Under the pieces are notes generated by a model. It was not told the origin of the DNA, did not search any database, and saw only the letters and a program-made list of their open reading frames with translations. Positions 1 through 64,000 of a stretch of DNA of 64,000 bases are shown piece by piece. The position numbers were made by a program, and so were the translations under genes. Within the stretch, counting starts at the first letter, position 1, and every line of letters starts with the position of its first letter. This stretch comes from Hoeflea sp. (GTDB lineage: Bacteria > Pseudomonadota > Alphaproteobacteria > Rhizobiales > Rhizobiaceae). The stretch lies in the NCBI GenBank assembly GCA_019084245.1, contig JAHRFE010000028.1, forward strand, positions 248,001 through 312,000, in the 5' to 3' direction.

Positions 1-144
1 CGGCTTCGGCGACGCATTGTCGGAAACGATGATCTCCAGATTCCGGTAGGTCTGCCCGACAATGTTGGCGAGTCTTCGCTTCAGCAATTCCGGCCGGTCA
101 TAGACCGGCACTCCGACACTTACCAGATGATCACCCTGCACCAT
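1..144 (-). CDS. Glycosyltransferase family 2, N-terminal fragment (cut by window edge)
   Basis: Only the first 48 codons lie in the window; the rest runs off its left end. The translation begins MVQGDHLVSVGVPVYDRPE and continues to IIVSDNAS, which is the start of a GT-A fold family 2 transferase: a beta strand with VGVPVYDRP, a helix, then the nucleotide-binding strand before a D-N pair. Such enzymes add one sugar from a nucleotide-sugar donor at the cytoplasmic face of the membrane. The ATG lies 3 bp after the stop of the methyltransferase gene, so the two are probably co-transcribed as the distal end of the glycan operon. Donor and acceptor cannot be told. Confidence 0.85.
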   Translation of the reverse strand, partial: MVQGDHLVSVGVPVYDRPELLKRRLANIVGQTYRNLEIIVSDNASPKP

Positions 145-147
145 GAC

Positions 148-870
148 TTACGCTTCGACTTTCCGCGCCCGCACGTGCCAGCCGAAGGTCAGGAACTCGC
201 TGGAATGGCGGTTGTCCCGCGGACCGTCCTGGCGGGCCTTGCGTTTCATCACGTACCGCGCCAGCTTGAACAGCATCGAGGACACGACACCCGCTTCACG
301 TCCCAGATATTTGCGGTTCATCCCCCTGGCGCGGACCAGTTCCTGCGCCATGAAATCGAAGTAACCGCCATTGGGCTCAAGCTCTTCAATCTCGAAGCCG
401 GCAGCAGGGAGATGGTGGCGATAGAAATACTCGCTGAACCCGGTGGCAAAATGATAGGGCGCAAAATGCGTGGCGGAAATGAAGGGGGCTGTCACGATGA
501 GATGTCCGCCATCGGCCACAAGCCGGGTCAGCTTCTTGAGGCTCGCGACCGGATCGGGCACGTGTTCGAGAACCTCGGTGCACAGGACGATGTCGTATTT
601 CACGTCCTCCGGAATATCGAGGATGTCGCAGACGACATCGATCTGGGAAAAATCCCATTCCCCCATGTGCAGGCCGCGTTGATTGCCGCCTCCGTCATAT
701 TCCGCGACGTCCTGCGCGGTGTAGCGCAGATGCTGGCAGAAGGGCTTGTACTGGCATTCGCCCGCGCCGACATCGAGAATTGTCAGGTTGTCGGCAAAGG
801 ACTTGAGCTGGTTTTCAAGCCATGCCCGTCGCGCCTCTTCGTTGTTCGGTTCTTTCATCTGCGGATCCAT
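148..870 (-). CDS. Class I SAM-dependent methyltransferase (glycan locus)
   Basis: A 240-residue Rossmann-fold methyltransferase of the Methyltransf_11 type. Motif I is ILDVGAGECQYKPF (about residues 32-45), the acidic residue after the next strand lies in AQDVAEYDG, and the post-motif strand VLCTEVLEHVPDP (about 95-107) is typical of small-molecule or glycan methyltransferases. Its place between a GT2 gene and the GT6-GT11 gene suggests methylation of a sugar in the surface polysaccharide, though the substrate is not visible. An 84-bp gap separates it from the upstream gene and contains a short inverted repeat. The start has no strong Shine-Dalgarno sequence; a second ATG lies four codons in. 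Confidence 0.85.
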   Translation of the reverse strand: MDPQMKEPNNEEARRAWLENQLKSFADNLTILDVGAGECQYKPFCQHLRYTAQDVAEYDGGGNQRGLHMGEWDFSQIDVVCDILDIPEDVKYDIVLCTEVLEHVPDPVASLKKLTRLVADGGHLIVTAPFISATHFAPYHFATGFSEYFYRHHLPAAGFEIEELEPNGGYFDFMAQELVRARGMNRKYLGREAGVVSSMLFKLARYVMKRKARQDGPRDNRHSSEFLTFGWHVRARKVEA

Positions 871-912
871 CGTTGGGGAGGTCAGCCCACAAGTTATTGG
901 CCTGGTCGGGCG

Positions 913-928
913 ATCTGTCCAGACAGAT
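913..928. repeat. Short perfect inverted repeat in the gap of the glycan operon
   Basis: ATCTGTC, two bases, then GACAGAT form a perfect 7-bp stem in the only sizeable gap (871-954) inside the glycan operon. There is no U-tract, so it is not a canonical terminator; it could be an RNA-stabilising hairpin or chance. Confidence 0.35.
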
Positions 929-954
929 GATAACCATCCGCCGGGATCGCGCCA

Positions 955-2547
955 CTAGGTGTTTTCAATTCTCCGCCAAGTGTCCGGCGTGATGTAATCG
1001 TTCGACAGGCCCGGATCCAGATACCAGGTCTTCGGGCCGATGACGATCTTGTCCGGCGACGGGTTGAGCCAGGCGCCCCACCAGGAGAAGGTGGAATTGG
1101 CGATGATATTGTGCCGGCAGGCCGCCATCAGCCGCAAGTCCTCATAGGGCACGTCCGGCCCGTTGATGGCCACGACAATCATTTCGCCCGGCAGATCCAG
1201 ATTGGCCTCGGCCCATTCCGGATCGTCGGAAAAGACAAAGAACCTCGGCGTCCCTTCCACTGCGTCCAGGATCGATTGCGCCGCCTTGGCGTAATAGTCC
1301 TTTCCGCAGACGGCGTAAATTCCACGGGTCGTCTCGCTGGTGAGATAATCGCCGCGGCGGACATGCACCGACACCGAGAGGCACGCTTCAATCCGCGCCT
1401 TCATCTCAAGGTTTTCAGCACTTGGCGGCGTCGCCACCGTCAGATCCTCGCGGATCTGCCGGGCTGTGTCCGAAAAATAGCGCTCGGACTGCCAGTAGCC
1501 CCTGAGTTCCGATCCCCGCTTCGCCCGCAGGACGCGCGGATCAAACTGGTTGCGCGATTCGCGGATGAACCGCCCGTCGAGCTTGGCGAGGGTGCGCCAG
1601 GCCAGCCGCTTGAACTTTCGCTCGCGGGGCGGGCAAAGCTCCTTGGGGCCGCCGACCCGGGCGTCGATGTTGAAATGACCCAGTTCATAGGGATGGCCCA
1701 TCTTCTCGAGCGAGCGCGTGTCAAGCACCACCTTGGCGCCTGAGCGCAGCGCCGCCGCTCGCGCGGTCGCATACTGGAACATCTGATTGCCCATGCGGCC
1801 CAGCAGTTCGATCACGATGGTGTCCTCGGGCGCGCGCCAGCGCCGTGTCTTGCGCATGGCCAGCGCGCCGCCGAACTTGGCCTTGTCGCGGATCAGGATT
1901 TTCTGCCGGAACGGCAGCGGCCAGCCCTCGGGGAAGCAATAGCCCGGATCGAGCAGCTTGTGGGGATGATCTAGAATGTAGCGGTTGAGATGGGACTCGT
2001 CGTGCCAGAGGGCCATGATTCCGGCCTTCTTGTCCGCCTCGACGGCCTGGCGCATTGTCTCGATGAAGGCCAGGTAGGTGTCGCGCGGCCCGCCATTGAC
2101 GCCGCCGGCCACATAGTGCTTGCCTTCGCCTGCCGGGACAAAGGCCCTTGAGCGGGGGCTGCGTTCATAGGGCAGTTCGGCAACGGCCCGTTCGTAATGG
2201 CCGGGATGGCGCACAACGAGAATTTCACCGGGGCCTGCCAGAATCTCCTCGCCAATGCGATCGACGATCTGGCAATTGGCGTTGAAGAAGAAGACATGGT
2301 CGAACTCGGCGAGCTGGGCGCGGACCTTTGTGAACACGGTGAACCGGTCGAGCGTGTTGCCCGGCCAGCCGAGATTGTCCTGGTGAACAATGACGGCGCC
2401 ACGGTACTCCCGGTCAAGCGGCGCATCGGTGAAGACGAAGTAGGTCTTGTCATGGCCGGGCAGGAAGTGCCTTTCGCTGGATGCGTGGAAGCCTTCGAAA
2501 AAGACCCGGTAGCTCCCGGTGCAGATGTAGAGAATGGCGATCTTCAC
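955..2547 (-). CDS. Two-domain glycosyltransferase: GT6 (ABO-type) fused to GT11 (alpha-1,2-fucosyltransferase)
   Basis: This 530-residue protein carries two transferase domains. Residues about 1-230 match family GT6, the family of the human A/B blood-group transferases: FFFNANC at 86-92 has NAN in place of the animal DxD, as in known bacterial GT6 enzymes; RHPGHY (113-118), PYERSPRSRAF and ALWHDESHLNRY (179-190) are GT6 signatures. Residues about 241-530 match GT11: GRMGNQMFQYA (250-260), HVRRGDY (395-401, the GDP-fucose binding motif) and NSTFSWWGAWL (484-494). GT11 makes Fuc-alpha-1,2-Gal (the H determinant), the usual acceptor of A/B GT6 enzymes, so one polypeptide could build an A- or B-like epitope. 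The GTG start at 2547 overlaps the previous stop as GTGA; an open frame continues upstream to 2898 but only antisense-like sequence lies there. Donor of the GT6 half (UDP-Gal or UDP-GalNAc) is not decidable. Confidence 0.9.
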   Translation of the reverse strand: MKIAILYICTGSYRVFFEGFHASSERHFLPGHDKTYFVFTDAPLDREYRGAVIVHQDNLGWPGNTLDRFTVFTKVRAQLAEFDHVFFFNANCQIVDRIGEEILAGPGEILVVRHPGHYERAVAELPYERSPRSRAFVPAGEGKHYVAGGVNGGPRDTYLAFIETMRQAVEADKKAGIMALWHDESHLNRYILDHPHKLLDPGYCFPEGWPLPFRQKILIRDKAKFGGALAMRKTRRWRAPEDTIVIELLGRMGNQMFQYATARAAALRSGAKVVLDTRSLEKMGHPYELGHFNIDARVGGPKELCPPRERKFKRLAWRTLAKLDGRFIRESRNQFDPRVLRAKRGSELRGYWQSERYFSDTARQIREDLTVATPPSAENLEMKARIEACLSVSVHVRRGDYLTSETTRGIYAVCGKDYYAKAAQSILDAVEGTPRFFVFSDDPEWAEANLDLPGEMIVVAINGPDVPYEDLRLMAACRHNIIANSTFSWWGAWLNPSPDKIVIGPKTWYLDPGLSNDYITPDTWRRIENT

Positions 2548-3407
2548 GAATTGCCTGCCTTTCCGGCGGCCACGAAGCGAACGCCATCGATCTCGACCGG
2601 CACCTTGCGAAAACGCCTGCGGGTCAGGGTATTGGTCAGCAGCCGCTGCGCCACGCTGCCAAGCTTGCGCAGCGGTTCGAGCACCCGGCGCTCGAAACCC
2701 CTGGGCTTGGCCGACCGGCCGCCCTCTGGATGATACAGGCGCGGCGCAGCGTTGACGACGCTTTCGACGCCCGAATGCCTGTCGCTCGCGGTCACCAGAT
2801 AGTCCTGGACGCAGATCGCCGGCTCCAGCTGCCAGATCGACAGATGTCCGGCGATGCCGAGCCTGGGATTGAACATCAGCTGATCCACCGGGTCGCATGC
2901 AGCCGATGTCAGATTGAGCAGCTTCTGCGCGCCGCGGCGCGAGACAAAATAGCCGGCGGTCCCGCCATGGGCGGAGAGAAGCCGGAACAGGCCATGGCCG
3001 AAGGCCGAGGCGGCCGGCCGCTTGTCCATCAGCACGCGCTGAAACACCGTTTCGGCCTTGACTAGGTCCGCGTCCCCGGGCAGCCAGTCCGAAGACTGCA
3101 GGAACTCGGCGGCGTTGCTGGCGAAATGGATGTCATCCTCGCAGACGAAGGCCCAGTCCTGCGCTTGCGCCACGACCATTTCCCACAGGCGCACATGGCT
3201 CAGGAAACAGCCGATCTCGCCATAGCCCACGCCATATTCGCCCGATGTGCGCGGCCCCATCGCGGCGACGAGATCCTCCGGCAAGGCGCGGCCGTCGACG
3301 GCGGCGACGCGGACCGGTTCGATGCCGACACGGGCACATTCGGCGCGAAAACTCGCGTTCCGCTCGGGCGAGCGGTCAAGATTGATGTAGTAGCAGGGAA
3401 TCGTCAT
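2544..3407 (-). CDS. Glycosyltransferase family 25 (LPS-type beta-galactosyltransferase family)
   Basis: A 287-residue GT25 protein. The N-terminus CYYINLDRSPERNASF, the VAAVDGRAL segment and GEIGCFLSHVRLW followed by WAFVCEDDIHF (acidic metal-site motif EDD) are the defining GT25 blocks. Members transfer galactose or glucose during LPS core or capsule assembly on the cytoplasmic side of the inner membrane. It sits downstream of galE, which would supply UDP-galactose, and its stop overlaps the GTG of the GT6-GT11 gene. A second GT25 protein (4580-5350) shares the motifs but is otherwise divergent. The ATG is preceded by two direct copies of an 11-bp segment that contains AGGA. Confidence 0.88.
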   Translation of the reverse strand: MTIPCYYINLDRSPERNASFRAECARVGIEPVRVAAVDGRALPEDLVAAMGPRTSGEYGVGYGEIGCFLSHVRLWEMVVAQAQDWAFVCEDDIHFASNAAEFLQSSDWLPGDADLVKAETVFQRVLMDKRPAASAFGHGLFRLLSAHGGTAGYFVSRRGAQKLLNLTSAACDPVDQLMFNPRLGIAGHLSIWQLEPAICVQDYLVTASDRHSGVESVVNAAPRLYHPEGGRSAKPRGFERRVLEPLRKLGSVAQRLLTNTLTRRRFRKVPVEIDGVRFVAAGKAGNS

Positions 3408-3408
3408 G

Positions 3409-3432
3409 TCCTGGTCTTGATCCTGGTCTTGT
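3409..3432. repeat. 11-12 bp direct repeat containing the ribosome-binding site of the GT25 gene
   Basis: TCCTGGTCTTGA (3409-3420) is followed at once by TCCTGGTCTTGT (3421-3432). On the coding (minus) strand each copy reads CAAGACCAGGA, so the Shine-Dalgarno-like AGGA is duplicated, one copy 1 nt and the other about 13 nt from the ATG at 3407. It may be a slippage duplication that changes translation strength. Confidence 0.5.
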
Positions 3433-3578
3433 GCCCGGCCTTGAACCCTGTCGGCGGCCGGCCCGCGGAGAAGGATGGCCCGCCCGCGCCCTTCACACCT
3501 GTCTCAGGCGTTCATGCAGAATATCGGCGTCGAAGGCAAGCCGGTTGACCGCGGCAGGTTTGCCCGGCCTGCCGCCAC

Positions 3579-4583
3579 TCAGCCGTCCGGCTGGCCACCG
3601 GTCCGGTTGCCCAGTCTGCGTTCCCATTCAAGCGCATGGCGGATGATGGTTTCGAGATCGTCAAGTTCCGGCATCCATCCGAAGGCTTCGCGCGCAAATG
3701 TCGAATCGGCCACGATCATGGCGGCGTCGCCGGCCCGGCGCGGGGCCTGCGTCACCCTGAAATCCACGCCGGACACGGCCTTGACGGCGTCGACCACCTG
3801 GCGGACGGAATAGCCGCTGCCATAGCCGCAATTGGCCGCGACCGAGGGGCCGCCGGCCCTCAGATAGGCGAGCGCGCAATAATGCGCGTTGGCAAGATCG
3901 GTGACGTGGATGTAGTCGCGCACGCAGGTGCCGTCCGGCGTGTCGAAATCATCGCCGAAGATCTGCAGCCCGTCGCGTTTTCCCGTGGCGGCTTCGGCGG
4001 CGATCTTGATGAGGTGGGTCGACTGGCGCGAGGACTGGCCGGCGCGCATCTTCGGATCGGCGCCCGCGACGTTGAAATAGCGCAAGGCGGCGTAGCGAAA
4101 GCCGGGATTGACCGCCGCCACGTCGCGCAGCATCCATTCGGTCATCAGCTTGGAGGTTCCGTAGGGCGATTCGGGGGCAAAGGGCGCCGATTCCGTCACC
4201 GGTTCGAGCCCCGGCGCGCCGTAGACAGCGGCCGAGGAGGAGAAGATGAAGCTCTCCACCTTCGCGTCGAGTGCGCGCTGGATCAGGACCCGCGATTTGC
4301 AGGTGTTCTCGGAATAGTAATCCAGCGGCGCCTCCACCGATTCTGACACGATGATCAGCCCGGCAAAGTGAATGATGGCATCGATCGCGTGAGTGGCGAA
4401 GATGGCGTCGAGCGCATCGGCGTCGGCAATGTCGGCCTTGTAGAACCTGGCCTGCCCCGGCACCGCCCATTCATTGCCGGTCGACAGATTGTCGACGACC
4501 ACCACATCCTCGCCCTGCTCCAGAAGCGTGAGGACCATGTGGCTGCCGATGTAACCGGCGCCGCCGGTGACAAGCACGCTCAT
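3579..4583 (-). CDS. galE: UDP-glucose 4-epimerase
   Basis: A 334-residue extended SDR. It starts MSVLVTGGAGYIGSHM, the NAD-binding GxxGxxG motif; it has the catalytic SSSAAVYG serine block, the YGTSK Tyr-Lys pair and the GalE-specific YFNVAGADP segment. It interconverts UDP-glucose and UDP-galactose (and perhaps the GlcNAc pair) in the cytoplasm. It lies between two GT25 genes and its ATG overlaps the stop of the upstream GT25 as ATGA, so it most likely supplies UDP-Gal to this glycan locus; in rhizobia the same enzyme (exoB) also serves exopolysaccharide and LPS synthesis. Confidence 0.95.
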   Translation of the reverse strand: MSVLVTGGAGYIGSHMVLTLLEQGEDVVVVDNLSTGNEWAVPGQARFYKADIADADALDAIFATHAIDAIIHFAGLIIVSESVEAPLDYYSENTCKSRVLIQRALDAKVESFIFSSSAAVYGAPGLEPVTESAPFAPESPYGTSKLMTEWMLRDVAAVNPGFRYAALRYFNVAGADPKMRAGQSSRQSTHLIKIAAEAATGKRDGLQIFGDDFDTPDGTCVRDYIHVTDLANAHYCALAYLRAGGPSVAANCGYGSGYSVRQVVDAVKAVSGVDFRVTQAPRRAGDAAMIVADSTFAREAFGWMPELDDLETIIRHALEWERRLGNRTGGQPDG

Positions 4584-5350
4584 CGGTCAACTCCGCCCGG
4601 TGCGACCGGCCTGTTGGACCGGGCGCGGATGCGGCTGCGATAGAGGAACCGCCTGATCTCGCGGACGAGCGTTTTCGACATTGTTTTCCCGGTCTTGACA
4701 GAAATCGTGCTGCCGCCCGCCTCGACGGTCCGGTCGCTCAGTCCCGATGGCACGGCGCAGCTCAGGGGAACGCCGGTGACCCAGCTCATCTGCAACAGCG
4801 TGTCGACCGGACGGTCAAAGCGCTCGGTGATCTCCAGCAGATGGCAGGCATGGGCCGCGCTGACGAGTTGGCCAGAGGTGCGCAGCATTCCCACCCGCGG
4901 CCGCACAATGCTCGCTCCGTCGCGGCTTGCCAGCGTTTCCGCCCCGCCCTTCACCGGCCGGACCTGGAACTGGATGTAGCCAGCCCGATCGATGATGTCG
5001 GCGGAAAGCTGCAGGGCCCTGGAAAAAATCTCCGGGTCGATCTCGACATCGTCCTCGATCACCAGGCCGGCCCTGAGGCCGCGATCGACGATCATCCGCC
5101 AGGCCTTGCGGTGGCTCAGGAAACAGCCGATCTCGCCGACGGTCATCTCGAAGGGATAGGGCGGCGCATGCAGGCTGCGGCGCGAGCGGACCGCATCAAT
5201 CTCCGCCTCGGACAGCGCCCGGCCATCCACCGCATCGATCACCTCGACGGGAAGCGGACAGGCGGCGCGAATGCGCTCGACCTGCGGCCGCCGCGCCTGG
5301 GCGCGGGCCAGATGGATGATGAAGGTCTGGATGTCGCCCGGTTCGTTCAT
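4580..5350 (-). CDS. Glycosyltransferase family 25
   Basis: A 256-residue GT25 protein and the first visible gene of the glycan operon. It shows FIIHLARAQARRPQVERI near the N-terminus, IDAVDGRALSEAEI, then VGEIGCFLSHRKAWRMIV and LVIEDDVEIDPEI, the same ordered blocks as the second GT25 (2544-3407). Its C-terminus is basic (RRFLYRSRIRARSNRP), as in other GT25 proteins. It probably transfers a hexose to a lipid-linked or LPS-core acceptor. Four bases overlap with galE imply translational coupling. The 136 bp between it and the LpoA-like gene hold no gene that I can see. Confidence 0.87.
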   Translation of the reverse strand: MNEPGDIQTFIIHLARAQARRPQVERIRAACPLPVEVIDAVDGRALSEAEIDAVRSRRSLHAPPYPFEMTVGEIGCFLSHRKAWRMIVDRGLRAGLVIEDDVEIDPEIFSRALQLSADIIDRAGYIQFQVRPVKGGAETLASRDGASIVRPRVGMLRTSGQLVSAAHACHLLEITERFDRPVDTLLQMSWVTGVPLSCAVPSGLSDRTVEAGGSTISVKTGKTMSKTLVREIRRFLYRSRIRARSNRPVAPGGVDR

Positions 5351-5486
5351 GCCACGCCTGCCATTGCCTCCGCCACCCGATCACACCTCCGCGTCGGGTC
5401 GACCACTTCTAGACGACCGGCTTTGCGGCCCGCAAGGGGCAAAGCAGCCTCTTCCGGCTCTGCGCACGGGTCCGGCTGCAGGGGTG

Positions 5487-6488
5487 TCAGAACCCTTCGC
5501 CCTCTTCCTGGATGACCTTGAGGCTGCCGTTCTCGATGCGATGCACCACCATGCGCCGCTCGATCCTCCCGTCGGGGCGGAACCGGAACAGGCCGGTTGC
5601 GGCGCGAAACCCCTGGCTCGAGGTCAGGTTTTCGACCGTGATCGCATCCGGGCCGGCCGAGCGCACCAGCCCGGCAGCAATGGCGATCGAATCATAGCCG
5701 ATCGCCGCGTCGTAGCTCGGGCTCCGGCCGAACTTGGCCCTGAAGCGGTCGGCAATGACGCCCACATCGGCGGTCGACGGGATCGCCACCATCAGGCCTT
5801 GCGCCGAGGGCCGCTTGTAGATTTCTTCCGGGATCAGCGATGTGGCGATGGCGGTGGCGATCGACTGGCCGAATTCGCCGGCCGCCAGGATGTCGATCAC
5901 CTGGCCGATCGCCTCGCCGCCACCGAGCAGCACGATGGTGTTGGCCTTGGCGAAGACCGCGGTTCCCTTGGCAAAGGCCGCGCTCAGATCCTTGCCGCTG
6001 GGCGGATAGGGCACGAAGCCGATGGTGGCGCCGCCCTTGAGCTGGATTCCTTCCCGGAGCCGGATCAGGTTTTCGGCTGGAAATCCCGCCTCGTGGACGA
6101 CGACGATGTTCTTCTGGTTGGCCGCGACCGCGACGCCGACGCCTTCGAGCGCGCTGTCGATGGCGTCGCCGTAGAGCGGCCAGATGTTGGAGCCGCCGGC
6201 CGAATTGTTGGGCACCAGCGCCAGGATCGGCGGACGCGGCTGGCTGGTCGAGGAAATGATGCGCGACACTTCCGCATTCGTCGCCGGCCCGATGATCAGT
6301 TTCGTGCCGTCGGCGCTTGCGGCCTGGACCCGGCTGACGACCTCTGCGGACCCCGAGCTGGAGGCCTTGAAATCGATCCGAAGCTGGCCTGCGCCGAGAT
6401 CATCGAGCGCCAGCTTCGCCCCGTCGGCGATATCGGCGGCCTTCTTCCTCAGCGCCGCATCCGTGGGCAACAGCATGGCGATGGCCAC
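5487..6488 (-). CDS. Penicillin-binding protein activator (LpoA/LivK-type periplasmic fold), 5'-truncated
   Basis: The 333-residue product has the type 1 periplasmic-binding fold of alphaproteobacterial LpoA-like lipoproteins: VAIAMLLPTDAALRKKAAD, LIIGPATNAEVSRI, and YDAAIGYDSIAIAAGLVRS near the C-terminus. Relatives have a lipoprotein signal peptide ending in a Cys-Gln pair. Here the same frame is open upstream of the GTG at 6488 through a C-Q-A-S-N-L-G segment but meets an in-frame TAG (6615-6617) with no start codon suited to a signal peptide. The 5' end with the lipobox is therefore missing, and beyond about 6600 foreign-looking sequence begins. Any product from the GTG would stay in the cytoplasm, so the gene is probably inactive. 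Confidence 0.8.
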   Translation of the reverse strand: MAIAMLLPTDAALRKKAADIADGAKLALDDLGAGQLRIDFKASSSGSAEVVSRVQAASADGTKLIIGPATNAEVSRIISSTSQPRPPILALVPNNSAGGSNIWPLYGDAIDSALEGVGVAVAANQKNIVVVHEAGFPAENLIRLREGIQLKGGATIGFVPYPPSGKDLSAAFAKGTAVFAKANTIVLLGGGEAIGQVIDILAAGEFGQSIATAIATSLIPEEIYKRPSAQGLMVAIPSTADVGVIADRFRAKFGRSPSYDAAIGYDSIAIAAGLVRSAGPDAITVENLTSSQGFRAATGLFRFRPDGRIERRMVVHRIENGSLKVIQEEGEGF

Positions 6489-6722
6489 CGGCCCGCTGCC
6501 ATAGGTCGAACTGGAAACAGGCGAGATGCTGGAGCCCGCGGTATCCAGCCCCTCGCCGAGGTTGGACGCCTGGCAGCTCCCATAGGCGCGGCAACAGGAA
6601 CTTGCAGAAGCGCTCTATTGCTTCGGCGGGAGCGCCGAAACTTTCAAACGAATGATGGTCGGGAAGTGTGCTTGAAGTTCCATATCGATGTGTTGAAACG
6701 GGGCAGGCAGGCGGCAGGCGCC

Positions 6723-7151
6723 ACCAGTTTCTCGGTGGTGTTGCGCGGCTATGGCGGCGATGCGCTCGTTGAGGAACTGCTCACCGGACTGGGCTGGTCC
6801 CGCCTGTCGATCCTGTTGCTGGTCTTGGCGACGGTTTTCGCGCTCGGTTTCGTGCTCGACTGGATGGAAATCATCCTGATTGTCGCGCCCTTGACCGTGC
6901 CGGTCATCGTCTCGCTGGGATATGATCCGGTCTGGGTCGCGATCCTGCTAGCAATCTGCCTGCAGACCTCGTTCCAGACGCCCCCGGTGGGCATGGCGCT
7001 GTTCTATGTGAAAAGCGTTGCGCCGGCCGATGTGACAACCCGTCAGATCTACCGCGGCATCATGCCCTTCGCGCTTCTGCAGCTAACCGGACTGCTGGCA
7101 GTCGGACTGTTCCCCCAGATTGCTCTTTGGTTACCGAGAATCGCCTATTAG
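6723..7151 (+). pseudogene. C-terminal fragment of a TRAP transporter large permease (DctM/DctQM type)
   Basis: The plus-strand frame encodes FSVVLRGYGGDALVEELLTGL followed by hydrophobic helices (LLLVLATVFALGFVLDW, IILIVAPLTVPVIVSL, VWVAILLAICLQTSF), the motif TPPVGMALFYVKSVAP, and a final helix ending LWLPRIAY then stop. This is the last 140 or so residues of a TRAP large membrane subunit of about 430 residues. No start codon or N-terminal two thirds precede it, and no TRAP small or binding subunit is near. It is a remnant left at the same junction that cut the LpoA-like gene. Confidence 0.85.
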
Positions 7152-7210
7152 CCACCTGCTGGAGAAGGCAACTCTATGGTCTCTTGAGAAATAGTCAGGT
7201 CCGAAAGCGG

Positions 7211-8272
7211 TCAATCGGTTTCCAGGCTGCGAATTGCGCGGACAATGAAGGCCACGGTTACCGGTCTCTGAAAATTGCGAATATACGGTGATGTGTCGAA
7301 GGTCACCTCGGCTATCGTCTGAGCATCCTGATCGGTTCCGCCGAAATCGGACAAACGCCGCGGCAGGCTCAAATTTGCAAGCAGACGCGCAAAATCGTCT
7401 CGTTCCGCCTCGGCATCCGGGGTCATTGCCAGTTGCACCAGCGTTCCAAATGCCACCTGCTCGCGATGAAGGTAAGACTGCATGGCTGGGATTACGGAAA
7501 ACCCGCGGGTCAGAGAGTGGGCAATCGAGAGCCCGCCATTCTCGAACGCAAGACCGCTTAGCAACACCGCGGCCTCGATAACCGATTCGACTTCGGGACT
7601 GATCCGGTGCGTCCGCACATCATTGGCGGCTGCGACGGCATCACGGCGCAGGATCTTGTCACAATGCGAAGCAATCGCCCGCAGGCACTCGGTTTGCGCT
7701 CCGCCATAAAAATTCCTGGCGTCGGCATTCACGCACTCGGTCGCCTCGTATTTCTTTGACAGCGCGTCGCCGATACCGGCCAGGAAGAACCGAACCGGCG
7801 CTTCGACGATCAGCTTGCTGTCGACCAGAACGACGTCCGGGTTGGTCGACATGAGCCGAACTTCGGAAAGTGCGTGATCTTCCTTGTAGATGACAGAGAG
7901 CCGAGAGGTGGGGCTGTCATTGGAGGCAATGGTCGGCACTATCACGATACGGCCGCCGCGCTTGATACGGACACCCTTGGCAGTGTCGATTGCCTTGCCA
8001 CCCCCCATGCCGACAATGACATCCGCATTGTGGCTTTCGGCGATCTCGGACATCCGGTCGATTTCTGCAGATGTGCACTCGCCGCCAAAGGCGGCAATTG
8101 CCGCGGAAGGCCCGAGCAATTCGGTGAGTCGCGGGCCATATCTTTGTGCGACGAACGGATCGACGACCAGAAACGCCCTGGCCCCCAGACCGGACAGAAG
8201 ATCCGGCAATCGCTCCAGGGCATCCGGCCCCTGGATATAGAGATGCGGAGCGCCGAAGATACGTGTCGTCAT
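7211..8272 (-). CDS. Iron/zinc-dependent alcohol dehydrogenase, glycerol-dehydrogenase type
   Basis: A 353-residue group III metal-dependent dehydrogenase. The NAD-binding loop GMGGGKAID is at 88-96, and the metal ligands expected from glycerol dehydrogenase GldA are present: Asp169 in AGIGDALSKKYEA, His252 in SIAHSLTRG and His269 in YLHREQVAFG. It should oxidise a polyol or hydroxyacid, or reduce the matching ketone, using NAD. It is the last gene of the LacI-controlled cluster and overlaps the SDR stop by four bases. The substrate may be a glycerol-like or C4-C5 polyol, in keeping with a kinase and two other oxidoreductases in the operon. Confidence 0.9.
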   Translation of the reverse strand: MTTRIFGAPHLYIQGPDALERLPDLLSGLGARAFLVVDPFVAQRYGPRLTELLGPSAAIAAFGGECTSAEIDRMSEIAESHNADVIVGMGGGKAIDTAKGVRIKRGGRIVIVPTIASNDSPTSRLSVIYKEDHALSEVRLMSTNPDVVLVDSKLIVEAPVRFFLAGIGDALSKKYEATECVNADARNFYGGAQTECLRAIASHCDKILRRDAVAAANDVRTHRISPEVESVIEAAVLLSGLAFENGGLSIAHSLTRGFSVIPAMQSYLHREQVAFGTLVQLAMTPDAEAERDDFARLLANLSLPRRLSDFGGTDQDAQTIAEVTFDTSPYIRNFQRPVTVAFIVRAIRSLETD

Positions 8273-9057
8273 GATGCAGTCCCGTCCTGGTCCCAGTAAA
8301 AATCGCGTTTGCCGCCGTCAATGCAGATCAGCGCGCCATTGATGAAATCGGCAGGCCGGCCACACAGATAGGCCACCAATGCACCGACCTCGGCAGGCTT
8401 GCAGAAACGGCCGATCGGGTTCTGGCTGGTAATGACATGGCGCTGGTGGTCAGAGAACCCGGATATCAGATCGGTTTCAACATAGCCTGGCGCGATCGCG
8501 TTGACGGTGACACCGCGCGGGCCCTGCTCTTTGGCGCTGGTCCGCGTGAACCCTGCAATCCCGGCTTTGGCCGCAGCATAGTGCGCCACCCCTGGACGGC
8601 CTCCCCCGGTGAAGTTCATCGAGGAAATATTGATGATCCGTCCATAGCCCGCCTGCCCCAGATGCGGCAGTGCTGCGCGTGTGCACAGAAACGTCGCGGT
8701 CAGATGACTGTCGATGATGATGCGCCAGCTTTCGTCGCTGATGTCCTCTACCCGATGACCGAGATGACGGCCGCCAGCCCCGGCATTGTTGATGAGGATA
8801 TCAAGCTGCTCGAAAGCCTCGGCGGCGGCGCCGACCACGGTTTGGGCACTCTCCGGCTTTGACACATCACCGGGAACAGCTACGGCTTCAAACCCTTCCT
8901 TGCGAAGCAGTTTGACCGCATCGTTCGCGCGATCTGGATCCAGATCGTTGATCACCAGTCGAACACCTTCACAGGCCAGGGCCCGCGCCTGAGCCATGCC
9001 CAGACCTCCGGCACCCCCGGTGATCAGTGCAACGCGGCCATCAATCTGCAGGTCCAT
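8269..9057 (-). CDS. SDR-family NAD(P)-dependent oxidoreductase
   Basis: A 262-residue classical short-chain dehydrogenase. The cofactor motif TGGAGGLG lies at 13-20, NNAGAGG at 90-96, the catalytic serine in INISSMNF (145/146) and the Tyr160-x3-Lys164 pair in YAAAKAG. An acidic residue after the second strand (INDLD) favours NAD over NADP. It sits between the ABC permease genes and the glycerol-dehydrogenase-like gene in the same operon, so it probably oxidises the imported polyol or sugar acid or an intermediate of it. Confidence 0.9.
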   Translation of the reverse strand: MDLQIDGRVALITGGAGGLGMAQARALACEGVRLVINDLDPDRANDAVKLLRKEGFEAVAVPGDVSKPESAQTVVGAAAEAFEQLDILINNAGAGGRHLGHRVEDISDESWRIIIDSHLTATFLCTRAALPHLGQAGYGRIINISSMNFTGGGRPGVAHYAAAKAGIAGFTRTSAKEQGPRGVTVNAIAPGYVETDLISGFSDHQRHVITSQNPIGRFCKPAEVGALVAYLCGRPADFINGALICIDGGKRDFYWDQDGTAS

Positions 9058-9061
9058 CAGA

Positions 9062-9889
9062 CTATCCCTTCACCGCACCGGCACTCATGCCCTGGATGAA
9101 ATACTGCGACAGCAGTGCAAAGGCGCCAAACAGCGGCAGCGCGATCAGTGTCGATCCGGCCATGATCTCGCCCCAGCGCAGATCGAACGAGCCGATCATC
9201 GAAGCGAGACCTACCGGCACGGTCTTGTTGGCATCCGAGCCGATCATGATCAGCGCGAAGGTGTAATCGGTCCATGACAGCAGGAACGAGAAGATTGCGA
9301 CGGTGAGCAGACCGGGAAGAGACAGCGGCAGAACCACACGCAGGAATGCGCCGAGCCGGGTGCAGCCATCCACCATCGCCGCTTCCTCAAGTTCAAACGG
9401 CATGTTCTTGAAAAACCCCCAGAGAAACCAGACGCCGAGCGGCAAGGTCATCGTCAAGTGCGCCGCCACCAGGCTGGTCAAGGTGTCGCCAAGGCCGATC
9501 CTGGTGAAAAACGTGTACATCGGGATGGCGATCAGCAGCGGTGGGAACATGTAAGCGTAAAGCATCGACGCCACGATCACCTTCTTGCCGCGGATACGCT
9601 GCCGGGTGACGGCATAGGCGATGATCACCGAGAAGACCATGGTCACCACCACGGTGATCAATGCCACCGTCAGGCTGTTGATGAATTGCGCCGGATAGTC
9701 GGTCAACTCGAGCAGGTTGCTGTAGTACTCACCGGTGAACGGGCCGGGCCAGAGCGAACTGCTGGAGAACATCTCCTGCGGCGCGCGCGTCGAGGAAACG
9801 ATCATCCAGTAGACAGGAAAGGCTGAATAGATCGCGATGACGATCGCGGTCAGATAGAGCGCCAGACGGCCAAAGAGCGCACGGGTCAT
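9062..9889 (-). CDS. Carbohydrate ABC transporter permease (MalG/UgpE type)
   Basis: A 275-residue membrane protein with six predicted helices. It begins with a helix (LYLTAIVIAIYSAFPVYWMIV), and carries the EAA loop ELEEAAMVDGCTRLGAFLRVVLPLSLPG near residue 190, which docks on the ATPase. It forms the inner-membrane channel together with the MalF-type permease encoded just upstream, whose stop overlaps its ATG as ATGA. The family imports sugars, polyols and glycerol-phosphate compounds; the specific ligand is set by the binding protein. Confidence 0.92.
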   Translation of the reverse strand: MTRALFGRLALYLTAIVIAIYSAFPVYWMIVSSTRAPQEMFSSSSLWPGPFTGEYYSNLLELTDYPAQFINSLTVALITVVVTMVFSVIIAYAVTRQRIRGKKVIVASMLYAYMFPPLLIAIPMYTFFTRIGLGDTLTSLVAAHLTMTLPLGVWFLWGFFKNMPFELEEAAMVDGCTRLGAFLRVVLPLSLPGLLTVAIFSFLLSWTDYTFALIMIGSDANKTVPVGLASMIGSFDLRWGEIMAGSTLIALPLFGAFALLSQYFIQGMSAGAVKG

Positions 9890-10752
9890 GATTCTTCCTC
9901 GTCGAGTGGAAAGATGCGGAAGTAGATGAAGACGGAGATCGCCAGGAACAGGAACGAGAGCGTTGCAATGGTAGCGCCGCCGCCGATATCGAACTTGGTG
10001 AAGGCGGTGGTGTAGGAGAGGATTGCCAGATGCTCGGTGCTGCCCACGGGGCCACCGCCGGTCAACAGCCAGATCACGTCGAACTTGTTGAAGGTCCAGA
10101 CGGCCCGCAACAGCACGACCACGGTCAGAACAGGTTTCAGCATGGGCAATGTGATGTGATAGAAACGCTGGATGGCGTTGGTCCCGTCCACCTTTGCCGC
10201 TTCATAGAGCGAGGTCGGCACCGTTTGCAGTCCGGCAAGAAAGGCCGTGGTCACAAATGGCGTCCAGAGCCAGACGGACACCATCACACTCGACGCCATA
10301 GCCGCCTGCGGGCTTTCAAACCAGTGGATCGGTGGCAAGCCAAGTGCCGCTATGGCCTTGGTCAGGATCCCGATCGACCCGTCCACCATCCACTTGAATG
10401 TCAGTACGATCACAACCGTCGGCAGGAGATAGGGCAGGATGGACAGGCCGCGTACCAGATTGCGCCCCGGAAACGCCTGGTTGAGCACCAGCGCCATTCC
10501 GATACCGAGAACCACCTGCAGGACAATCGTTGAAATCGAGTAGACAAGCCCGTTGCCGAGCGCATTCCAGAACGCGCCGGTTGAGAGAATGCGGGCGTAG
10601 TTTGCCAGTCCGATCCATTCCGGATCGGCGACAAAGCTGTCCATCGTGTAGAAGCTGAGACTGATTGCATAGACCACCGGTGCAGCGATAAGCGCCAGTG
10701 TGACCAGGAGCCCAATGATCAGAAATAACGTGAATGTGGCTTTGGAACTCAT
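9886..10752 (-). CDS. Carbohydrate ABC transporter permease (MalF/UgpA type)
   Basis: A 288-residue permease with six helices. The EAA loop reads SLYEAAKVDGTNAIQRFYHITLPML, and the N-terminal helix TLFLIIGLLVTLALIAAPVVYAISLSF follows a short cytoplasmic leader. I chose the ATG at 10752 because GGCAGGA lies about 7 nt upstream; a longer frame to 10788 has no such site and would add 12 atypical residues. It pairs with the MalG-type subunit downstream. Confidence 0.9.
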   Translation of the reverse strand: MSSKATFTLFLIIGLLVTLALIAAPVVYAISLSFYTMDSFVADPEWIGLANYARILSTGAFWNALGNGLVYSISTIVLQVVLGIGMALVLNQAFPGRNLVRGLSILPYLLPTVVIVLTFKWMVDGSIGILTKAIAALGLPPIHWFESPQAAMASSVMVSVWLWTPFVTTAFLAGLQTVPTSLYEAAKVDGTNAIQRFYHITLPMLKPVLTVVVLLRAVWTFNKFDVIWLLTGGGPVGSTEHLAILSYTTAFTKFDIGGGATIATLSFLFLAISVFIYFRIFPLDEEES

Positions 10753-10820
10753 TGATGCATCCTGCCAAGAACGAGGGCACTGGAGCAAATATCGCTCCAG
10801 TGCTTGGGGTCACGTGCCGA

Positions 10821-12146
10821 TCAGGCGATCGCGTCGCGCATTTTCTGGGCGCCGATTTCCAGGGCGGCGTCAGACGAGGTGCCGAGCAGACATTTCTGCT
10901 GCAGCATCTCCGACAGGGCAAAGGATTCGAACACCTTGCCCGGACGCAGATCCGGAGCAGGCCCCTGCGTGTCGATCGCAGTGATCGTCATGTCGGGATC
11001 GGTGAGGAAGCCCTTCATCGAATCGATCAGACCTGCATGCTTCTCGATCAACGGATGAGCCTTCCAGCGCTGATCCTCATAGATATCGAGCCGTGCAGGC
11101 TGGAAGTGCAGCGGTGCGGTGTGCAGGAAGTTGATGAGCTGGTTTTCCGTGAACCATTCCATGAACTTCATGGATTCCTCGGCTGCGTCGGTGTTGAGCA
11201 CCACCCAACCGTCATAGCCGTGGTTGACCGCTTTGCCGCTGCCGGCTGAATCCATGTAGGGGAAGATCCCGAACTTGTCGGCAAGGTCAGGCGAGTTGCG
11301 CTCGATGGTCTCCACCAGACGGCCTGCATAGGCGGAATGAGCCACTGAGCCGGACGTGAAGCCGGTCAGCATCTCGTTGTAGGAAGCCTGGCTCGTGCCG
11401 CTCGGCATGGTCTTGTAGAGATCGCCGAAGAAATCCAGATAGGCCTTGGTCTTCGGCGCATTCTCGGCGCTGTCGATGATGATGTTCCACTGATCGTCAA
11501 AGACCTCGACACCCTCAGCCCAGAGGAAGCCCGGCGACAGCCAGTTGGTGGCGCCGTTTGAAGCAATTGGGAAGATCGATCCCGACATGTTGTCCTTGGT
11601 CAGTGCCTGGGCGTTGGCAAGGAAGGTCGCCTGATCCTTCGGCACTTCAAGCCCATTCTGCTCGTAGAGGTCCTTGCGGTAATAGATCCAGGCGAGATTG
11701 TAGTCGTATGGGTACCAGTAGGTCTTTCCATCCATCGGGAAGAGGATGTTCTTGCCCCATTCATGCTTGCTGGTCAGCGGCGTCATGTCGACCAGATGAC
11801 CTTCATTGGCAAGCAGAAGAACATGGCCGACAAAGGCAACCGTGGCAATGTCGTATGGGCTCCCGCTGCGCAGTGATGTGGTGACCTTGGTGAACACGTC
11901 ACCCAAGGGCACAGAATCGATCACCACTTCAACGCCGGTCTGGCGCTCATATTCCGCGGCGGCAACCTTCAGCGCACGAATGCTGTCCATCGAAGTTTCC
12001 GCATTGAGAAAGCGGATCTGCTTGCGGCTTTGGCCGAAGACGGCAGGCGTCGACAGACCGGTAGCCGCGAAGGCAGCTCCGGCTGCCCCGGCTGTTTTCA
12101 GGATCGTCCTGCGGCTCACGCCGGCATGGTTTTTCGGATTGCTCAT
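10821..12146 (-). CDS. Sugar ABC transporter substrate-binding protein with Tat signal
   Basis: A 441-residue family 1 extracellular solute-binding protein. The N-terminus SRRTILKTAGAAGAAFAATGL is a twin-arginine signal, which implies export in folded form to the periplasm. The mature part has the MalE-like pattern: IRFLNAETSMDSIRALKVAAAEYERQTGVEV, then DIATVAFVGHVLLLANEGHLVDMTPL, and several Trp/Tyr residues (TYWYPYDYNLAWIYYR) that could stack on a sugar ring. It is the ligand-recognition part of the importer and lies between the permease and ATPase genes. Confidence 0.92.
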   Translation of the reverse strand: MSNPKNHAGVSRRTILKTAGAAGAAFAATGLSTPAVFGQSRKQIRFLNAETSMDSIRALKVAAAEYERQTGVEVVIDSVPLGDVFTKVTTSLRSGSPYDIATVAFVGHVLLLANEGHLVDMTPLTSKHEWGKNILFPMDGKTYWYPYDYNLAWIYYRKDLYEQNGLEVPKDQATFLANAQALTKDNMSGSIFPIASNGATNWLSPGFLWAEGVEVFDDQWNIIIDSAENAPKTKAYLDFFGDLYKTMPSGTSQASYNEMLTGFTSGSVAHSAYAGRLVETIERNSPDLADKFGIFPYMDSAGSGKAVNHGYDGWVVLNTDAAEESMKFMEWFTENQLINFLHTAPLHFQPARLDIYEDQRWKAHPLIEKHAGLIDSMKGFLTDPDMTITAIDTQGPAPDLRPGKVFESFALSEMLQQKCLLGTSSDAALEIGAQKMRDAIA

Positions 12147-12190
12147 CGTAGTCTCCTCCCAGGTTTCCTATCGTCCGATAGGTGGTGCGA

Positions 12191-13258
12191 TTAATGCTCG
12201 GTAGAAATGCGATTTCCTGTTTCCGTGTTGAAGAAATGCAGGCGATTTGCCGGGAACCGAAGCGAAAAGCCTGAGCCCCTGTGCACGTCATCCCGCCGGG
12301 TCGTCATTACCCGTAGTCTCACGCCCTGCGCGGTGCCCGCGCAGAGTGTTTGTGCGCCGAGTTGCTCGATGATGTCGGCGGTGAAGGCTATGTCGCTGGC
12401 AGTGTCATCGATCTCGATGTGTTCTGGCCGGATACCGAGCGAGATCGCTGAATTTTCTTCCGCGGTCATGCCCTTCGGCAGATCAATGGAGAATTCGCCT
12501 GCCTCGAAACGTCCCTGAACGACCCGTCCTTCGACAAGGTTCATTTCCGGGGAGCCGATGAAGCCGGCAACAAACAGGTTGGCAGGCCGGTCGTAGACCT
12601 CAAGCGGTGCGCCGACCTGCTGGACATGGCCATCCTTCATGATCACGATCCGGTCAGCCAGCGTCATGGCCTCGACCTGATCATGGGTCACGTAAACCAT
12701 CGATGTGCCGACCTGTTTCTGCAGCCTGGCGATTTCCTCACGCATCTTCACCCGGAGCTTGGCGTCGAGGTTGGACAGCGGTTCATCAAGCAGAAAGACT
12801 TCCGGCTCGCGGACCAGCGCCCGGCCCAAGGCTACACGCTGCATCTGGCCGCCAGAGAGCTGGCGGGGCTTGCGGTCGAGCAACTCGTTCAGCCCCAGAA
12901 CACTCGACGCCTCACCGACGCGCTTTTCTATCTCGGCCCGGTCCATCTTGTGCATGCGCAAACCGAAGGCGAGGTTTTCGCGGATGGTCTTGTGCGGGTA
13001 GAGGGCGTAATTCTGGAAGACCATCGCGATGTTGCGATCCTTGGGTTCCAGCGCAGTGACGTCGCGGTCACCAATATGCAGGGTTCCGCTGGTGATGGTC
13101 TCCAGCCCGGCAATCATCCGAAGGGTAGTGGATTTACCGCATCCAGACGGGCCGAGGAACACAACCAGTTCGCCATCGTCAATGACAAGATCGACACCGT
13201 GGACGGCGATCACCGCCCCATAGGCTTTGCGCACGGCGGAGAGTTTGACTTGCGCCAT
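12191..13258 (-). CDS. ABC transporter ATP-binding protein (UgpC/MalK type)
   Basis: A 355-residue CUT1 ATPase. Walker A is GPSGCGKST, the Q-loop lies in [10 protein letters not shown], the signature is [15 protein letters not shown] and Walker B is [15 protein letters not shown], followed by the H-loop THDQVEA. The C-terminal 120 residues form the TOBE/MalK regulatory domain ([22 protein letters not shown]). It energises the importer encoded next to it. Only 3 bp separate it from the kinase gene upstream. Annotators often name this family ugpC, but glycerol-3-phosphate specificity does not follow. Confidence 0.93.
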
Positions 13259-13261
13259 GGT

Positions 13262-14803
13262 TCAATCCTTTTTCATCGGGGAGATGCCGCGGTTGCTCTG
13301 CAGCCGGGCAATGCGGTGATGGATAGGCGACAAGGCCTTCTGTATATCGACATAGATTGCGTGCGCCTCGGTATAGAAGGCTGCATTCCCGGGATTTGGC
13401 GCAATCCGTCGCGAGACCCGGATGGCAGCCTTTGCCGCGGCAGCTTCGTCCGCGAAGGTGCCGACGCCGACGCCGGCGAGAAGCGCCGCGCCAAACGAGG
13501 CGTCGCCATTGCCCGGCAGCTCCACATCGACACCGAGCACATCGGCAACGATCTGGCACCAGAGCGGACTTTTCGTGCCCCCGCCAATCAGCCGGGCGGT
13601 GGAAAATTCCAGTCCCTGGGCAGCCAGGGCTTCGCGGCAATCACGCAGCGAGAAGGCCACGCCTTCGTACAGCGCGCGGACGAAATGGCCGGGGCCGTGC
13701 TGAAAGCCGATACCGGCGAACTCCGCCCGCAACAGCGGATCCCAATGCGGGCTTCGCTCGCCGTTCAGGTAGGGGTGAAAGAACAATCCTTCCGAGCCCA
13801 CAGGAACCGCAGAGGCGAGCGCTTCCATTCGGTCGAATGCTGCCGATCCGTCCGCTTCGCCGTTCATGAAGAACGTGTCGCGAAGCCACTTGTGGGCGGA
13901 AGCGCAAGAGTTTGTCGCCGCGATCACGTAGTAGTGGTCCGGCATGACATGCGGATAATTGATCACCGTGTTGCTGGCATGCAGATCAGGCGACAGCACA
14001 CTGACGGTCGCAGCGGTGGCAAGCTTGATCACACCCAGCCCGGGCTCGGTCAGTCCGGCACCATAGGTTTCCACAGCCGTGTCCGACGCGCCGACAATAA
14101 CCGGCGTGCCTGCCGCCAGTCCCGTCTCCTGGGCGGCTTGCGCGCTGACCGTTCCAGCTCTGGCGGTCGACGGCGAAATGGGAGGCAAGGTTTCCGGATT
14201 CCACCCGATCATGTCACAAATCTCGGTCGACCAGCTTGACCCGTCAGCCTCCGACATCAAGGTTCCGGCGGCATCAATCGGGTCGGTCATCCAGTCGCCG
14301 GTGAAGCGGCTCCGGATCCAGTCCTTGGCGAGGTACATGCGCTTGACGCGGGCAAAATTGCCGGGCTCGTTCTCTTTCAGCCAGAGCATCTGCGGAAGCG
14401 TCCAGGTCGGATTGGCGCGATTGCCTGAAATCTCGAGAATCCGGGCATCAGCGGCATCGCGCAAAGCCTGGGTCTGGGTCGATGCGCGCTGGTCATTCCA
14501 CAGGATCGCCGGACGGATGATCGCGCCATCTTCATCTTCAAGCACCTGCGTATGTGCGCCGGCGGAGACCGACAGAGCGGCAATTCGGGATGCCGGAACC
14601 CGAGCTTTTTCCAGCAACTTTGGCAGGGCGGTACAAACGGCAGCCCACCAGCTATTCGGGTCCTGCTCGCTCCAGCCGCTTTTGGGCGCAGACGTGGTTA
14701 CCGGCGCAGCAGCGTCGGCAACGAGGACTCCGGTCCCGTCTATCAGAGTCACCTTCAGCGATCCGGCACCCAGATCGATCCCGAGAAACAGGTCGTTGCT
14801 CAC
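13262..14803 (-). CDS. FGGY-family carbohydrate kinase (xylulokinase-like)
   Basis: A 513-residue sugar kinase of the actin/hexokinase fold. The N-terminal phosphate-1 motif is FLGIDLGAGSLKVTLIDGTG; the middle has GASDTAVETYGAGL; the adenosine motif is RLIGGGTKSPLWCQIVADVLG. These fit xylulokinases and related ketose or polyol kinases. It should phosphorylate the ketose produced by the dehydrogenases of this operon. I chose the GTG at 14803, which follows AAGAGAG by about 7 nt and lies 1 bp after the upstream stop; a longer frame would need a TTG at 14830 inside the upstream gene. Glycerol, xylulose and erythritol kinases are all FGGY members, so the substrate is open. Confidence 0.9.
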   Translation of the reverse strand: MSNDLFLGIDLGAGSLKVTLIDGTGVLVADAAAPVTTSAPKSGWSEQDPNSWWAAVCTALPKLLEKARVPASRIAALSVSAGAHTQVLEDEDGAIIRPAILWNDQRASTQTQALRDAADARILEISGNRANPTWTLPQMLWLKENEPGNFARVKRMYLAKDWIRSRFTGDWMTDPIDAAGTLMSEADGSSWSTEICDMIGWNPETLPPISPSTARAGTVSAQAAQETGLAAGTPVIVGASDTAVETYGAGLTEPGLGVIKLATAATVSVLSPDLHASNTVINYPHVMPDHYYVIAATNSCASAHKWLRDTFFMNGEADGSAAFDRMEALASAVPVGSEGLFFHPYLNGERSPHWDPLLRAEFAGIGFQHGPGHFVRALYEGVAFSLRDCREALAAQGLEFSTARLIGGGTKSPLWCQIVADVLGVDVELPGNGDASFGAALLAGVGVGTFADEAAAAKAAIRVSRRIAPNPGNAAFYTEAHAIYVDIQKALSPIHHRIARLQSNRGISPMKKD

Positions 14804-14804
14804 A

Positions 14805-16307
14805 TCAGCTCTCTTGACGTTTTGTTGCAAGGTTGAGCTGTCCCACGACCACCGCGCCTACCGGAGGCCGCAGTCCGAGCTTGCCCGGGTTCATCAGATT
14901 GCCCGGGTCGAGCGCATCCTTTATTTGCTGCAGCATTGGCAGGGCTCCACCAAGCTCGCGTTCGATCCAGCCGTTGCGGAAGACGCCGACACCATGGTGA
15001 TGGGCAATCGATCCGCGGTGCTCCAGTGTCAGGTCTTCAATTGCCTGCCACATCCGCGCATGCAGGGGCAACGCTTTCTCATGATCCATGGGAGGAAGCC
15101 GGATGGTCATGTACTGGCATGCACCTTCAGGATAGATATGAGACCAATGCGCGCCGAAATGGACTTCCGGGCAAATCTCCCGAACGGCCTTGCCCATAGC
15201 ATCGAACATCGCCGGCAGGGCTGACCAATTGCCTGTGATCTCGATTGTATCGTTGAAATAGCCTGCCTTCTGCCATTGCGTGGAAAACGCCACGTAACGA
15301 TTTTCACGCCAATGCTGGTAGGGCTCCTGACCGGCTTCCACCGCATCATACTTGCTGCAGATTTCCATGGCCATCTGCTGCTCGGTGGACACCATCGGTT
15401 CGCGGCCACCGAAGACATAGATGGCCAGAATTGGTCGGCTCTGGAACTCGGGCATGTTTTCAGTGCGTTCGCGGCTTTCCTGGGCATCGTAGATCCGCGC
15501 CACCAATGGCCGCAGTTCCGCCTGCATGATATCGCGCGCCGCATCCAGCGCCGCAGCCTCGCTCGGGAATGCCAGCACCACGCCGCGCTCGACCTCGGGC
15601 AGTTTCCACAGCCGCATCGTGATTTCGGTGATGATCCCCAGAGTCCCTTCGCTGCCGACAAGGATATCGCGGATTGACGGGCCGGTGGCACGCCGCGCCA
15701 CAGGTCGAATGTCAATGGCGGTGCCGTCCGGCAGAACGGCCTTAAGCCCGACGATCATGTCTTCGATCTTTCCGTAACGGCTTGAAGCCTGACCACCACC
15801 ACGGCACGCAGCCCAGCCTCCGACCGTTGAAATCTCGATCGACTGGGGCAAATGGCCGGTCGAATAGCCTTGCGCGTTGAGTTCAGCCTCGAAGACCGCG
15901 CCATTCATTCCCGCCTGAACCGTAACCATAGCGTTGCCGGGATCCATCGACACAATCTGGTCGAGCCGGCGAAGGTCAACCGTCACTTCTGCCGATACCG
16001 GAATGGCTCCACCAAGAACGCCCGAACCGTTCCCGAACGGGATCAACTGTACGCCAAGCCGCCTGGCAGTCTTGACGATCTCCTGAACCTCGGCAACAGA
16101 GCCGGGCCGCAGCACCAGGCGCGGCAGAACGCCAGCCAGCTTGCCCTGCCTCTCGCAGAAATTCGCAAAGGGCAACCGGTCATGCGCATAGGGACGCCGA
16201 CCGGCTTCATCGGCAAGCACATTCTCTGCGCCAACGATGCTTGTGAACTCGGCCTGAAGCACATTCAGTGCTGCTGGCGCCGGCGATTGGGGCTGCGAAC
16301 TCGACAT
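14805..16307 (-). CDS. FAD-binding oxidase related to alkyldihydroxyacetonephosphate synthase
   Basis: A 500-residue flavoprotein of the VAO/PCMH fold. The FAD site FGNGSGVLGGAIP lies near residue 95, and VGGWAACRGGGQASSRYGKIEDMIVGLKAV follows. Towards the C-terminus it has HWSHIYPEGACQYMTIRLP and GSIAHHHGVGVFRNGW; the HHH triplet (about 436-438) is the hallmark of the alkyl-DHAP-synthase branch, whereas glycolate or lactate oxidases have a single His in EHGIG. It starts at the ATG at 16307, preceded by AAGGAAACCTG. It is the first structural gene after an evident promoter and operator. Bacterial members of this branch are mostly uncharacterised; an oxidase of a hydroxyacid or polyol is possible, ether-bond chemistry is another. 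Confidence 0.85.
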   Translation of the reverse strand: MSSSQPQSPAPAALNVLQAEFTSIVGAENVLADEAGRRPYAHDRLPFANFCERQGKLAGVLPRLVLRPGSVAEVQEIVKTARRLGVQLIPFGNGSGVLGGAIPVSAEVTVDLRRLDQIVSMDPGNAMVTVQAGMNGAVFEAELNAQGYSTGHLPQSIEISTVGGWAACRGGGQASSRYGKIEDMIVGLKAVLPDGTAIDIRPVARRATGPSIRDILVGSEGTLGIITEITMRLWKLPEVERGVVLAFPSEAAALDAARDIMQAELRPLVARIYDAQESRERTENMPEFQSRPILAIYVFGGREPMVSTEQQMAMEICSKYDAVEAGQEPYQHWRENRYVAFSTQWQKAGYFNDTIEITGNWSALPAMFDAMGKAVREICPEVHFGAHWSHIYPEGACQYMTIRLPPMDHEKALPLHARMWQAIEDLTLEHRGSIAHHHGVGVFRNGWIERELGGALPMLQQIKDALDPGNLMNPGKLGLRPPVGAVVVGQLNLATKRQES

Positions 16308-16357
16308 CAGGTTTCCTTTTTTGGCTACAATTTTCGATAACAGTGCCCAGACGATTA

Positions 16358-16375
16358 TGAACAATCGTTTGTTCA
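16358..16375 (-). promoter_or_regulatory. Predicted LacI-family operator
   Basis: TGAACAATCGTTTGTTCA is an 18-bp palindrome with 16 of 18 positions symmetric and the central CG step expected of LacI-family operators. It lies 51 bp upstream of the FAD-oxidase start, right after the predicted -10 region, which is a repression position. The LacI-type gene ends at 16419, so this is the likely site for that regulator. Confidence 0.7.
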
Positions 16376-16376
16376 C

Positions 16377-16405
16377 ACCTACAGTCAGCGATCGTGACCT
16401 GTCAA
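16377..16405 (-). promoter_or_regulatory. Predicted sigma-70 promoter of the catabolic operon
   Basis: On the minus strand a perfect TTGACA (16405-16400) is followed after 17 bases by GTAGGT (16382-16377), a weak -10. The operator follows at once. The promoter would drive the eight genes from the FAD oxidase to the alcohol dehydrogenase. The strong -35 with a poor -10 is in keeping with tight control. Confidence 0.55.
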
Positions 16406-16418
16406 GCTGGCGATTTGA

Positions 16419-17456
16419 TTATTTGGAAATTCGGGCGTGGGATCGCGGGGCAACAGTTGAATCACGGACGATCAGCCGGCCCGGCGGCAAGGCCAGGACC
16501 GGCTCTGGCTCCGCCCCGGAAAGCTTTTTTATCAATAGATCAGCTGCAACGCGCCCCATCTCTTCAGTCGGCATCATGACTGTGCTCAAGGCAGGAAAAA
16601 GCATCTCTGCAAAAGGGGCATCATGGAGAGCGATCACCGACATCTCCCCCGGCAACTGCCAGCCGCCAAGCCGCAACTCGGCCATCGCACCTGCCGCTGA
16701 AACCAGCGTCGCCGCCATGATCGCAGTGGCGTCGGTCTTGGCCAATTTCCTGACCGACTCGCGGCCTGCGCTAAAGGTGTAGTCCCCCATCGTTACCAAT
16801 GACGGATCGAAAGCGATGTTTGCCGCTTCAAGCGCTATTTTGTAGCCGGACAACCGCTCCTGGGCGTTAAACCCGCCGGAACGTCCGCCAAGATGGCCGA
16901 TGCGGCGATGCCCCAACGATATGAGATATTCAGTCGCCTTTCGCGCGGCTTCCCGACTGTCGAGAACTACGGAAAGAGCCGTTCCCGGCAATTGACGGTT
17001 CAACAGCACGTAAGGGACATTTGCCTCGGCAAGATCGCTGCGCAACACTTCATCGGCGTCGAGGCTGGCAACCAGCAACCCGTCGACCCTGTTCATCTGC
17101 GACAGCTTTGCAATTGTTGTTCCGGCGTCACCGGGATCACGATGCGAAATCAGCAGGGAATAACCGTTTTGGGCCGCGACGTTTTCTGCGCCGCGAATTG
17201 CTGCAGAAAAGACCGGGTTATCAAGCTGCGGCACGACGATTCCGAGTGTGAAGGTGCGCGACATGCGCAACGCCCGGGCCGTGTAGTTGGCACGGTAGTT
17301 GAGCTTATTCGCAACTTCGAGAATACGGTCCCTGGTTTCAGCACGAATGCGCTGTTCACTCTGGCCACGAAGCACCCGAGATACGGTCGACACATCAACC
17401 TCAGCCATGGCGGCAACTTCGGCGAGTGTAGCTTTCTGCCTTTGCTTTTTGGCCAC
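16419..17456 (-). CDS. LacI-family transcriptional regulator
   Basis: A 345-residue repressor. The helix-turn-helix and hinge helix read KATLAEVAAMAEVDVSTVSRVLRG and RILEVANKLNYRANYTARALRM; the sugar-binding core of the periplasmic-binding fold starts at LGIVVPQLDNPVFSAAIRGAE. I chose the GTG at 17456, which is preceded by GGGGGAG at a good distance; a frame extending to 17561 adds 35 residues foreign to the family. It lies upstream of, and in the same direction as, the catabolic genes, with a palindromic operator between. It probably represses them and is released by the imported sugar or its metabolite. Confidence 0.92.
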   Translation of the reverse strand: MAKKQRQKATLAEVAAMAEVDVSTVSRVLRGQSEQRIRAETRDRILEVANKLNYRANYTARALRMSRTFTLGIVVPQLDNPVFSAAIRGAENVAAQNGYSLLISHRDPGDAGTTIAKLSQMNRVDGLLVASLDADEVLRSDLAEANVPYVLLNRQLPGTALSVVLDSREAARKATEYLISLGHRRIGHLGGRSGGFNAQERLSGYKIALEAANIAFDPSLVTMGDYTFSAGRESVRKLAKTDATAIMAATLVSAAGAMAELRLGGWQLPGEMSVIALHDAPFAEMLFPALSTVMMPTEEMGRVAADLLIKKLSGAEPEPVLALPPGRLIVRDSTVAPRSHARISK

Positions 17457-17988
17457 CAGTATCTCCCCCGCCTCGCAATTCACCACACGTATTAGCGCCA
17501 ACTGGCGAAACTGGACACTGGTAACACGATTTCGGGGTACCATTTCCTTCCAAATAGACACGAAATGCCGGACGTCTTGTGGAAAGTTTCAGCCAGTCAA
17601 TGCGATCCTGGAATAGTGCGGATTGATTTCCTGAAAGTGCAAGTTCTTCCTTTTTGAAGATCAATTGCACGGGTCCATCCCCCCATCCAAGTCGGTGAAA
17701 GATGGTGCCATTCAGGAATTGGAGACACTCGGAAATGTCCAAGACCATTGACCTTGCCCCCAGGCTTTATCGGGCTGGGAGTTCGTTTCCGGCGTTGGTT
17801 GAAGTGCACCCCGATTTTGGGCAGCGAGAGCCGGAATTTTCCGGGGTTAACCGTTTGACCGCACGCCTGACTGCGGAACAATGGTTTTTCGGCTCTGGGC
17901 TCAGTCACTGGACGGTGGCGACTCGCCGCAGGGACCACGCTTGGCCCAATGCGCGCCCACACGCATGCCATTGATTTATTAGGAAAAG
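17457..17988. other. Gene-free stretch between LacI gene and tRNA-Arg
   Basis: This 532-bp stretch has open frames on both strands (up to 124 codons), but none shows a recognisable domain, ribosome-binding site or family-like composition. It includes the leader of the LacI gene and the region just 3' of the tRNA. Because it borders a tRNA on one side and a catabolic island on the other, it may hold decayed integration sequence, but I recognise no integrase or repeat of the tRNA end in it. Confidence 0.4.
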
Positions 17989-18065
17989 TGGCGCGCCCGA
18001 AAGGATTCGAACCTCTGACCCCCAGATTCGTAGTCTGGTGCTCTATCCAGCTGAGCTACGGGCGC
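17989..18065 (-). tRNA. tRNA-Arg (anticodon ACG)
   Basis: The minus strand folds as a full cloverleaf: acceptor GCGCCCG/CGGGCGC, D arm GCTC-AGCTGGATA-GAGC, anticodon stem CCAGA/TCTGG with loop CTACGAA (anticodon ACG, read as ICG after deamination) and T arm with GTTCGAATCC. The 3' CCA is encoded (17991-17989), and a short T-run follows. This tRNA reads CGU, CGC and CGA arginine codons. Confidence 0.97.
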
Positions 18066-18297
18066 GCGTTGCAGGCGTCGGTCGTCTGCGAGGCGTTCTC
18101 CTAAAACGGACAGAACCGGATTGCAAGCGGATTTGGCGAAAAAAGCGATTGCCACGCAGTTAGCCACTATGAGGCACGCGGGGCGGGCCGCGGCCCTTCG
18201 TGGCTTGCCAAAGATAGCGGAGCGTTTGGCGGCCGACCGGCGCGACAATCGCTTTGGAGTGAAGCTTGGTTCGGGTCTCGGTTAAGTGTCCCGGTTC

Positions 18298-18317
18298 CGG
18301 ACGCGACTGGGCGTCCG
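18298..18317. terminator. Hairpin just beyond the histidine kinase stop
   Basis: CGGACGC, six bases, GCGTCCG make a perfect 7-bp stem directly 3' of the histidine kinase stop (18320, minus strand). No clear U-tract follows on the minus strand, so termination is only possible, not certain. Confidence 0.35.
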
Positions 18318-18319
18318 TT

Positions 18320-19798
18320 TCATGCGCGGGCGCGGAAGGTGTCGAGCGGCACCGGCTGATCGGGCAGTTCGATGCGGAAGGCGGCGCCCTGGGTTACCGT
18401 CTCATCCAGCGAGATCGATCCGCCATGGGCAATCACCAGTTCGCGGGCGATCGCCAGGCCGAGGCCGGTGCCGCCTGAGCGGGCGGAGCCGCGGAAGGGC
18501 TTGAACAGGTTTTCGCGCGCCTTGGCGGGCAATCCCGGGCCGGTGTCGGCCACCATGATCTCGACGACCGATCCGGTGCGGCGGGCCGAGAGCGTGATGC
18601 GTTGCACCAGCGCCGGGTCGTCCTTGGGATCGGCGCCAAAGGCCTGCACGGCGTTGCGGACCAGATTGTAGATGACCCGGAACATCTGGTCGCTGTCGGC
18701 CTCAACCTCCAGACCTGCGTCGATGTCGAGGACATAGGTGATGGCGGCCTCGGTCTCCTCGGTGACGATGTCGCGGACCTCTGAGGCCAGCATCGCCAGA
18801 TTGATGAACCGGCGCCGCGGCTTGGCCTCACGCGCCTTGCCATAGGCCAGCACCTCACCCGAATAGCTCACCGCCCGGTCGATGGTGCGCAACAGCTTGG
18901 GGGCGAAGCGCTTGACCATCGGGTCATCGATCATTGCCAGCCGGTCCGACATCAGCTGCGCCGATGTCAGGATATTGCGCATGTCATGATTGATCTTGGA
19001 GACCGCCAGGCCGAGATCAGCGAGATGGCGTTGCTCCTTGAGCGTCTGTTGCAGGCGCGACTGCATGGCGGAAAGATGGCCCTCGGCCACGCCGAGCTCG
19101 TCGCCGACCTGGCGCGGCACGATGATCTTGCCGGGGTTCTCCGGATCCTCGGAAAAGGCCTGCATGTTCTCGGTCATCCGCCGGACCGGACGGATCATGA
19201 TCCGGTTGATGGCGAAGAACACCAGCCCCGCGGTGATGATCGAGATCAGCACCGACAGGAAGAACACGTTGCGGCCGTAGATCAGCATGGCATGGCGCAA
19301 CGGCGCGTCGGCAAGCACCAGCTCGATCTGCATGTCGGGATCATCGGCTACGGGCCCGTAGACCCGGATCACCCGGTCGCCACCGAACAGGAAGGTTTCG
19401 AAGGCGTCGACGATGGCGCCCACTGGAGTGACGGCGGCAAGATCATACTGGTGCGTGACGACGGGCGGCATGTCGGCGGTGGCGATCATGCGCGAGGCGC
19501 CGTCCTTGCGCAGCACGATCGCCTTGGTGCCGGTGGCCATCAGCGCGCCGTCCTGGATCGACTGCGGAAGCTCCATCTCGTTGACCGCGTCGATCACCAC
19601 GGCGGCGGCGGCGGCGGTGTTGAGCCGGTCGGCGAGCCAGCGCACGCGGGTGTTGGCAACGGAGGGCACGAAGATGAGAACTTCGGCGATCATGACGAAC
19701 AGGATCGTCAGCCACAACAGCTTGGACGACAGGCTCAGGGCCTTGGGCTCGCTTGCGCCCTGGGTCGAGCCCGTCTCCGATACTTTGGTGTCCGCCAT
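18320..19798 (-). CDS. Orphan sensor histidine kinase (HAMP, HisKA, HATPase)
   Basis: A 492-residue inner-membrane kinase. A first helix (LLWLTILFVMIAEVLIFVPSV) is followed by a periplasmic region of about 140 residues, a second helix (VFFLSVLISIITAGLVFFAI), a HAMP segment (IMIRPVRRMTENMQAF), a dimerisation helix with the phospho-acceptor His in VSKINHDMRNILTSAQ, and an ATPase domain with N-box LVRNAVQAF and G-boxes DTGPGLP and GGTGLGLAIAREL. No response-regulator gene is adjacent, so its partner lies elsewhere. The ligand is unknown. The gene stands alone between the tRNA and the flavoprotein gene. Confidence 0.92.
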   Translation of the reverse strand: MADTKVSETGSTQGASEPKALSLSSKLLWLTILFVMIAEVLIFVPSVANTRVRWLADRLNTAAAAAVVIDAVNEMELPQSIQDGALMATGTKAIVLRKDGASRMIATADMPPVVTHQYDLAAVTPVGAIVDAFETFLFGGDRVIRVYGPVADDPDMQIELVLADAPLRHAMLIYGRNVFFLSVLISIITAGLVFFAINRIMIRPVRRMTENMQAFSEDPENPGKIIVPRQVGDELGVAEGHLSAMQSRLQQTLKEQRHLADLGLAVSKINHDMRNILTSAQLMSDRLAMIDDPMVKRFAPKLLRTIDRAVSYSGEVLAYGKAREAKPRRRFINLAMLASEVRDIVTEETEAAITYVLDIDAGLEVEADSDQMFRVIYNLVRNAVQAFGADPKDDPALVQRITLSARRTGSVVEIMVADTGPGLPAKARENLFKPFRGSARSGGTGLGLAIARELVIAHGGSISLDETVTQGAAFRIELPDQPVPLDTFRARA

Positions 19799-19822
19799 GG
19801 TCCGCCCTCTCCCGCCCGCTCC

Positions 19823-21253
19823 CTAACCGAACCGCCTCAGGAAGCGGACGATCCAGCGCACGAACGGCTTGCGCGTCAGCGGGCTATAGTAGGTGATCGC
19901 AGCGCGTTTTCCAATTTCGGCCATGGTGGGATAGGGCGGCACATAGCCGCGTACATCCTTCAGCGTCATGCCGTTGCTTAACGCGAGCGCCCACATGTTG
20001 ATCATTTCACCTGCGCCGGCGCCGGCGATGGAGACGCCAAGGATGCGCGCCTTGCGGTCGACCACCATCTTGATGAGGCCCGTGGTCTTGCGCTCGGCCT
20101 GGGCCCGGTCGTTTTCGGCATAGGGCCAGCGCAGGATCGAGATCCTCCCGCCATGGCGCTTCGCCGCCTCTTCCTCGGTGAGCCCGACATGGGCGAGTTC
20201 AGGATCGGTGTAGGTAGCCCAGGGAATGATATCGCGGTTTTCCTTCGCAGGCAGCCGGAACAGGATCTGCTGCACCACGAGACCCGCGTGGTAGCCCGCG
20301 ACATGGGTGAACTGCAGCCCGCCAGCGACATCGCCAATGGCGTAGACGCGGCTGTTGGAGGACCTGAGATTGGCGCCGACCTTGATGCCGCGGCGGTCAT
20401 GCTTGACGCCCGCCACATCAAGCCCCAGCCCCTCGACATTGGCGAGGCGGCCGACGGCGAGCAGCAGGTCGCTGCCATCGACACTTCCATTGCCGGCCTC
20501 GCTTTCGTAATTGACTCTCACGCCGGTCTTGCCGCGCTTCTCGACGGAGGCGACCTTCGAGCCCTCGAGAATAGTCACGCCCTCGGCGCGGATCCTGTCG
20601 AGCACGATGGCTGCGAGTTCGGGATCATCCTTGCCGAGCGCCCTGGCGCCCTCGACGACAGTGACCTCGGCGCCGAGCCGGCGGTGGGCCTGGGCCATTT
20701 CCACGCCGATCGGCCCGCCGCCGATGATGATGAGATGCTTTGGCGCGCGGGTCTGTTCGAACAGGGTTTCGTTGGTCAGGTAATCGACCGTATCGAGGCC
20801 CGGGATCGGCGGCACCAGCGGCGAGGATCCGGTGGCAATGACATAGCGCCGGGCGCGGATTTCGGTGTCGCCGGCCATCACCGTCGTCTTGTTGACGAAC
20901 CGCGCTTCGGCCTCGATGACGGTGACGCCCATGGCGCGAAAGCGCTCGACCGAATCATTGGGGGCAATGGCGCCGATGACGGAGTGGATATGGTCGTGAA
21001 CCTTGCGGAAATTGACCTTGACCTCACCGGCGGTCACGCCGAAGTCCGGGGCCTGTGCAATGGCGTGGGCGTGCTTGCCGGCTGCGATCATCGCCTTGGA
21101 CGGAACGCAGCCGTAGTTGAGGCAATCACCGCCCATCCTGCCCTTTTCGATCAGCACGACGTTCACGCCGAAGGCCGCCGCCGCGGCAGCTACGGACAAC
21201 CCGCCGGAGCCGCCGCCGATGATGCAGATGTCAGGTGTCAATCGGCTGGTCAT
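19823..21253 (-). CDS. Mercuric-reductase-like pyridine nucleotide-disulfide oxidoreductase
   Basis: A 476-residue class I flavoprotein disulfide reductase. The FAD motif CIIGGGSGGLSVAAAA is N-terminal, the redox pair is Cys44-x4-Cys49 in GGDCLNYGCVPSKA, the NAD(P) motif is IIGGGPIGVEMAQAH, and the second FAD motif is VYAIGDVAGG. It lacks the N-terminal heavy-metal domain and the C-terminal Cys pair of true MerA. Proteins of this kind are commonly found beside TVP38/TMEM64 membrane proteins, as here, but their electron acceptor is not established. It might serve a membrane-linked thiol or quinone reaction. Confidence 0.88.
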   Translation of the reverse strand: MTSRLTPDICIIGGGSGGLSVAAAAAAFGVNVVLIEKGRMGGDCLNYGCVPSKAMIAAGKHAHAIAQAPDFGVTAGEVKVNFRKVHDHIHSVIGAIAPNDSVERFRAMGVTVIEAEARFVNKTTVMAGDTEIRARRYVIATGSSPLVPPIPGLDTVDYLTNETLFEQTRAPKHLIIIGGGPIGVEMAQAHRRLGAEVTVVEGARALGKDDPELAAIVLDRIRAEGVTILEGSKVASVEKRGKTGVRVNYESEAGNGSVDGSDLLLAVGRLANVEGLGLDVAGVKHDRRGIKVGANLRSSNSRVYAIGDVAGGLQFTHVAGYHAGLVVQQILFRLPAKENRDIIPWATYTDPELAHVGLTEEEAAKRHGGRISILRWPYAENDRAQAERKTTGLIKMVVDRKARILGVSIAGAGAGEMINMWALALSNGMTLKDVRGYVPPYPTMAEIGKRAAITYYSPLTRKPFVRWIVRFLRRFG

Positions 21254-21307
21254 GGGATTGTCTTTCCGTCGAATTGATCCGCTGGCTGACTGTCAGTCTA
21301 GCGCAAC

Positions 21308-22111
21308 TCACGCGCGTTTGCGGAACTTCCGTATAAGGGTGGGGATCGAGGCGACGATTGCAAGCCCGAGAAAGGCGATGGTGATCTCCGGCGTCACCAG
21401 ATCGGAAACCGAGATCTCGCGTCCGGCGGCGTCGGCCGCAGCAATGACGCTGTCGAGCCCCTGACCGAGCCAGGAATAGGCAAGCGTTCCGGGAATGATG
21501 CCAAGGAAGGTCGCGGCCACATAGGTGCGCAGCCTGATGTCGAAAAACGCCGGCGCGATATTGATGATCAGAAACGGAAACACCGGGGCCAGGCGCAGCA
21601 CCAGCAGATAGCCGAACGCATCCCTGGTAAAGCCATCGGCGAGTTTCGCCGCGAACGGCCCTGCACGCCGGCGCAGCACATCGCCAAAGGCGGATCTGGC
21701 GGCCAGGAAGATTGCCGTAGCGCCGAGCGTCGCGGCGAAGACTGTCAGGATGCCGGCAACCCACCAGCCGAACACGAAGCCGGCGAAGATCGTCAGGACC
21801 GAGGCGGCGGGGAAGGCAAAGGCCACGGCAGCCGTGTAGAGGACGAAGTAGCCCAGGATCGAAAGGATCTGGCGCTCGGCGACGAAGGCCTTGATGCTCT
21901 CGCGCTGCTCGGCAAGCACCGAAAGCGACAGATACTCCTGAAGGCCGGCGGCGTAGCCGGCCGCAAGACCGGCGGCAATGACGGCGATCGGCAGATACCG
22001 CCGCCATGCGCTGGCCGCACCCTTGTCGGGCGCAGTCTCCGGGGCAGGCCTGCTCTGGCGTGTGTCTGGCATGGTGTTGTCCATCTGCCCGATTCGGGAT
22101 TGCACGGTCAT
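21308..22111 (-). CDS. TVP38/TMEM64 family membrane protein (VTT domain)
   Basis: A 267-residue multi-span inner-membrane protein with a VTT (DedA-like) core: ILGYFVLYTAAVAFAFPAASVLTIFAGFVFG, then LVLRLAPVFPFLIINIAPAFF and YVAATFLGIIPGTLAYSWLGQGL, the re-entrant loop with conserved Arg, Pro and Gly residues. I chose the ATG at 22111, seven bases after GGAG. The family is linked to lipid transport or scrambling in other organisms. It precedes the mercuric-reductase-like gene and is probably co-transcribed, a pairing seen in many bacteria. Confidence 0.85.
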   Translation of the reverse strand: MTVQSRIGQMDNTMPDTRQSRPAPETAPDKGAASAWRRYLPIAVIAAGLAAGYAAGLQEYLSLSVLAEQRESIKAFVAERQILSILGYFVLYTAAVAFAFPAASVLTIFAGFVFGWWVAGILTVFAATLGATAIFLAARSAFGDVLRRRAGPFAAKLADGFTRDAFGYLLVLRLAPVFPFLIINIAPAFFDIRLRTYVAATFLGIIPGTLAYSWLGQGLDSVIAAADAAGREISVSDLVTPEITIAFLGLAIVASIPTLIRKFRKRA

Positions 22112-22271
22112 GACATGTCTCCGGGCTCGCTGTGGCCGCACGTTGATCTCGAAGATTTACCTAGAAGGTTGCGGCTTCAAGAGCCAATGACAATCCCTCG
22201 CGTCCTGCCAAAGTCGCGTGAACCCGAGCCCCCCTGAACTCACGGCCGCGTGAGCTGGACGTCATCACGCC

Positions 22272-23081
22272 TCAAAGGGCATTGATGCTCCAGTCATACT
22301 CATAGCCCGAAATCGTCGCCGCGGCGATCTCCGCGGCCTTTTCAGGATTTGCCAGAGAGGACCAGTGCCCCTTGAGCCTGCCCTTGCCGCCAAAATCGCC
22401 GGCATACCAGGAATAGATCTTCGATGCGGTAATCCGGCCATTGCTGACGACCACGCCGCGGGGATGGTTGACATAATCGACACCGTTCTCGCGCAGAACC
22501 GCGTCGACATTGGCGCCGGTGAAGGCACGTGTGGCCAGGTTGGGGCAGGAATAGGAGGCGCAGTTCAGCCCGTAATGGGACATCGGATCGCCAAACAGCG
22601 GACGGACGATCTCGTGCTCGACATCGTCCAGAGACAGGTCCCGGCCATTGACCGTCATCAGTTTCGCCTTCCACGGGCCCGAGCCGAACAGGAAGGAGCC
22701 GCCGAGGTTGATCTTCTTGATCGAACTGACCGGAAAGGCTTCGGCGACGACCTCAAGGGTCTTGGCGTTGTAGAGGTTGATCCAGTAGGCATGGGCTTCA
22801 TTGCGCGACAGCCCGACCGGGTTGATCGCCTCAAGCGAGGCGACATAGGCTTTCAGAGCGGCGAGATTGGCCTTGACGCCACGATAGTCCACCCGGTTGT
22901 AGGCCTGGGCGTCGGGCCGGACATGGGCCTTGAGCAACGCGTCGAAGGCGGAATGATCCACCCTGCCCTGGCCCGTTGGGCGAAACCCGGTCAGTGCCGC
23001 CCGGGCGGGCAGCGGCCCGAGCGCGGAAGCGGCGGCCAGGCTGGCAAATCCTGCGATGACGGTACGGCGGTCAATATTCAT
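22272..23081 (-). CDS. DUF547 domain protein with Tat signal
   Basis: A 269-residue exported protein. The N-terminus IDRRTVIAGFASLAAASALGPLPARA is a twin-arginine signal. The DUF547 domain follows: AYWINLYNAKTLEVVAEAFPVSSIKKI, then SLDDVEHEIVRPLFGDPMSHYGLNCASYSCPNLATRAF, with a conserved Cys-x4-Cys arrangement, and ISGYEYDWSINA at the end. The function of the family is unknown. An open frame runs on to 23222 across a GC-rich repeat, but the ATG at 23081 gives a proper signal peptide. The gene is divergent from rpmH. Confidence 0.85.
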   Translation of the reverse strand: MNIDRRTVIAGFASLAAASALGPLPARAALTGFRPTGQGRVDHSAFDALLKAHVRPDAQAYNRVDYRGVKANLAALKAYVASLEAINPVGLSRNEAHAYWINLYNAKTLEVVAEAFPVSSIKKINLGGSFLFGSGPWKAKLMTVNGRDLSLDDVEHEIVRPLFGDPMSHYGLNCASYSCPNLATRAFTGANVDAVLRENGVDYVNHPRGVVVSNGRITASKIYSWYAGDFGGKGRLKGHWSSLANPEKAAEIAAATISGYEYDWSINAL

Positions 23082-23104
23082 GAGGGAGACTCTATCCTGT
23101 ACTG

Positions 23105-23150
23105 GGGGGCCTGTGCTGGGGGCCTGTGCTGGGGGATTCTGCGCTGGGGG
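23105..23150. repeat. Short G-rich tandem repeat
   Basis: The 13-bp unit GGGGGCCTGTGCT occurs twice in tandem (23105-23117 and 23118-23130), followed by a diverged 15-bp copy and a final G5 run. It lies in the 382-bp gap (23082-23463) between the divergent DUF547 and rpmH genes. G5 runs at regular spacing could form a quadruplex or slip in replication. Confidence 0.6.
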
Positions 23151-23328
23151 TCCGGTTCGGGCTCTGGTAAACGACTTGGCGCAAGGGGCGACGCCGGGCA
23201 AGGGCGAGGCGTGCCAGGTCACCGGCTTGTGAAGGGAAGTGAACCGCCTTGGGCCCTGCCGCCGTCTCCCGGGGCGCTGGCCGAGCAGGAATGGCTGGTT
23301 CTTCGAGGCACGGCTCCCATGGCAATCA

Positions 23329-23358
23329 TTGACTTTTGGCCGGCAACACGTTTATAAG
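23329..23358 (+). promoter_or_regulatory. Predicted promoter of rpmH-rnpA-yidC
   Basis: TTGACT at 23329-23334 and TATAAG at 23353-23358 with an 18-bp spacer (17 if TTATAA is taken) make a good housekeeping promoter, about 105 bp before the rpmH start. The rest of the 23151-23463 stretch holds no gene I can see and would be the leader of this operon. Confidence 0.7.
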
Positions 23359-23463
23359 CCGCTCGTCCGTGGTGACTTCCGGTTTCCGGGAGCGTTTTTT
23401 CACGGACTGAACACCCAAACGCAGATGTTCCAAGAAGGGCCGCACACCGCGGTATTAAAATAA

Positions 23464-23601
23464 ATGCCAAAGCGTACTTACCAACCATCCAAGCTTGTTC
23501 GCAAGCGTCGCCACGGCTTCCGTGCGCGCATGGCCACCAAGGGCGGCCGCAAGGTCATCCAGGCCCGCCGCGCCCGCGGGCGCAATCGTCTCTCGGCCTG
23601 A
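23464..23601 (+). CDS. rpmH: 50S ribosomal protein L34
   Basis: A 45-residue very basic protein: [18 protein letters not shown], a middle [12 protein letters not shown], and the end ARGRNRLSA, matching L34 along its whole length. An extra Pro after the initiator makes it one residue longer than the commonest form. It is too short for usual ORF length limits. L34 binds 23S rRNA in the large subunit. It is followed by rnpA and yidC, the conserved bacterial order. Confidence 0.98.
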
Positions 23602-23636
23602 TCGCTGACGGCAGGCCCGCGAAGAAAGACAATCGC

Positions 23637-24086
23637 GTGGCAGAAGACGACATCACCAAGAAACCCGGGCGGCTTAAAAACCGTCCGGATTTCCTCGCCG
23701 TGCAAAAGGGCAAACGCCTGCGCGGGCCCTATTTTCTGCTGGAAACCCTCGACCGGGGAAAACCCGACCAGCCCCCCCGCATCGGATATACGGTGACGAA
23801 GAAGCAGGGCAACTCGGTGGAGCGCAACAGAATGCGCCGCCGTCTCAAAGAGGCCGTGCGTCACATTGCAGGGGTTCCCTTCAAGCCCGGACATGACTAT
23901 GTGGTTGTCGCACGCCGGGATACGCTGGCCGCTCCGTTTGACAGGCTCATTGCAGCACTCGCCGAACGGGTCGGCGAAAGCGCCGGCCAGAAACGGCCAC
24001 AACATGTGCGCACGGAGAAAATTTCCGGCGCACCGGACAACATCATAACGCCAGGCGCTCCAAGCCCGGCCACCAGGAATGAGTGA
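23637..24086 (+). CDS. rnpA: Ribonuclease P protein component
   Basis: A 149-residue basic protein starting at GTG. The family signature is [28 protein letters not shown] (RNR motif), preceded by [14 protein letters not shown]. It assists the RNase P RNA in trimming the 5' ends of pre-tRNAs. The C-terminal 30 residues are longer and less conserved than in many homologues. Its stop TGA overlaps the ATG of yidC, and rpmH ends 35 bp upstream. Confidence 0.97.
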
Positions 24087-25900
24087 TGGAAACCAACCGC
24101 AATTATTTCGTCGCAATCCTCTTGTCCGTGGCTGTCCTCGTCGCCTGGCAATTCCTCTATGTCAGCCCGAAGATCGAAAAAGAGCGCCTTGCCGCCGAAG
24201 CCCTGCAGGCCCAGCAGGCTGCGCAGGCGCCCGCGACCGGGACAGGACAATCCATTCCGGCGCCGGTGACCGGGGCCGCGCCCGGCGATGGCGCGGGCAT
24301 CCCCTCCGCCATGGCGCCGACGACCGGCATGTCGCGTCAGGACGCACTCGCGGGCAGCCAGCGTATTACCATCGACACACCGGCTCTTTCCGGCTCGATC
24401 AATCTCGCAGGCGCGCGGATCGACGACATCCTGCTCAAGGAATACCGCGAGACGATCGACCCCGAGAGCCCCAATATCACGCTGTTCAGCCCTGCCGCGC
24501 TGAACGACGGCTATTTCGCCGAAGTCGGCTTCATCGCCGACGCGGCGTCGGGTCCGGCACCGGGTCCCGACACCGTCTGGACCGCGGCAGAGGGGCAGAC
24601 CCTGACCCCCTCCTCCCCGGTGACGCTGACCTATGACAATGGCGCGGGCCTGGTCTTCACCCGGGTCATTTCCGTCGACGAGCATTTCCTGTTCAAATTC
24701 GAGGACACCATTGCCAACAGCGGCGAGGCCGCCGCATCGGTGGCGGGCTACGGCAGAATCACGCGGTTCTTCAAACCGACGACAGCCGGGATCTACGTGC
24801 TGCATGAGGGCCTGATCGGGGTCATCGGCGAGGAAGGCCTGCAGGAAATCGACTATTCCGATGTCGAAGACACCCCGGTCATGGCGATGCCCAAGGCCAC
24901 TGCGGGTTGGATGGGAATCACCGACAAATACTGGGCCGCAGCGCTTGTGCCGCCACAGGGCGCGGGTTTCGAAACCCGCTTTGCGCATTTCACCGATGGC
25001 CGCGCGCGCTACCAGTCGGATTTCAGATCCGACGCCCAGACGATCGCGCCCGGCGGCAGTGTCACCACCCAGACGTTGGTCTTCGCCGGCGCCAAGCAGG
25101 TGCCGATCATCGATAGCTACGAGGAACAGTACAACATCCTCAATTTCGACCTGATGATCGACTGGGGATGGTTCTATTTCATTACCAAGCCGATGTTCTG
25201 GCTCATCGATTATCTGTTCAAGGTGTTCGGCAATTTCGGCGTTGCGATCCTCGCCACCACGGTGGTGGTCAAGCTCATCTTCTTCCCGCTGGCCAACAAG
25301 TCCTATGTGTCGATGGCCAACATGAAAAAGGTGCAGCCCAAGCTCGAAGAGCTCAAGGCCAAGCATGGCGATGACAAGATGGCCCTGCAGCAGGGCATGA
25401 TGGAGCTCTACAAGAAAGAAAAGATCAACCCTGTGGCCGGCTGCTGGCCGGTGCTGCTGCAGATCCCGGTGTTCTTCGCACTCTACAAGGTTCTCTACGT
25501 GACCATCGAAATGCGGCATGCGCCGTTCTTCGGCTGGATACAGGATCTGTCCGCGCCCGATCCGACATCTCTGTTCAATTTGTTCGGCCTGCTTCCCTAT
25601 GATGTGCCGCTGTTTCTGATGATCGGTATCTGGCCGTTGATCATGGGCATCACCATGTTCCTGCAGATGCGCATGAATCCGACTCCGCCGGACCCGACCC
25701 AGGCGATGATCTTCACCTGGATGCCGGTGGTGTTCACGTTCATGCTGGCGACGTTCCCGGCCGGTCTGGTGATCTACTGGGCCTGGAACAACACGCTGTC
25801 GATCATCCAGCAGGGCTTCATCATGAAGCGCCAGGGCGCCAAGATCGAGCTGTGGGACAATCTGATGGATCTGTTCAAACCCAAGTCCAAGAAGACCTGA
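24086..25900 (+). CDS. yidC: Membrane protein insertase YidC
   Basis: A 604-residue Oxa1/YidC insertase of the Gram-negative type. An N-terminal anchor ([21 protein letters not shown]) is followed by an Ala/Pro-rich linker, the large periplasmic beta-domain (about 70-360), and a C-terminal core of five helices including [25 protein letters not shown] and [33 protein letters not shown]. It inserts proteins into the inner membrane alone or with SecYEG. I chose the ATG at 24086; a GTG one codon earlier is also in frame. Confidence 0.98.
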
Positions 25901-25923
25901 GAAACGCGCGAAAGGCGGAAGTG

Positions 25924-26601
25924 ATGACCCTATTGTCCGCCGATCCGGCCATGCAGGCAGCCAAGGAGCTGTCGGCAACGCTGTTCACCCGGCCGTGGGT
26001 GTTCATCCGCGGCGTGCCGGCACTGAAATTCCTGCCGCCGGAAGGCCCGCCGGAGATCGCCTTTGCGGGACGCTCCAATGTCGGCAAGTCATCGCTGATC
26101 AACGCGCTCGTCGGCGTCAACGGGCTGGCGCGCACATCCAACACGCCGGGCCGGACCCAGGAGCTCAACTATTTCGTGCCGGAGGGTTATTCGGGCGCGG
26201 AGGACGATCTGCCGCCGATGGCGCTGGTCGACATGCCGGGCTACGGCTACGCCAAGGCGCCCAAGGAGCAGGTCGATCTGTGGACCAAGCTGGTGTTTGA
26301 CTATCTGCGCGGGCGCTCTACGCTGAAGCGGGTCTATCTGCTGATCGACAGCCGCCATGGCGTCAAGAAGAACGACGAGGGCGTGATGGATCTTTTGGAC
26401 AAGGCGGCGATGTCCTACCAGGTGGTGCTGACCAAGACCGACAAGATCAAGGCGGCCGGCGTGCCGCGGCTGATGTCCGAAACGCTCGCCACGATCAAGC
26501 GGCGACCGGCGGCTTTTCCGGAAGTGATCGCCACCTCATCGGAAAAAGGCGAAGGTATCGCGGATCTTAGAGTAGCGATCGCTCTGGCCATCACGCTCTG
26601 A
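25924..26601 (+). CDS. engB: Ribosome-biogenesis GTP-binding protein YihA/YsxC (EngB)
   Basis: A 225-residue small GTPase. G1 is [17 protein letters not shown]2/G3 are [12 protein letters not shown] and [12 protein letters not shown]4 is LTKTDK and G5 is [10 protein letters not shown]. The family aids maturation of the 50S subunit. I chose the ATG at 25924, just after GGAAGTG; an open frame runs back into the yidC 3' end. The order yidC-engB followed soon by argB is typical of Rhizobiales. Confidence 0.96.
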
Positions 26602-26611
26602 CCGGATTCGT

Positions 26612-27124
26612 TCAGGTGTTCTGATTGGCGGCTGGCCTGAATGTCAGCGCCACGCCATTGAGGCAATGGCGCAAGCCGGTGGGCGCCGGGCCATCATCGA
26701 AGATGTGGCCGAAATGGCCGCCGCAGCGGCTGCAATGGACTTCGGTGCGGACGGAAAACAGCGAGCGGTCTTCCTTGGTGCCGATGGCGCCTTCTTCAGC
26801 CTTCCAGAAGCTCGGCCAGCCTGTGCCGCTATCGTATTTGGTCTCGGAGGAATAGGCGGGCAGATCGCAGCCGGCGCAATGGTACATGCCCTTGCGCTTC
26901 TCGTCGTTGAGGGGACTGGTGAAGGCGCGTTCGGTAGCCTCCTCGCGCAGCACCGCGTACTGCTGCTTGCTCAGCTTTGCGCGCCATTCGGCCTCGGTGA
27001 GCGTGACCTCGAAATTTCCTTCAGAAGCGCGCGCCGGCGTGAAGCGGCCAAACACCGACAACGCCAGTCCTGCAACACCTGCGCTCAAAAGCGCGCGGCG
27101 GGTAAAGTCTGTGTTTGTGGTCAT
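26612..27124 (-). CDS. msrB: Peptide-methionine (R)-S-oxide reductase with Tat signal
   Basis: A 170-residue MsrB. The N-terminus DFTRRALLSAGVAGLALSVFG is a twin-arginine signal, so this copy works in the periplasm. Two zinc-binding CxxC pairs are present (Cys83/Cys86 in YHCAGC and Cys131/Cys134 in HCSRCGGHFGH), and the catalytic Cys154 lies in GLRHCLNGVALTF. It reduces the R form of methionine sulfoxide in oxidised proteins. It lies downstream of the fasciclin gene in the same direction, separated by a strong hairpin. Confidence 0.95.
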   Translation of the reverse strand: MTTNTDFTRRALLSAGVAGLALSVFGRFTPARASEGNFEVTLTEAEWRAKLSKQQYAVLREEATERAFTSPLNDEKRKGMYHCAGCDLPAYSSETKYDSGTGWPSFWKAEEGAIGTKEDRSLFSVRTEVHCSRCGGHFGHIFDDGPAPTGLRHCLNGVALTFRPAANQNT

Positions 27125-27206
27125 GGGGCGTCTCCTTGTTGTGTTTGAAAGCTAGTCCGGAGCGGGCCGAAAGGCCAAGCACATGTTTTCAAATGGGCGT
27201 GAAAGG

Positions 27207-27240
27207 CCTCCCGCCCGGCAAGGGGCGACCGGGCGGGAGG
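27207..27240 (-). terminator. Strong hairpin between fasciclin gene and msrB
   Basis: CCTCCCGCCCGG and CCGGGCGGGAGG form a perfect 12-bp GC stem around a 10-base loop. On the minus strand it is followed by CCTTTC, a poor U-tract. It lies 62 bp past the fasciclin stop and 83 bp before the msrB start, so it is a probable terminator or RNA-stability element of the fasciclin transcript. Confidence 0.55.
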
Positions 27241-27301
27241 CGGTCCGGTTGGCGTCGAAAATGCGTGGGGCACGGAGCCGACGCGTCCGGACTCTTGAGG
27301 C

Positions 27302-27856
27302 TTAGCCCTTGGGCAGAAGCACCTTGTCGATGACGTGGATGACGCCGTTGGACTGGTCGACATCGGCGATGGTGACATTGGCCATGGCGCCGGTTTCGTC
27401 CTCGATCATGATCTTGTCGCCCTCATAGGAAACATTGAGCATGCAGCCGCCGACGGTTTCCACCGGGTGCGTGCCGCCATCATCGTCGACCATCTTCATG
27501 ATGGCTGCCGACATGGCGTCGGCTGCGACCACGTGGCAGGTCAGCACCTTGGTCAGCTGGTCCTTGTTCTCAGGCTTCAGCAGGGTGTCGACAGTGCCTT
27601 CCGGCAGGGCGGCAAAGGCGGCGTTGGTCGGCGCGAACACGGTGAACGGACCTTCGCCCGACAGGGTTTCGACCAGGCCGGCAGCCTGAACGGCGGCGAC
27701 GAGCGTGGTGTGATCGGCCGAATTGACGGCATTCTCGACGATATTCTTGTCAGCGAACATTGCGGCGCCGCCGACCATCGGGTTTTCGGCATGAGCCAGG
27801 CTCGCGCCGGCGAGAAGAACGGCAGTGGCGGCGATTGAGCGAAGAGCGTTTTTCAT
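27302..27856 (-). CDS. Fasciclin domain protein (secreted)
   Basis: A 184-residue protein with a signal peptide (MKNALRSIAATAVLLAGASLAHA) and one FAS1 domain: TLVAAVQAAGLVETLSGEGPFTVFAPTNAAFAALP, LTCHVV, and the final NGVIHVIDKVLLPKG. FAS1 domains mediate adhesion or ligand binding outside the inner membrane. In Mycobacterium tuberculosis the fasciclin proteins Mpt70/Mpt83 are the main targets of SigK, and a SigK/RskA-like pair is encoded 0.7-1.9 kb away here. A palindrome CCGGATCATCCGG lies about 30 bp before the ATG (27885-27897). Confidence 0.93.
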   Translation of the reverse strand: MKNALRSIAATAVLLAGASLAHAENPMVGGAAMFADKNIVENAVNSADHTTLVAAVQAAGLVETLSGEGPFTVFAPTNAAFAALPEGTVDTLLKPENKDQLTKVLTCHVVAADAMSAAIMKMVDDDGGTHPVETVGGCMLNVSYEGDKIMIEDETGAMANVTIADVDQSNGVIHVIDKVLLPKG

Positions 27857-27884
27857 AAGACAACCTCTCTGTTGTGTTTCCAGG

Positions 27885-27897
27885 CCGGATCATCCGG
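27885..27897. promoter_or_regulatory. Palindrome in the fasciclin leader
   Basis: CCGGAT-C-ATCCGG is a perfect 6+1+6 palindrome 28-41 bp upstream of the fasciclin start. It may be a protein-binding site or a leader hairpin; no known motif is claimed. Confidence 0.35.
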
Positions 27898-28119
27898 ACC
27901 TTTTGTCACCCGCCACAATTGTTTTGCGGCGGTTAGAGAGGAAGACGGGGGTTGTTCGGGGAAAGTTTCAGGGACGCCGATTATTTTTGTCCCACTTGCC
28001 AAACAGACACCATTGGTTGCTCGTCACCGGCAAGTGCCCCTGAATGACGGATCAAAAGGATGTTTGAGGTTCCCGTCAAAAAAGCTAAGTATAAGCAGGC
28101 GTCAAAGGAGTTGACGACC

Positions 28120-28426
28120 GTGACGACCGAAGCAGTCAGCCTCGAATTTCTGGCCAAGCAGGCAAAGCTCAACATGGACGAGATGCGCCTTGTTCGGAAA
28201 AGAGCTGGCCGACATGATGCGACTTGTAAACGCAAACTACGAGCTGACCAGACGGATCGAGCGGCGACAAGGCGAGCTTCGTGACGATGTTGAATTGATG
28301 GTCAAGATGGAACTTGGCGGATCCCTGGCCAACATTCAAACATCGATTGAGACCTATCTTTCCAAGATCGAAGAAACCGTTGGCGACGTTGCCTGACGCG
28401 TCGAAACCTTGGAAAACAAGCCGTAA
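28120..28426 (+). pseudogene. Broken small coiled-coil protein gene (frameshift plus internal stop)
   Basis: From the GTG at 28120 (preceded by AAAGGAG) the frame reads VTTEAVSLEFLAKQAKLNMDEM, then LVRK. After a run of four A (about 28197-28200) the sense continues in the next frame as KELADMMRLVNANYELTRRIE, a heptad-rich coiled coil ending SKIEETVGDVA. One A fewer would join the two into one protein. A TGA (28394-28396) then interrupts the frame before VETLENK and TAA (28424-28426). I recognise no named family. It could be a decayed accessory gene; a sequencing error could explain the A-run but not the stop, which may simply be the true end. Confidence 0.55.
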
Positions 28427-28533
28427 TCACTCAACGTTGCCGCGATAGCAATAAAGTCGCGGTCTCAATCCTGGAGCTTCCGGTTTGGACACTTCCAGGT
28501 CGCATAAGCCGGGGGTCTGGCCGATAAGTCCGG

Positions 28534-29232
28534 CTACTTTTGTCCAAGCTCGCCCGACAGCACGACCGGGCCGGTTGGCGCGCCGGTGGGCGATCCGCCG
28601 ACAGGCTCAAGGCTTATGGCCAGGAGCGCGCCGGCAGACAGGCGCCCGGTCAGATCCGGGGTCAGTACAAGCTGGCCGCCATCGCCGGGCACCAGGCCAA
28701 GCGAAACGGGCGCACCCTCACCCGGCACCAACCACAATTCGAGCGATTTGCCGTCCTCAGGCGAGAAGGCAGCCGGCGTGATGCTGAAGACGCCGGAGGC
28801 TGGATCAAGCGCTGCGACAAGACCGACGGAGCTGCCGGGCGCGCCGAGTTCGGCCACCAGCGACGGCGCTGCGACAGGATCAGCAGGGCCTTGGAGGCTC
28901 GTCTGGAAAATACCGATGGCGGCCACGGCAATCGCGGCAAAGGCCAGCCCGCGCCAGAAGGCAAGCGAGCTCCACAGGCCACCCGCAGGCTTTGCCGCTT
29001 CGGCAAACAGGCGTGCGTCAATGCGGGCCTTGACGCCCTGGGGTGGGGCCTCGGGCTGATAGGCATCATCGAGATGGGCGAGGTCGGTCTGCCAGGAAGC
29101 GACCAGCGACGCGAACTCCGTGTCGATGGCAATGCGCTTTTCCACGGCGCGCCGCGCGTCAAGCGGCAACACGCCAAGCACGTATTCGCCCGCCAAAGCG
29201 TCGTCGTCAGGAATGTGCGGGCCGGGGCTCAT
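28534..29232 (-). CDS. Anti-sigma factor, RskA type
   Basis: A 232-residue protein with the RskA layout: a cytoplasmic sigma-binding part (DDALAGEYVLGVLPLDARRAVEKRIAID), one membrane helix (LAFWRGLAFAAIAVAAIGIFQTS) and a periplasmic domain whose end (LVLTPDLTGRLSAGALLAISLEPVGGSPTG) matches the RskA/DUF2337-like fold. It holds the ECF sigma factor encoded just upstream until a signal removes it. Its ATG at 29232 overlaps the sigma stop as ATGA. The next gene that way is the broken coiled-coil gene on the other strand, then the fasciclin gene. Confidence 0.9.
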   Translation of the reverse strand: MSPGPHIPDDDALAGEYVLGVLPLDARRAVEKRIAIDTEFASLVASWQTDLAHLDDAYQPEAPPQGVKARIDARLFAEAAKPAGGLWSSLAFWRGLAFAAIAVAAIGIFQTSLQGPADPVAAPSLVAELGAPGSSVGLVAALDPASGVFSITPAAFSPEDGKSLELWLVPGEGAPVSLGLVPGDGGQLVLTPDLTGRLSAGALLAISLEPVGGSPTGAPTGPVVLSGELGQK

Positions 29233-29768
29233 CTGTTCAGGCACTCTCTCAGTTTCAAAAGACTGCGGCGCAGCCAGGTTCGCATGGTGTTGAGCGGCAC
29301 GCTGTTCTTCTCGGCCAGCTCCTGGTAACTCAATCCCTCGACATAGGCATCGACCACTGCCGCGGCCTTGTCGGTCTCCAATTCTCCGAGGCAGGCCTCG
29401 ATCCGGCGTGCCTCGCCGCTCAGCGCCGCGCGGGCTTCCGGATCGGGATCCGGGTCAGCCACATCGGGCGCATCGTCATACTCCAGCGTTGCGGGCTGGC
29501 GGGCGCGGATCATGTCGATCGCCTGGTTGCGGGCGATCGTCACGAGCCATGCCATGGCGGAGGCCTGGCCCACCCGAAAGCTGCCCGCACGCCGCCAGAT
29601 GCGGACGTAAACTTCCTGAACAGCGTCTTCGGCCTGGGCCCTGTCTTTGAGGATACGCAGGCAGACGCCAAAAAGTTTCGCGCTCGTTCCGGCATAAAGC
29701 GCAGAGAACGACTTGCGGTCGCCCAGCGCTGTGCGCGCGATCAAGTCGGATAGGTCTGGTTGACTCAT
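29229..29768 (-). CDS. ECF sigma factor, SigK-like
   Basis: A 179-residue group IV sigma factor. Region 2 shows FGVCLRILKDRAQAEDAVQEVYVRIWRRAGSF and AMAWLVTIARNQAIDMIRAR; region 4 has KAAAVVDAYVEGLSYQELAEKNSVPLNTMRTWLRRSLLKLRECL, a helix-turn-helix for the -35 element. It directs RNA polymerase to a small regulon. Linkage with an RskA-type anti-sigma gene and a fasciclin gene suggests the SigK group. A 20-bp hairpin lies 42-61 bp upstream of the start. Confidence 0.93.
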   Translation of the reverse strand: MSQPDLSDLIARTALGDRKSFSALYAGTSAKLFGVCLRILKDRAQAEDAVQEVYVRIWRRAGSFRVGQASAMAWLVTIARNQAIDMIRARQPATLEYDDAPDVADPDPDPEARAALSGEARRIEACLGELETDKAAAVVDAYVEGLSYQELAEKNSVPLNTMRTWLRRSLLKLRECLNR

Positions 29769-29809
29769 GATGGGCCGGGCTTCTCCGCGATTTCACTCAG
29801 TTCATAGCA

Positions 29810-29829
29810 GTTTCAGCTGCGGCTGAAAC
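29810..29829. promoter_or_regulatory. Perfect hairpin/palindrome in the sigma-factor leader
   Basis: GTTTCAGC-TGCG-GCTGAAAC is a perfect 8-bp stem with a 4-base loop, 42-61 bp upstream of the sigma-factor ATG in the 216-bp gap to argB. It could be an operator or a 5' leader hairpin. Confidence 0.4.
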
Positions 29830-29984
29830 CCTTTACGTTCAAATAGACCGTTCGGTTTGTCCGAGGTCTTCGACTGCCGCGCGGCCTTGATGTTTGGCTC
29901 CCTGATCGCGGAGAGTCATTGATGCCGGGGCAGATTGCCGCTAAACAGCGCCGGACCTTTTGCCTCCACGGGGACCCCACGCCA

Positions 29985-30881
29985 ATGTCCGAGATCACAA
30001 GCGGCGAAGCCGCAACCCAGGCCCGCCTGCTGGCCGAGGCGCTGCCCTACATGCAGCGCTACGAGAACAAGACCGTGGTGGTCAAATATGGCGGCCACGC
30101 CATGGGTGACCCGGCGCTGGGCAAGGCCTTCGCCCAGGACATCGCGCTTCTGAAACAATCAGGCGTCAACCCGATCGTGGTGCATGGCGGCGGCCCGCAG
30201 ATCGGCGCGATGCTGGCCAAGATGGGCATCGAATCGAAATTCGAGGGCGGGCTGCGCGTGACCGACGAGAAGACCGTCGAGATCGTCGAGATGGTTCTGG
30301 CCGGTTCGATCAACAAGGAGATCGTGGCGCTGATCAACGCCGAGGGCGAGTGGGCCATCGGCCTGTGCGGCAAGGACGGCAACATGGTCTATGCCGAAAA
30401 AGCGCGCAAGACGATGATCGACCCCGATTCCAACATCGAACGGGTGCTCGACCTGGGCTTTGTCGGCGAGCCGGTGGAAGTCGACCGGACGCTGCTCGAC
30501 CTCCTGGCCAAATCCGAGATGATCCCGGTGCTGGCACCGGTAGCCCCGGGCCGCGACGGCCATACCTACAACATCAACGCCGACACCTTCGCCGGCGCCA
30601 TCGCCGGCGCGGTCGAGGCCTCGCGGCTTCTGTTCCTGACTGACGTGCCGGGCGTGCTCGACAAGGACAAGAAGCTGATCGACGAGCTGACCGTCAGCGA
30701 AGCCCGCGCGCTGATGGCCGACGGCACGATTTCGGGCGGCATGATCCCGAAGGTCGAGACCTGCATCGAGGCGATCGACCGCGGCGTCAAGGGCGTCGTC
30801 ATCCTCAACGGCAAGACGCCGCATGCGGTGCTCCTGGAACTGTTCACCGCGCATGGCGCGGGCACCCTGCTGGTTCCGTAA
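29985..30881 (+). CDS. argB: Acetylglutamate kinase
   Basis: A 298-residue amino-acid kinase. The ATP/phosphate loop [14 protein letters not shown] (about residues 28-41), VHGGGPQIG (about 65-73), and the C-terminal [31 protein letters not shown] and [15 protein letters not shown] are diagnostic. It phosphorylates N-acetylglutamate in arginine synthesis and is usually inhibited by arginine. I chose the ATG at 29985 because the family starts there; an ATG at 29919 would add 22 unrelated residues. It follows engB at a distance, with the sigma/fasciclin group inserted between. Confidence 0.96.
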
Positions 30882-30902
30882 GCCGGCTGTGCAGCCCCGG
30901 AT

Positions 30903-31679
30903 TCAGCTCGACGCTGCGCTCAGCGCCGCACGCGCGGCGTCCGTCAGCCGCTCGATCATCGCCCTGTAGGGATAGGGTCCGTGGCTGATGCGGCTCACGC
31001 CGAGTTTGGCGAGCGTGGCGGCGTCGGGCACGCCGGGTCGCATGATGATGTTGACCGGCAGCGGCGAAGCATCGCACAGCGCGCCGATCAGTTCGGCCGT
31101 ATCGAGACCGGGCGCGAAGAAGCCGCTGGCGCCGGCGTCCGCGTAGGCGCGGGCGCGCGCGATCGCCTCCGTCATCAGCGCCGGATAGGCGCTCGCATCC
31201 TTCTCCTTGAGGAACAGGTCGGTGCGGGCATTGATGAACAGCTCGACGCCCCGATCCCTGGCCATCGCCCTGATGGCGGCGATCCGCGCAGCCTGTTCGC
31301 TGACCGGATGCAGGCCCGCGCCGCCGACCACCTGATCCTCGAAATTGAGGCCGATGGCGCCGGTGTCGACTAGCAACCCGACATTGCGCGCGCCTTCTTC
31401 CGGATCGGTCGCATAGGCACCCTCGAAATCGATGCTGACGGGCAGTTCTGTGGCGCCGACGATTGACCGCGCCACCTCGAACAGGCGCTGCATCGGCAGC
31501 TGCTCGCCATCGGCAAATCCGTTGGCGAAGGCCACCGGGGCGCTGCCTGTCGCGAGCGCACTGGCACCCGCGTCGGCCACGGCCGCGGCGCTGCCGGCGT
31601 CCCAGACATTGTAGAGAATGACGGGGTCGCCCTTCTTGTGAAGGCTCGCAAACACTCTGGCTTTTTCATTCGGGTTCAT
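30903..31679 (-). CDS. Isocitrate lyase/PEP mutase superfamily protein
   Basis: A 258-residue TIM-barrel protein of the ICL/PEPM superfamily. It shows VILYNVWDAGSAAAVADAGASALATGSAPVA, the metal-site DFEGAYA (PVSIDFEGAY), LNFEDQVVGG and NARTDLFL, all conserved in the PEP phosphonomutase group. Members cleave or make C-C or C-P bonds next to a carboxylate. The key Lys-Cys loop of isocitrate lyase is absent, so a lyase acting on another small acid is more likely. Its ATG overlaps the ogt stop. Confidence 0.88.
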   Translation of the reverse strand: MNPNEKARVFASLHKKGDPVILYNVWDAGSAAAVADAGASALATGSAPVAFANGFADGEQLPMQRLFEVARSIVGATELPVSIDFEGAYATDPEEGARNVGLLVDTGAIGLNFEDQVVGGAGLHPVSEQAARIAAIRAMARDRGVELFINARTDLFLKEKDASAYPALMTEAIARARAYADAGASGFFAPGLDTAELIGALCDASPLPVNIIMRPGVPDAATLAKLGVSRISHGPYPYRAMIERLTDAARAALSAASS

Positions 31680-32197
31680 TGTCGTTCCTCCGCGAACAAT
31701 CCGATGGGCCGCATCCGGCCTTCATGCCGCAATAGCCATTTCTTGCGCCACAACCCGCCGCCGAAGCCGGTCAGCGACCCGTCCGAGCCAATGCAGCGGT
31801 GACAGGGAATGACCACCGGAAGGCGATTGGTCCCGCAATATCTGGCGACCACCCGCACCGCGTCGATGGAGCCCGTGTCGCGGGCGATATCGCCGTAGGA
31901 ACAGGTTTCGCCGAGCGGCACCTGCATCAGCCGTGCCCAGACCTTGCGTTCGAGATCATTGCCGTCAATTCTCATGGGCGTGCGGAATTCGGTGCTCTCT
32001 CCCGCAAAATAGGCCTTCAGTTCGGCTTCAATCTGGACAAGCGGCGCGCTAAGGCCAGCGGTGTCCGGTGTTTCACTTTGCGGTCGTTCATCGTGAAATT
32101 CCAGGCCGAGCAGATGCGTCTCGTCGGCGACTGCCCGCATCGGGCCGATTGGCGTCTCAAGCCACAGCACGGATTCTGCTAGGCGTTGCTCGGACAC
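31676..32197 (-). CDS. ogt: Methylated-DNA-protein-cysteine methyltransferase
   Basis: A 173-residue O6-alkylguanine-DNA alkyltransferase. The acceptor Cys lies in LPVVIPCHRCIGSDGSLTGFGGG, followed by LWRKKWLLRHEG; the recognition helix is SYGDIARDTGSIDAVRVVARYCGTN. It transfers the alkyl group from O6-methylguanine to itself in one turnover. Most homologues have V where this one has a second Cys after PCHR. I chose the GTG at 32197, which follows GAGGAG. It is translationally coupled to the PEP-mutase-like gene. Confidence 0.94.
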   Translation of the reverse strand: MSEQRLAESVLWLETPIGPMRAVADETHLLGLEFHDERPQSETPDTAGLSAPLVQIEAELKAYFAGESTEFRTPMRIDGNDLERKVWARLMQVPLGETCSYGDIARDTGSIDAVRVVARYCGTNRLPVVIPCHRCIGSDGSLTGFGGGLWRKKWLLRHEGRMRPIGLFAEERQ

Positions 32198-32306
32198 TGC
32201 GCCTCTCCTCAGGCTCCACGGGTTCACAGAGCATAATCGCATCCCACGTGGCACTCAATCCGGCACGGCGGATCTGACAATCCAAGGCGCCGGAATCCCG
32301 ACTTGC

Positions 32307-33653
32307 TTACGGGCAGGTGTCACGTGCGGGATCGCAGCGGCGCGGGCTGGTCGATCCGCTCGTCAATCCTGTCGTCAAACCCGTGGTGACACCCAGAATG
32401 CTGTCACCAAGGCCCTGGCCAAAACGACGGGACTGGGCATCGAACGTATCGCGGGCGTTCGGATCAATGATGGCGATGGGGGCGGAAATCACCATGCCAG
32501 CAGCCGAGCCGACCGTGTTCGACACCGACATCGCGGTCGCGCCCAGTTCGGCGCCAAGACCGAGATCCTGATCCGTGACCGTCTGGCCGTCGATCAGCCT
32601 CTGACCGAGCAGTTTCACGACTTCAGGACTGTCGGCGAATTTGGAGTGGTTGAGACGATCGCCGTCCTTCAAGGCGGACAGATCGAGTACCGTGATGCCT
32701 CCAAGTTCGAACTCCTCGCGGTAAGCCGGATTGTTGATGTCGATCTGACCGAGCCGGTCAACATTGCCCGATATCCGGCGCGACAGGGTCAAAGCCCGGT
32801 CGTCCCTGGAGACGAACACCGTGAATTTGGGGCGGTTCGGCCCCATGTCCGCCAGTTGCTGACGGAAGACATCCACGTCAAGATCCGGTGACGCCAGGAT
32901 GACGTCGCTGATCTTGGATGGCACGCCATTGTTGCGGATCGCCATCTGGCGCAGCGATTCCATTGTCAGCCACGTGCCCATCGAGTGGGCCAGAATGGTG
33001 ATTTCACGGATATCGGGCGTCTCGGATGCGACGGTTAGAAGCGCCTCAAGCGCCGAGCGGGAGTAATTGGTGCTTTCCTTGTCGTAGCCGTAGTCGAACA
33101 CGGAGCCGCGCGAGGGCCAGGTGAACATCACCGGCGTGGCGTCGGTGTTGCTGTCATGGGCGATCTGGGCAAAGCGGTACACGGCACTTTCGTAGCGGGT
33201 ATTGAACCCGTGCACGAAGATCAAGAGCCGCCCGGAGGAGGATTTTCTGCTCTCGTACCACGCCTTCACCTGATCAAGCGTGGTGAACGGGTTGGCCGAC
33301 AGCGTGGCGAATTCGCGTGACGGATCGGCCGGCAGCTTTTTCGGCCATTGCACCTCGCCGATCTTGCGACCGGCGTCAGGCGGGATCGAGATCACCAGTT
33401 CGTTGAAGTCGATCGCATTGCCGCGCTCGCCCGAATAGAGCAGGCCAGGATTGTCGGAGGGCGCGCGCGTGGTGGCGACCAGGATCGAAACCTCGGTCGC
33501 ATTGGGTGCGGACTGGGCAACCGGCGACAGCACGCCTTTCGGAGGGCTCGCGCAACTCATGAGCAAGGGCACGAGCAGCAGCAGCCCTGCGCGGACCGAA
33601 TTCCGGGGCGTCATCACCGGCATCTGGATTCTTGGCATGCGCCATTCGGGCAT
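32307..33653 (-). CDS. Alpha/beta hydrolase lipoprotein (DUF900 family)
   Basis: A 448-residue protein with a lipoprotein signal (RAGLLLLVPLLMSCASPP) and a DUF900 alpha/beta-hydrolase core: RLLIFVHGFNTRYESAVYRFAQI, PVMFTWPSRGSVFDYGYDKEST, and the nucleophile elbow ITILAHSMGTWL. The final His would lie in GDRLNHSKFADSP. The C-terminal 80 residues are Gly/Thr-rich. Substrates of the family are unknown, probably esters in the periplasm or outer membrane. Several in-frame ATGs exist; the one at 33653 has GGAAA upstream, while the lipobox fits a start at 33614 equally well. Confidence 0.85.
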   Translation of the reverse strand: MPEWRMPRIQMPVMTPRNSVRAGLLLLVPLLMSCASPPKGVLSPVAQSAPNATEVSILVATTRAPSDNPGLLYSGERGNAIDFNELVISIPPDAGRKIGEVQWPKKLPADPSREFATLSANPFTTLDQVKAWYESRKSSSGRLLIFVHGFNTRYESAVYRFAQIAHDSNTDATPVMFTWPSRGSVFDYGYDKESTNYSRSALEALLTVASETPDIREITILAHSMGTWLTMESLRQMAIRNNGVPSKISDVILASPDLDVDVFRQQLADMGPNRPKFTVFVSRDDRALTLSRRISGNVDRLGQIDINNPAYREEFELGGITVLDLSALKDGDRLNHSKFADSPEVVKLLGQRLIDGQTVTDQDLGLGAELGATAMSVSNTVGSAAGMVISAPIAIIDPNARDTFDAQSRRFGQGLGDSILGVTTGLTTGLTSGSTSPRRCDPARDTCP

Positions 33654-33719
33654 AGAGTTTCCGTTCGCGTCACAAAAATCAGCCACACCCAAAAGGAGCC
33701 GCCATCGCCATCGTGCCGG

Positions 33720-34622
33720 TCAGACCAGCAAAAGCACAAGGATGCCGGCCACAATGAGAATGCAGCCGGATATTTCGAGCCTGTTGACGTGTTCACGGAA
33801 GACTAGCACCGATGAGGCGAAGGTGAAAATCATTTCCACCTGGGCCAGCGCCTTGACCGCGGCGGCGGTCTGCAGGGTCATGGCCATGAACCAGCCGAAG
33901 GACGCGGTGGCGCCGACAAGACCGACCAGTGCAGAGATCTTCCAGGCGGCGCGAACCCGGCCGAGCTCTTCAGGCGCCTTGAACGTCATCCAGACAAGCA
34001 TGACGATGGTCTGCAGGATGATCGCCGCAAGCAGGGTGACGGCGGCCTGCATCATGAAGTTCGGCCCTTCGAGCGACAGGGAAGCGGCGCGGTAGGCCAC
34101 TGCGGCGATACCGAAGATGGTTCCGGACGCCAGGCCAAGTGCTGCGGTGCGGGAAAACACCGAGCGCAGAAGCGCCGATGCGCCGGCGGCGGAGCGGGCG
34201 ATGGAAATCAGTACGACGCCGACCAGACTGATGGCGATGGCCAGAAGCGTGCCTGTGCTCACCCGGTCGCCGAGAAAGATCAGTCCGAACAGCGCCGCCT
34301 GCGCCGGTTCGGTGCGCGAATAGGCCGTGCCGACGGTGAAATTGCGATGGCTGAATATCTGGATCAGCAAGGCCTGGGCGGCAATCTGTGCCAGCGCCGC
34401 GAGCGTCACCCAGCCCGCAAAGCCGAGGTTCAGCCGGGGGACGGGATAGTCCAGGCCGAAGGCAAGCAGCCCGACAAAGACCAGCGCGAACGGCACGCCG
34501 AAGCCGAAGCGAACGAAGGTCGCGCCGGTGGTGCCCATCACCCCCTTGAGGTGCTTCTGCAGGACCGAGCGTATGTTCTGCAGGAAGGCAGCCGCAAGGG
34601 TGATGAGGACCCAGGTTTCCAT
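33720..34622 (-). CDS. DMT-superfamily transporter (EamA domains)
   Basis: A 300-residue inner-membrane protein with about ten helices arranged as two EamA repeats: VLITLAAAFLQNIRSVLQKHL to ILIQIF, and LALASGTIFGIAAVAYRAASL to the last helix ISGCILIVAGILVLLLV. The AYSRTEPAQAALFGLIFLGDRVS segment is typical of EamA exporters. It probably exports a metabolite; the substrate is unknown. I took the ATG at 34622, as the family starts at the first helix. Confidence 0.85.
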   Translation of the reverse strand: METWVLITLAAAFLQNIRSVLQKHLKGVMGTTGATFVRFGFGVPFALVFVGLLAFGLDYPVPRLNLGFAGWVTLAALAQIAAQALLIQIFSHRNFTVGTAYSRTEPAQAALFGLIFLGDRVSTGTLLAIAISLVGVVLISIARSAAGASALLRSVFSRTAALGLASGTIFGIAAVAYRAASLSLEGPNFMMQAAVTLLAAIILQTIVMLVWMTFKAPEELGRVRAAWKISALVGLVGATASFGWFMAMTLQTAAAVKALAQVEMIFTFASSVLVFREHVNRLEISGCILIVAGILVLLLV

Positions 34623-34765
34623 CTTGGCTGGAGGTATCCTGTTGGCGGGGCACATGTGAGACGGCCCGCCTGCGGAACGGCAAGCTGAGCCACAAGGAAC
34701 AACAATGGGGATCTAGCAGCCTGAGGCGCCTTGCCGCAAGTCAAAGCGAGCCAAACGGGCAAGGG

Positions 34766-35584
34766 TCAGGCGGCGCGGGTGGCCTTGCTGTCGATGCAGA
34801 CCAGATTGCGGCCGTTGTGCTTAGCGTCATAGAGCCTGCTGTCGGCCGCCCGCATGATGTCCTTGGTGCGCGACTGTGGCCCGAAGGCAGCCCCGCCGAT
34901 GCTGACGGTCACCTTCAACTGCGCGCCGTCCGCCGTGGTGATGGTCATTTTCTGGACATTGACGCGGACACGTTCTGCGATGACGCGCGCGTCTTCAGAA
35001 CTTGCGCCGCCAAGGATGATGGCAAACTCCTCGCCGCCGATCCGCGCGCTGAAATCAACGGTCCGTATAGATCCGGAGATGGCGTCTGCTACCGCCAGAA
35101 GAGCGCGATCTCCGGCATCATGGCCGTGGTCATCGTTGATCTGCTTGAACCTGTCGGCGTCGATCATCAGCAGATAGCCTCGGCCGGAGGATTCGATAAT
35201 GGCGGACAGGTGCTCAAGAAACGCATCACGGTTGGCAAGGCCGGTCATGCCGTCATGGTTTGCCCTGTGCTCGAGGTTCTTGTGGGCTGCCTTGAGTTCG
35301 GCATGAATCGCAAACAGGTCCTTGTGTGCTTCATGGAGCGCATTGTGCGCCGCCTCGAGTTCCAGGGTCTGCCTGTAGAACACGAAGGTTGCCGGCGGAG
35401 TGACCAGAAGCGGGCAAAAGGCTGCGATCGCAAGCGCCAGCTGCATCCCGCCGGCGCCTGCCCCGATCAGATACATGATTGAGGCTGTGACCAGCAGGGA
35501 AAGAACGACCGATCCCGCCGTAAACAACGCTATCTTCTTGATCATCATACGAAAAATGGACGGCTGTGAGCCGGTAATGTGCAT
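34766..35584 (-). CDS. Diguanylate cyclase (GGDEF domain)
   Basis: A 272-residue membrane protein. Two helices (IALFTAGSVVLSLLVTASIMYLIGA and LALAIAAFCPLLVTPPATFVFY) are followed by a coiled-coil linker and a GGDEF domain with NHDGMTGLANRDAFLEHL, MIDADRFKQINDDHGHDAGD and the catalytic RIGGEEFAIIL. It makes cyclic di-GMP from GTP. The RxxD inhibitory site is not evident just before GGEEF (SARIGGEEF). It stands alone, with the EamA gene downstream and a divergent phosphatase gene upstream. Confidence 0.93.
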   Translation of the reverse strand: MHITGSQPSIFRMMIKKIALFTAGSVVLSLLVTASIMYLIGAGAGGMQLALAIAAFCPLLVTPPATFVFYRQTLELEAAHNALHEAHKDLFAIHAELKAAHKNLEHRANHDGMTGLANRDAFLEHLSAIIESSGRGYLLMIDADRFKQINDDHGHDAGDRALLAVADAISGSIRTVDFSARIGGEEFAIILGGASSEDARVIAERVRVNVQKMTITTADGAQLKVTVSIGGAAFGPQSRTKDIMRAADSRLYDAKHNGRNLVCIDSKATRAA

Positions 35585-35735
35585 GGGGTGCGCATCCTGA
35601 TGGTCTGATCCGCGCTCAATCGCAGGATAGTTTTGACAGCGGGTATACAGAGTAGGTAAATCGCACGTTTACAATTGACGGCGATGTTCCATGTTGGACC
35701 ATACCGACAGATTGCCAGACAGGATTGAGGCTCGC

Positions 35736-36443
35736 ATGACCCAGAAATCGGCCCTGCCCGATGCCGCCGACTTCGCCCATGTGCACGAATGGGTGTTCGA
35801 TCTCGACAACACGCTCTACCCGCGCCACACCGACCTGTTCTCGCAGATCGACAAGAAGATGACGGCCTATGTCCGGGAGCTCCTGGACCTTGATCACGAC
35901 GCCGCGCGCGGTCTGCAGAAGAAATACTACCGGGAGCACGGCACCACGCTGCAGGGCCTGATGCTGCATCACGGGATTGATCCCAACGACTTTCTCGAGA
36001 AAGTCCATGACATCGATTATTCCTGGGTGAAGCCCGATCCGGCGCTGGGTGCGGCGATCAAGGCGTTGCCGGGGCGCAAGTTCATCTTCACCAATGGCGA
36101 TACGCCGCATGCGGAGCGGACGGCGCGGGCGCTCGGGATCCTCGACCATTTCGACGAGATTTTCGACATCATCGCCGCCGACCTCAATCCCAAGCCGGCG
36201 CCCCAGACCTATGACCGGTTCCTGGCCCGGCATGGCGTCCACAAGGACAAGGCCGCAATGTTCGAGGATCTGCCGCGGAACCTGGTTGCGCCGCATGCGC
36301 TGGGGATGCGGACAGTGCTGATCGTGCCCAACAATCTCGACGAGGTGCTCGACGAGGTCTGGGAGCACGAGGGCAAGGACGGCGACCATATCGATCACAT
36401 CACCGATGATCTGGCGGCCTTCTTGACCGCCCTGGCGGCATGA
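35736..36443 (+). CDS. HAD-family pyrimidine 5'-nucleotidase
   Basis: A 235-residue HAD hydrolase of the yeast Sdt1-like branch. Motif I is WVFDLDNTLYPRH, motif II is KFIFTNGDTPHAER, and motifs III/IV are NPKPAPQTYDRFL and AAMFEDLPRNLV. It probably dephosphorylates pyrimidine nucleotides, a housecleaning role. I chose the ATG at 35736 after TTGAGG. In Rhizobiales this gene is usually next to dapD, as it nearly is here. Confidence 0.9.
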   Translation: MTQKSALPDAADFAHVHEWVFDLDNTLYPRHTDLFSQIDKKMTAYVRELLDLDHDAARGLQKKYYREHGTTLQGLMLHHGIDPNDFLEKVHDIDYSWVKPDPALGAAIKALPGRKFIFTNGDTPHAERTARALGILDHFDEIFDIIAADLNPKPAPQTYDRFLARHGVHKDKAAMFEDLPRNLVAPHALGMRTVLIVPNNLDEVLDEVWEHEGKDGDHIDHITDDLAAFLTALAA

Positions 36444-36581
36444 GCACTGCGGCGGGCTTGCGGCGCGCGTCAAACCTTTCCAAGATTTAATCTACATTAC
36501 AGGGCTTTAAGTGGTGATTGGAGGTGGAAGCCTCCACATTGAGGAGGCAGAACACATCAGCCCCACTCAAGGATCACAGTC

Positions 36582-37196
36582 ATGAAAAAGACACTTCTCA
36601 CCGCACTGGCAGCCGCCCTGATCGCCTCCGTCGCAGCCCCGGCCATGGCCTCACAGCGGGGCGACGGACCTCGTCAAGGCCCCCGCATCGAACGCATGAT
36701 GGAACGGTTTGACGCCGACAGCGACGGCGCTGTCACGCTTGAAGAAATCTCGGCGCAACGTCTTTCCATGTTCGAGAGCGTGGACGCTGACAACTCAGGC
36801 TCGCTCAGCAAGGAAGAATTCGCCATGCTGGCCGACATTCAGAAGCAGCAGCGCGACCAGAACCGTGAAGAGCGCCGTGCCGAGCGTAGCGGCATGATGG
36901 GCAAGCATGGCGACCGTGGCGGCCGCATGGGCATGCAAGGCGACCGCGATGGCCGCATGGCAGGCAAGCATGACGGCAAGGGACGCGGCGAAGGCCGTGG
37001 ACAGGGTCCGAGAGACGCCCGGGGCGACAATCGTGGTGGACTGCGGATGGAACGCCTGGACACCGACAAGAACGGCGAAATCAGCCTTGAGGAATTCGCC
37101 GCGATGGACGCCAAGATGTTCGAGCGCTTCGACCGCAATGGCGACGGCAAGATCGACATCACCGATTTCTACCGCGAACGTGCCGACAAAAACTGA
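36582..37196 (+). CDS. Secreted EF-hand protein
   Basis: A 204-residue exported protein. A signal peptide (MKKTLLTALAAALIASVAAPAMA) precedes two EF-hand loops, DADSDGAVTLEE and DADNSGSLSKEE, a basic Gly/Arg/Met/His-rich linker of about 60 residues with KHGDRGGRMGMQGDRDGRM repeats, and two more loops, DTDKNGEISLEE and DRNGDGKIDITD. All four loops keep the Ca-binding positions 1, 3, 5 and 12. It likely binds calcium in the periplasm. A strong terminator follows. Confidence 0.93.
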   Translation: MKKTLLTALAAALIASVAAPAMASQRGDGPRQGPRIERMMERFDADSDGAVTLEEISAQRLSMFESVDADNSGSLSKEEFAMLADIQKQQRDQNREERRAERSGMMGKHGDRGGRMGMQGDRDGRMAGKHDGKGRGEGRGQGPRDARGDNRGGLRMERLDTDKNGEISLEEFAAMDAKMFERFDRNGDGKIDITDFYRERADKN

Positions 37197-37221
37197 TCCG
37201 ACGGGATCATCCTAACAACAG

Positions 37222-37254
37222 AGCCAGGCCGGAGGATGCTCCGGCCTGGCTTTT
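37222..37254 (+). terminator. Rho-independent terminator of the EF-hand gene
   Basis: AGCCAGGCCGG, eight bases, CCGGCCTGGCT form a perfect 11-bp stem followed by TTT. It lies 26 bp past the EF-hand stop and touches the stop codon of the convergent LOG-family gene. Confidence 0.88.
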
Positions 37255-38109
37255 CTATTCCACGGATGCGATGCCGTAGTGATCCTCGATGATCGACCAG
37301 GCCTCCCGGGCGGTGTCGACAAACTGGATCAGATCGAGGTCGCCGGGCGAGATGGTGCCGAAATCCGCCAAAGCCTGGAAATCGATGATCGAGTTCCAGA
37401 ACTCCGATCCGAACAGGATCAGCGGCACATGCTCCATGCGGCCGGTCTGGATCAGCGTCAGCGATTCGAACAGCTCGTCCATGGTGCCGAAACCGCCGGG
37501 AAAGATGGTGATCGCCCTTGCGCGCATCAGGAAGTGCATCTTGCGGATGGCGAAATAGTGGAAATTCAGGCTGAGTTCCGGCGTCACATATTCATTGGGT
37601 GCCTGTTCATGCGGCAGCACCACATTGAGGCCGATCGAGGCCGCGCCGACATCGTGGGCCCCGCGGTTTCCTGCCTCCATCACGCCCGGCCCGCCGCCCG
37701 TGACAATGACGAATTCCTTGCCATCCATGGCCAGCGAATGGGATGAGCACAGCCGAGCGAAGGCGCGGGCTTCCTCGTAATACTTGGCGGCCGCAGTCAG
37801 GTTCTTCGCCTGGGTCTCGTTCTTGGCGGCCCAGGGCGCCTTGCCCGGCTCGGGAATCCTGGCGCCGCCGAACATAACCACGGTGGAGCGGATGCCGGCC
37901 TCGGCGAGGACCAGTTCCGGCTTGAGCAGCTCAAGTTGCAGCCGCACCGGGCGCAGTTCCTCGCGCCATAGGAATTCCTGGTCGGCATAGGCCAGCCGGT
38001 AGGAGGCAGACGTGCTCTGCGGCGTCTTGGGCTGGCGGTCGGCGCGCAGCTTGTCCTGTTTGCTGTCGGCGAGCGGATCCCAGACTTGGTTGGTTCGTTT
38101 GGCATTCAT
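37255..38109 (-). CDS. LOG-family protein (TIGR00730; cytokinin riboside monophosphate phosphoribohydrolase family)
   Basis: A 284-residue Rossmann-fold protein. The motifs GGGPGVMEAGNRGA and PGGFGTMDELFE are the two substrate-binding signatures of the LOG/lysine-decarboxylase-like family, with the MHFLMRARA segment between. Enzymes of this type cleave ribose-5-phosphate from purine nucleoside monophosphates. The N-terminal 50 residues are an extension common in the long proteobacterial form. It is convergent with the EF-hand gene and divergent from dapD. Confidence 0.9.
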   Translation of the reverse strand: MNAKRTNQVWDPLADSKQDKLRADRQPKTPQSTSASYRLAYADQEFLWREELRPVRLQLELLKPELVLAEAGIRSTVVMFGGARIPEPGKAPWAAKNETQAKNLTAAAKYYEEARAFARLCSSHSLAMDGKEFVIVTGGGPGVMEAGNRGAHDVGAASIGLNVVLPHEQAPNEYVTPELSLNFHYFAIRKMHFLMRARAITIFPGGFGTMDELFESLTLIQTGRMEHVPLILFGSEFWNSIIDFQALADFGTISPGDLDLIQFVDTAREAWSIIEDHYGIASVE

Positions 38110-38257
38110 GGTCTAGGTCCCGTTTTGGTATTGGCGAGCCTGAGCGGAATTGACCCCACGCCCCGCCTCGCTTAGGAGAAGTGCAACGACGCTGGCAGGC
38201 CGGTCCCCGACGCCCATGTCCGCCAGACTAGAGGTTGAACCTTAAGGAATAGCCACG

Positions 38258-39112
<855 letters not shown>

Positions 39113-39119
39113 TCGCGCC

Positions 39120-39500
39120 ATGGCGCCACGCCCCGGCTCCGGAATGCGCTGGCTTCTGTTCGGCGTGTCCGGCCGGCTGTCGCGCAGGACCTATGCCTGG
39201 GCGCTCCTGTTCTGGGCGCTCGTGCTGGCAATCCCGGTTTCGGCCGCCGTGCGCGCCGCCCCCGAGAGCTCGGCGCTGGCCATGGCCGGCTTCGGCTTCA
39301 TTCTCGCTTTCCTGCCGGCTGCGTGGTCGATCGCGGTGCTGAGCATCAAGCGGCTGCATGACGCGGGCCTGCCCGGCATCCTGGTCGGCGTTCTGATCAT
39401 CCCGGCCGCGTCGGGCTTCATGCTGCTGATCATGATGGTCTGGCCATCGGTCAAGGGACCCAACCGTCACGGCCCGGCGCCGGACCAGGCGGGGTATTGA
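39120..39500 (+). CDS. DUF805 membrane protein
   Basis: A 126-residue inner-membrane protein with the DUF805 pattern: FGVSGRLSRRTYAWALLFW, three to four helices, IKRLHDAGLPG and the end PSVKGPNRHGP. The function is unknown. It lies 8 bp after dapD and 62 bp before dapE in the same direction; this placement recurs in Rhizobiales, but a link to lysine synthesis is not shown. Confidence 0.9.
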   Translation: MAPRPGSGMRWLLFGVSGRLSRRTYAWALLFWALVLAIPVSAAVRAAPESSALAMAGFGFILAFLPAAWSIAVLSIKRLHDAGLPGILVGVLIIPAASGFMLLIMMVWPSVKGPNRHGPAPDQAGY

Positions 39501-39561
39501 GCGGAGGTTTTCAACCTCCTGCACAGTCGACAGCCCCGGGGCAATCGTCTAATCACGAAGC

Positions 39562-40770
39562 ATGACCCTCACCGATCCCGCCCAGACCCTTGCCGCCCTC
39601 ATCCGCTGTCCGTCCGTCACGCCCGAGGACGGCGGCGCGCTTTCGACGCTTGGCCAGATGCTCGGCGAACTCGGCTTTCACAATGACCGGGTGACATTTT
39701 CCGATGAGGCCACGCCGGACGTGGACAATCTTTATGCGCGGCTCGGATCCGACGGCCCGCACCTGATGTTTGCCGGCCATACCGATGTGGTGCCGGTGGG
39801 CGATGCGGAGGCCTGGAGCCGCGATCCGTTCGCGGCCGATATCGTCGATGGCGTCATGTATGGCCGCGGCGCGGTCGACATGAAGGGCGGCATTGCCTGT
39901 TTCGTCTCGGCGCTCGCACGCCTGATCGCGCGGCGCGGCGCGCCCCGGGGTTCGGTGTCGCTGCTGATCACCGGCGACGAGGAAGGCCCGTCGATCAACG
40001 GAACCGAAAAACTGCTGGCCTATGCCGCCCGGAAGGGCGAGCGCTGGGATGCGGCGGTGGTGGGCGAACCCACCAATCCGGAGCAGATGGGCGACATGAT
40101 CAAGATCGGCCGGCGCGGGTCGCTGTCGGGCATTCTGACGGTCGAGGGCGTCCAGGGCCATGCGGCCTATCCGCATCTGGCCGACAATCCGCTGCGCGGG
40201 CTGGTGACGCTGATGGACGGCCTGCTGGATCCGCCGCTTGATGCCGGCAATGACCGGTTTCCGCCGACCAATCTGGAATTCACCAGCATCGATACCGGCA
40301 ACAAGGCGACCAATGTCATCCCGGCGCGCACCACGGCGAAGTTCAACATCCGCTTCAACGACATCTGGACCGCTGACAGCCTCACTGATGAACTGCGCGC
40401 GCGGCTTGAGCGGGCCGCCCGGCAGACGCGGTTGCGCCCGGGACGCGAGCCGGTGCGCTATCAGCTCGATCTCGACCCCCGGAGCTCACCGTCGTTCCTG
40501 ACCCGCGACGACGCGCTGATCGAAACACTGTCCGCCGCGGTCCACGAAGCCACGGGGCGGACGCCAGTTCTGTCGACCACCGGCGGCACCTCGGACGCCC
40601 GCTTCATCAAGGATTATTGCCCGGTGGTCGAATTCGGCCTGGTCGGGCAGACCATGCACATGGTCGACGAGCGCGTTGCGCTGTCCGATCTCGAAAGCCT
40701 CACCGGAATTTACGAGCTGTTCCTGGAACGCTGGTTCGACAATCAGTCTTCAAGCGCCGGGGCGCGCTGA
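39562..40770 (+). CDS. dapE: Succinyl-diaminopimelate desuccinylase
   Basis: A 402-residue M20-family metallopeptidase. The first zinc motif is FAGHTDVVPVGD, the second YGRGAVDMKGGIACF, the catalytic Glu lies in LITGDEEGPSINGT, and the dimerisation domain has GVQGHAAYPHLADNPL; the last ligand is His in GQTMHMVDERV. It removes succinate from N-succinyl-LL-diaminopimelate. It belongs with dapD upstream. Confidence 0.97.
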   Translation: MTLTDPAQTLAALIRCPSVTPEDGGALSTLGQMLGELGFHNDRVTFSDEATPDVDNLYARLGSDGPHLMFAGHTDVVPVGDAEAWSRDPFAADIVDGVMYGRGAVDMKGGIACFVSALARLIARRGAPRGSVSLLITGDEEGPSINGTEKLLAYAARKGERWDAAVVGEPTNPEQMGDMIKIGRRGSLSGILTVEGVQGHAAYPHLADNPLRGLVTLMDGLLDPPLDAGNDRFPPTNLEFTSIDTGNKATNVIPARTTAKFNIRFNDIWTADSLTDELRARLERAARQTRLRPGREPVRYQLDLDPRSSPSFLTRDDALIETLSAAVHEATGRTPVLSTTGGTSDARFIKDYCPVVEFGLVGQTMHMVDERVALSDLESLTGIYELFLERWFDNQSSSAGAR

Positions 40771-40772
40771 TC

Positions 40773-41378
40773 TTGGCGGGCGATCTCGTCCCGTCGAAGC
40801 AGGAGGCCGGTCGTTCGCTGGCTGGGCTGTTCTATCTGATCCTGAAACGGCCGGACGGAATGCAACTCTTCGATGCCTCGCCAGACGGATTCTGGCGGTC
40901 CTTCGGGGTCTTTGCCTGGGCCTGGCCGGTGCAGTGCTTCCTGTGGACCGGCATGTGGCGTGCGCTGCCCGAAACCCGGCCTGAATCGGCGGGGGACGTG
41001 GCCCGGTTCTTTTTTGTCTCAACGAGCTTTGACGTGGCCGCCTGGGTGGCGCCGGCGGTGCTGCTGTTTGCCGTCACCCAGCTCTTCGGGCTTTCAGGCA
41101 AATTTTCGCAGCTCGTGGTGGTCAACAACTGGTTCGGCCTGCTGGCGGCCTATATCGCGTTCTTTCCCGCCGCGCTCCGCTATCTGGCGCCCGTCTCCCA
41201 GACCGCCAATGCCTTCATTTCGGTGTTCATCTACATGGTGGTCATCTGGCTCTATTACCGGGTCATCCGGACCTGCCTCGGCGGCGACATGATGATCCCG
41301 ATCTTCATCACCCTGACGATGGTGATGACGGGCCTCACCATTTCGGAAATGGCCTTCACCGCGCTCAGCGGCGATTGA
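40773..41378 (+). CDS. Conserved membrane protein of unknown function (dapE neighbour)
   Basis: About 201 residues from a TTG at 40773, 2 bp after the dapE stop; the open frame continues upstream inside dapE, so the start is uncertain. It shows four or five helices, such as WVAPAVLLFAVTQLFGL, FGLLAAYIAFFPAALRYL, FISVFIYMVVIWLYYRVI and MIPIFITLTMVMTGLTI. I recognise no named domain. Such a gene follows dapE in many rhizobial genomes. A role at the membrane is all that can be said. Confidence 0.75.
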   Translation: MAGDLVPSKQEAGRSLAGLFYLILKRPDGMQLFDASPDGFWRSFGVFAWAWPVQCFLWTGMWRALPETRPESAGDVARFFFVSTSFDVAAWVAPAVLLFAVTQLFGLSGKFSQLVVVNNWFGLLAAYIAFFPAALRYLAPVSQTANAFISVFIYMVVIWLYYRVIRTCLGGDMMIPIFITLTMVMTGLTISEMAFTALSGD

Positions 41379-41451
41379 GCCCTGTGAGCAGGCCAAGGCC
41401 GCGCGTCCGGATGAACACGCGGCGTTGAAAACCTGTTTCGAATTCTCGCGA

Positions 41452-41922
41452 TCAGGCCGCGATGTCCTCGGGGCTCGAAAACAGCGCGTCGAGATCAAGG
41501 TAGCAGATCATCTGCTTGTCGTGCGGAATGATCGCCTTGGTGAGCGCGCGCTCGGCGGCCGGCAACACGTCTGGCGCAGGCTGCAGTTCGGCGGTGTTGA
41601 CGGTGATCATGTCGGAGACGTTCTCGACCAGCAGGCCGACCAGCTTTCCGGCAATGTTGGTGACGATGATCGCCGAGCGTTCCGTCGGTTCGATGGGCTT
41701 GAGACCCAGGCGGATCGCCATGTCGATGACAGGGATCACCGAGCCGCGCAGGTTGATCACGCCCAGCACATGCGGCGGCGAATGCGGCAGCGTCGTCGAG
41801 GGCGCCCAGCCGCGGATTTCGCGAACCGACATGATGTTGACGCAGAACACCTGGCTGCCCAGATGAAACGAAATGATCTCGAGAAAGCCCGTATCAGCCA
41901 CGGTCTTCGAATTGTCTTGCAT
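41452..41922 (-). CDS. cheW: CheW-type chemotaxis coupling protein
   Basis: A 156-residue CheW domain. It begins with an SH3-like fold, FLEIISFHLGSQVFCVNIMSVREIRGW, and carries VLGVINLRGSVIPVIDMAIRLG and LVGLLVENVSDMITV, the receptor and CheA contact surfaces. It couples a receptor to the kinase CheA. Its ATG shares a base with the stop of the receptor gene just upstream, so the two are translated together and this copy probably serves that receptor. No other che gene is in the window. Confidence 0.95.
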   Translation of the reverse strand: MQDNSKTVADTGFLEIISFHLGSQVFCVNIMSVREIRGWAPSTTLPHSPPHVLGVINLRGSVIPVIDMAIRLGLKPIEPTERSAIIVTNIAGKLVGLLVENVSDMITVNTAELQPAPDVLPAAERALTKAIIPHDKQMICYLDLDALFSSPEDIAA

Positions 41923-44399
41923 CAAAATTCCTCCCAGTCGTCGTTTGACGCTGCGGTTGCATTGTTGGACTTGCCGGCGCCGAAGGCTTTGGCGACGGAA
42001 CTGATCATGGTGCGGGCGGGTGACTGAACCGGCCGCGACCGGGATGTGGTGGCGCTGACCGGGCTGGCCGGCGCGCTGGCGTGCGTTGGCTCGGATGGTG
42101 TCCGGACCGGCCGGGTGTTGGCTGCCTGGACCGAGACGGCCGCCCTCTGGCTCCCCGACAGCGTGAACTGGCGGACAAGGCCGTCGAGCGACGCCGCGCC
42201 GCCAGACAGACGGTGCGTGACGGCGGTGGTTTCCTCCACCATCGCCGCATTCTGCTGGGTGACCTGATCCATCTGGTTGACCGCCGAGTTGATTTCGCCG
42301 AGCCCGGTGGCCTGTTCCCGGGCCGCGGTCGCGATCGAGTTGATCTGGTCGTTGATGTCGCTGACATGTCGTGCGATCAGGCCGAGTGCTTCGCCTGTCT
42401 CACGCACCAGCGCCACGCCCGACTTGACCTCGTCACCGGACTTGTTGATCAGGCCCTTGATGTCCTTGGCCGCGGTGGCGGAGCGCTGGGCCAGTTCGCG
42501 GACTTCCTGGGCAACCACCGCGAAGCCTTTCCCGGCTTCACCTGCGCGCGCGGCCTCGACACCGGCATTGAGCGCCAGCAGATTGGTCTGGAAGGCGATT
42601 TCATCGATCACATTGATGATCTTGGAGATCTCGACGGAGGCACCCTCGATGCGGCCCATGGCGCTGATCGCCTCAGAGACGACCTTGCTCGAGGTATCCG
42701 TCGACTGCTTGGCCTCGGCCACCTTGGCTGTGGCCTCGTCGGCGCGCTGCGAGGAGCTCTTGACCGTGGCAGTGATCTCGTCGAGCGCGGCGGAGGTCTG
42801 TTCGAGCGACGCCGCCTGCTGCTCGGTGCGCCGCGAGAGGTCATCGGCTGCAGCCCTGAGTTCGCCGGTGTCGCCGGTGATGCCGAGAATGTTCTCGCTG
42901 ACATCGCTGAGCGTGGCATTGAGTTTTTCGACCGAGGCGTTGAAATCGAGCCGCAGCCGGTCGAGGCTTTCCATGAAGGGCGTGTCGAGCCGGACCGACA
43001 GATCGCCTTCCGACAGCCTGTGCAGGCCATCGGCCAGCGCATCCACCGCCTGCTGCATGCGCGCGGCCTCCGCGGTCTTGGCGGCTTCCCGCTCCTGGCG
43101 CTCGCGCTCGGTCATCGAGCGGGTCTTGTCGGCCTCGCGCTCGAGCTCGACCTTCTCGATGGCGGCGTCCCGGAAGACCGAGACAGACCTGACCATTTCC
43201 CCGATCTCGTCCTTGCGGTCCTCGCCCTTGAGTTCGATCGTGGTGTCGCCCTGAGCCAGGCGGCGCATGTTGTCGACAAGCGCCTCGATCGGCTTGGTCA
43301 TCGACCGCGAGAACCAGATGCTCACCGCCATGGCGCCCAGCAGAAGCAGCAGCGAAAGGCCAAGGATCGCATTGCGCATCATCACCATGCTGGCGCCGGC
43401 TTCGCTCTTGTCGATCAGCGCCGCGACCGTCCAACGGGCGCCATCGAAATCAATGCCGGTCATGGCGACGGTTGACGCCATGTCACGGTAGCCCTGAAGG
43501 CTGCCTGTCACCACCGCGCTGTCGACGGCCCGCTGCTGCAGGTCGCTGTCGATCCTGACGGCGAGCATGTCATTGTCAGGCGTGTGGATCGAATCGCTGA
43601 TCAGGTAGCCCTCGGCATTGAGCAGAACGGTTTCGCCGGTCTCGCCGAGGCCGGCCACGTTGGACATGATCTCGGCGATCTTGCCGCTCGGCAGGCGAAT
43701 GATGATGACACCGACAATGCCCATGTCCGAAGCAATGGCATGGCCCATGAACGCGGCCGGCTGGCCATCGACCACCGGATAGGCCGCATAGTCTGCAAAC
43801 ACCGTCCTGCTGGTCTCGTTGGGCCCGACAATGCCTTCGAAAACCCGGCCGATGCCGGTGTCCTTGAGGGCATCGGACCTGAGATTGCTGGCGTAGTCAT
43901 CGAACTTGTTGACCGAGTAGATGACGTTGCCATTCATGTCGACCAGGAAGAAATCCTCCCAGCCGCGGCTCTCGGTCATCTCGCGCAGTTGAACGTGATA
44001 GCGCTCATGGGTCTGGTCATAGGAACTGATCTTTGCCGCATCGGGCTTCTGCGCCGTGTCGTAGTTCTGGCGCTGGCCCTGCGGGAACGGATTTTCGGTG
44101 ATGTAGCGTCGCTTCAGCTCAGGCATGACGTCGGCGCCGAGAAAGCCCCAGTCATACTTGAAGCCTTCAAGGGCAATGCGCATCAGATTGTTCTGCGACG
44201 TCGCCGTCAGGTCCTGCTGCAGATTTGCCAGAAAGGTCTCGAGCTGATTGCGCCGACCGTCAACGACGGCTTCCAGCTTCTCGACGATCTTCTGATTGAC
44301 CGCACTGGACCCGATCTGAAGGCTGACGATGCTGGAAACGCCGATTGAGACAATCGTCAGCAACGCGGCGGCCAGAGGCAGTTTGCGCGAGATGAGCAT
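41922..44399 (-). CDS. Methyl-accepting chemotaxis protein with C-terminal pentapeptide
   Basis: An 825-residue receptor. TM1 ([21 protein letters not shown]) is followed by a large periplasmic sensor of the Cache type (about 30-335, with [13 protein letters not shown] and [23 protein letters not shown]), TM2 ([20 protein letters not shown]), HAMP ([25 protein letters not shown]), a second HAMP-like segment, and a signalling domain whose hairpin tip is [39 protein letters not shown]. The last residues DDWEEF form the CheR/CheB tether. It senses an unknown small ligand. Confidence 0.95.
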
Positions 44400-44641
44400 G
44401 AGGTATCCCGAAATTAGAGAAACGTCGATCGCATGTCTGGCTCAGAACCAAGACATCCAGCACGGCATCATGCGGCCCACGCACAGGTGGTTACTGGCTT
44501 CATAAGGTGTCGGTTGTTTAGGTTACCTTTTCATTAAAAGTTGATGGTGAATTCTCGTTATCTGCCTGTTTTGGGTGATTTTGCGCCGATACAGGCCTGA
44601 AACGCTCCGGACAGATTCGGGACGCGGCCAGGCCGGGCTGA

Positions 44642-45400
44642 TCATTCTTCCGGATAGTCGACGGACCTGAAATAAAGCCCTTCGGGTGCCGCCACCGGCC
44701 CGCATGCCTTGCGCGAGCGGGCGGCAAGCGCTGCCTCGACATCATCGGCGGACCATTTGCCCTCACCCACCAGCCGCAGGGTTCCGGCAAAGGAGCGGAT
44801 CTGGTTGTGCAGGAAGCTTCGCGCAGTGGCATGGATCTCGATCAGCCCCTCCATGCCGCCCCTTACCACATCCAGCCGGTCAAGGCTGCGCACCGGCGAA
44901 TTGGCCTGGCACTGCACCGAACGGAAGGTGGTGAAATCATGCCGCCCGACCAGGCGCTGCGCCGCCTCATGCATCGCCGCGGCATCAAGCGGCTTGGGCG
45001 ACCAGAGCGCGCGGTTTCTCTCCAGCACCAGCGGCACGGGGCGGCAGATGATCCGGTAGATGTAATGGCGGCGGAGCGCCGAAAACCGGGCGTCGAAACC
45101 ATCCGCGACCCGGCTTGCCGAAAGAATGACAATGCGCTGCCGGGTCATCGCCAGATGCGCGTTGATGGCGCCGCGGACTTTGTCGCAGGACCAGTCCTTG
45201 ACAAGATCGAAATGGGCCACCTGGCCCAGCGCATGAACACCGGCATCGGTGCGTCCGGCACCGTAAACACGCACGGTCTCGCCGCAAAAGCCCAAGATCG
45301 CAGTCTCGATTGCCTGCTGGATCGAGGGCTGGTCCTCCTGGCTCTGCCAGCCGGCATAGTCCGCGCCGTCATACTCGATGTCGAGCCGGTAGCGCGGCAT
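44642..45400 (-). CDS. truA: tRNA pseudouridine(38-40) synthase TruA
   Basis: A 252-residue pseudouridine synthase. It starts [19 protein letters not shown]; the catalytic Asp lies in [19 protein letters not shown], and [21 protein letters not shown] is the family's C-terminal block. It modifies U38-U40 in the anticodon arm of tRNAs. Its ATG shares one base with the fmt stop; the transcription order is def, fmt, truA. The 241 bp up to the chemoreceptor start (44400-44641) hold no gene I can see. Confidence 0.97.
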
Positions 45401-46365
45401 CAGGCAATCACCGTTCCGGGCGTGACCGGCGTGCCGCGCAGGAAGTCTGCCGCCGGTAGCGGCCTGCCGCCGGCCTTCTGCAAGGTGAGAAGCCGCACCG
45501 CACGCTCCCCGCAGGCAATCAGCAGGCAGTCGTCGAGCACGGTGCCGGGAGTGGGGCCAGGAGTGGAGCCGGGCGCGGCAGCGGTCGGCGCGTCCTCGAC
45601 TTCGGCCGCCAGCAGCTTGACCCGCTCCGCACGGCCGTTGTGCGCGAGCTCGAACCAGGCGCCCGGCGCGGGCGAGAGGCCGCGCACGTGATTGCGCACT
45701 TCGCCAGCTGGCCGGCTGAAATCGACCCGGGTTTCCGCCTTGCTGATCTTTGCCGCATAGGTGACGCCGGTCTTGGGTTGCGGGCTCACGGGAAGCTCGC
45801 CGCGTTCGAGCCGGGCCATCGCCTCGACCATCAGCCGCGCGGTCAGGGCAGAAAGCTGGTCGTGCAATTCGCCCGCCGTCACCGTGTCCGTCAGGGGCAG
45901 CTTTTCGGTGAGCGCCACCGGGCCGGTGTCGAGGCCCTCGTCCATCTGCATGATCATCACGCCGGTTTCAGTGTCGCCCGCCATGATCGCGCGCTGGATC
46001 GGCGCCGCCCCGCGCCAGCGCGGCAGCAGCGAGGCGTGGCCGTTCCAGGCGCCAAGACGTGGCGCATCCAGTATGGCTTTGGGCAGGAGAAGGCCATAGG
46101 CCACGACCACCGCCGCGTCGGCATTGAGGGCGCGAAAAGCCGCCTGCTCTTCTTCGCTCTTGAGACTTTTCGGCGTGAACACCGGAATGCCCAGCCTGTC
46201 GGCCAGCCGGTGCACCGGTGACGGCAGCACCTCGAGCCCCCGCCGTCCCGAAGGCCGCGGCGGCTGCGAATAGACCGCGACGATCTCGTGACCGGCCTTG
46301 TGCAACGCCTCAAGTGTCGGCGCGGCGTAATCGGGTGTGCCCATGAAGATGAGGCGCAATGACAT
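45400..46365 (-). CDS. fmt: Methionyl-tRNA formyltransferase
   Basis: A 321-residue formyltransferase. The N-terminal [19 protein letters not shown], the [39 protein letters not shown] block (formyl-group site, with Asn and His in [11 protein letters not shown]) and the OB-like C-terminal domain ([20 protein letters not shown]) identify it. It formylates Met-tRNAi for initiation; def downstream in the pathway removes the formyl group. I chose the ATG at 46365; the frame is open ten codons further. Confidence 0.97.
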
Positions 46366-46574
46366 TGTGGCAGTCCAGTTCCGGGCGTTGATCAACGCAA
46401 GTGTTCAAAGGGGTTTTCGAGCTTGAGGTCAAGCCCGAGGGCGTCGGGAAGCCTTCCCTGAAGACTTTAGATGCGACATCAATGTCAGGACAATCATTCG
46501 AATTCTGCCGTTTGCCTCACACCGGAAATGGCAAAGCCGACGGGCGAACTTTGCAGGTTGCGCCCCTGGTTGTT

Positions 46575-46715
46575 CGTCATGCTCGGGCCTGTCCCGAGCA
46601 TCTACGGGACCCGCATATCGCGTGTTCTCGCGTCCTTATTCCCTCTATCGTCGAGCGGCTCGACCCTCACTTGCCGATGGGCCAGCAGATCCTCGGGACA
46701 GGCCCGAGGATGACG
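46575..46715. repeat. Intergenic palindromic mosaic element (RIME/MITE-like)
   Basis: Two 29-bp arms in inverted orientation, 46575-46603 and 46687-46715, agree at 27 of 29 positions. Each arm is itself a hairpin: GCTCGGG-CCTGT-CCCGAGC in the left and CCTCGGG-ACAGG-CCCGAGG in the right, both flanked by CGTCAT or its complement at the outer edge. The 83 bp between hold no gene. Such elements are common between genes in Rhizobiales. It fills most of the 469-bp gap (46366-46834) between fmt and def; the rest shows nothing further. Confidence 0.8.
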
Positions 46716-46834
46716 ACGGAGGGGTGGGTGAGGACCTCGTTGGAGGGTGGGCGCCCACGACGGCGGAGAGCTGGCAAATGACCGCGTCTTCTGCGTCCAA
46801 GTCTTTCCTTCGCAACCCACTCCCAAGCCTTACC

Positions 46835-47353
46835 TCAGGCCGTAACCCGCTGCCTTGCGAGCTTGGTGAACTTTCGCACCACCATGTCGCGCTTGAGCTT
46901 GGAGATGTGGTCGATGAACAGCACGCCGTTCAAATGGTCGATCTCGTGCTGCAGGCAGGTGGCGAGCAGGCCGTCCGCTTCGGTGACGCGCTCCTTGCCG
47001 TCGCGGTCGAGATGCCTGACGGTGATCGCCTCGGGCCGCTCGACTTCGGCATAATAGTCGGGGATCGACAGGCAGCCTTCCTCGTAGACATTCATCTCGT
47101 CGCCGGTGGCGACAAGCTCGGGATTGATGAAGACCTGCGGATTGCGCGGCTCGTCCTTGCCGGCGACGTCGATCACCAGCAGGCGGCGCGGCACGCCGAC
47201 CTGGATTGCCGCGAGGCCAATGCCGGGCGCATCATACATGGTCTCGATCATGTCCTCGATGAAGCGTTCGAGCTCCTGGTCGACGCGCTCCACCGGCTGG
47301 CTTTGCTGGCGCAGGATCGGGTCGGGCAGATAGATGATCGGCTTGATGCTCAT
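46835..47353 (-). CDS. def: Peptide deformylase
   Basis: A 172-residue metallopeptidase. The three family motifs are [25 protein letters not shown] (Cys metal ligand) and [13 protein letters not shown] (two His ligands and catalytic Glu). It removes the formyl group from nascent proteins. The ATG at 47353 gives the standard start [11 protein letters not shown]; the much longer open frame upstream is not conserved-looking. It belongs with fmt, though a repeat element separates them. Confidence 0.97.
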
Positions 47354-47476
47354 GGGCTTGAAATAATCACTGACAGGGCCGTCGTCAATCGGCCTGCACC
47401 GGTTAGCAGGTGCAATCGCAGCAAGATGTTCCCGTTTTGATCTGACATCGGGCGGAGAATCAGCTAGGGCTCGATC

Positions 47477-48763
47477 ATGGAGACTGGCGCCGCGTTGTTT
47501 TCGATCCCGCTTTTTGAGCTCAACGGTTACACCGTGACGCTTGGCCAGACGCTGTTTGGCGTGCTGGCGGGACTTGTGCTGCTGGCGGTCTGGCTGACGG
47601 TAACATTGATGCGCGCGGCTTCGGTCCGGGCCCGGGCGGAAGCCGATGCAGCCGCGCGCGCGGCGCAAGCCGAGGCGCGGCTCGCCGAGATCCTCAAGGC
47701 GCAATCGGAGATGCAGGGGCGCATGGGCGCGATGACGGAACTGTTCGGCGCCCGCCAGGCCGAGCTCAACCAGTCGATCGGCCTGCGGATCGACGGCATG
47801 ACCCAGCGGCTGGGGTCCTCAATCACCGAGCAAACCAAGTCGACCCACGAGAACCTGTCGAAACTGCAGGAGCGGCTGGCGGTGATTGACACAGCACAGA
47901 ACAACATCCAGTCCTTAGCGCGCGACGTGGTGGGGCTTCAGGCGATCCTGTCCAACAAGCAGACCCGTGGCGCCTTCGGGCAATCGCGCATGGAAACCAT
48001 CATCCGCGACGGCCTGCCGTTCGGGGCGTTCAGCTTTCAGCCGACGCTGTCGAACGGCATGCGGCCCGATTGCACCATTGCCATGCCCAACGGCGCGGCG
48101 GATCTGGTGATCGACGCCAAGTTTCCGCTCGAAGCCTGGAACGCCATGCGCGAGGCGGAAAGCGCAGGGTCGGGCGAGCAGGCCGCGCAGACGGCGCAGC
48201 AGCGGTTCCGGCGCGATATCGAACTGCATATCCGCGACATCGCCGACAAGTACCTGATTGCCGGCGAAACCCAGGACACGGCGTTTCTGTTCGTGCCATC
48301 GGAATCGATCTTCGCCGAGGTCCACGAGAATTTCGAGGCGATCGTGCACAAGGCGCAGCGCTCGCGCGTGGTGATCGTCTCGCCGTCGCTCTTGATGCTG
48401 TCGATCCAGGTGATCCAGGCGCTTCTGAAGGATGCGCGGATGCGCGAGCAGGCGCATCTGATCCAGGGCGAGGTGCTCAGGCTGATGGAGGATCTGTCGC
48501 GGCTGGATGACCGGACCCGCAAGCTGCAGGCGCATTTCTCGATGGCGCAGAAGGATGTGGAACTGATCCTGACTTCCTCGGACAAGCTCTCCAAGCGCGG
48601 CGCCAAAATCGAGGCGCTGGAATTCGCCCAATTGGCCGATGAGGCCAAACCGGCTGGCTCCACCCAGCCCTCAGGCGGGGAACCTCCCGCCCCGGAGGCC
48701 GGGCCAAAATTCGAACCGCGCTCCTCGACGCTCAGGCTCAGGGTCGTTGACGAGGACGACTGA
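47477..48763 (+). CDS. rmuC: DNA recombination protein RmuC
   Basis: A 428-residue protein. An N-terminal helix ([20 protein letters not shown]) and a long Ala/Glu/Gln-rich coiled coil (about 50-155) precede the RmuC nuclease-like domain: [27 protein letters not shown] (D and K of a PD-(D/E)XK-like core) and [26 protein letters not shown]. It limits rearrangements at inverted repeats in E. coli. It is divergent from def. The C-terminus is Pro/Glu-rich and variable. Confidence 0.94.
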
Positions 48764-48858
48764 CCCCTTTTCCCGGCGTCCGGAACCTGACACAAAGTCC
48801 CAAGGACAGCTTTTGCAGACCGGTCCCTCACAAGGATCGAAAGCCGGGGGAGACCGCC

Positions 48859-49758
48859 ATGATCACCATTATCGGATCCATCAACATGGACCTGATCGCC
48901 ACCACCGAGCGCCTGCCCGAGCCGGGCGAGACCGTGACGGGCACGGATTTTGCCACCGCTCCGGGCGGCAAGGGCGCCAACCAGGCGCTTGCGGCGCGCC
49001 GCGCCGGGGCCTCCGTGAGACTGTGCGGCGCGGTGGGTGATGACGGTTTTGCGACCGAAGCGCTGGCCCTGCTCGATGAAGCGGGCGCGGATCTCGGCGC
49101 CGTCCGCCATCTTCCGGGCCCCACCGGCACCGCGCTCATCCTCGTGGGTGGCGACGGCGAGAACATGATCGCCGTCATCCCCGCCGCCAATGGCAATGTG
49201 ACTGTCGAGGACGCGGAACAGGCGGTGGCGCGGATGGACGAGGGCGACACACTGCTTTTGCAGATGGAAATCCCCGAAGAGGCCGTGGCGGCAGCGCTCT
49301 CGGCGGCGCGGGCCAGATCCGTCACCAGCATCCTCAACATCGCGCCGCTCAGCAACGCGGTCGCCCGCCTCGCACCCATGGCCGACATCGTCATTGCCAA
49401 CGAGACCGAGTTCGCACGGCTATCCGGCAGCAAGGTGGAGACACTGTCCGAGGCACGGACGGAACTCACCGCGCTGCATAAGAAAACCGGCCAGTGCATG
49501 ATCGTCACCCTTGGGGCCGACGGCGTGTTATGGGCCAGGGACGGCCAGATCGCCCATGTCGAATCGCTCAGGATCACGCCGGTCGATACGGTGGGCGCGG
49601 GCGACACCTTCTGCGGCTACCTGGCGCAGGGCCTCGATTCCGGGATGGAGTTTGCGGCAGCCATCCGCCGCGCTGCCGTGGCCGGCGCTCTCGCCTGCCT
49701 GAAACCCGGCGCCCAACCCTCGATCCCGCTGGCGTCCGATGTGGACGCCCGACTTTAA
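48859..49758 (+). CDS. rbsK: Ribokinase
   Basis: A 299-residue PfkB-family kinase. It shows the ribokinase start IGSINMDLIATTERLPEPGETVTG, PGGKGANQALAARRAGASV, and the anion hole/catalytic Asp DTVGAGDTFCGYLAQGL near the C-terminus. It makes ribose-5-phosphate. The convergent nucleoside hydrolase gene overlaps its end by 4 bp; that enzyme releases ribose, so the two form a nucleoside salvage unit although they are on opposite strands. Confidence 0.94.
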   Translation: MITIIGSINMDLIATTERLPEPGETVTGTDFATAPGGKGANQALAARRAGASVRLCGAVGDDGFATEALALLDEAGADLGAVRHLPGPTGTALILVGGDGENMIAVIPAANGNVTVEDAEQAVARMDEGDTLLLQMEIPEEAVAAALSAARARSVTSILNIAPLSNAVARLAPMADIVIANETEFARLSGSKVETLSEARTELTALHKKTGQCMIVTLGADGVLWARDGQIAHVESLRITPVDTVGAGDTFCGYLAQGLDSGMEFAAAIRRAAVAGALACLKPGAQPSIPLASDVDARL

Positions 49759-50693
49759 AGCCGCCCCACCCGCTCAATAAACAGATCGAAGAACCTCTCG
49801 GAGTCGACGCTATCGACGACGAAGGCGTTCTCGGGCAGGCCCGTGACCTTCCACCAGTCAACCACGGTGGCGCCCAGCGTCAGTTCGGATCCGGTCTCGA
49901 TCCGGACATTGCAATCGCGACCGCCGAACATGCCCGGATCGATCAGCCAGGCGATCACGGTGGGATCATGCAGCGGGCCGCCATCGGTGCCGTATTTCTG
50001 CTCGTCGAAGCGTTCGAAGAACTCGAGCATGCCGGCCATCGCCACCGACGGCCGATTGCCGTTGGCGCGCAGGCGTTGGACGCGGGCCCTGGTGGTGAGC
50101 ACCTTGTGGGTGACATCGAGCGGCATCATGGTGATCGGCGCACCGGACCGGAAGACGATGTCGGCGGCTTCGGGGTCGACATAGATGTTGAATTCGGCCG
50201 AAGGCGTGATGTTGCCGCCCTCGAAGAAGCCGCCACCCATCAGCACGATTTCCTTGACCCGGGCGACGACGCCGGGGACGCGTTCGAACACGGTGGCAAT
50301 GTTGGTGAGCGGGCCGAGCGCGCACAGGGTCACCGTTCGCTCGGGTTCATTGCGCAGCGTTTCAATGATGAAATCGACGGCATTCCCGGTTTCCAGCGGA
50401 CGCGCCGGTTCAAACAACTCCACACCGTCAAGCCCGGTCTTGCCGTGCACATGCTCGGCAGTCACCAACTTGCGCTTGAGCGGAGCGCTGGCGCCGGCGA
50501 ACACCGGAACATCGCTTCTGCCGCAGATTTCGGTGACGATGCCGGCATTGCGGGCGGTCAGCGCGAGCGGCACATTTCCCGCAACCGCGGTAATTCCCAG
50601 CACCTCGAGTTCCGGACTGGCGAGCGCCAGCATGATCGCGGCGGCGTCATCCTGGCCGGGGTCGGTGTCGATGATGATCTTGCGCGGCGTCAT
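49755..50693 (-). CDS. Inosine-uridine-type nucleoside hydrolase
   Basis: A 312-residue nucleoside N-ribohydrolase. The calcium-binding signature IIIDTDPGQDDAAAIMLAL is N-terminal; NVPLALTARNAG, LMGGGFFEGGNITPSAEFNIYVDPEAADIVF and LHDPTVIAWLIDP (catalytic region) follow. It hydrolyses nucleosides to base and ribose. It is convergent with rbsK, whose product would use the ribose; both stop codons are TAA and share bases. No transporter is adjacent. Confidence 0.94.
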   Translation of the reverse strand: MTPRKIIIDTDPGQDDAAAIMLALASPELEVLGITAVAGNVPLALTARNAGIVTEICGRSDVPVFAGASAPLKRKLVTAEHVHGKTGLDGVELFEPARPLETGNAVDFIIETLRNEPERTVTLCALGPLTNIATVFERVPGVVARVKEIVLMGGGFFEGGNITPSAEFNIYVDPEAADIVFRSGAPITMMPLDVTHKVLTTRARVQRLRANGNRPSVAMAGMLEFFERFDEQKYGTDGGPLHDPTVIAWLIDPGMFGGRDCNVRIETGSELTLGATVVDWWKVTGLPENAFVVDSVDSERFFDLFIERVGRL

Positions 50694-50851
50694 GGTCGTT
50701 CCTTAGTAAGCGATTCGGTTTTGGCGACACTACGAGCCTGTGAAGCCCCGGGGCAAGGTTCTTGCGAAGCGGGTTTGAAGTTCCCATATTAGCATCAGGC
50801 CGGATGCCGATTGCGGGTCCGGCTCCTGTCGCTTGAGAACGAGGACAAGCC

Positions 50852-51283
50852 ATGACTCGCATGACGCCTTTTTCGAGCCCGCTGCTATTGGGCTTCGACA
50901 CCATGGAAAAGACCCTGGAGCGGATCGCCAAGGGGTCGGAAGGCTACCCGCCCTACAATATCGAACGCATCCGCGCCTCCTCCGACGGCTGCAATGCCGA
51001 ACGGCTGAGGATCACCCTTGCCGTTGCCGGCTTCGGTGACGAGGATCTTGAGGTGACCACGGAAGAGAACCAGCTTGTCATTCGCGGACGTCAGTCCGAA
51101 TCCGACGGGCGGGAATATCTGCATCGCGGCATCGCCGCACGGCAATTCCAGCGCATGTTCGTGCTTGCCGACGGCATGCAGGTCACATGCGCCGAATTGA
51201 AGAACGGTTTGCTTTCCGTCGATCTAATTCGCCCCGAACCGGAGCGCATGGTGCGGAAAATTAACATTTCGGTTCGAGACTGA
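50852..51283 (+). CDS. Small heat shock protein, Hsp20 family
   Basis: A 143-residue IbpA-type chaperone. The N-terminus PFSSPLLLGFDTMEKTLERI and YPPYNIERI precede the alpha-crystallin domain (ITLAVAGFGDEDLEVTTEENQLVIRGRQ, then FQRMFVLADGMQV and AELKNGLLSVDLIRP with the G-L-L-x-V strand). It binds unfolding proteins without ATP. AGGAC precedes the start. The 158-bp leader (50694-50851) could form a ROSE-type thermometer, as is common for rhizobial Hsp20 genes, but I did not find a clear fold. Confidence 0.94.
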   Translation: MTRMTPFSSPLLLGFDTMEKTLERIAKGSEGYPPYNIERIRASSDGCNAERLRITLAVAGFGDEDLEVTTEENQLVIRGRQSESDGREYLHRGIAARQFQRMFVLADGMQVTCAELKNGLLSVDLIRPEPERMVRKINISVRD

Positions 51284-51338
51284 AGATCATGGTCCATTCC
51301 AACAGGATGTTTCCTGCCACTCACCGGAGGAAATCGTA

Positions 51339-51596
51339 ATGATTGCCAAATCTGGAAAAACTCAACTGTCCACCCATGATCTGGCGCTGCTCGGCGCCGG
51401 CAAGGTTGGCTATATCCGCAAGATGCGCTCCGAAGAGGTCAGCGCCCGCTTCCCGGAAGCCCCCGAACTCGATCCGGGGCTCGAACTCTGGGCGCTGTTT
51501 GGCGCCGACGGAACCCCGATCCTGCTGACCGACAACCGATCAAGCACGTTTTATCGCGCCGCCGAGGATGAACTGAAAACCGTTTCTCTGCACTGA
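51339..51596 (+). CDS. DUF1150 family protein
   Basis: An 85-residue cytoplasmic protein: STHDLALLGAGKVGYIRKM, LELWALFGADGTPILLTDNRS and a short acidic tail. The DUF1150 family is confined to alphaproteobacteria, is nearly always encoded just after an Hsp20 gene, as here (56 bp), and has no known function. A role with the chaperone is an inference from that pairing. GGAGGAAA precedes the ATG. Confidence 0.92.
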   Translation: MIAKSGKTQLSTHDLALLGAGKVGYIRKMRSEEVSARFPEAPELDPGLELWALFGADGTPILLTDNRSSTFYRAAEDELKTVSLH

Positions 51597-51646
51597 AGCA
51601 AGATCCGTCAGTGCGCGCGACCCTGTGACGGGAAGCGCTGACGCTG

Positions 51647-52111
51647 TCAGGCCGCGTTGGACGCGGTCTCTCCGGTCAGAAAGGCATAAAGCGACGCTGC
51701 GTTGTCAGTGGCGCGGAGTTTGGCCACCATCTCGCTGTCGCGCATGACGCGAGCGATCCGCGACAGTGCCTTGAGGTGATCGGCGCCCGCGCCCTCCGGC
51801 GCGAGAAGCAGGAAAACCAGGTCAACCGGCTGGTCGTCCAGGGCTTCGAAATCAACCGGATGATCGAGGCGCGCAAACACGCCGACGATGTGATCAAGAG
51901 TCGCAAGCTTGCCATGCGGGATGGCAATACCATTGCCGACACCGGTGGAGCCAAGCCTTTCGCGCTGGAGGATGACGTCAAACACCTCGCGCTCGCTCAG
52001 CCCGGTGACTTCCGAGGCCTTGGCCGCCAGTTCCTGCAACAGCTGCTTCTTGGAGTTTGCCTTGAGCGCAGGCAGAACAGAGTTCTGCGCAATCAGATCA
52101 GCAAGCGCCAT
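51647..52111 (-). CDS. ptsN: PTS IIA-like nitrogen regulatory protein PtsN
   Basis: A 154-residue EIIA-Ntr. The phosphorylated His lies in GNGIAIPHGKLATLDHIVGVFARL; NSVLPALKANSKKQLLQELA and LVFLLLAPEGAGADHLKALSRIARVM are the conserved flanks. It receives phosphate from the Ptsp/NPr chain and adjusts nitrogen, potassium and carbon metabolism. It follows hpf and rpoN in the same direction, the usual sigma-54 gene cluster. Confidence 0.96.
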   Translation of the reverse strand: MALADLIAQNSVLPALKANSKKQLLQELAAKASEVTGLSEREVFDVILQRERLGSTGVGNGIAIPHGKLATLDHIVGVFARLDHPVDFEALDDQPVDLVFLLLAPEGAGADHLKALSRIARVMRDSEMVAKLRATDNAASLYAFLTGETASNAA

Positions 52112-52232
52112 GTCACGTTCCTTGTTCCGGGCCCGCAGGGGGCAACCTTTTTCGCTTCATGCAAAGGCAGCGGGCGGCCCGGGGTTTCCCCGCGCGCGGC
52201 CCGCTTGCCCGATTTCATATCAGCAAACGCCT

Positions 52233-52808
52233 TCAGGCTTTAACCCCACCGGCGTCAATCCAGCCGATATTGCCGTCGTCACGGCGATATACCACGTTGA
52301 GCGCATCATTGCCCGCATTGCGGAACATCAGGATCCGCTCATCCGTCATGTCCAGCGCCATCACCGCATGCGCCACACTCATGGTGACCAGTTGCTTGGT
52401 GCTTTCAGCGATGATCGCCGGAGCATAATCCGTCGGGACTTCGTCGGCGTCGTCGTTGGTTGCTGAATCCACCACCGCATAGGCCAGCTCGGCATTGGTC
52501 TGCTGGCCGTTGGCGTAATGATCCTTGAGGCGGCGCTTGTAGCGGCGCAGCCGCTTTTCAACGCGCTCGGCGGCGGCGTCAAACGCCGGCTGCGGATCCT
52601 GGGCCTCGCCGGTGGCGTGCAACACGACACCGGTGTCCAGGTGGATCTTGCAATCAGACGTGAACCTGGATCCGGACTTTTCCACGATCACGTGGCTTGA
52701 AAAGCCGCCATCGTAATATTTGCGGACAGCCCCCGTGATCTGATCCTCGATGCGGGTCCGGAACGACTCGCCGATTTCCATATGCTTACCCGACACTCGC
52801 ACGCTCAT
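52233..52808 (-). CDS. hpf: Ribosome hibernation-promoting factor, long form
   Basis: A 191-residue long HPF. The N-terminal domain (VRVSGKHMEIGESFRTRIEDQI to ERVEKRLRRYKRRLKDHY) binds the 30S decoding region; the C-terminal domain (ITMS-like KQLVTMSVAHAVMALDMTDERILMFRN, then NVVYRRDDGNIGWI) dimerises to join two 70S ribosomes into 100S. I chose the ATG at 52808, preceded by GAAGAAGGGA; 33 further codons upstream are not family-like. Confidence 0.96.
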   Translation of the reverse strand: MSVRVSGKHMEIGESFRTRIEDQITGAVRKYYDGGFSSHVIVEKSGSRFTSDCKIHLDTGVVLHATGEAQDPQPAFDAAAERVEKRLRRYKRRLKDHYANGQQTNAELAYAVVDSATNDDADEVPTDYAPAIIAESTKQLVTMSVAHAVMALDMTDERILMFRNAGNDALNVVYRRDDGNIGWIDAGGVKA

Positions 52809-53000
52809 GGATAGTCCCTTCTTCTTTTTGACTTGGGGATTTAGTCTAAGCCAAGCGTCCCGCTCATCCAAGCGGTTGACGGCGCTCAATTGCTCCGGTT
52901 CAAGCAATATTTCACTTGACAGATCCGGTGGCCCGGGTTCGTGTTCTTTCCTGCCCGTTGCGGAGCGGCTTCTACGCCGATGCGCCTACCCTGTCAAGTT

Positions 53001-53015
53001 TGGCACGGTCTTTGC
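53001..53015 (+). promoter_or_regulatory. Sigma-54 (-24/-12) promoter, antisense to rpoN
   Basis: TGGCACGGTCTTTGC fits the sigma-54 consensus TGGCACG-N4-TTGC at every fixed position, with the GG and GC dinucleotides exactly 10 bp apart and an A/T-rich stretch after. It lies in the 246-bp gap between hpf and rpoN on the plus strand. Transcription would start near 53027 and enter the 3' end of rpoN antisense. No sense gene lies downstream on that strand for several kilobases. Confidence 0.65.
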
Positions 53016-53054
53016 ATATTTCAGCAGCGATTTCAGAGGATTGCCTGATTTCTG

Positions 53055-54608
53055 TCAAACTGCCGCGGCGCGGGCGCGGGCGCGCTTTTCCCGGCGGCGC
53101 TGCACCGAGGATGGAATCGCCATGGCCTCGCGGTATTTCGCCACGGTCCGCCGGGCAATCTCGATCCCGCCCTGCTTGAGCAAATCGACCAGATCATCGT
53201 CGGACAGCACCGCCTCGGGAGCCTCCTGCTCGACCATCACACGGATGCGGTGACGCACGGATTCGGCCGAATGGGCATCTCCGCCGGCCTGGGCGGAGGC
53301 AATCGACACCGTGAAAAAGTACTTCAGCTCGAACACGCCGCGCGGCGTGATCATGTATTTGTTCGACGTCACGCGGCTGACGGTGGATTCATGCATGCCG
53401 ATGGCCTCGGCCACGGATTTGAGATTGAGCGGGCGCAAATGATCGACGCCGTGAAGCAGGAAGGCATCCTGCTGGCGGACGATCTCGGTCGCCACCTTCA
53501 TGATGGTGCGGGCCCGCTGGTCGAGCGAACGCGCCAGCCAGTTGGCGGTCTGCAGGCATTCGCTCAAGAAATCCTGGCCGGCGGCGTTCTTGGCCATCTT
53601 GCCCGTGACGGTGGTGAAATAGGTCTGGTTCACGAGCACCCGCGGCAAGGTGTCCGGGTTCAACTCGATGGTCCAGCCGCCATCGGAGGCGGGCCGCACC
53701 GAAACATCCGGCACGATCATTTCACTCGAACCGGTTTCGAACCGCGTGCCCGGCTTGGGATCCAGCGCGCGGATTTCCGCCATCATTTCGAGCAGGTCTT
53801 CCTCGTCGACGCCGCATATCCGCGTCAGCGCGGCAAAATCGCGCCGCGCCAGAAGCTCGAGATTGCCAACAAGAGCGGCCATCGCCGGATCGAGGCGGTC
53901 CTTGCGCGCCAGCTGCAAGGCGAGGCACTCCGACAGCGACCGGGCGAATATCCCCGCCGGCTCAAACTCCTGAAGCCGGGCAAGCACCGCGCCCACCCGG
54001 TCCGGGTCGGCGCCCAGCCGCTCGGTGGTCTCCTCAAGCTCGCCGGTCACATAGCCTGCGGCATCAAGCTGGTCGGCGAGTTCGGTGGCGATCAGCCGTT
54101 CGGCCGGATCGAAGAAGGCAAAGGCGATCTGCTCGGCCACATGATCGCGCAGGGTCGGCGCGCGGGCGGCGAAATCATCGAGATCATAGCCTTCGCTGGC
54201 ATGTCCACCGTCGCTGCCAGGCATCGATTTCCAGTTGTCGATGAATTCGGGCGCCTCGACCCGCTCGACACCGTGATCGTCAGGAAAGACGTTCTCATAA
54301 CGGCCGTCGATCTCGGAGCTCATGCGTTCGGCCTGGCTTTCAGCCGAGCCGGTCCAGGCGGTGTCCTCGCCCATGTCCGAGGCAACGACATTGGGCTCGG
54401 GCATGTCGCCCGGCGCATCGGCAGTGGCGTCAGCGGCCTCTGATTCGGGGGTGACCAGTTCAAGCAGCGGATTGCGCTCGACTTCCTGCTCGATGAACCG
54501 TGTGAGCTCGACATGGCTGAACTGAAGCAGCCGGATGGACTGCATCAGTTGCGGCGTCATCACCAGCGACTGGCTTTGGCGCAATTGAAGACCGGCTGAC
54601 AACGCCAT
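53055..54608 (-). CDS. rpoN: RNA polymerase sigma-54 factor
   Basis: A 517-residue sigma-54. Region I (LRQSQSLVMTPQLMQSIRLLQFSHVELTRFIEQEVERNPLLEL) contacts enhancer-binding proteins; an acidic region II follows; the C-terminal part has the helix-turn-helix (LKSVAEAIGMHESTVSRVTSNKYMITPRGVFELKYFF) and the RpoN box ARRTVAKYRE that reads the -24 element. It ends in a basic Arg/Ala-rich tail. It lies between lptB and hpf in the same direction. An antisense sigma-54 promoter stands 40 bp beyond its stop. Confidence 0.97.
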   Translation of the reverse strand: MALSAGLQLRQSQSLVMTPQLMQSIRLLQFSHVELTRFIEQEVERNPLLELVTPESEAADATADAPGDMPEPNVVASDMGEDTAWTGSAESQAERMSSEIDGRYENVFPDDHGVERVEAPEFIDNWKSMPGSDGGHASEGYDLDDFAARAPTLRDHVAEQIAFAFFDPAERLIATELADQLDAAGYVTGELEETTERLGADPDRVGAVLARLQEFEPAGIFARSLSECLALQLARKDRLDPAMAALVGNLELLARRDFAALTRICGVDEEDLLEMMAEIRALDPKPGTRFETGSSEMIVPDVSVRPASDGGWTIELNPDTLPRVLVNQTYFTTVTGKMAKNAAGQDFLSECLQTANWLARSLDQRARTIMKVATEIVRQQDAFLLHGVDHLRPLNLKSVAEAIGMHESTVSRVTSNKYMITPRGVFELKYFFTVSIASAQAGGDAHSAESVRHRIRVMVEQEAPEAVLSDDDLVDLLKQGGIEIARRTVAKYREAMAIPSSVQRRREKRARARAAAV

Positions 54609-54840
54609 GGCTACGCACTACTCCCCTTGGGCCGCTCAGAAGTCGGGCGCGGTCATGCCGCTTTCCGCTCTTTGTCCCCGGGTGCCGCTACCGGCGACCC
54701 TACCGCCCATCTGGCCCAAATCTTGCTTTTTTCTCCCTTCGGGTCAAGTAGGACCTGCCAACAGGGTAAAAACGGCCAGCCAGCGGGCAAAACAATGCCG
54801 CATGGGGCCCGAAACCGGAGGTTTGCCGCTAACAGGAGGA

Positions 54841-55647
54841 TCAGAGGGAGAATTGTTCGCCCAGGTAAAGCCTGCGCACATCGGCGTTGGCGACAATGTC
54901 GGCGGGGCGTCCGTGGGTCAGCAGCACGCCGGCATTCATGATGTAGGCGCGGTCGATGAGACCGAGCGTCTCGCGCACATTGTGATCGGTGATCAGCACG
55001 CCGATGCCCCGGCGGGTCAAGTGCCGGACCAGATCCTGAATGTCGGCGACCGCGATCGGGTCAACGCCGGCAAAGGGCTCGTCGAGCAGCATGAAGGTCG
55101 GATCCGACGCCAGCGCCCGGGCGATCTCCAGCCGGCGCCGCTCGCCCCCCGACAGGGAAATCGAAGCCGCCTTGCGCAAATGCGAAATATGGAACTCCTC
55201 AAGCAGGCTGTCGAGTTTTTCCTCTCGCTTGGCGCGGTTCTTCTCGACCACTTCCAGGACCGCCCGGATATTGGCTTCGACGCTCAGGCCACGGAAGATC
55301 GAGGCTTCCTGGGGGAGATAGCCGACGCCCAGACGGGCGCGGCGGTACATCGGCAGGGTGGACACGTCGTGCCCGTCGATCTCGATGGTGCCCGCGTCGA
55401 CCGGAACCAGCCCGGTGATCATGTAGAAACAGGTGGTCTTGCCGGCCCCGTTGGGCCCGAGCAGGCCCACCGCCTCGCCCCGGCGCACACCGAGCGAGAC
55501 GCCGTCGACCACGCGGCGCGACTTGTAGGACTTGGTGAGATTGCGGGCAATCAGTGTTCCGTCATAGCGGCTCGCGTCTTCCGAACCGCGCTCCGGGGCG
55601 GCGGGATCCCGTTTCCCGCCAAGCGATGAAAAAATGGCCCGGATCAC
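54841..55647 (-). CDS. lptB: LPS export ABC transporter ATP-binding protein LptB
   Basis: A 268-residue ATPase. Walker A is [12 protein letters not shown], the Q-loop region has [16 protein letters not shown], the signature is [15 protein letters not shown], Walker B is [15 protein letters not shown] and the H-loop is [10 protein letters not shown]. With LptFG it extracts LPS from the inner membrane. The N-terminal 25 residues are an alphaproteobacterial extension. Its ATG overlaps the lptA stop. The 232-bp gap to rpoN shows no gene. Confidence 0.97.
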
Positions 55648-56198
55648 GGTTGGGGACGCGACTTCGGGTCAAGCTGGATCATGACCCGGCGGCCGCAACT
55701 GTCGAGCTTGGCCTGGCCATCCTTCATGCTGACCGTCAGCTTGCAGCCGATGAAGACGTTTTCGGCGTCGGTGAGCACGACCTTCTCGCCAGACAGCACC
55801 AGCACCTCATTGATCATGTTGAAGTTGCCGGCATCGGCCGTGGCGGTCTGCGTATCCGCCTGGATGAACACCTTGTCGTAGAGTTCGATCTCCCGGATCT
55901 GGGCCGAGCCCGAAGAGACCGATCCGCCGTCCTTGTCATAATTGACGACCATCCTGCCCGCCTGGAGCAAGGTGTCGCCCTGCACGACCTTGACGTTGCC
56001 GGTAAAGGTGGCCTTGCTGGTCTCCTCGTCGATCTTGAGCTGGTCGCTTTCAATCTGGATCGGCTCGTCATTGGAGAGCGCCAGGCCCTGCATCCGTTTT
56101 TCGGTGACCTGGGCAAATGTTGCCGACGCGGGCAGGATCAGCCCGGCGGCAATCACCGCCACGGCGATCTTCAGGACAAACAAAGCGCTTCTTGCCAT
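55644..56198 (-). CDS. lptA: LPS transport periplasmic protein LptA
   Basis: A 184-residue periplasmic protein. A signal peptide ([25 protein letters not shown]) is followed by an OstA beta-jellyroll: [40 protein letters not shown] and [20 protein letters not shown]. It forms the bridge that carries LPS from LptC to the outer membrane. I chose the ATG at 56198, 1 bp after the lptC stop; another ATG lies six codons upstream inside lptC. Confidence 0.94.
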
Positions 56199-56199
56199 A

Positions 56200-56880
56200 T
56201 CAGTTCGTCTTTCCATCCTTCGGCTTGAGCGCCGAGGGGTTGATCGTCATGCGGACCTTGTCCTGGAAAATGATGACGCGGCCCTTATCCTGCATCTTCA
56301 TGGATTGCGCAACCACCGAGGCCTCGTCCGAGCGGATCGAAACCGGATCGGACGTCGTGAGATTGCCTCCGGCCAGATCGATATCGGCCGACTGCAGTTC
56401 GGCCTTCATACCAGCCTCGCTGGTCACGGTGAAGGCCTGGTCGAACATCAGTGTCTGCGCGACCCTGTCATAGATGCCGCTCAGGGCATTGAGGACTGCC
56501 TTGTCGCCATTGGCGACGGGCAGATCGGCGACGATCTCCTCAAGCACGATGACATCGGGCGTGGCCAGATCCTGGATCGCCCGAGCGGCCCGCATGCTGT
56601 AGGGCCGGGCATCCGATCCCTGGCCGCTCATCACCGGGTTCTGCATGACGAGTTTTCCGTCGCGGAGCGATACCGATTCAATCGCAACGCCCTCGGGGCC
56701 GAGCGTTTCAATCCAGGAAACGGCGACAAAGGCGATGATGATCAGACCGGCCAAGACCGGCAGAAGGATCTTGAGACCCCGCACAATCCGGGAATGTCTT
56801 TGCGCAAGCCTGTACTGAGCATGCGACCGGCCGGCATAATCGCCGCTGTCCGGCATTTCCGAGACTGTCGATGTGGTCAT
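56200..56880 (-). CDS. lptC: LPS export protein LptC
   Basis: A 226-residue bitopic inner-membrane protein. A short cytoplasmic part (YRLAQRHSRIVRGLKILLPVL) leads into one helix (LPVLAGLIIIAFVAVSW) and a periplasmic LptC domain (VMSGQGSDARPYSMRAARAIQD, MKAELQSADIDLAGG, VVAQSMKMQDKGRVIIFQDKVRMTI). It hands LPS from LptBFG to LptA. The ATG at 56880 is chosen; the open frame upstream contains no family-like sequence. It is divergent from sppA. Confidence 0.93.
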   Translation of the reverse strand: MTTSTVSEMPDSGDYAGRSHAQYRLAQRHSRIVRGLKILLPVLAGLIIIAFVAVSWIETLGPEGVAIESVSLRDGKLVMQNPVMSGQGSDARPYSMRAARAIQDLATPDVIVLEEIVADLPVANGDKAVLNALSGIYDRVAQTLMFDQAFTVTSEAGMKAELQSADIDLAGGNLTTSDPVSIRSDEASVVAQSMKMQDKGRVIIFQDKVRMTINPSALKPKDGKTN

Positions 56881-57118
56881 GTGCTGCTGCGGTCCCACGG
56901 GTTTCCGGCGCCAGGCCGGGCACGTCCGGTTTTGCAGACCGGGTGGCTGTTGCGGACGGCTTCGCATGCCAATATGGTGATTTTGCGAAGCAGTTGATAC
57001 AAATTGCCATGCATTGGCCGCAATGGCAAAGCAATGCGGGAACGGTTGTTTCTCAAATGTGTTTGCCATTCGTGCAGCGCCACATCAGCCGGGCTGCGGC
57101 TCAATCGGAGACCCCCTC

Positions 57119-58084
57119 GTGACAGACCCGGAACTTCTCACCGATCGCCGCCGGATCAGGCGCAAACTCAGCTTCTGGCGAGTGATGACCGTACTGGCGC
57201 TGATCGCGCTGGTCGCCGGGCTGGTATTGCAGTTCGACGGACCAAGCCGGCGCAGCGATCACATCGCGCGCATCGATATCAGCGGCGTCATCACCGATGA
57301 CCAGAAGCTCATCGAGCTGATCGAAGACGCCGCGGAAAGCAAGTCGGCCAAGGGGATCGTCGTCTCCATCTCGTCACCCGGAGGCACGACCTATGGCGGC
57401 GAGCGGATCCACAATGCGCTGGTGAAGGCCCGTGAGTCCAAGCCGGTGGTCGCCGACATCCACACGCTGGCTGCCTCCGCCGGCTACATGATCGCCGCTT
57501 CCGCTGACCATATCGTCGCGGGCGAAAGCTCGATCGTCGGTTCCATCGGGGTGATCTTCCAGTATGCTCAGGCGCGCGAGCTTCTCGACAAGATCGGCGT
57601 GCGGCTGGAGGCCATCAAATCCTCGCCGCTCAAGGCCGAACCGTCGCCCTTCCATGAAGCGAGCGAAGAGGCCAAGGCGATGATCCGCTCAATGGTGCTC
57701 GACAGCTATGACTGGTTTGTCGATCTGGTGGCGGAAAGCCGCGAGATGGACCGCGCCCAGGTGCTGGCCCTTGCAGACGGATCGATCTTCACCGGACGGC
57801 AGGGGCTCGAGAACGGGCTGGTGGACGCGCTCGGCGGCGAAGCGGAAATCCGGGCCTATCTCAAGACACGCGGCGTGACCGACGACCTCGAGATCGTGGA
57901 CTGGACGCCGCCGGACGAGACATCGGGCCTGCTTCTGGGCAGCGGCGCGGCGAGCCTTTTGCACCACTTGCTTGGCGCGCCGCTGACGATTTCCAACGAG
58001 ATCGACCGGCTGGCAGGCGGCAAGTTGTTCCTTGACGGTCTTGTGTCGGTTTGGCAGGTTGGCGGACAGCCTGATCGAGACTAG
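57119..58084 (+). CDS. sppA: Signal peptide peptidase SppA, short form
   Basis: A 321-residue membrane-anchored serine protease. One N-terminal helix (VMTVLALIALVAGLVLQF) precedes the protease fold: GIVVSISSPGGTTYGGERI, the nucleophile Ser in TLAASAGYMIAASADHIV, and the general-base Lys in IKSSPLKAEPSPF. It degrades signal peptides left in the membrane. I chose the GTG at 57119 after CGGAG; the frame is open upstream across the gap to lptC. ihfB follows 15 bp later. Confidence 0.93.
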   Translation: MTDPELLTDRRRIRRKLSFWRVMTVLALIALVAGLVLQFDGPSRRSDHIARIDISGVITDDQKLIELIEDAAESKSAKGIVVSISSPGGTTYGGERIHNALVKARESKPVVADIHTLAASAGYMIAASADHIVAGESSIVGSIGVIFQYAQARELLDKIGVRLEAIKSSPLKAEPSPFHEASEEAKAMIRSMVLDSYDWFVDLVAESREMDRAQVLALADGSIFTGRQGLENGLVDALGGEAEIRAYLKTRGVTDDLEIVDWTPPDETSGLLLGSGAASLLHHLLGAPLTISNEIDRLAGGKLFLDGLVSVWQVGGQPDRD

Positions 58085-58099
58085 GAGGGGATAAGCAAA

Positions 58100-58390
58100 A
58101 TGATCAAATCGGAGTTGGTTCAAGCGGTTGCAGCAAGAAATCCGCATCTCTATCACCGCGATGTCGAAAACATCGTCAATGCCGTGCTCGACGAGATCAC
58201 GGATGCCTTGTCGGCGGGAAACCGGGTCGAGTTGCGCGGCTTCGGAGCCTTTTCCGTCAAGACCCGTCCCGCACGGTCGGGCCGCAACCCGCGCACCGGG
58301 GAGCCGGTGTTCGTCGAGGAAAAGTGGGTGCCGTTCTTCAAGACCGGCAAGGAGTTGCGCGAGCGGCTCAACCCCAACGGCCAGGACTGA
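58100..58390 (+). CDS. ihfB: Integration host factor subunit beta
   Basis: A 96-residue DNA-bending protein of the HU/IHF family: [32 protein letters not shown], then [31 protein letters not shown]. The RNPRTGEP turn with the intercalating Pro marks IHF/HU; the [12 protein letters not shown] end is IHF-beta. It pairs with IhfA and assists sigma-54 promoters and recombination. AGGAGGGG precedes the ATG, a very strong ribosome-binding site. Confidence 0.96.
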
Positions 58391-58454
58391 CCAAACCGAA
58401 GCGGCGGCGAGCCGTGCCTTTGGGCCCACCGCCTGAACGAAACTGGAACACGAC

Positions 58455-58805
58455 ATGATCAAGCGCATTATCGCATTGGCTATCCTTATCCCTCTTGGCG
58501 TGATCCTGATCATGCTGTCGGTGGCCAACCGCACGGCTGTAACGCTGGCGCTGAACCCGTTTGATCCATCCGACCAGGTGCTGTCGGTGACCCTGCCGTT
58601 CTTCGTGTTCGTGTTCGCCGCCCTGATCGTGGGGATGATCATCGGATCGCTCGCCACATGGCTCAAGCAGGGCAAGCACCGCAAGCAGGCGCGGGTTCAG
58701 GCCTCCGAAGCCGTCAAATGGCACAGCGAAGCCGACCGCCAGAAAGCCAAGGCCCAGCAGATCGCAGCAAGCCTCCCCGCCCCGGACAAGCGCAACGCGG
58801 CTTAA
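58455..58805 (+). CDS. LapA family membrane protein (DUF1049)
   Basis: A 116-residue protein with two helices (IALAILIPLGVILIMLSVANR and LPFFVFVFAALIVGMIIGSLATWL) and the NRTAVTLALNPF segment of DUF1049, followed by a basic and Ala/Gln-rich cytoplasmic tail. LapA proteins are linked with LPS assembly in E. coli. It follows ihfB in the same direction, a common alphaproteobacterial order. Confidence 0.9.
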   Translation: MIKRIIALAILIPLGVILIMLSVANRTAVTLALNPFDPSDQVLSVTLPFFVFVFAALIVGMIIGSLATWLKQGKHRKQARVQASEAVKWHSEADRQKAKAQQIAASLPAPDKRNAA

Positions 58806-58822
58806 AGCGGCTTGACGCAGGC

Positions 58823-59749
58823 TTACGAGGCCCTGGCGCTATCAGCCAGGGGCCGGAGGGCCTCACGCGTCGCCTGCAGGATTTCGCCGATCTCCACAAA
58901 CAGCTTCCGCCGCGTGGTCGAAGGACGCCAGGCCAGCGTGACATGGCGCGGGCACGCGTCCGGCAGCGGCGTGATGGCGACATCCTGCCCCGCCAGCATT
59001 CCCGCATCGATGGAGAGGTCAGGCAGGAGCGTAATGCCCAGACCCTCGCTGACCATCGAGATGAGGGTGGCCAGCGAACTGGCCGCGAAAGTATCGTCCT
59101 GTTCGATGTCGAGATCCGGGAAGGCTTTCAGCGCGTGGCGTTGCAGGCAATGGCCTTTCTCCAGCAGCATGAGCCGCACGCCTTGCAGTTCCGTTCCCTT
59201 GACCGGGCGCTGATCCAGCGTCCCGACCTGGGCAGCGAGATGATAGCCGTCATCGAACAGGTGCAGGGTCTCAAGCCCGGACGCATCGAAGGGTTGGGCA
59301 AACAGCACAAGGTCAAGCCGCCCGGCATGCAATTTCTCAAGCAGGTGTTCCGTCATCGCCTCGCGCAGGTACAGGCGCAATTTCGGAAACGCCCTCCGAA
59401 TGACCGGCAGGGCTTTCGGGATCAGAAAGGGGCCGATCGTCGGTATCGCGCCAAGACGGAGATCCCCTTCCTCGGGATTGGCGCCTGACCTTGCAAGCTT
59501 CTCGATCTCGCCCGCATCCAAGAGGAGCGCCCGCGCCCGCAGCACGATCTCATGGCCCAGCGGGGTGAGCAGGACGGAACGTTTCGTCCGCTCGATCAGA
59601 ACCACACCCAAACGGGCCTCAAGTTCCTTGATCCCGGCGCTCATGGTGGGTTGCGTGACATAGCACGCCTCGGCGGCGCGGGAAAAATTCAGTTCATCGG
59701 CCACGGCAACAAGAAAGCCGAGCTGGCGGAGCGTGATGGCAAGGGTCAT
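58823..59749 (-). CDS. oxyR: OxyR-like LysR regulator lacking the second redox cysteine
   Basis: A 308-residue LysR-type regulator. The helix-turn-helix is LNFSRAAEACYVTQPTMSAGIKELEARLG. The C-terminal part matches OxyR: LMLLEKGHCLQRHAL, TLISMVSEGLGITLLPDLSID. Cys201 in GHC is the peroxide-sensing position (E. coli Cys199). The position nine residues on, Cys208 in E. coli, is Phe210 here, and no Cys lies nearby. It cannot make the usual disulfide in that loop. It is divergent from a peroxiredoxin gene, with an ATAG-N7-CTAT site between. Confidence 0.9.
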   Translation of the reverse strand: MTLAITLRQLGFLVAVADELNFSRAAEACYVTQPTMSAGIKELEARLGVVLIERTKRSVLLTPLGHEIVLRARALLLDAGEIEKLARSGANPEEGDLRLGAIPTIGPFLIPKALPVIRRAFPKLRLYLREAMTEHLLEKLHAGRLDLVLFAQPFDASGLETLHLFDDGYHLAAQVGTLDQRPVKGTELQGVRLMLLEKGHCLQRHALKAFPDLDIEQDDTFAASSLATLISMVSEGLGITLLPDLSIDAGMLAGQDVAITPLPDACPRHVTLAWRPSTTRRKLFVEIGEILQATREALRPLADSARAS

Positions 59750-59751
59750 AT

Positions 59752-59766
59752 ATAGATAAACTCTAT
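59752..59766. promoter_or_regulatory. OxyR-type binding site (ATAG-N7-CTAT) between oxyR and the peroxiredoxin gene
   Basis: ATAG (59752-59755), seven bases, then CTAT (59763-59766) fit the core element of OxyR sites exactly. It begins 3 bp upstream of the oxyR start codon, in a 108-bp AT-rich divergent promoter region (59750-59857), a position suited to autorepression. A second half is not clear. Confidence 0.65.
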
Positions 59767-59857
59767 TAATTTTTCAAATATTATCAATTTCTCCGATTTA
59801 ACACAAGCCGCTAGATATCGGTCACCAAATTCCACCCCGACAGAAGGAACCAAAGAG

Positions 59858-60496
59858 ATGACCGAAACAATCCAGATGCCCCGGCTGAACGAACCCGCAC
59901 CGGCGTTTGATGCTCCGACCACAGCAGGGCGCAAGACGCTCGAAGACTACAAGGGAAAATGGCTTGTGCTGTTTTCGCATCCCGCCGATTTCACTCCGGT
60001 CTGCACGACCGAATTCATCGCCTTTGCGAAGCGTCATGACGATTTCACGGCGCGCAACACAGAGCTGCTGGGGCTGTCCATCGACAGCCATTACTCGCAC
60101 ATCGCCTGGATGCTGAATATCAAGGAAAAATTCGGCGTGGAGATCAAGTTCCCGATCATCGCCGACCTGGACATGAAGGTCGCGCAGTCCTACGGGATGA
60201 TCCAGCCCGGCGCCTCCGAAACCGCCGCAGTGCGGGCCACCTTCCTCATCGACCCCAACGGCGTGCTGCGCGCGATGGTCTATTACCCGATGAACGCAGG
60301 CCGGTCGGTGGCCGAAATCTACCGCTTGCTGGTTGCGATGCAGACTGCCGATGAGAACAGCTGCGCAATGCCAGAAAACTGGGTCCCCGGCGAGCCCGTG
60401 ATCGTGCCGACCCCGGCAACGCCCGAGGCCGCCATGGCCCGCGCCGGCGAGGGATACACCACCGTCGACTGGTATTTCTCGACCCGCGAACTTTGA
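59858..60496 (+). CDS. Peroxiredoxin, Prx6/1-Cys type
   Basis: A 212-residue thioredoxin-fold peroxidase. The peroxidatic Cys49 lies in HPADFTPVCTTEF, with the catalytic Thr and Pro; a Prx6-type C-terminal domain follows (MNAGRSVAEIYRLLVAMQ, NSCAMPENWVPG). Cys169 in that domain could act as a second cysteine as in archaeal members. It reduces hydrogen peroxide and organic peroxides. AAAGAGATG at the start and the divergent oxyR gene point to peroxide induction. Confidence 0.93.
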   Translation: MTETIQMPRLNEPAPAFDAPTTAGRKTLEDYKGKWLVLFSHPADFTPVCTTEFIAFAKRHDDFTARNTELLGLSIDSHYSHIAWMLNIKEKFGVEIKFPIIADLDMKVAQSYGMIQPGASETAAVRATFLIDPNGVLRAMVYYPMNAGRSVAEIYRLLVAMQTADENSCAMPENWVPGEPVIVPTPATPEAAMARAGEGYTTVDWYFSTREL

Positions 60497-60572
60497 GCAT
60501 TCTGCCGTGGCCTGCCTTGCCGGCCACGGCGGTTCAAACCGATTTCACTGACATCCTGAAAGGGCCACAGCC

Positions 60573-61007
60573 ATGACAAACTCCCATATCGACAGCCTGA
60601 ACCGCATCCTGGGCCAGACCTTCGGCCTCTATGTTCAGACCCACGGCTATCACTGGAACGTCGAAGGCCCCGGGTTTCTCCAGCATCATGCCTTGTTCGA
60701 GGAGCAGTACCGCAACCTCTGGAGCGCGCTGGACCCGATTGCGGAGCGGATCCGCTCGATCGGCGCTTATGCGCCCGGCTCGCTCAGCGAATTGGTGGCG
60801 CTCGCCAAGGAAGATCCAGCGCCGGCCCATTCCGCAGCAGAGATGATGGACGCCCTGATCGCGGCACACGAGGCCCTGGCCACTGAACTGCGCGAGGCCA
60901 TCGCTCTCGCACAGGAAGCCGGTGATGAGCCATCCGCGGGCATGCTGACCGACCGTCTCGGATGGCATGAGCAGCAATTGTGGATGATGAAGGCCAGCCG
61001 CAAATAG
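60573..61007 (+). CDS. dps: Dps-family ferritin-like protein
   Basis: A 144-residue four-helix protein. The Dps signature THGYHWNVEGPGFLQHHALFEEQY carries the inter-subunit ferroxidase His and acidic residues; LWSALDPIAERIRSIGAY follows. It oxidises and stores iron with hydrogen peroxide, so limiting Fenton damage, and may coat DNA; the N-terminal Lys tail for DNA binding is absent. It follows the peroxiredoxin gene by 76 bp and fits the same oxidative stress group. Confidence 0.92.
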   Translation: MTNSHIDSLNRILGQTFGLYVQTHGYHWNVEGPGFLQHHALFEEQYRNLWSALDPIAERIRSIGAYAPGSLSELVALAKEDPAPAHSAAEMMDALIAAHEALATELREAIALAQEAGDEPSAGMLTDRLGWHEQQLWMMKASRK

Positions 61008-61107
61008 GCTGGGGTACAACAATCGGAGCAATACCGGACTGCCCCCAAGCGCCGTTGCAGAGCGCGCGCTTTGCAACGGTTCTTGTCCGAATGCGACCGT
61101 GGTGCCG

Positions 61108-61563
61108 TCACACCTCCGCGGCCTTCTCGCTCACCACCTCGTTGAATTTCGTGAAAAACTGGCCGGCCAGCTTCTTCGAGCTTGAATCGATCAGGCGGGA
61201 GCCGAGCTGGGCGAGCTTGCCGCCGACCTGGGCGTTGACCACATAGGAAAGCATGGTCTCGGCGCCGTCCTCGACCAGCTTCACATCGGCGCCGCCCTTG
61301 GCGAAGCCGGCAATGCCGCCCTTGCCTTCACCCGCGATGGTGTAACTTTCCGGCGCGTTGATGTTTTCCAGCGTCACCTCGCCCTTGAATGTCGCCGACA
61401 CCGGGCCGATCTTGACCTTGACGACGGCCGCCAGTTCCGTGTCCGAGATCTTTTCGAGTTCCTGGCAGCCCGGGATGCATGCGCGCAGGATCTCGGGATC
61501 GTTGAGCGCGTCCCAGACAAGCTGGCGCGGCGCCGCGATGCGTTCTTCGCCGTTCATTTCCAC
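61108..61563 (-). CDS. CoxG-like SRPBCC protein
   Basis: A 151-residue START-like domain of the CO-dehydrogenase subunit G family: MEMNGEERIAAPRQLVWDALNDPEILRACIPGCQELEKI, VKIGPVSATFKGEVTLENI, and LAQLGSRLIDSSSKKLAGQFFTKF. It shows a hydrophobic ligand pocket but lacks the C-terminal membrane anchor of CoxG. No CO dehydrogenase genes are in the window, so a separate lipid or small-molecule binding role is likely. It is divergent from the methyltransferase gene. Confidence 0.9.
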   Translation of the reverse strand: MEMNGEERIAAPRQLVWDALNDPEILRACIPGCQELEKISDTELAAVVKVKIGPVSATFKGEVTLENINAPESYTIAGEGKGGIAGFAKGGADVKLVEDGAETMLSYVVNAQVGGKLAQLGSRLIDSSSKKLAGQFFTKFNEVVSEKAAEV

Positions 61564-61721
61564 GGTGATATCTCCTCCCTGATTGCCGCCCTATCTATGC
61601 AAAGCGAAAACGGCTTTGCCAAGTGGAGATCGGATTGCTATGTCCATCCGACCATGAAATCACGGGGTCATGCCGCCATTTCCGGCCCGGCCTCATCAAG
61701 ATTGACCAGGATTTTTCCCCA

Positions 61722-62921
61722 TTGGCGGACAAGCGCTCTCCACAGTCCCGACGCGGCGGTCCATCGAAACAGGCGGACGGCAAACCGGCGGGCAAGCAGC
61801 GCGGCAAGCCGGGCCGCGGCGCAGCGCCGATGGCCAAGGCGGAGCGCGTCAAGCCGACTCGGCAGAGCGCCGCGCACGCGGAGCCCGCACAATCGCGGCC
61901 CATGTACACCGCGCCGGTGTTTGACAAGCGTGGGCCGGATGTCGCGGGCAAGCCGCAAGCACCGATCCGGCCACTAAACACCCGGACCGGACCCCTGCCC
62001 GCCCAGACGGTGCCACTCATTCTCGAGACCGGCAGCGAGGACGGCTACCAGCTCCTCGACACGGGCGTGAACGTTTTGGGACAGGGCGAGAAGCTCGAGC
62101 AATATGGAAGCCTCCGCATTGTCCGCCCCGAGGCGCAGGCGTTGTGGGCGCGGGGCCTCGCCGATGGCGTCTGGGACCGGGCGGATGCGGTGTTTACCGG
62201 CGACATGGACGAGGACGGGATCGGGCGCTGGGCGTTTCCGAACGTGCCGCTGGGCGAGACCTGGCCGATGAAACTGCTCGGCGTCGATTTTCACGGACGG
62301 CTGACCTCGTTCCGGCATGTCGGCGTGTTTCCCGAACAGATCGCGCACTGGCGCTGGATGGCGGACCGGATCACCGAGACCAAACGACCGCTCAAGGTGC
62401 TCAACCTGTTCGGCTATACCGGCGTCGCCTCGCTGGTGGCGGCAAAGGCGGGCGCCGAAGTCACCCATGTCGACGCTTCGAAGAAAGCCATTGGCTGGGC
62501 GCGCGAGAACCAGACGCTGGCCAGGCTCGAGGACAAGCCTATCCGCTGGATCTGCGAGGACGCGATGAAGTTCATCGCGCGGGAAGAGCGCCGCGGCAGC
62601 CGCTACGACATCATCCTCACCGATCCGCCGAAATTCGGCCGCGGACCCAATGGCGAGGTCTGGCAATTGTTCGAGCACCTGCCGCTGATGCTCGACATCT
62701 GCCGCGAGCTTCTGAGTCCGAAGCCGGTGGGTCTGGTGCTGACGGCGTACTCGATCCGCGCCTCGTTCTACTCGATCCACGAATTGATGCGCGAAACCAT
62801 GCGCGGCGCCGGCGGCCGGGTGGAATCGGGCGAGCTGATCATCCGCGAGAGCGGCAAGCCCGATCCGGCCGATTGCCGCGCGCTGTCGACCTCGCTGTTT
62901 GCACGGTGGCTGCCGCAATGA
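61722..62921 (+). CDS. Class I SAM-dependent rRNA methyltransferase (RlmI/RlmK-like) with basic N-terminal tail
   Basis: About 399 residues. The first 80 are rich in Lys, Arg, Gly and Pro and probably disordered. The catalytic domain has PLKVLNLFGYTGVASLVAAKAGAEVTHVDASKKAIGWARENQ (motif I) and DIILTDPPKFGRGPNGEVW (motif IV, DPPK), typical of 23S rRNA m5C or m2G enzymes. The start is uncertain: I favour the TTG at 61722 with AGGA upstream; a GTG at 61623 would add unusual sequence. Its stop overlaps the next ATG, so two RNA methyltransferases are translated together. Confidence 0.87.
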   Translation: MADKRSPQSRRGGPSKQADGKPAGKQRGKPGRGAAPMAKAERVKPTRQSAAHAEPAQSRPMYTAPVFDKRGPDVAGKPQAPIRPLNTRTGPLPAQTVPLILETGSEDGYQLLDTGVNVLGQGEKLEQYGSLRIVRPEAQALWARGLADGVWDRADAVFTGDMDEDGIGRWAFPNVPLGETWPMKLLGVDFHGRLTSFRHVGVFPEQIAHWRWMADRITETKRPLKVLNLFGYTGVASLVAAKAGAEVTHVDASKKAIGWARENQTLARLEDKPIRWICEDAMKFIAREERRGSRYDIILTDPPKFGRGPNGEVWQLFEHLPLMLDICRELLSPKPVGLVLTAYSIRASFYSIHELMRETMRGAGGRVESGELIIRESGKPDPADCRALSTSLFARWLPQ

Positions 62922-63781
62922 GCGATCACCAGACACAGACCGGGGCCGGACGGGTGGGGCAAGTGAAGGAGATCACCAGCCTGTCCAATCCGGTGATCAA
63001 GGACATCCGCGCGCTGTCGATGAAGAAGCACCGCGACGAGACCGGAACCTTCCTGGCCGAAGGCCTGAAGCTGGTGATTGACGCGATCGAGCTCAGCTGG
63101 GCGATCCGCACGCTCATCTACGCCAAGGGCCAGCGCGGCAAGGCGCAGGTCGAGAAGATCGCAGCGCTGACGGTGGCGCGCGGCGGGCTGGTGCTCGAAG
63201 TCACCGACAAGGTGCTGACCGCGATCACGCGCCGCGACAATCCGCAGGCCGTCATCGCGGTGTTCGAGAGCCGCGTCACGGCGCTCGATGCGGTGAGGCT
63301 CAAGCCGGATGAGACATGGGTGGCGCTCGACCGGGTGCGCGATCCCGGCAATCTCGGCACCATCATCCGCACGGCGGATGCGGCAGGGGCTGCGGGCGTG
63401 ATGCTGATCGGCGACACGGTCGATCCGTTTTCCACCGAAACGGTGCGCGCCACCATGGGCTCGATCTTCGCGGTGCCGCTGGTGCGGACCTCGGAGAAGG
63501 AATTTCTCGCCTGGTCGAAGAAAACGTCCCCCCTGCTGGTCGGCAGCCACCTCAAGGGCAGCGTCGATTACCGCACCATCGGCTACAAGGGCCAACCGGT
63601 GGTGCTGCTGATGGGCAATGAGCAGGCGGGCCTGCCCGAGACGCTGGCGGACGCCTGCGGCAAGCTCGCGCGGATTCCCCAGGCCGGCCGGGCCGATTCG
63701 CTCAACCTGGCTATTGCCACCGGCGTGATGCTATTTGAAGCGCGGCGGCATTGTCTCGATCTGGGAGACCCCGCCCCGTGA
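62918..63781 (+). CDS. TrmH-family (SPOUT) RNA methyltransferase
   Basis: A 287-residue knotted methyltransferase. An N-terminal substrate-binding domain (ITSLSNPVIKDIRALSMKKHRDETGTFLAEG) precedes the SPOUT domain with motif 1 LDRVRDPGNLGTIIRTADAAGAAGV, motif 2 LLMGNEQAGLPE and motif 3 IPQAGRADSLNLAIATGVMLFEA. It likely 2'-O-methylates a ribose in rRNA or tRNA. The ATG overlaps the upstream stop as ATGA and its own stop overlaps the lspA GTG. Confidence 0.93.
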   Translation: MSDHQTQTGAGRVGQVKEITSLSNPVIKDIRALSMKKHRDETGTFLAEGLKLVIDAIELSWAIRTLIYAKGQRGKAQVEKIAALTVARGGLVLEVTDKVLTAITRRDNPQAVIAVFESRVTALDAVRLKPDETWVALDRVRDPGNLGTIIRTADAAGAAGVMLIGDTVDPFSTETVRATMGSIFAVPLVRTSEKEFLAWSKKTSPLLVGSHLKGSVDYRTIGYKGQPVVLLMGNEQAGLPETLADACGKLARIPQAGRADSLNLAIATGVMLFEARRHCLDLGDPAP

Positions 63782-64000
63782 CCCCGACTTCGCAGCGCCA
63801 CTCCATGATGAGCCGGATTTTCCCCATGGTGTCGCTGGTGACGGGTGCTGTCGCGCTCGACCAGGTGATCAAATGGCTGGTGGAAACCCGGCTGCCGTTT
63901 CACGAGATGGTGCCGGTGATCCCGATGCTGGCGCTCTACCGCACCTGGAACGAGGGCATTGCGTTTTCCCTGCTGCGCGACATGCCCGATACCTGGCTGC
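63778..64000 (+). CDS. lspA: Signal peptidase II, N-terminal part (cut by window edge)
   Basis: The first 74 codons are in the window, from a GTG that overlaps the upstream stop as GTGA. The first helix MVSLVTGAVALDQVIKWLVE holds the conserved DQxxK motif, and the segment YRTWNEGIAFSLL is the N-x-G-x-A-F block of LspA. The enzyme cleaves lipoprotein signal peptides in the inner membrane; both catalytic Asp residues lie beyond the window. Confidence 0.95.
   Translation, partial: MTPTSQRHSMMSRIFPMVSLVTGAVALDQVIKWLVETRLPFHEMVPVIPMLALYRTWNEGIAFSLLRDMPDTWL

Follow-up and report, generated by a model that had tools for sequence, protein, structure and literature searches.

The human fucosyltransferases FUT1/FUT2 and the ABO transferases are Golgi-bound. 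As described in the available part of PMC4202792, they belong to families GT11 and GT6, respectively, and have the same family activities, in the same order, as the protein reported here, but they are separate proteins, and the ABO enzymes carry a DxD motif and bind Mn. Escherichia coli O86 takes the same two steps to a blood-group-like epitope with the GT6 enzyme WbnI and the fucosyltransferase WbwK, which that part of the source describes as separate enzymes and not as one chain; WbnI is B-like and uses Gal (PMC4202792), whereas GalNAc is our guess for the present protein. Another described relative is BoGT6a of Bacteroides ovatus (PDB 4ayj/4cj8), with chains of 246 aa and without a GT11 half, which the accessible text of PMC3961637 describes as transferring GalNAc onto 2'-fucosyllactose in a metal-independent manner and as having R73, N95 and E192 among the residues that matter. 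Both domains and the order of the pathway were already known; what is added here is the fusion in one chain, its occurrence in a second phylum and its cassette. A search of open-licence papers found no published GT6–GT11 fusion, in keeping with the first-pass annotation of this DNA, which knew of none.

The fusion lies in a 64,000-nucleotide stretch of a Hoeflea sp. genome (the window, meaning the whole stretch analysed). A full-length, collinear GT6::GT11 protein is encoded in the Planctomycetota MAG KLAP7 (L113:8001-9632); the two align over 531 columns at 43% identity (48% and 40% in the two halves), with five gaps, none of them at the linker, which has the same length in both.

A GT6 and a GT11 domain in one reading frame

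The gene had been placed at 955-2547 with its strand unstated; the coordinates stand, and the strand is minus. The minus-strand ORF is a single uninterrupted frame of 530 codons, and a plus-strand reading of the same interval meets three stops in that frame. The gene has the following parts.

955..2547, minus strand: GT6::GT11 fusion gene, 530 aa, one open frame with a GTG start at 2547 and a stop at 955-957
1867..2547, minus strand: GT6 domain of the NAN type, residues 1-227, from Pfam, BoGT6a alignment and fold match, with NAN at 89-91, R68, E184 and the donor triad A147-G148-G149
1837..1866, minus strand: linker, residues 228-237, pLDDT below 50 (AlphaFold)
958..1836, minus strand: GT11 fucosyltransferase domain, residues 238-530, from Pfam and the motifs GRMGNQMFQYA, HVRRGDY and NSTFSWWGAW
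1813..1815, minus strand: candidate internal start, codon 245 GTG, at the usual GT11 start place, with GAGGA upstream at ribosome-binding distance

Profile searches assign both halves to the families first proposed for them: PF03414 matches residues 8-212 (E 3.9e-32, 111.7 bits, cut-off 25) and PF01531 matches residues 349-524 (E 4.9e-32, 111.8 bits, cut-off 23.9; profile positions 127-294 of 298). With both scores far above the cut-offs and a collinear homologue known, the claim that GT6 and GT11 are joined in one protein is borne out, and the fusion pattern is, judged on sequence, far beyond chance. NCBIfam names the GT6 half only (NF041524, 'family 6 glucosyltransferase', 270.9 bits, cut-off 250).

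In the GT6 half, the bacterial NAN that replaces DxD, a motif already pointed out in the first reading, is present at residues 89-91. An alignment with BoGT6a sets R68, N89, N91 and E184 opposite R73, N95, N97 and E192 of that enzyme; the catalytic Glu, the donor-binding Arg and the bacterial NxN are all present, and a WHDES motif spans residues 181-185. Counted on this alignment, the donor triad A-G-G at 147-149 corresponds to A-G-G at 155-157 of BoGT6a. In the register of the human numbering, this triad would fall at 266-268. Gly at the 268 place is, by this reading of the sequence, the A-type state: in the part of PMC4202792 available, the residues that distinguish the human A and B enzymes include Leu266/Gly268 (A) and Met266/Ala268 (B). 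GalNAc (A-like) appears the more likely donor of the GT6 half than Gal (B-like).

The GT11 half retains HVRRGDY (395-401) and NSTFSWWGAW (484-493), both of which the first-pass annotation had named, while its first motif reads GRMGNQ and not GGLGNQ; the conserved set of the family is GGLGNQ, HxRRGDY and NSxFSWW, which is also seen in the aligned rows.

AlphaFold, supplied with a 69-row alignment, returned a mean pLDDT of 93.7 and a pTM of 0.67, with 462 of the 530 residues at 90 or above. We read the model as a pair of rigid enzymes joined by a flexible tether of about ten residues, without a fixed relative position. The top Foldseek match was BoGT6a (4ayj_A; target TM-score 0.94, 1.2 Å, 231 columns, 44% identity), which shares with the GT6 half its fold, NAN in place of DxD, the catalytic residues and the A-G-G triad; the human ABO transferases rank after it, and all 50 of the 50 matches listed are GT6 structures. 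The GT11 half has a confident predicted model, yet no GT11 structure is among these 50 matches, and a PDB sequence search with this half gave no GT11 relative and one chance match.

The altered first motif would fit a protein of which one half only is catalytic in this strain, and codon 245 bears on the related idea that the fusion matters little, given a free GT11 from an internal start. Such a free GT11 may be made alongside the full-length protein, and the case that the tether matters would then be weaker: codon 245 is a GTG with GAGGA upstream, and the planctomycete fusion has an ATG at the matching codon 246. That ATG, however, is without an SD-like stretch, and because such a stretch precedes 3 of the 22 in-frame start-like codons of the fusion gene, the GAGGA at codon 245 is possibly due to chance. 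We judge either variant unlikely, since the GT6 half keeps its catalytic residues and the GT11 half two of its motifs, both domains have a pLDDT above 90 almost throughout, and the halves are collinear with those of the planctomycete fusion.

An assembly or sequencing error that joined two genes was rejected as very improbable. Such an error would be in line with the in-frame GTG at the GT11 start and with separate adjacent genes being commoner elsewhere, but a collinear fusion with the same linker length occurs in another genome, the frame has no stop, and GC3 is 0.60-0.93 in each 30-codon block, both halves and the junction included. The frameshift between two genes that had been raised as a possibility is likewise not seen: the frame is open across the junction, and GC3 is high there.

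The locus and its relatives

In the order of transcription, the neighbourhood consists of GT25b (5350-4580), galE (4583-3579), GT25a (3407-2544), the fusion, a methyltransferase (870-148) and a GT2 gene running off the left end of the window; the fusion's GTG start overlaps the stop of GT25a by four bases (GTGA). A weak GT10 match, gmd and fcl lie on the opposite strand, 4.8-7.9 kb from the fusion, with gmd (TIGR01472, 566.7 bits, cut-off 415) and fcl (NF047922, 519.1 bits, cut-off 500) at 4.8-6.8 kb.

4580..5350, minus strand: GT25b, by Pfam; 49-69% in four genus-mates and 39% in the planctomycete cassette
3579..4583, minus strand: galE, UDP-glucose 4-epimerase (TIGR01179, 431.3 bits, cut-off 262.3)
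2544..3407, minus strand: GT25a, by Pfam; 4-base overlap with the fusion, 44% to the planctomycete-cassette gene
148..870, minus strand: SAM-dependent methyltransferase downstream of the fusion, by Pfam; 51% to the planctomycete-cassette gene
G000:C40:241083-242168 (= L195:11083-12168), plus strand relative to the window: weak GT10 fucosyltransferase match (27.2 bits, cut-off 23.9) beside gmd and fcl

Because gmd and fcl are there, the genes for GDP-fucose are present at the locus, and galE can, by its family assignment, provide UDP-Gal. GT25 enzymes are LOS galactosyltransferases, and Pfam names the family 'LPS biosynthesis protein'; this suggests that the GT25 enzymes of the locus may lay down the acceptor galactose. 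Separately, the weak GT10 match beside gmd and fcl may point to a second fucose on the glycan.

The same cassette is present in a second phylum. The planctomycete fusion is flanked by counterparts of GT25b, the methyltransferase and GT25a, at the identities given above and in an order that differs from that of the window; the 16.7 kb around it held no match to galE, gmd, fcl or GT10, and a full gmd (579 bits) lies elsewhere in that genome. GC is 0.49-0.55 at the L113 contig vs 0.57-0.70 around the window's locus; it is possible that this contig is mis-binned. Among the 80 bacterial GT6 loci listed in the survey below, a GT25 profile matched L113 and L167 only, although other kinds of GT25 could escape a profile that was built from the same loci that it matched (the window, L113 and L167). 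L167, from Rhizobiales, carries GT25, GT11, methyltransferase and GT6 as separate genes.

Within its own family, the fusion stands out by its GT6 half. A whole-protein search of 394 family genomes matched 25, and outside the window's genome every family match listed starts no earlier than residue 204, which places it in the GT11 half; the related GT11s of the family are without a GT6 half. PF03414 scores above its cut-off, the window's genome counted, in 3 of 397 genomes of the order, 1 of 385 of the class and 1 of 398 of the phylum, the last set with two further weak matches below the cut-off. The two other genomes of the order with GT6 (L193, L194) show no GT11 within the approximately 1.5 kb read around GT6, which we count against a two-step reading of the pair. 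For GT11 in Rhizobium, the open-licence literature yielded no paper, and one unrelated fungal paper only.

Of seven genus-mates in the 394-genome set, four have a GT11 match and three have no match. We read 19 kb in each of the four (G258, G374, G046, G139). All have GT25b (identities as listed above), GT11 (44-46%), gmd (92-93%) and fcl (39-82%), three have GT10, and G258 only has a close galE (77%); GT6 and the fusion's methyltransferase had no match at E 1e-8 in these 19 kb, and the GT25a query matched the GT25b gene only. With gmd nearly identical and the middle strongly divergent, the locus appears to be a polymorphic one for surface glycans, of which the window's strain has a different allele. 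In three of the four, an FkbM-type methyltransferase gene lies directly upstream of GT11 (L197:7874-8665, L198:9926-10741, L199:8330-9121); it occupies the place of the GT6 half and may O-methylate the sugar instead of capping it.

GT6 and GT11 together in bacteria and viruses

A scan of bacterial contigs for GT6 only confirmed at least 171 loci, and the counts given here rest on the 80 listed, scored with in-house GT6 and GT11 profiles trained on the same loci. At least two have both domains in one ORF (2/80, L113 and L159), which supplies the dual-domain homologues that were sought and shows the pair of domains in a single chain in at least two lineages, collinear in the window and L113 and reversed in L159. 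L159 (L159:3774-5363), from a Gastranaerophilales MAG, resembles the fusion in having both families in one frame, both over the cut-off, and differs in having GT11 first and GT6 second and degraded GT11 motifs (HIRKGDR, NDLKSWW); it lies near a contig end and is possibly, from its motifs, a GT6 enzyme whose fucosyltransferase half is decaying.

Besides the 2 fused loci, 30 of the 80 have a GT11 within 400 bp of GT6, 23 within 2 kb and 8 further away, while 17, some of them cut by contig ends, have none in the flank read. Adjacent separate genes are thus the commoner arrangement among the loci listed. Altogether, 55 of the 80 have a GT11 within 2 kb, fused ones included; 53 of these are unfused, 4 of them on the opposite strand. 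Among the 63 loci listed that have 2 kb on both sides, 46 have a GT11 within 2 kb, and the density of GT11 falls from 0.183 per kb within 2 kb of GT6 to 0.013 per kb beyond. The first reading had called a capping domain in front unusual, a view that these loci do not support: where the two are fused or within 400 bp, the order is GT6 to GT11 in 16 cases, GT11 to GT6 on the same strand in 14 and on opposite strands in 2, the linker is flexible, and the order is reversed in one fused ORF.

On viral contigs, the scan with GT6 only gave a GT11 within 2 kb at 39 of the 80 loci listed (467 confirmed), with 0 fused; a separate scan, queried with the whole fusion and hence favouring loci that carry both halves, held no fusion among its 20 GT6 loci. 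Of 104 matching phage records, 52 align with 80% or more of the fusion at a single place, and those annotated among the 30 listed of the 104 show separate genes. In marine cyanophages, GT6 and GT11 genes are often adjacent (phage records H10-H39; viral loci L033-L112). The 22 viral GT6 rows from the whole-fusion scan comprise 14 with D-x-D (DSD, DAD, DVD), 1 with NAN and 7 outside the pattern; because D-x-D is kept in 14/22, many viral GT6 enzymes are probably metal-dependent. Two viral contigs (L039 and L040, 5001-6427) have tandem GT6 stretches.

As to taxonomic range, many bacterial GT6 loci belong to Bacillota (Lachnospiraceae, Gemmiger, Selenomonas, Paenibacillus: L115, L120, L134, L136-L139, L145-L149, L157 and others) and two to Nomurabacteria (L125 and L133). 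Among the loci listed, this range is wider than that given in 2014 in the part of PMC3961637 available, which describes bacterial GT6 as Gram-negative with one exception.

Origin and proposed function

Among 92 GT11 domains in a quick tree, the window and L113 belong to a starred 19-row clade of which the other 17 rows are from the window's own family, and a careful tree of 31 rows recovers the same starred clade with support 96/92. A quick tree built on 106 GT6 domains pairs the window and L113 as sisters (support 89, unstarred). The simplest reading of these sequences would be that a GT6 arrived and fused once with a GT11 from the window's family, the cassette then passing between phyla. In the free tree, the GT11 halves of the window and L113 stand apart, although uniting them in one clade was not rejected (p-AU 0.271); two separate GT6-first fusions, one in each, may instead have occurred. 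That both halves are foreign to the window's lineage is less likely, since the GT11 half nests with the GT11s of the window's family (19 rows, 96/92) and GT6 is nearly absent around it.

The first-pass annotation had reasoned that the product of GT11 is the substrate of GT6, and this logic gains support from the co-location of the two families, the genes of the locus (galE, two GT25, gmd, fcl and a weak GT10) and the dual-domain homologues. Sequential action on one glycan is our best reading, because the substrate of BoGT6a is of the type made by an alpha-1,2 GT11, GDP-fucose genes lie at the locus, and the pair recurs across phyla. We think it rather probable that the fusion is a bifunctional transferase that would add alpha-1,2-fucose and then alpha-1,3-GalNAc onto a lipooligosaccharide-type glycan. 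In our model, the GT11 half would transfer L-fucose from GDP-fucose, probably in alpha-1,2 linkage, onto a terminal galactose that a GT25 enzyme of the same operon would have laid down. The GT6 half would recognise the fucosylated galactose and add an alpha-1,3 sugar without metal, and the tether would hold both active sites on one acceptor, allowing the H-type intermediate to be capped before leaving. The protein would carry out the last steps in building a fucosylated glycan of the cell surface, most likely lipooligosaccharide.

A bifunctional enzyme could also make a product that is not an ABO determinant, with another fucose linkage or acceptor and with GT6 capping by Gal, GalNAc or Glc. 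Alpha-1,2 specificity is not universal in GT11, which includes the alpha-1,3-fucosyltransferase HhFT2 (PMC4202792, in the part available), the GT11 half groups with family GT11s that have no assigned specificity, and the GT6 subfamily is named a glucosyltransferase in NCBIfam. We nevertheless find this alternative rather doubtful, given that BoGT6a, which matches the GT6 half in catalytic residues and in the donor triad, acts on Fuc-alpha-1,2-Gal (accessible text of PMC3961637) and that the GT6–GT11 pairing recurs across several phyla. Returning to the ABO-type product, we tentatively propose, as a fuller model that may well not hold in all its parts, that the protein could be a self-contained, single-chain A-antigen synthase that would convert a beta-galactoside all the way to an A-like blood-group epitope, channelling the H intermediate between its two tethered active sites, and that would travel between phyla as a cassette (GT25, GT6::GT11, methyltransferase, GT25), taking the place of a simple fucosyltransferase at a polymorphic locus for surface glycans.

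A naturally occurring fusion offers 'Rosetta stone' evidence for the consecutive action of GT6 and GT11 on a single bacterial glycan, and the survey indicates that the pairing of the two is widespread in bacteria. If active, the protein would be a one-chain, metal-independent enzyme for A-type glycans, and it would bring blood-group-like epitopes to a lineage that is otherwise poor in GT6, which bears on why bacteria make such epitopes; the comparison of the locus within one genus makes this question testable by allele.
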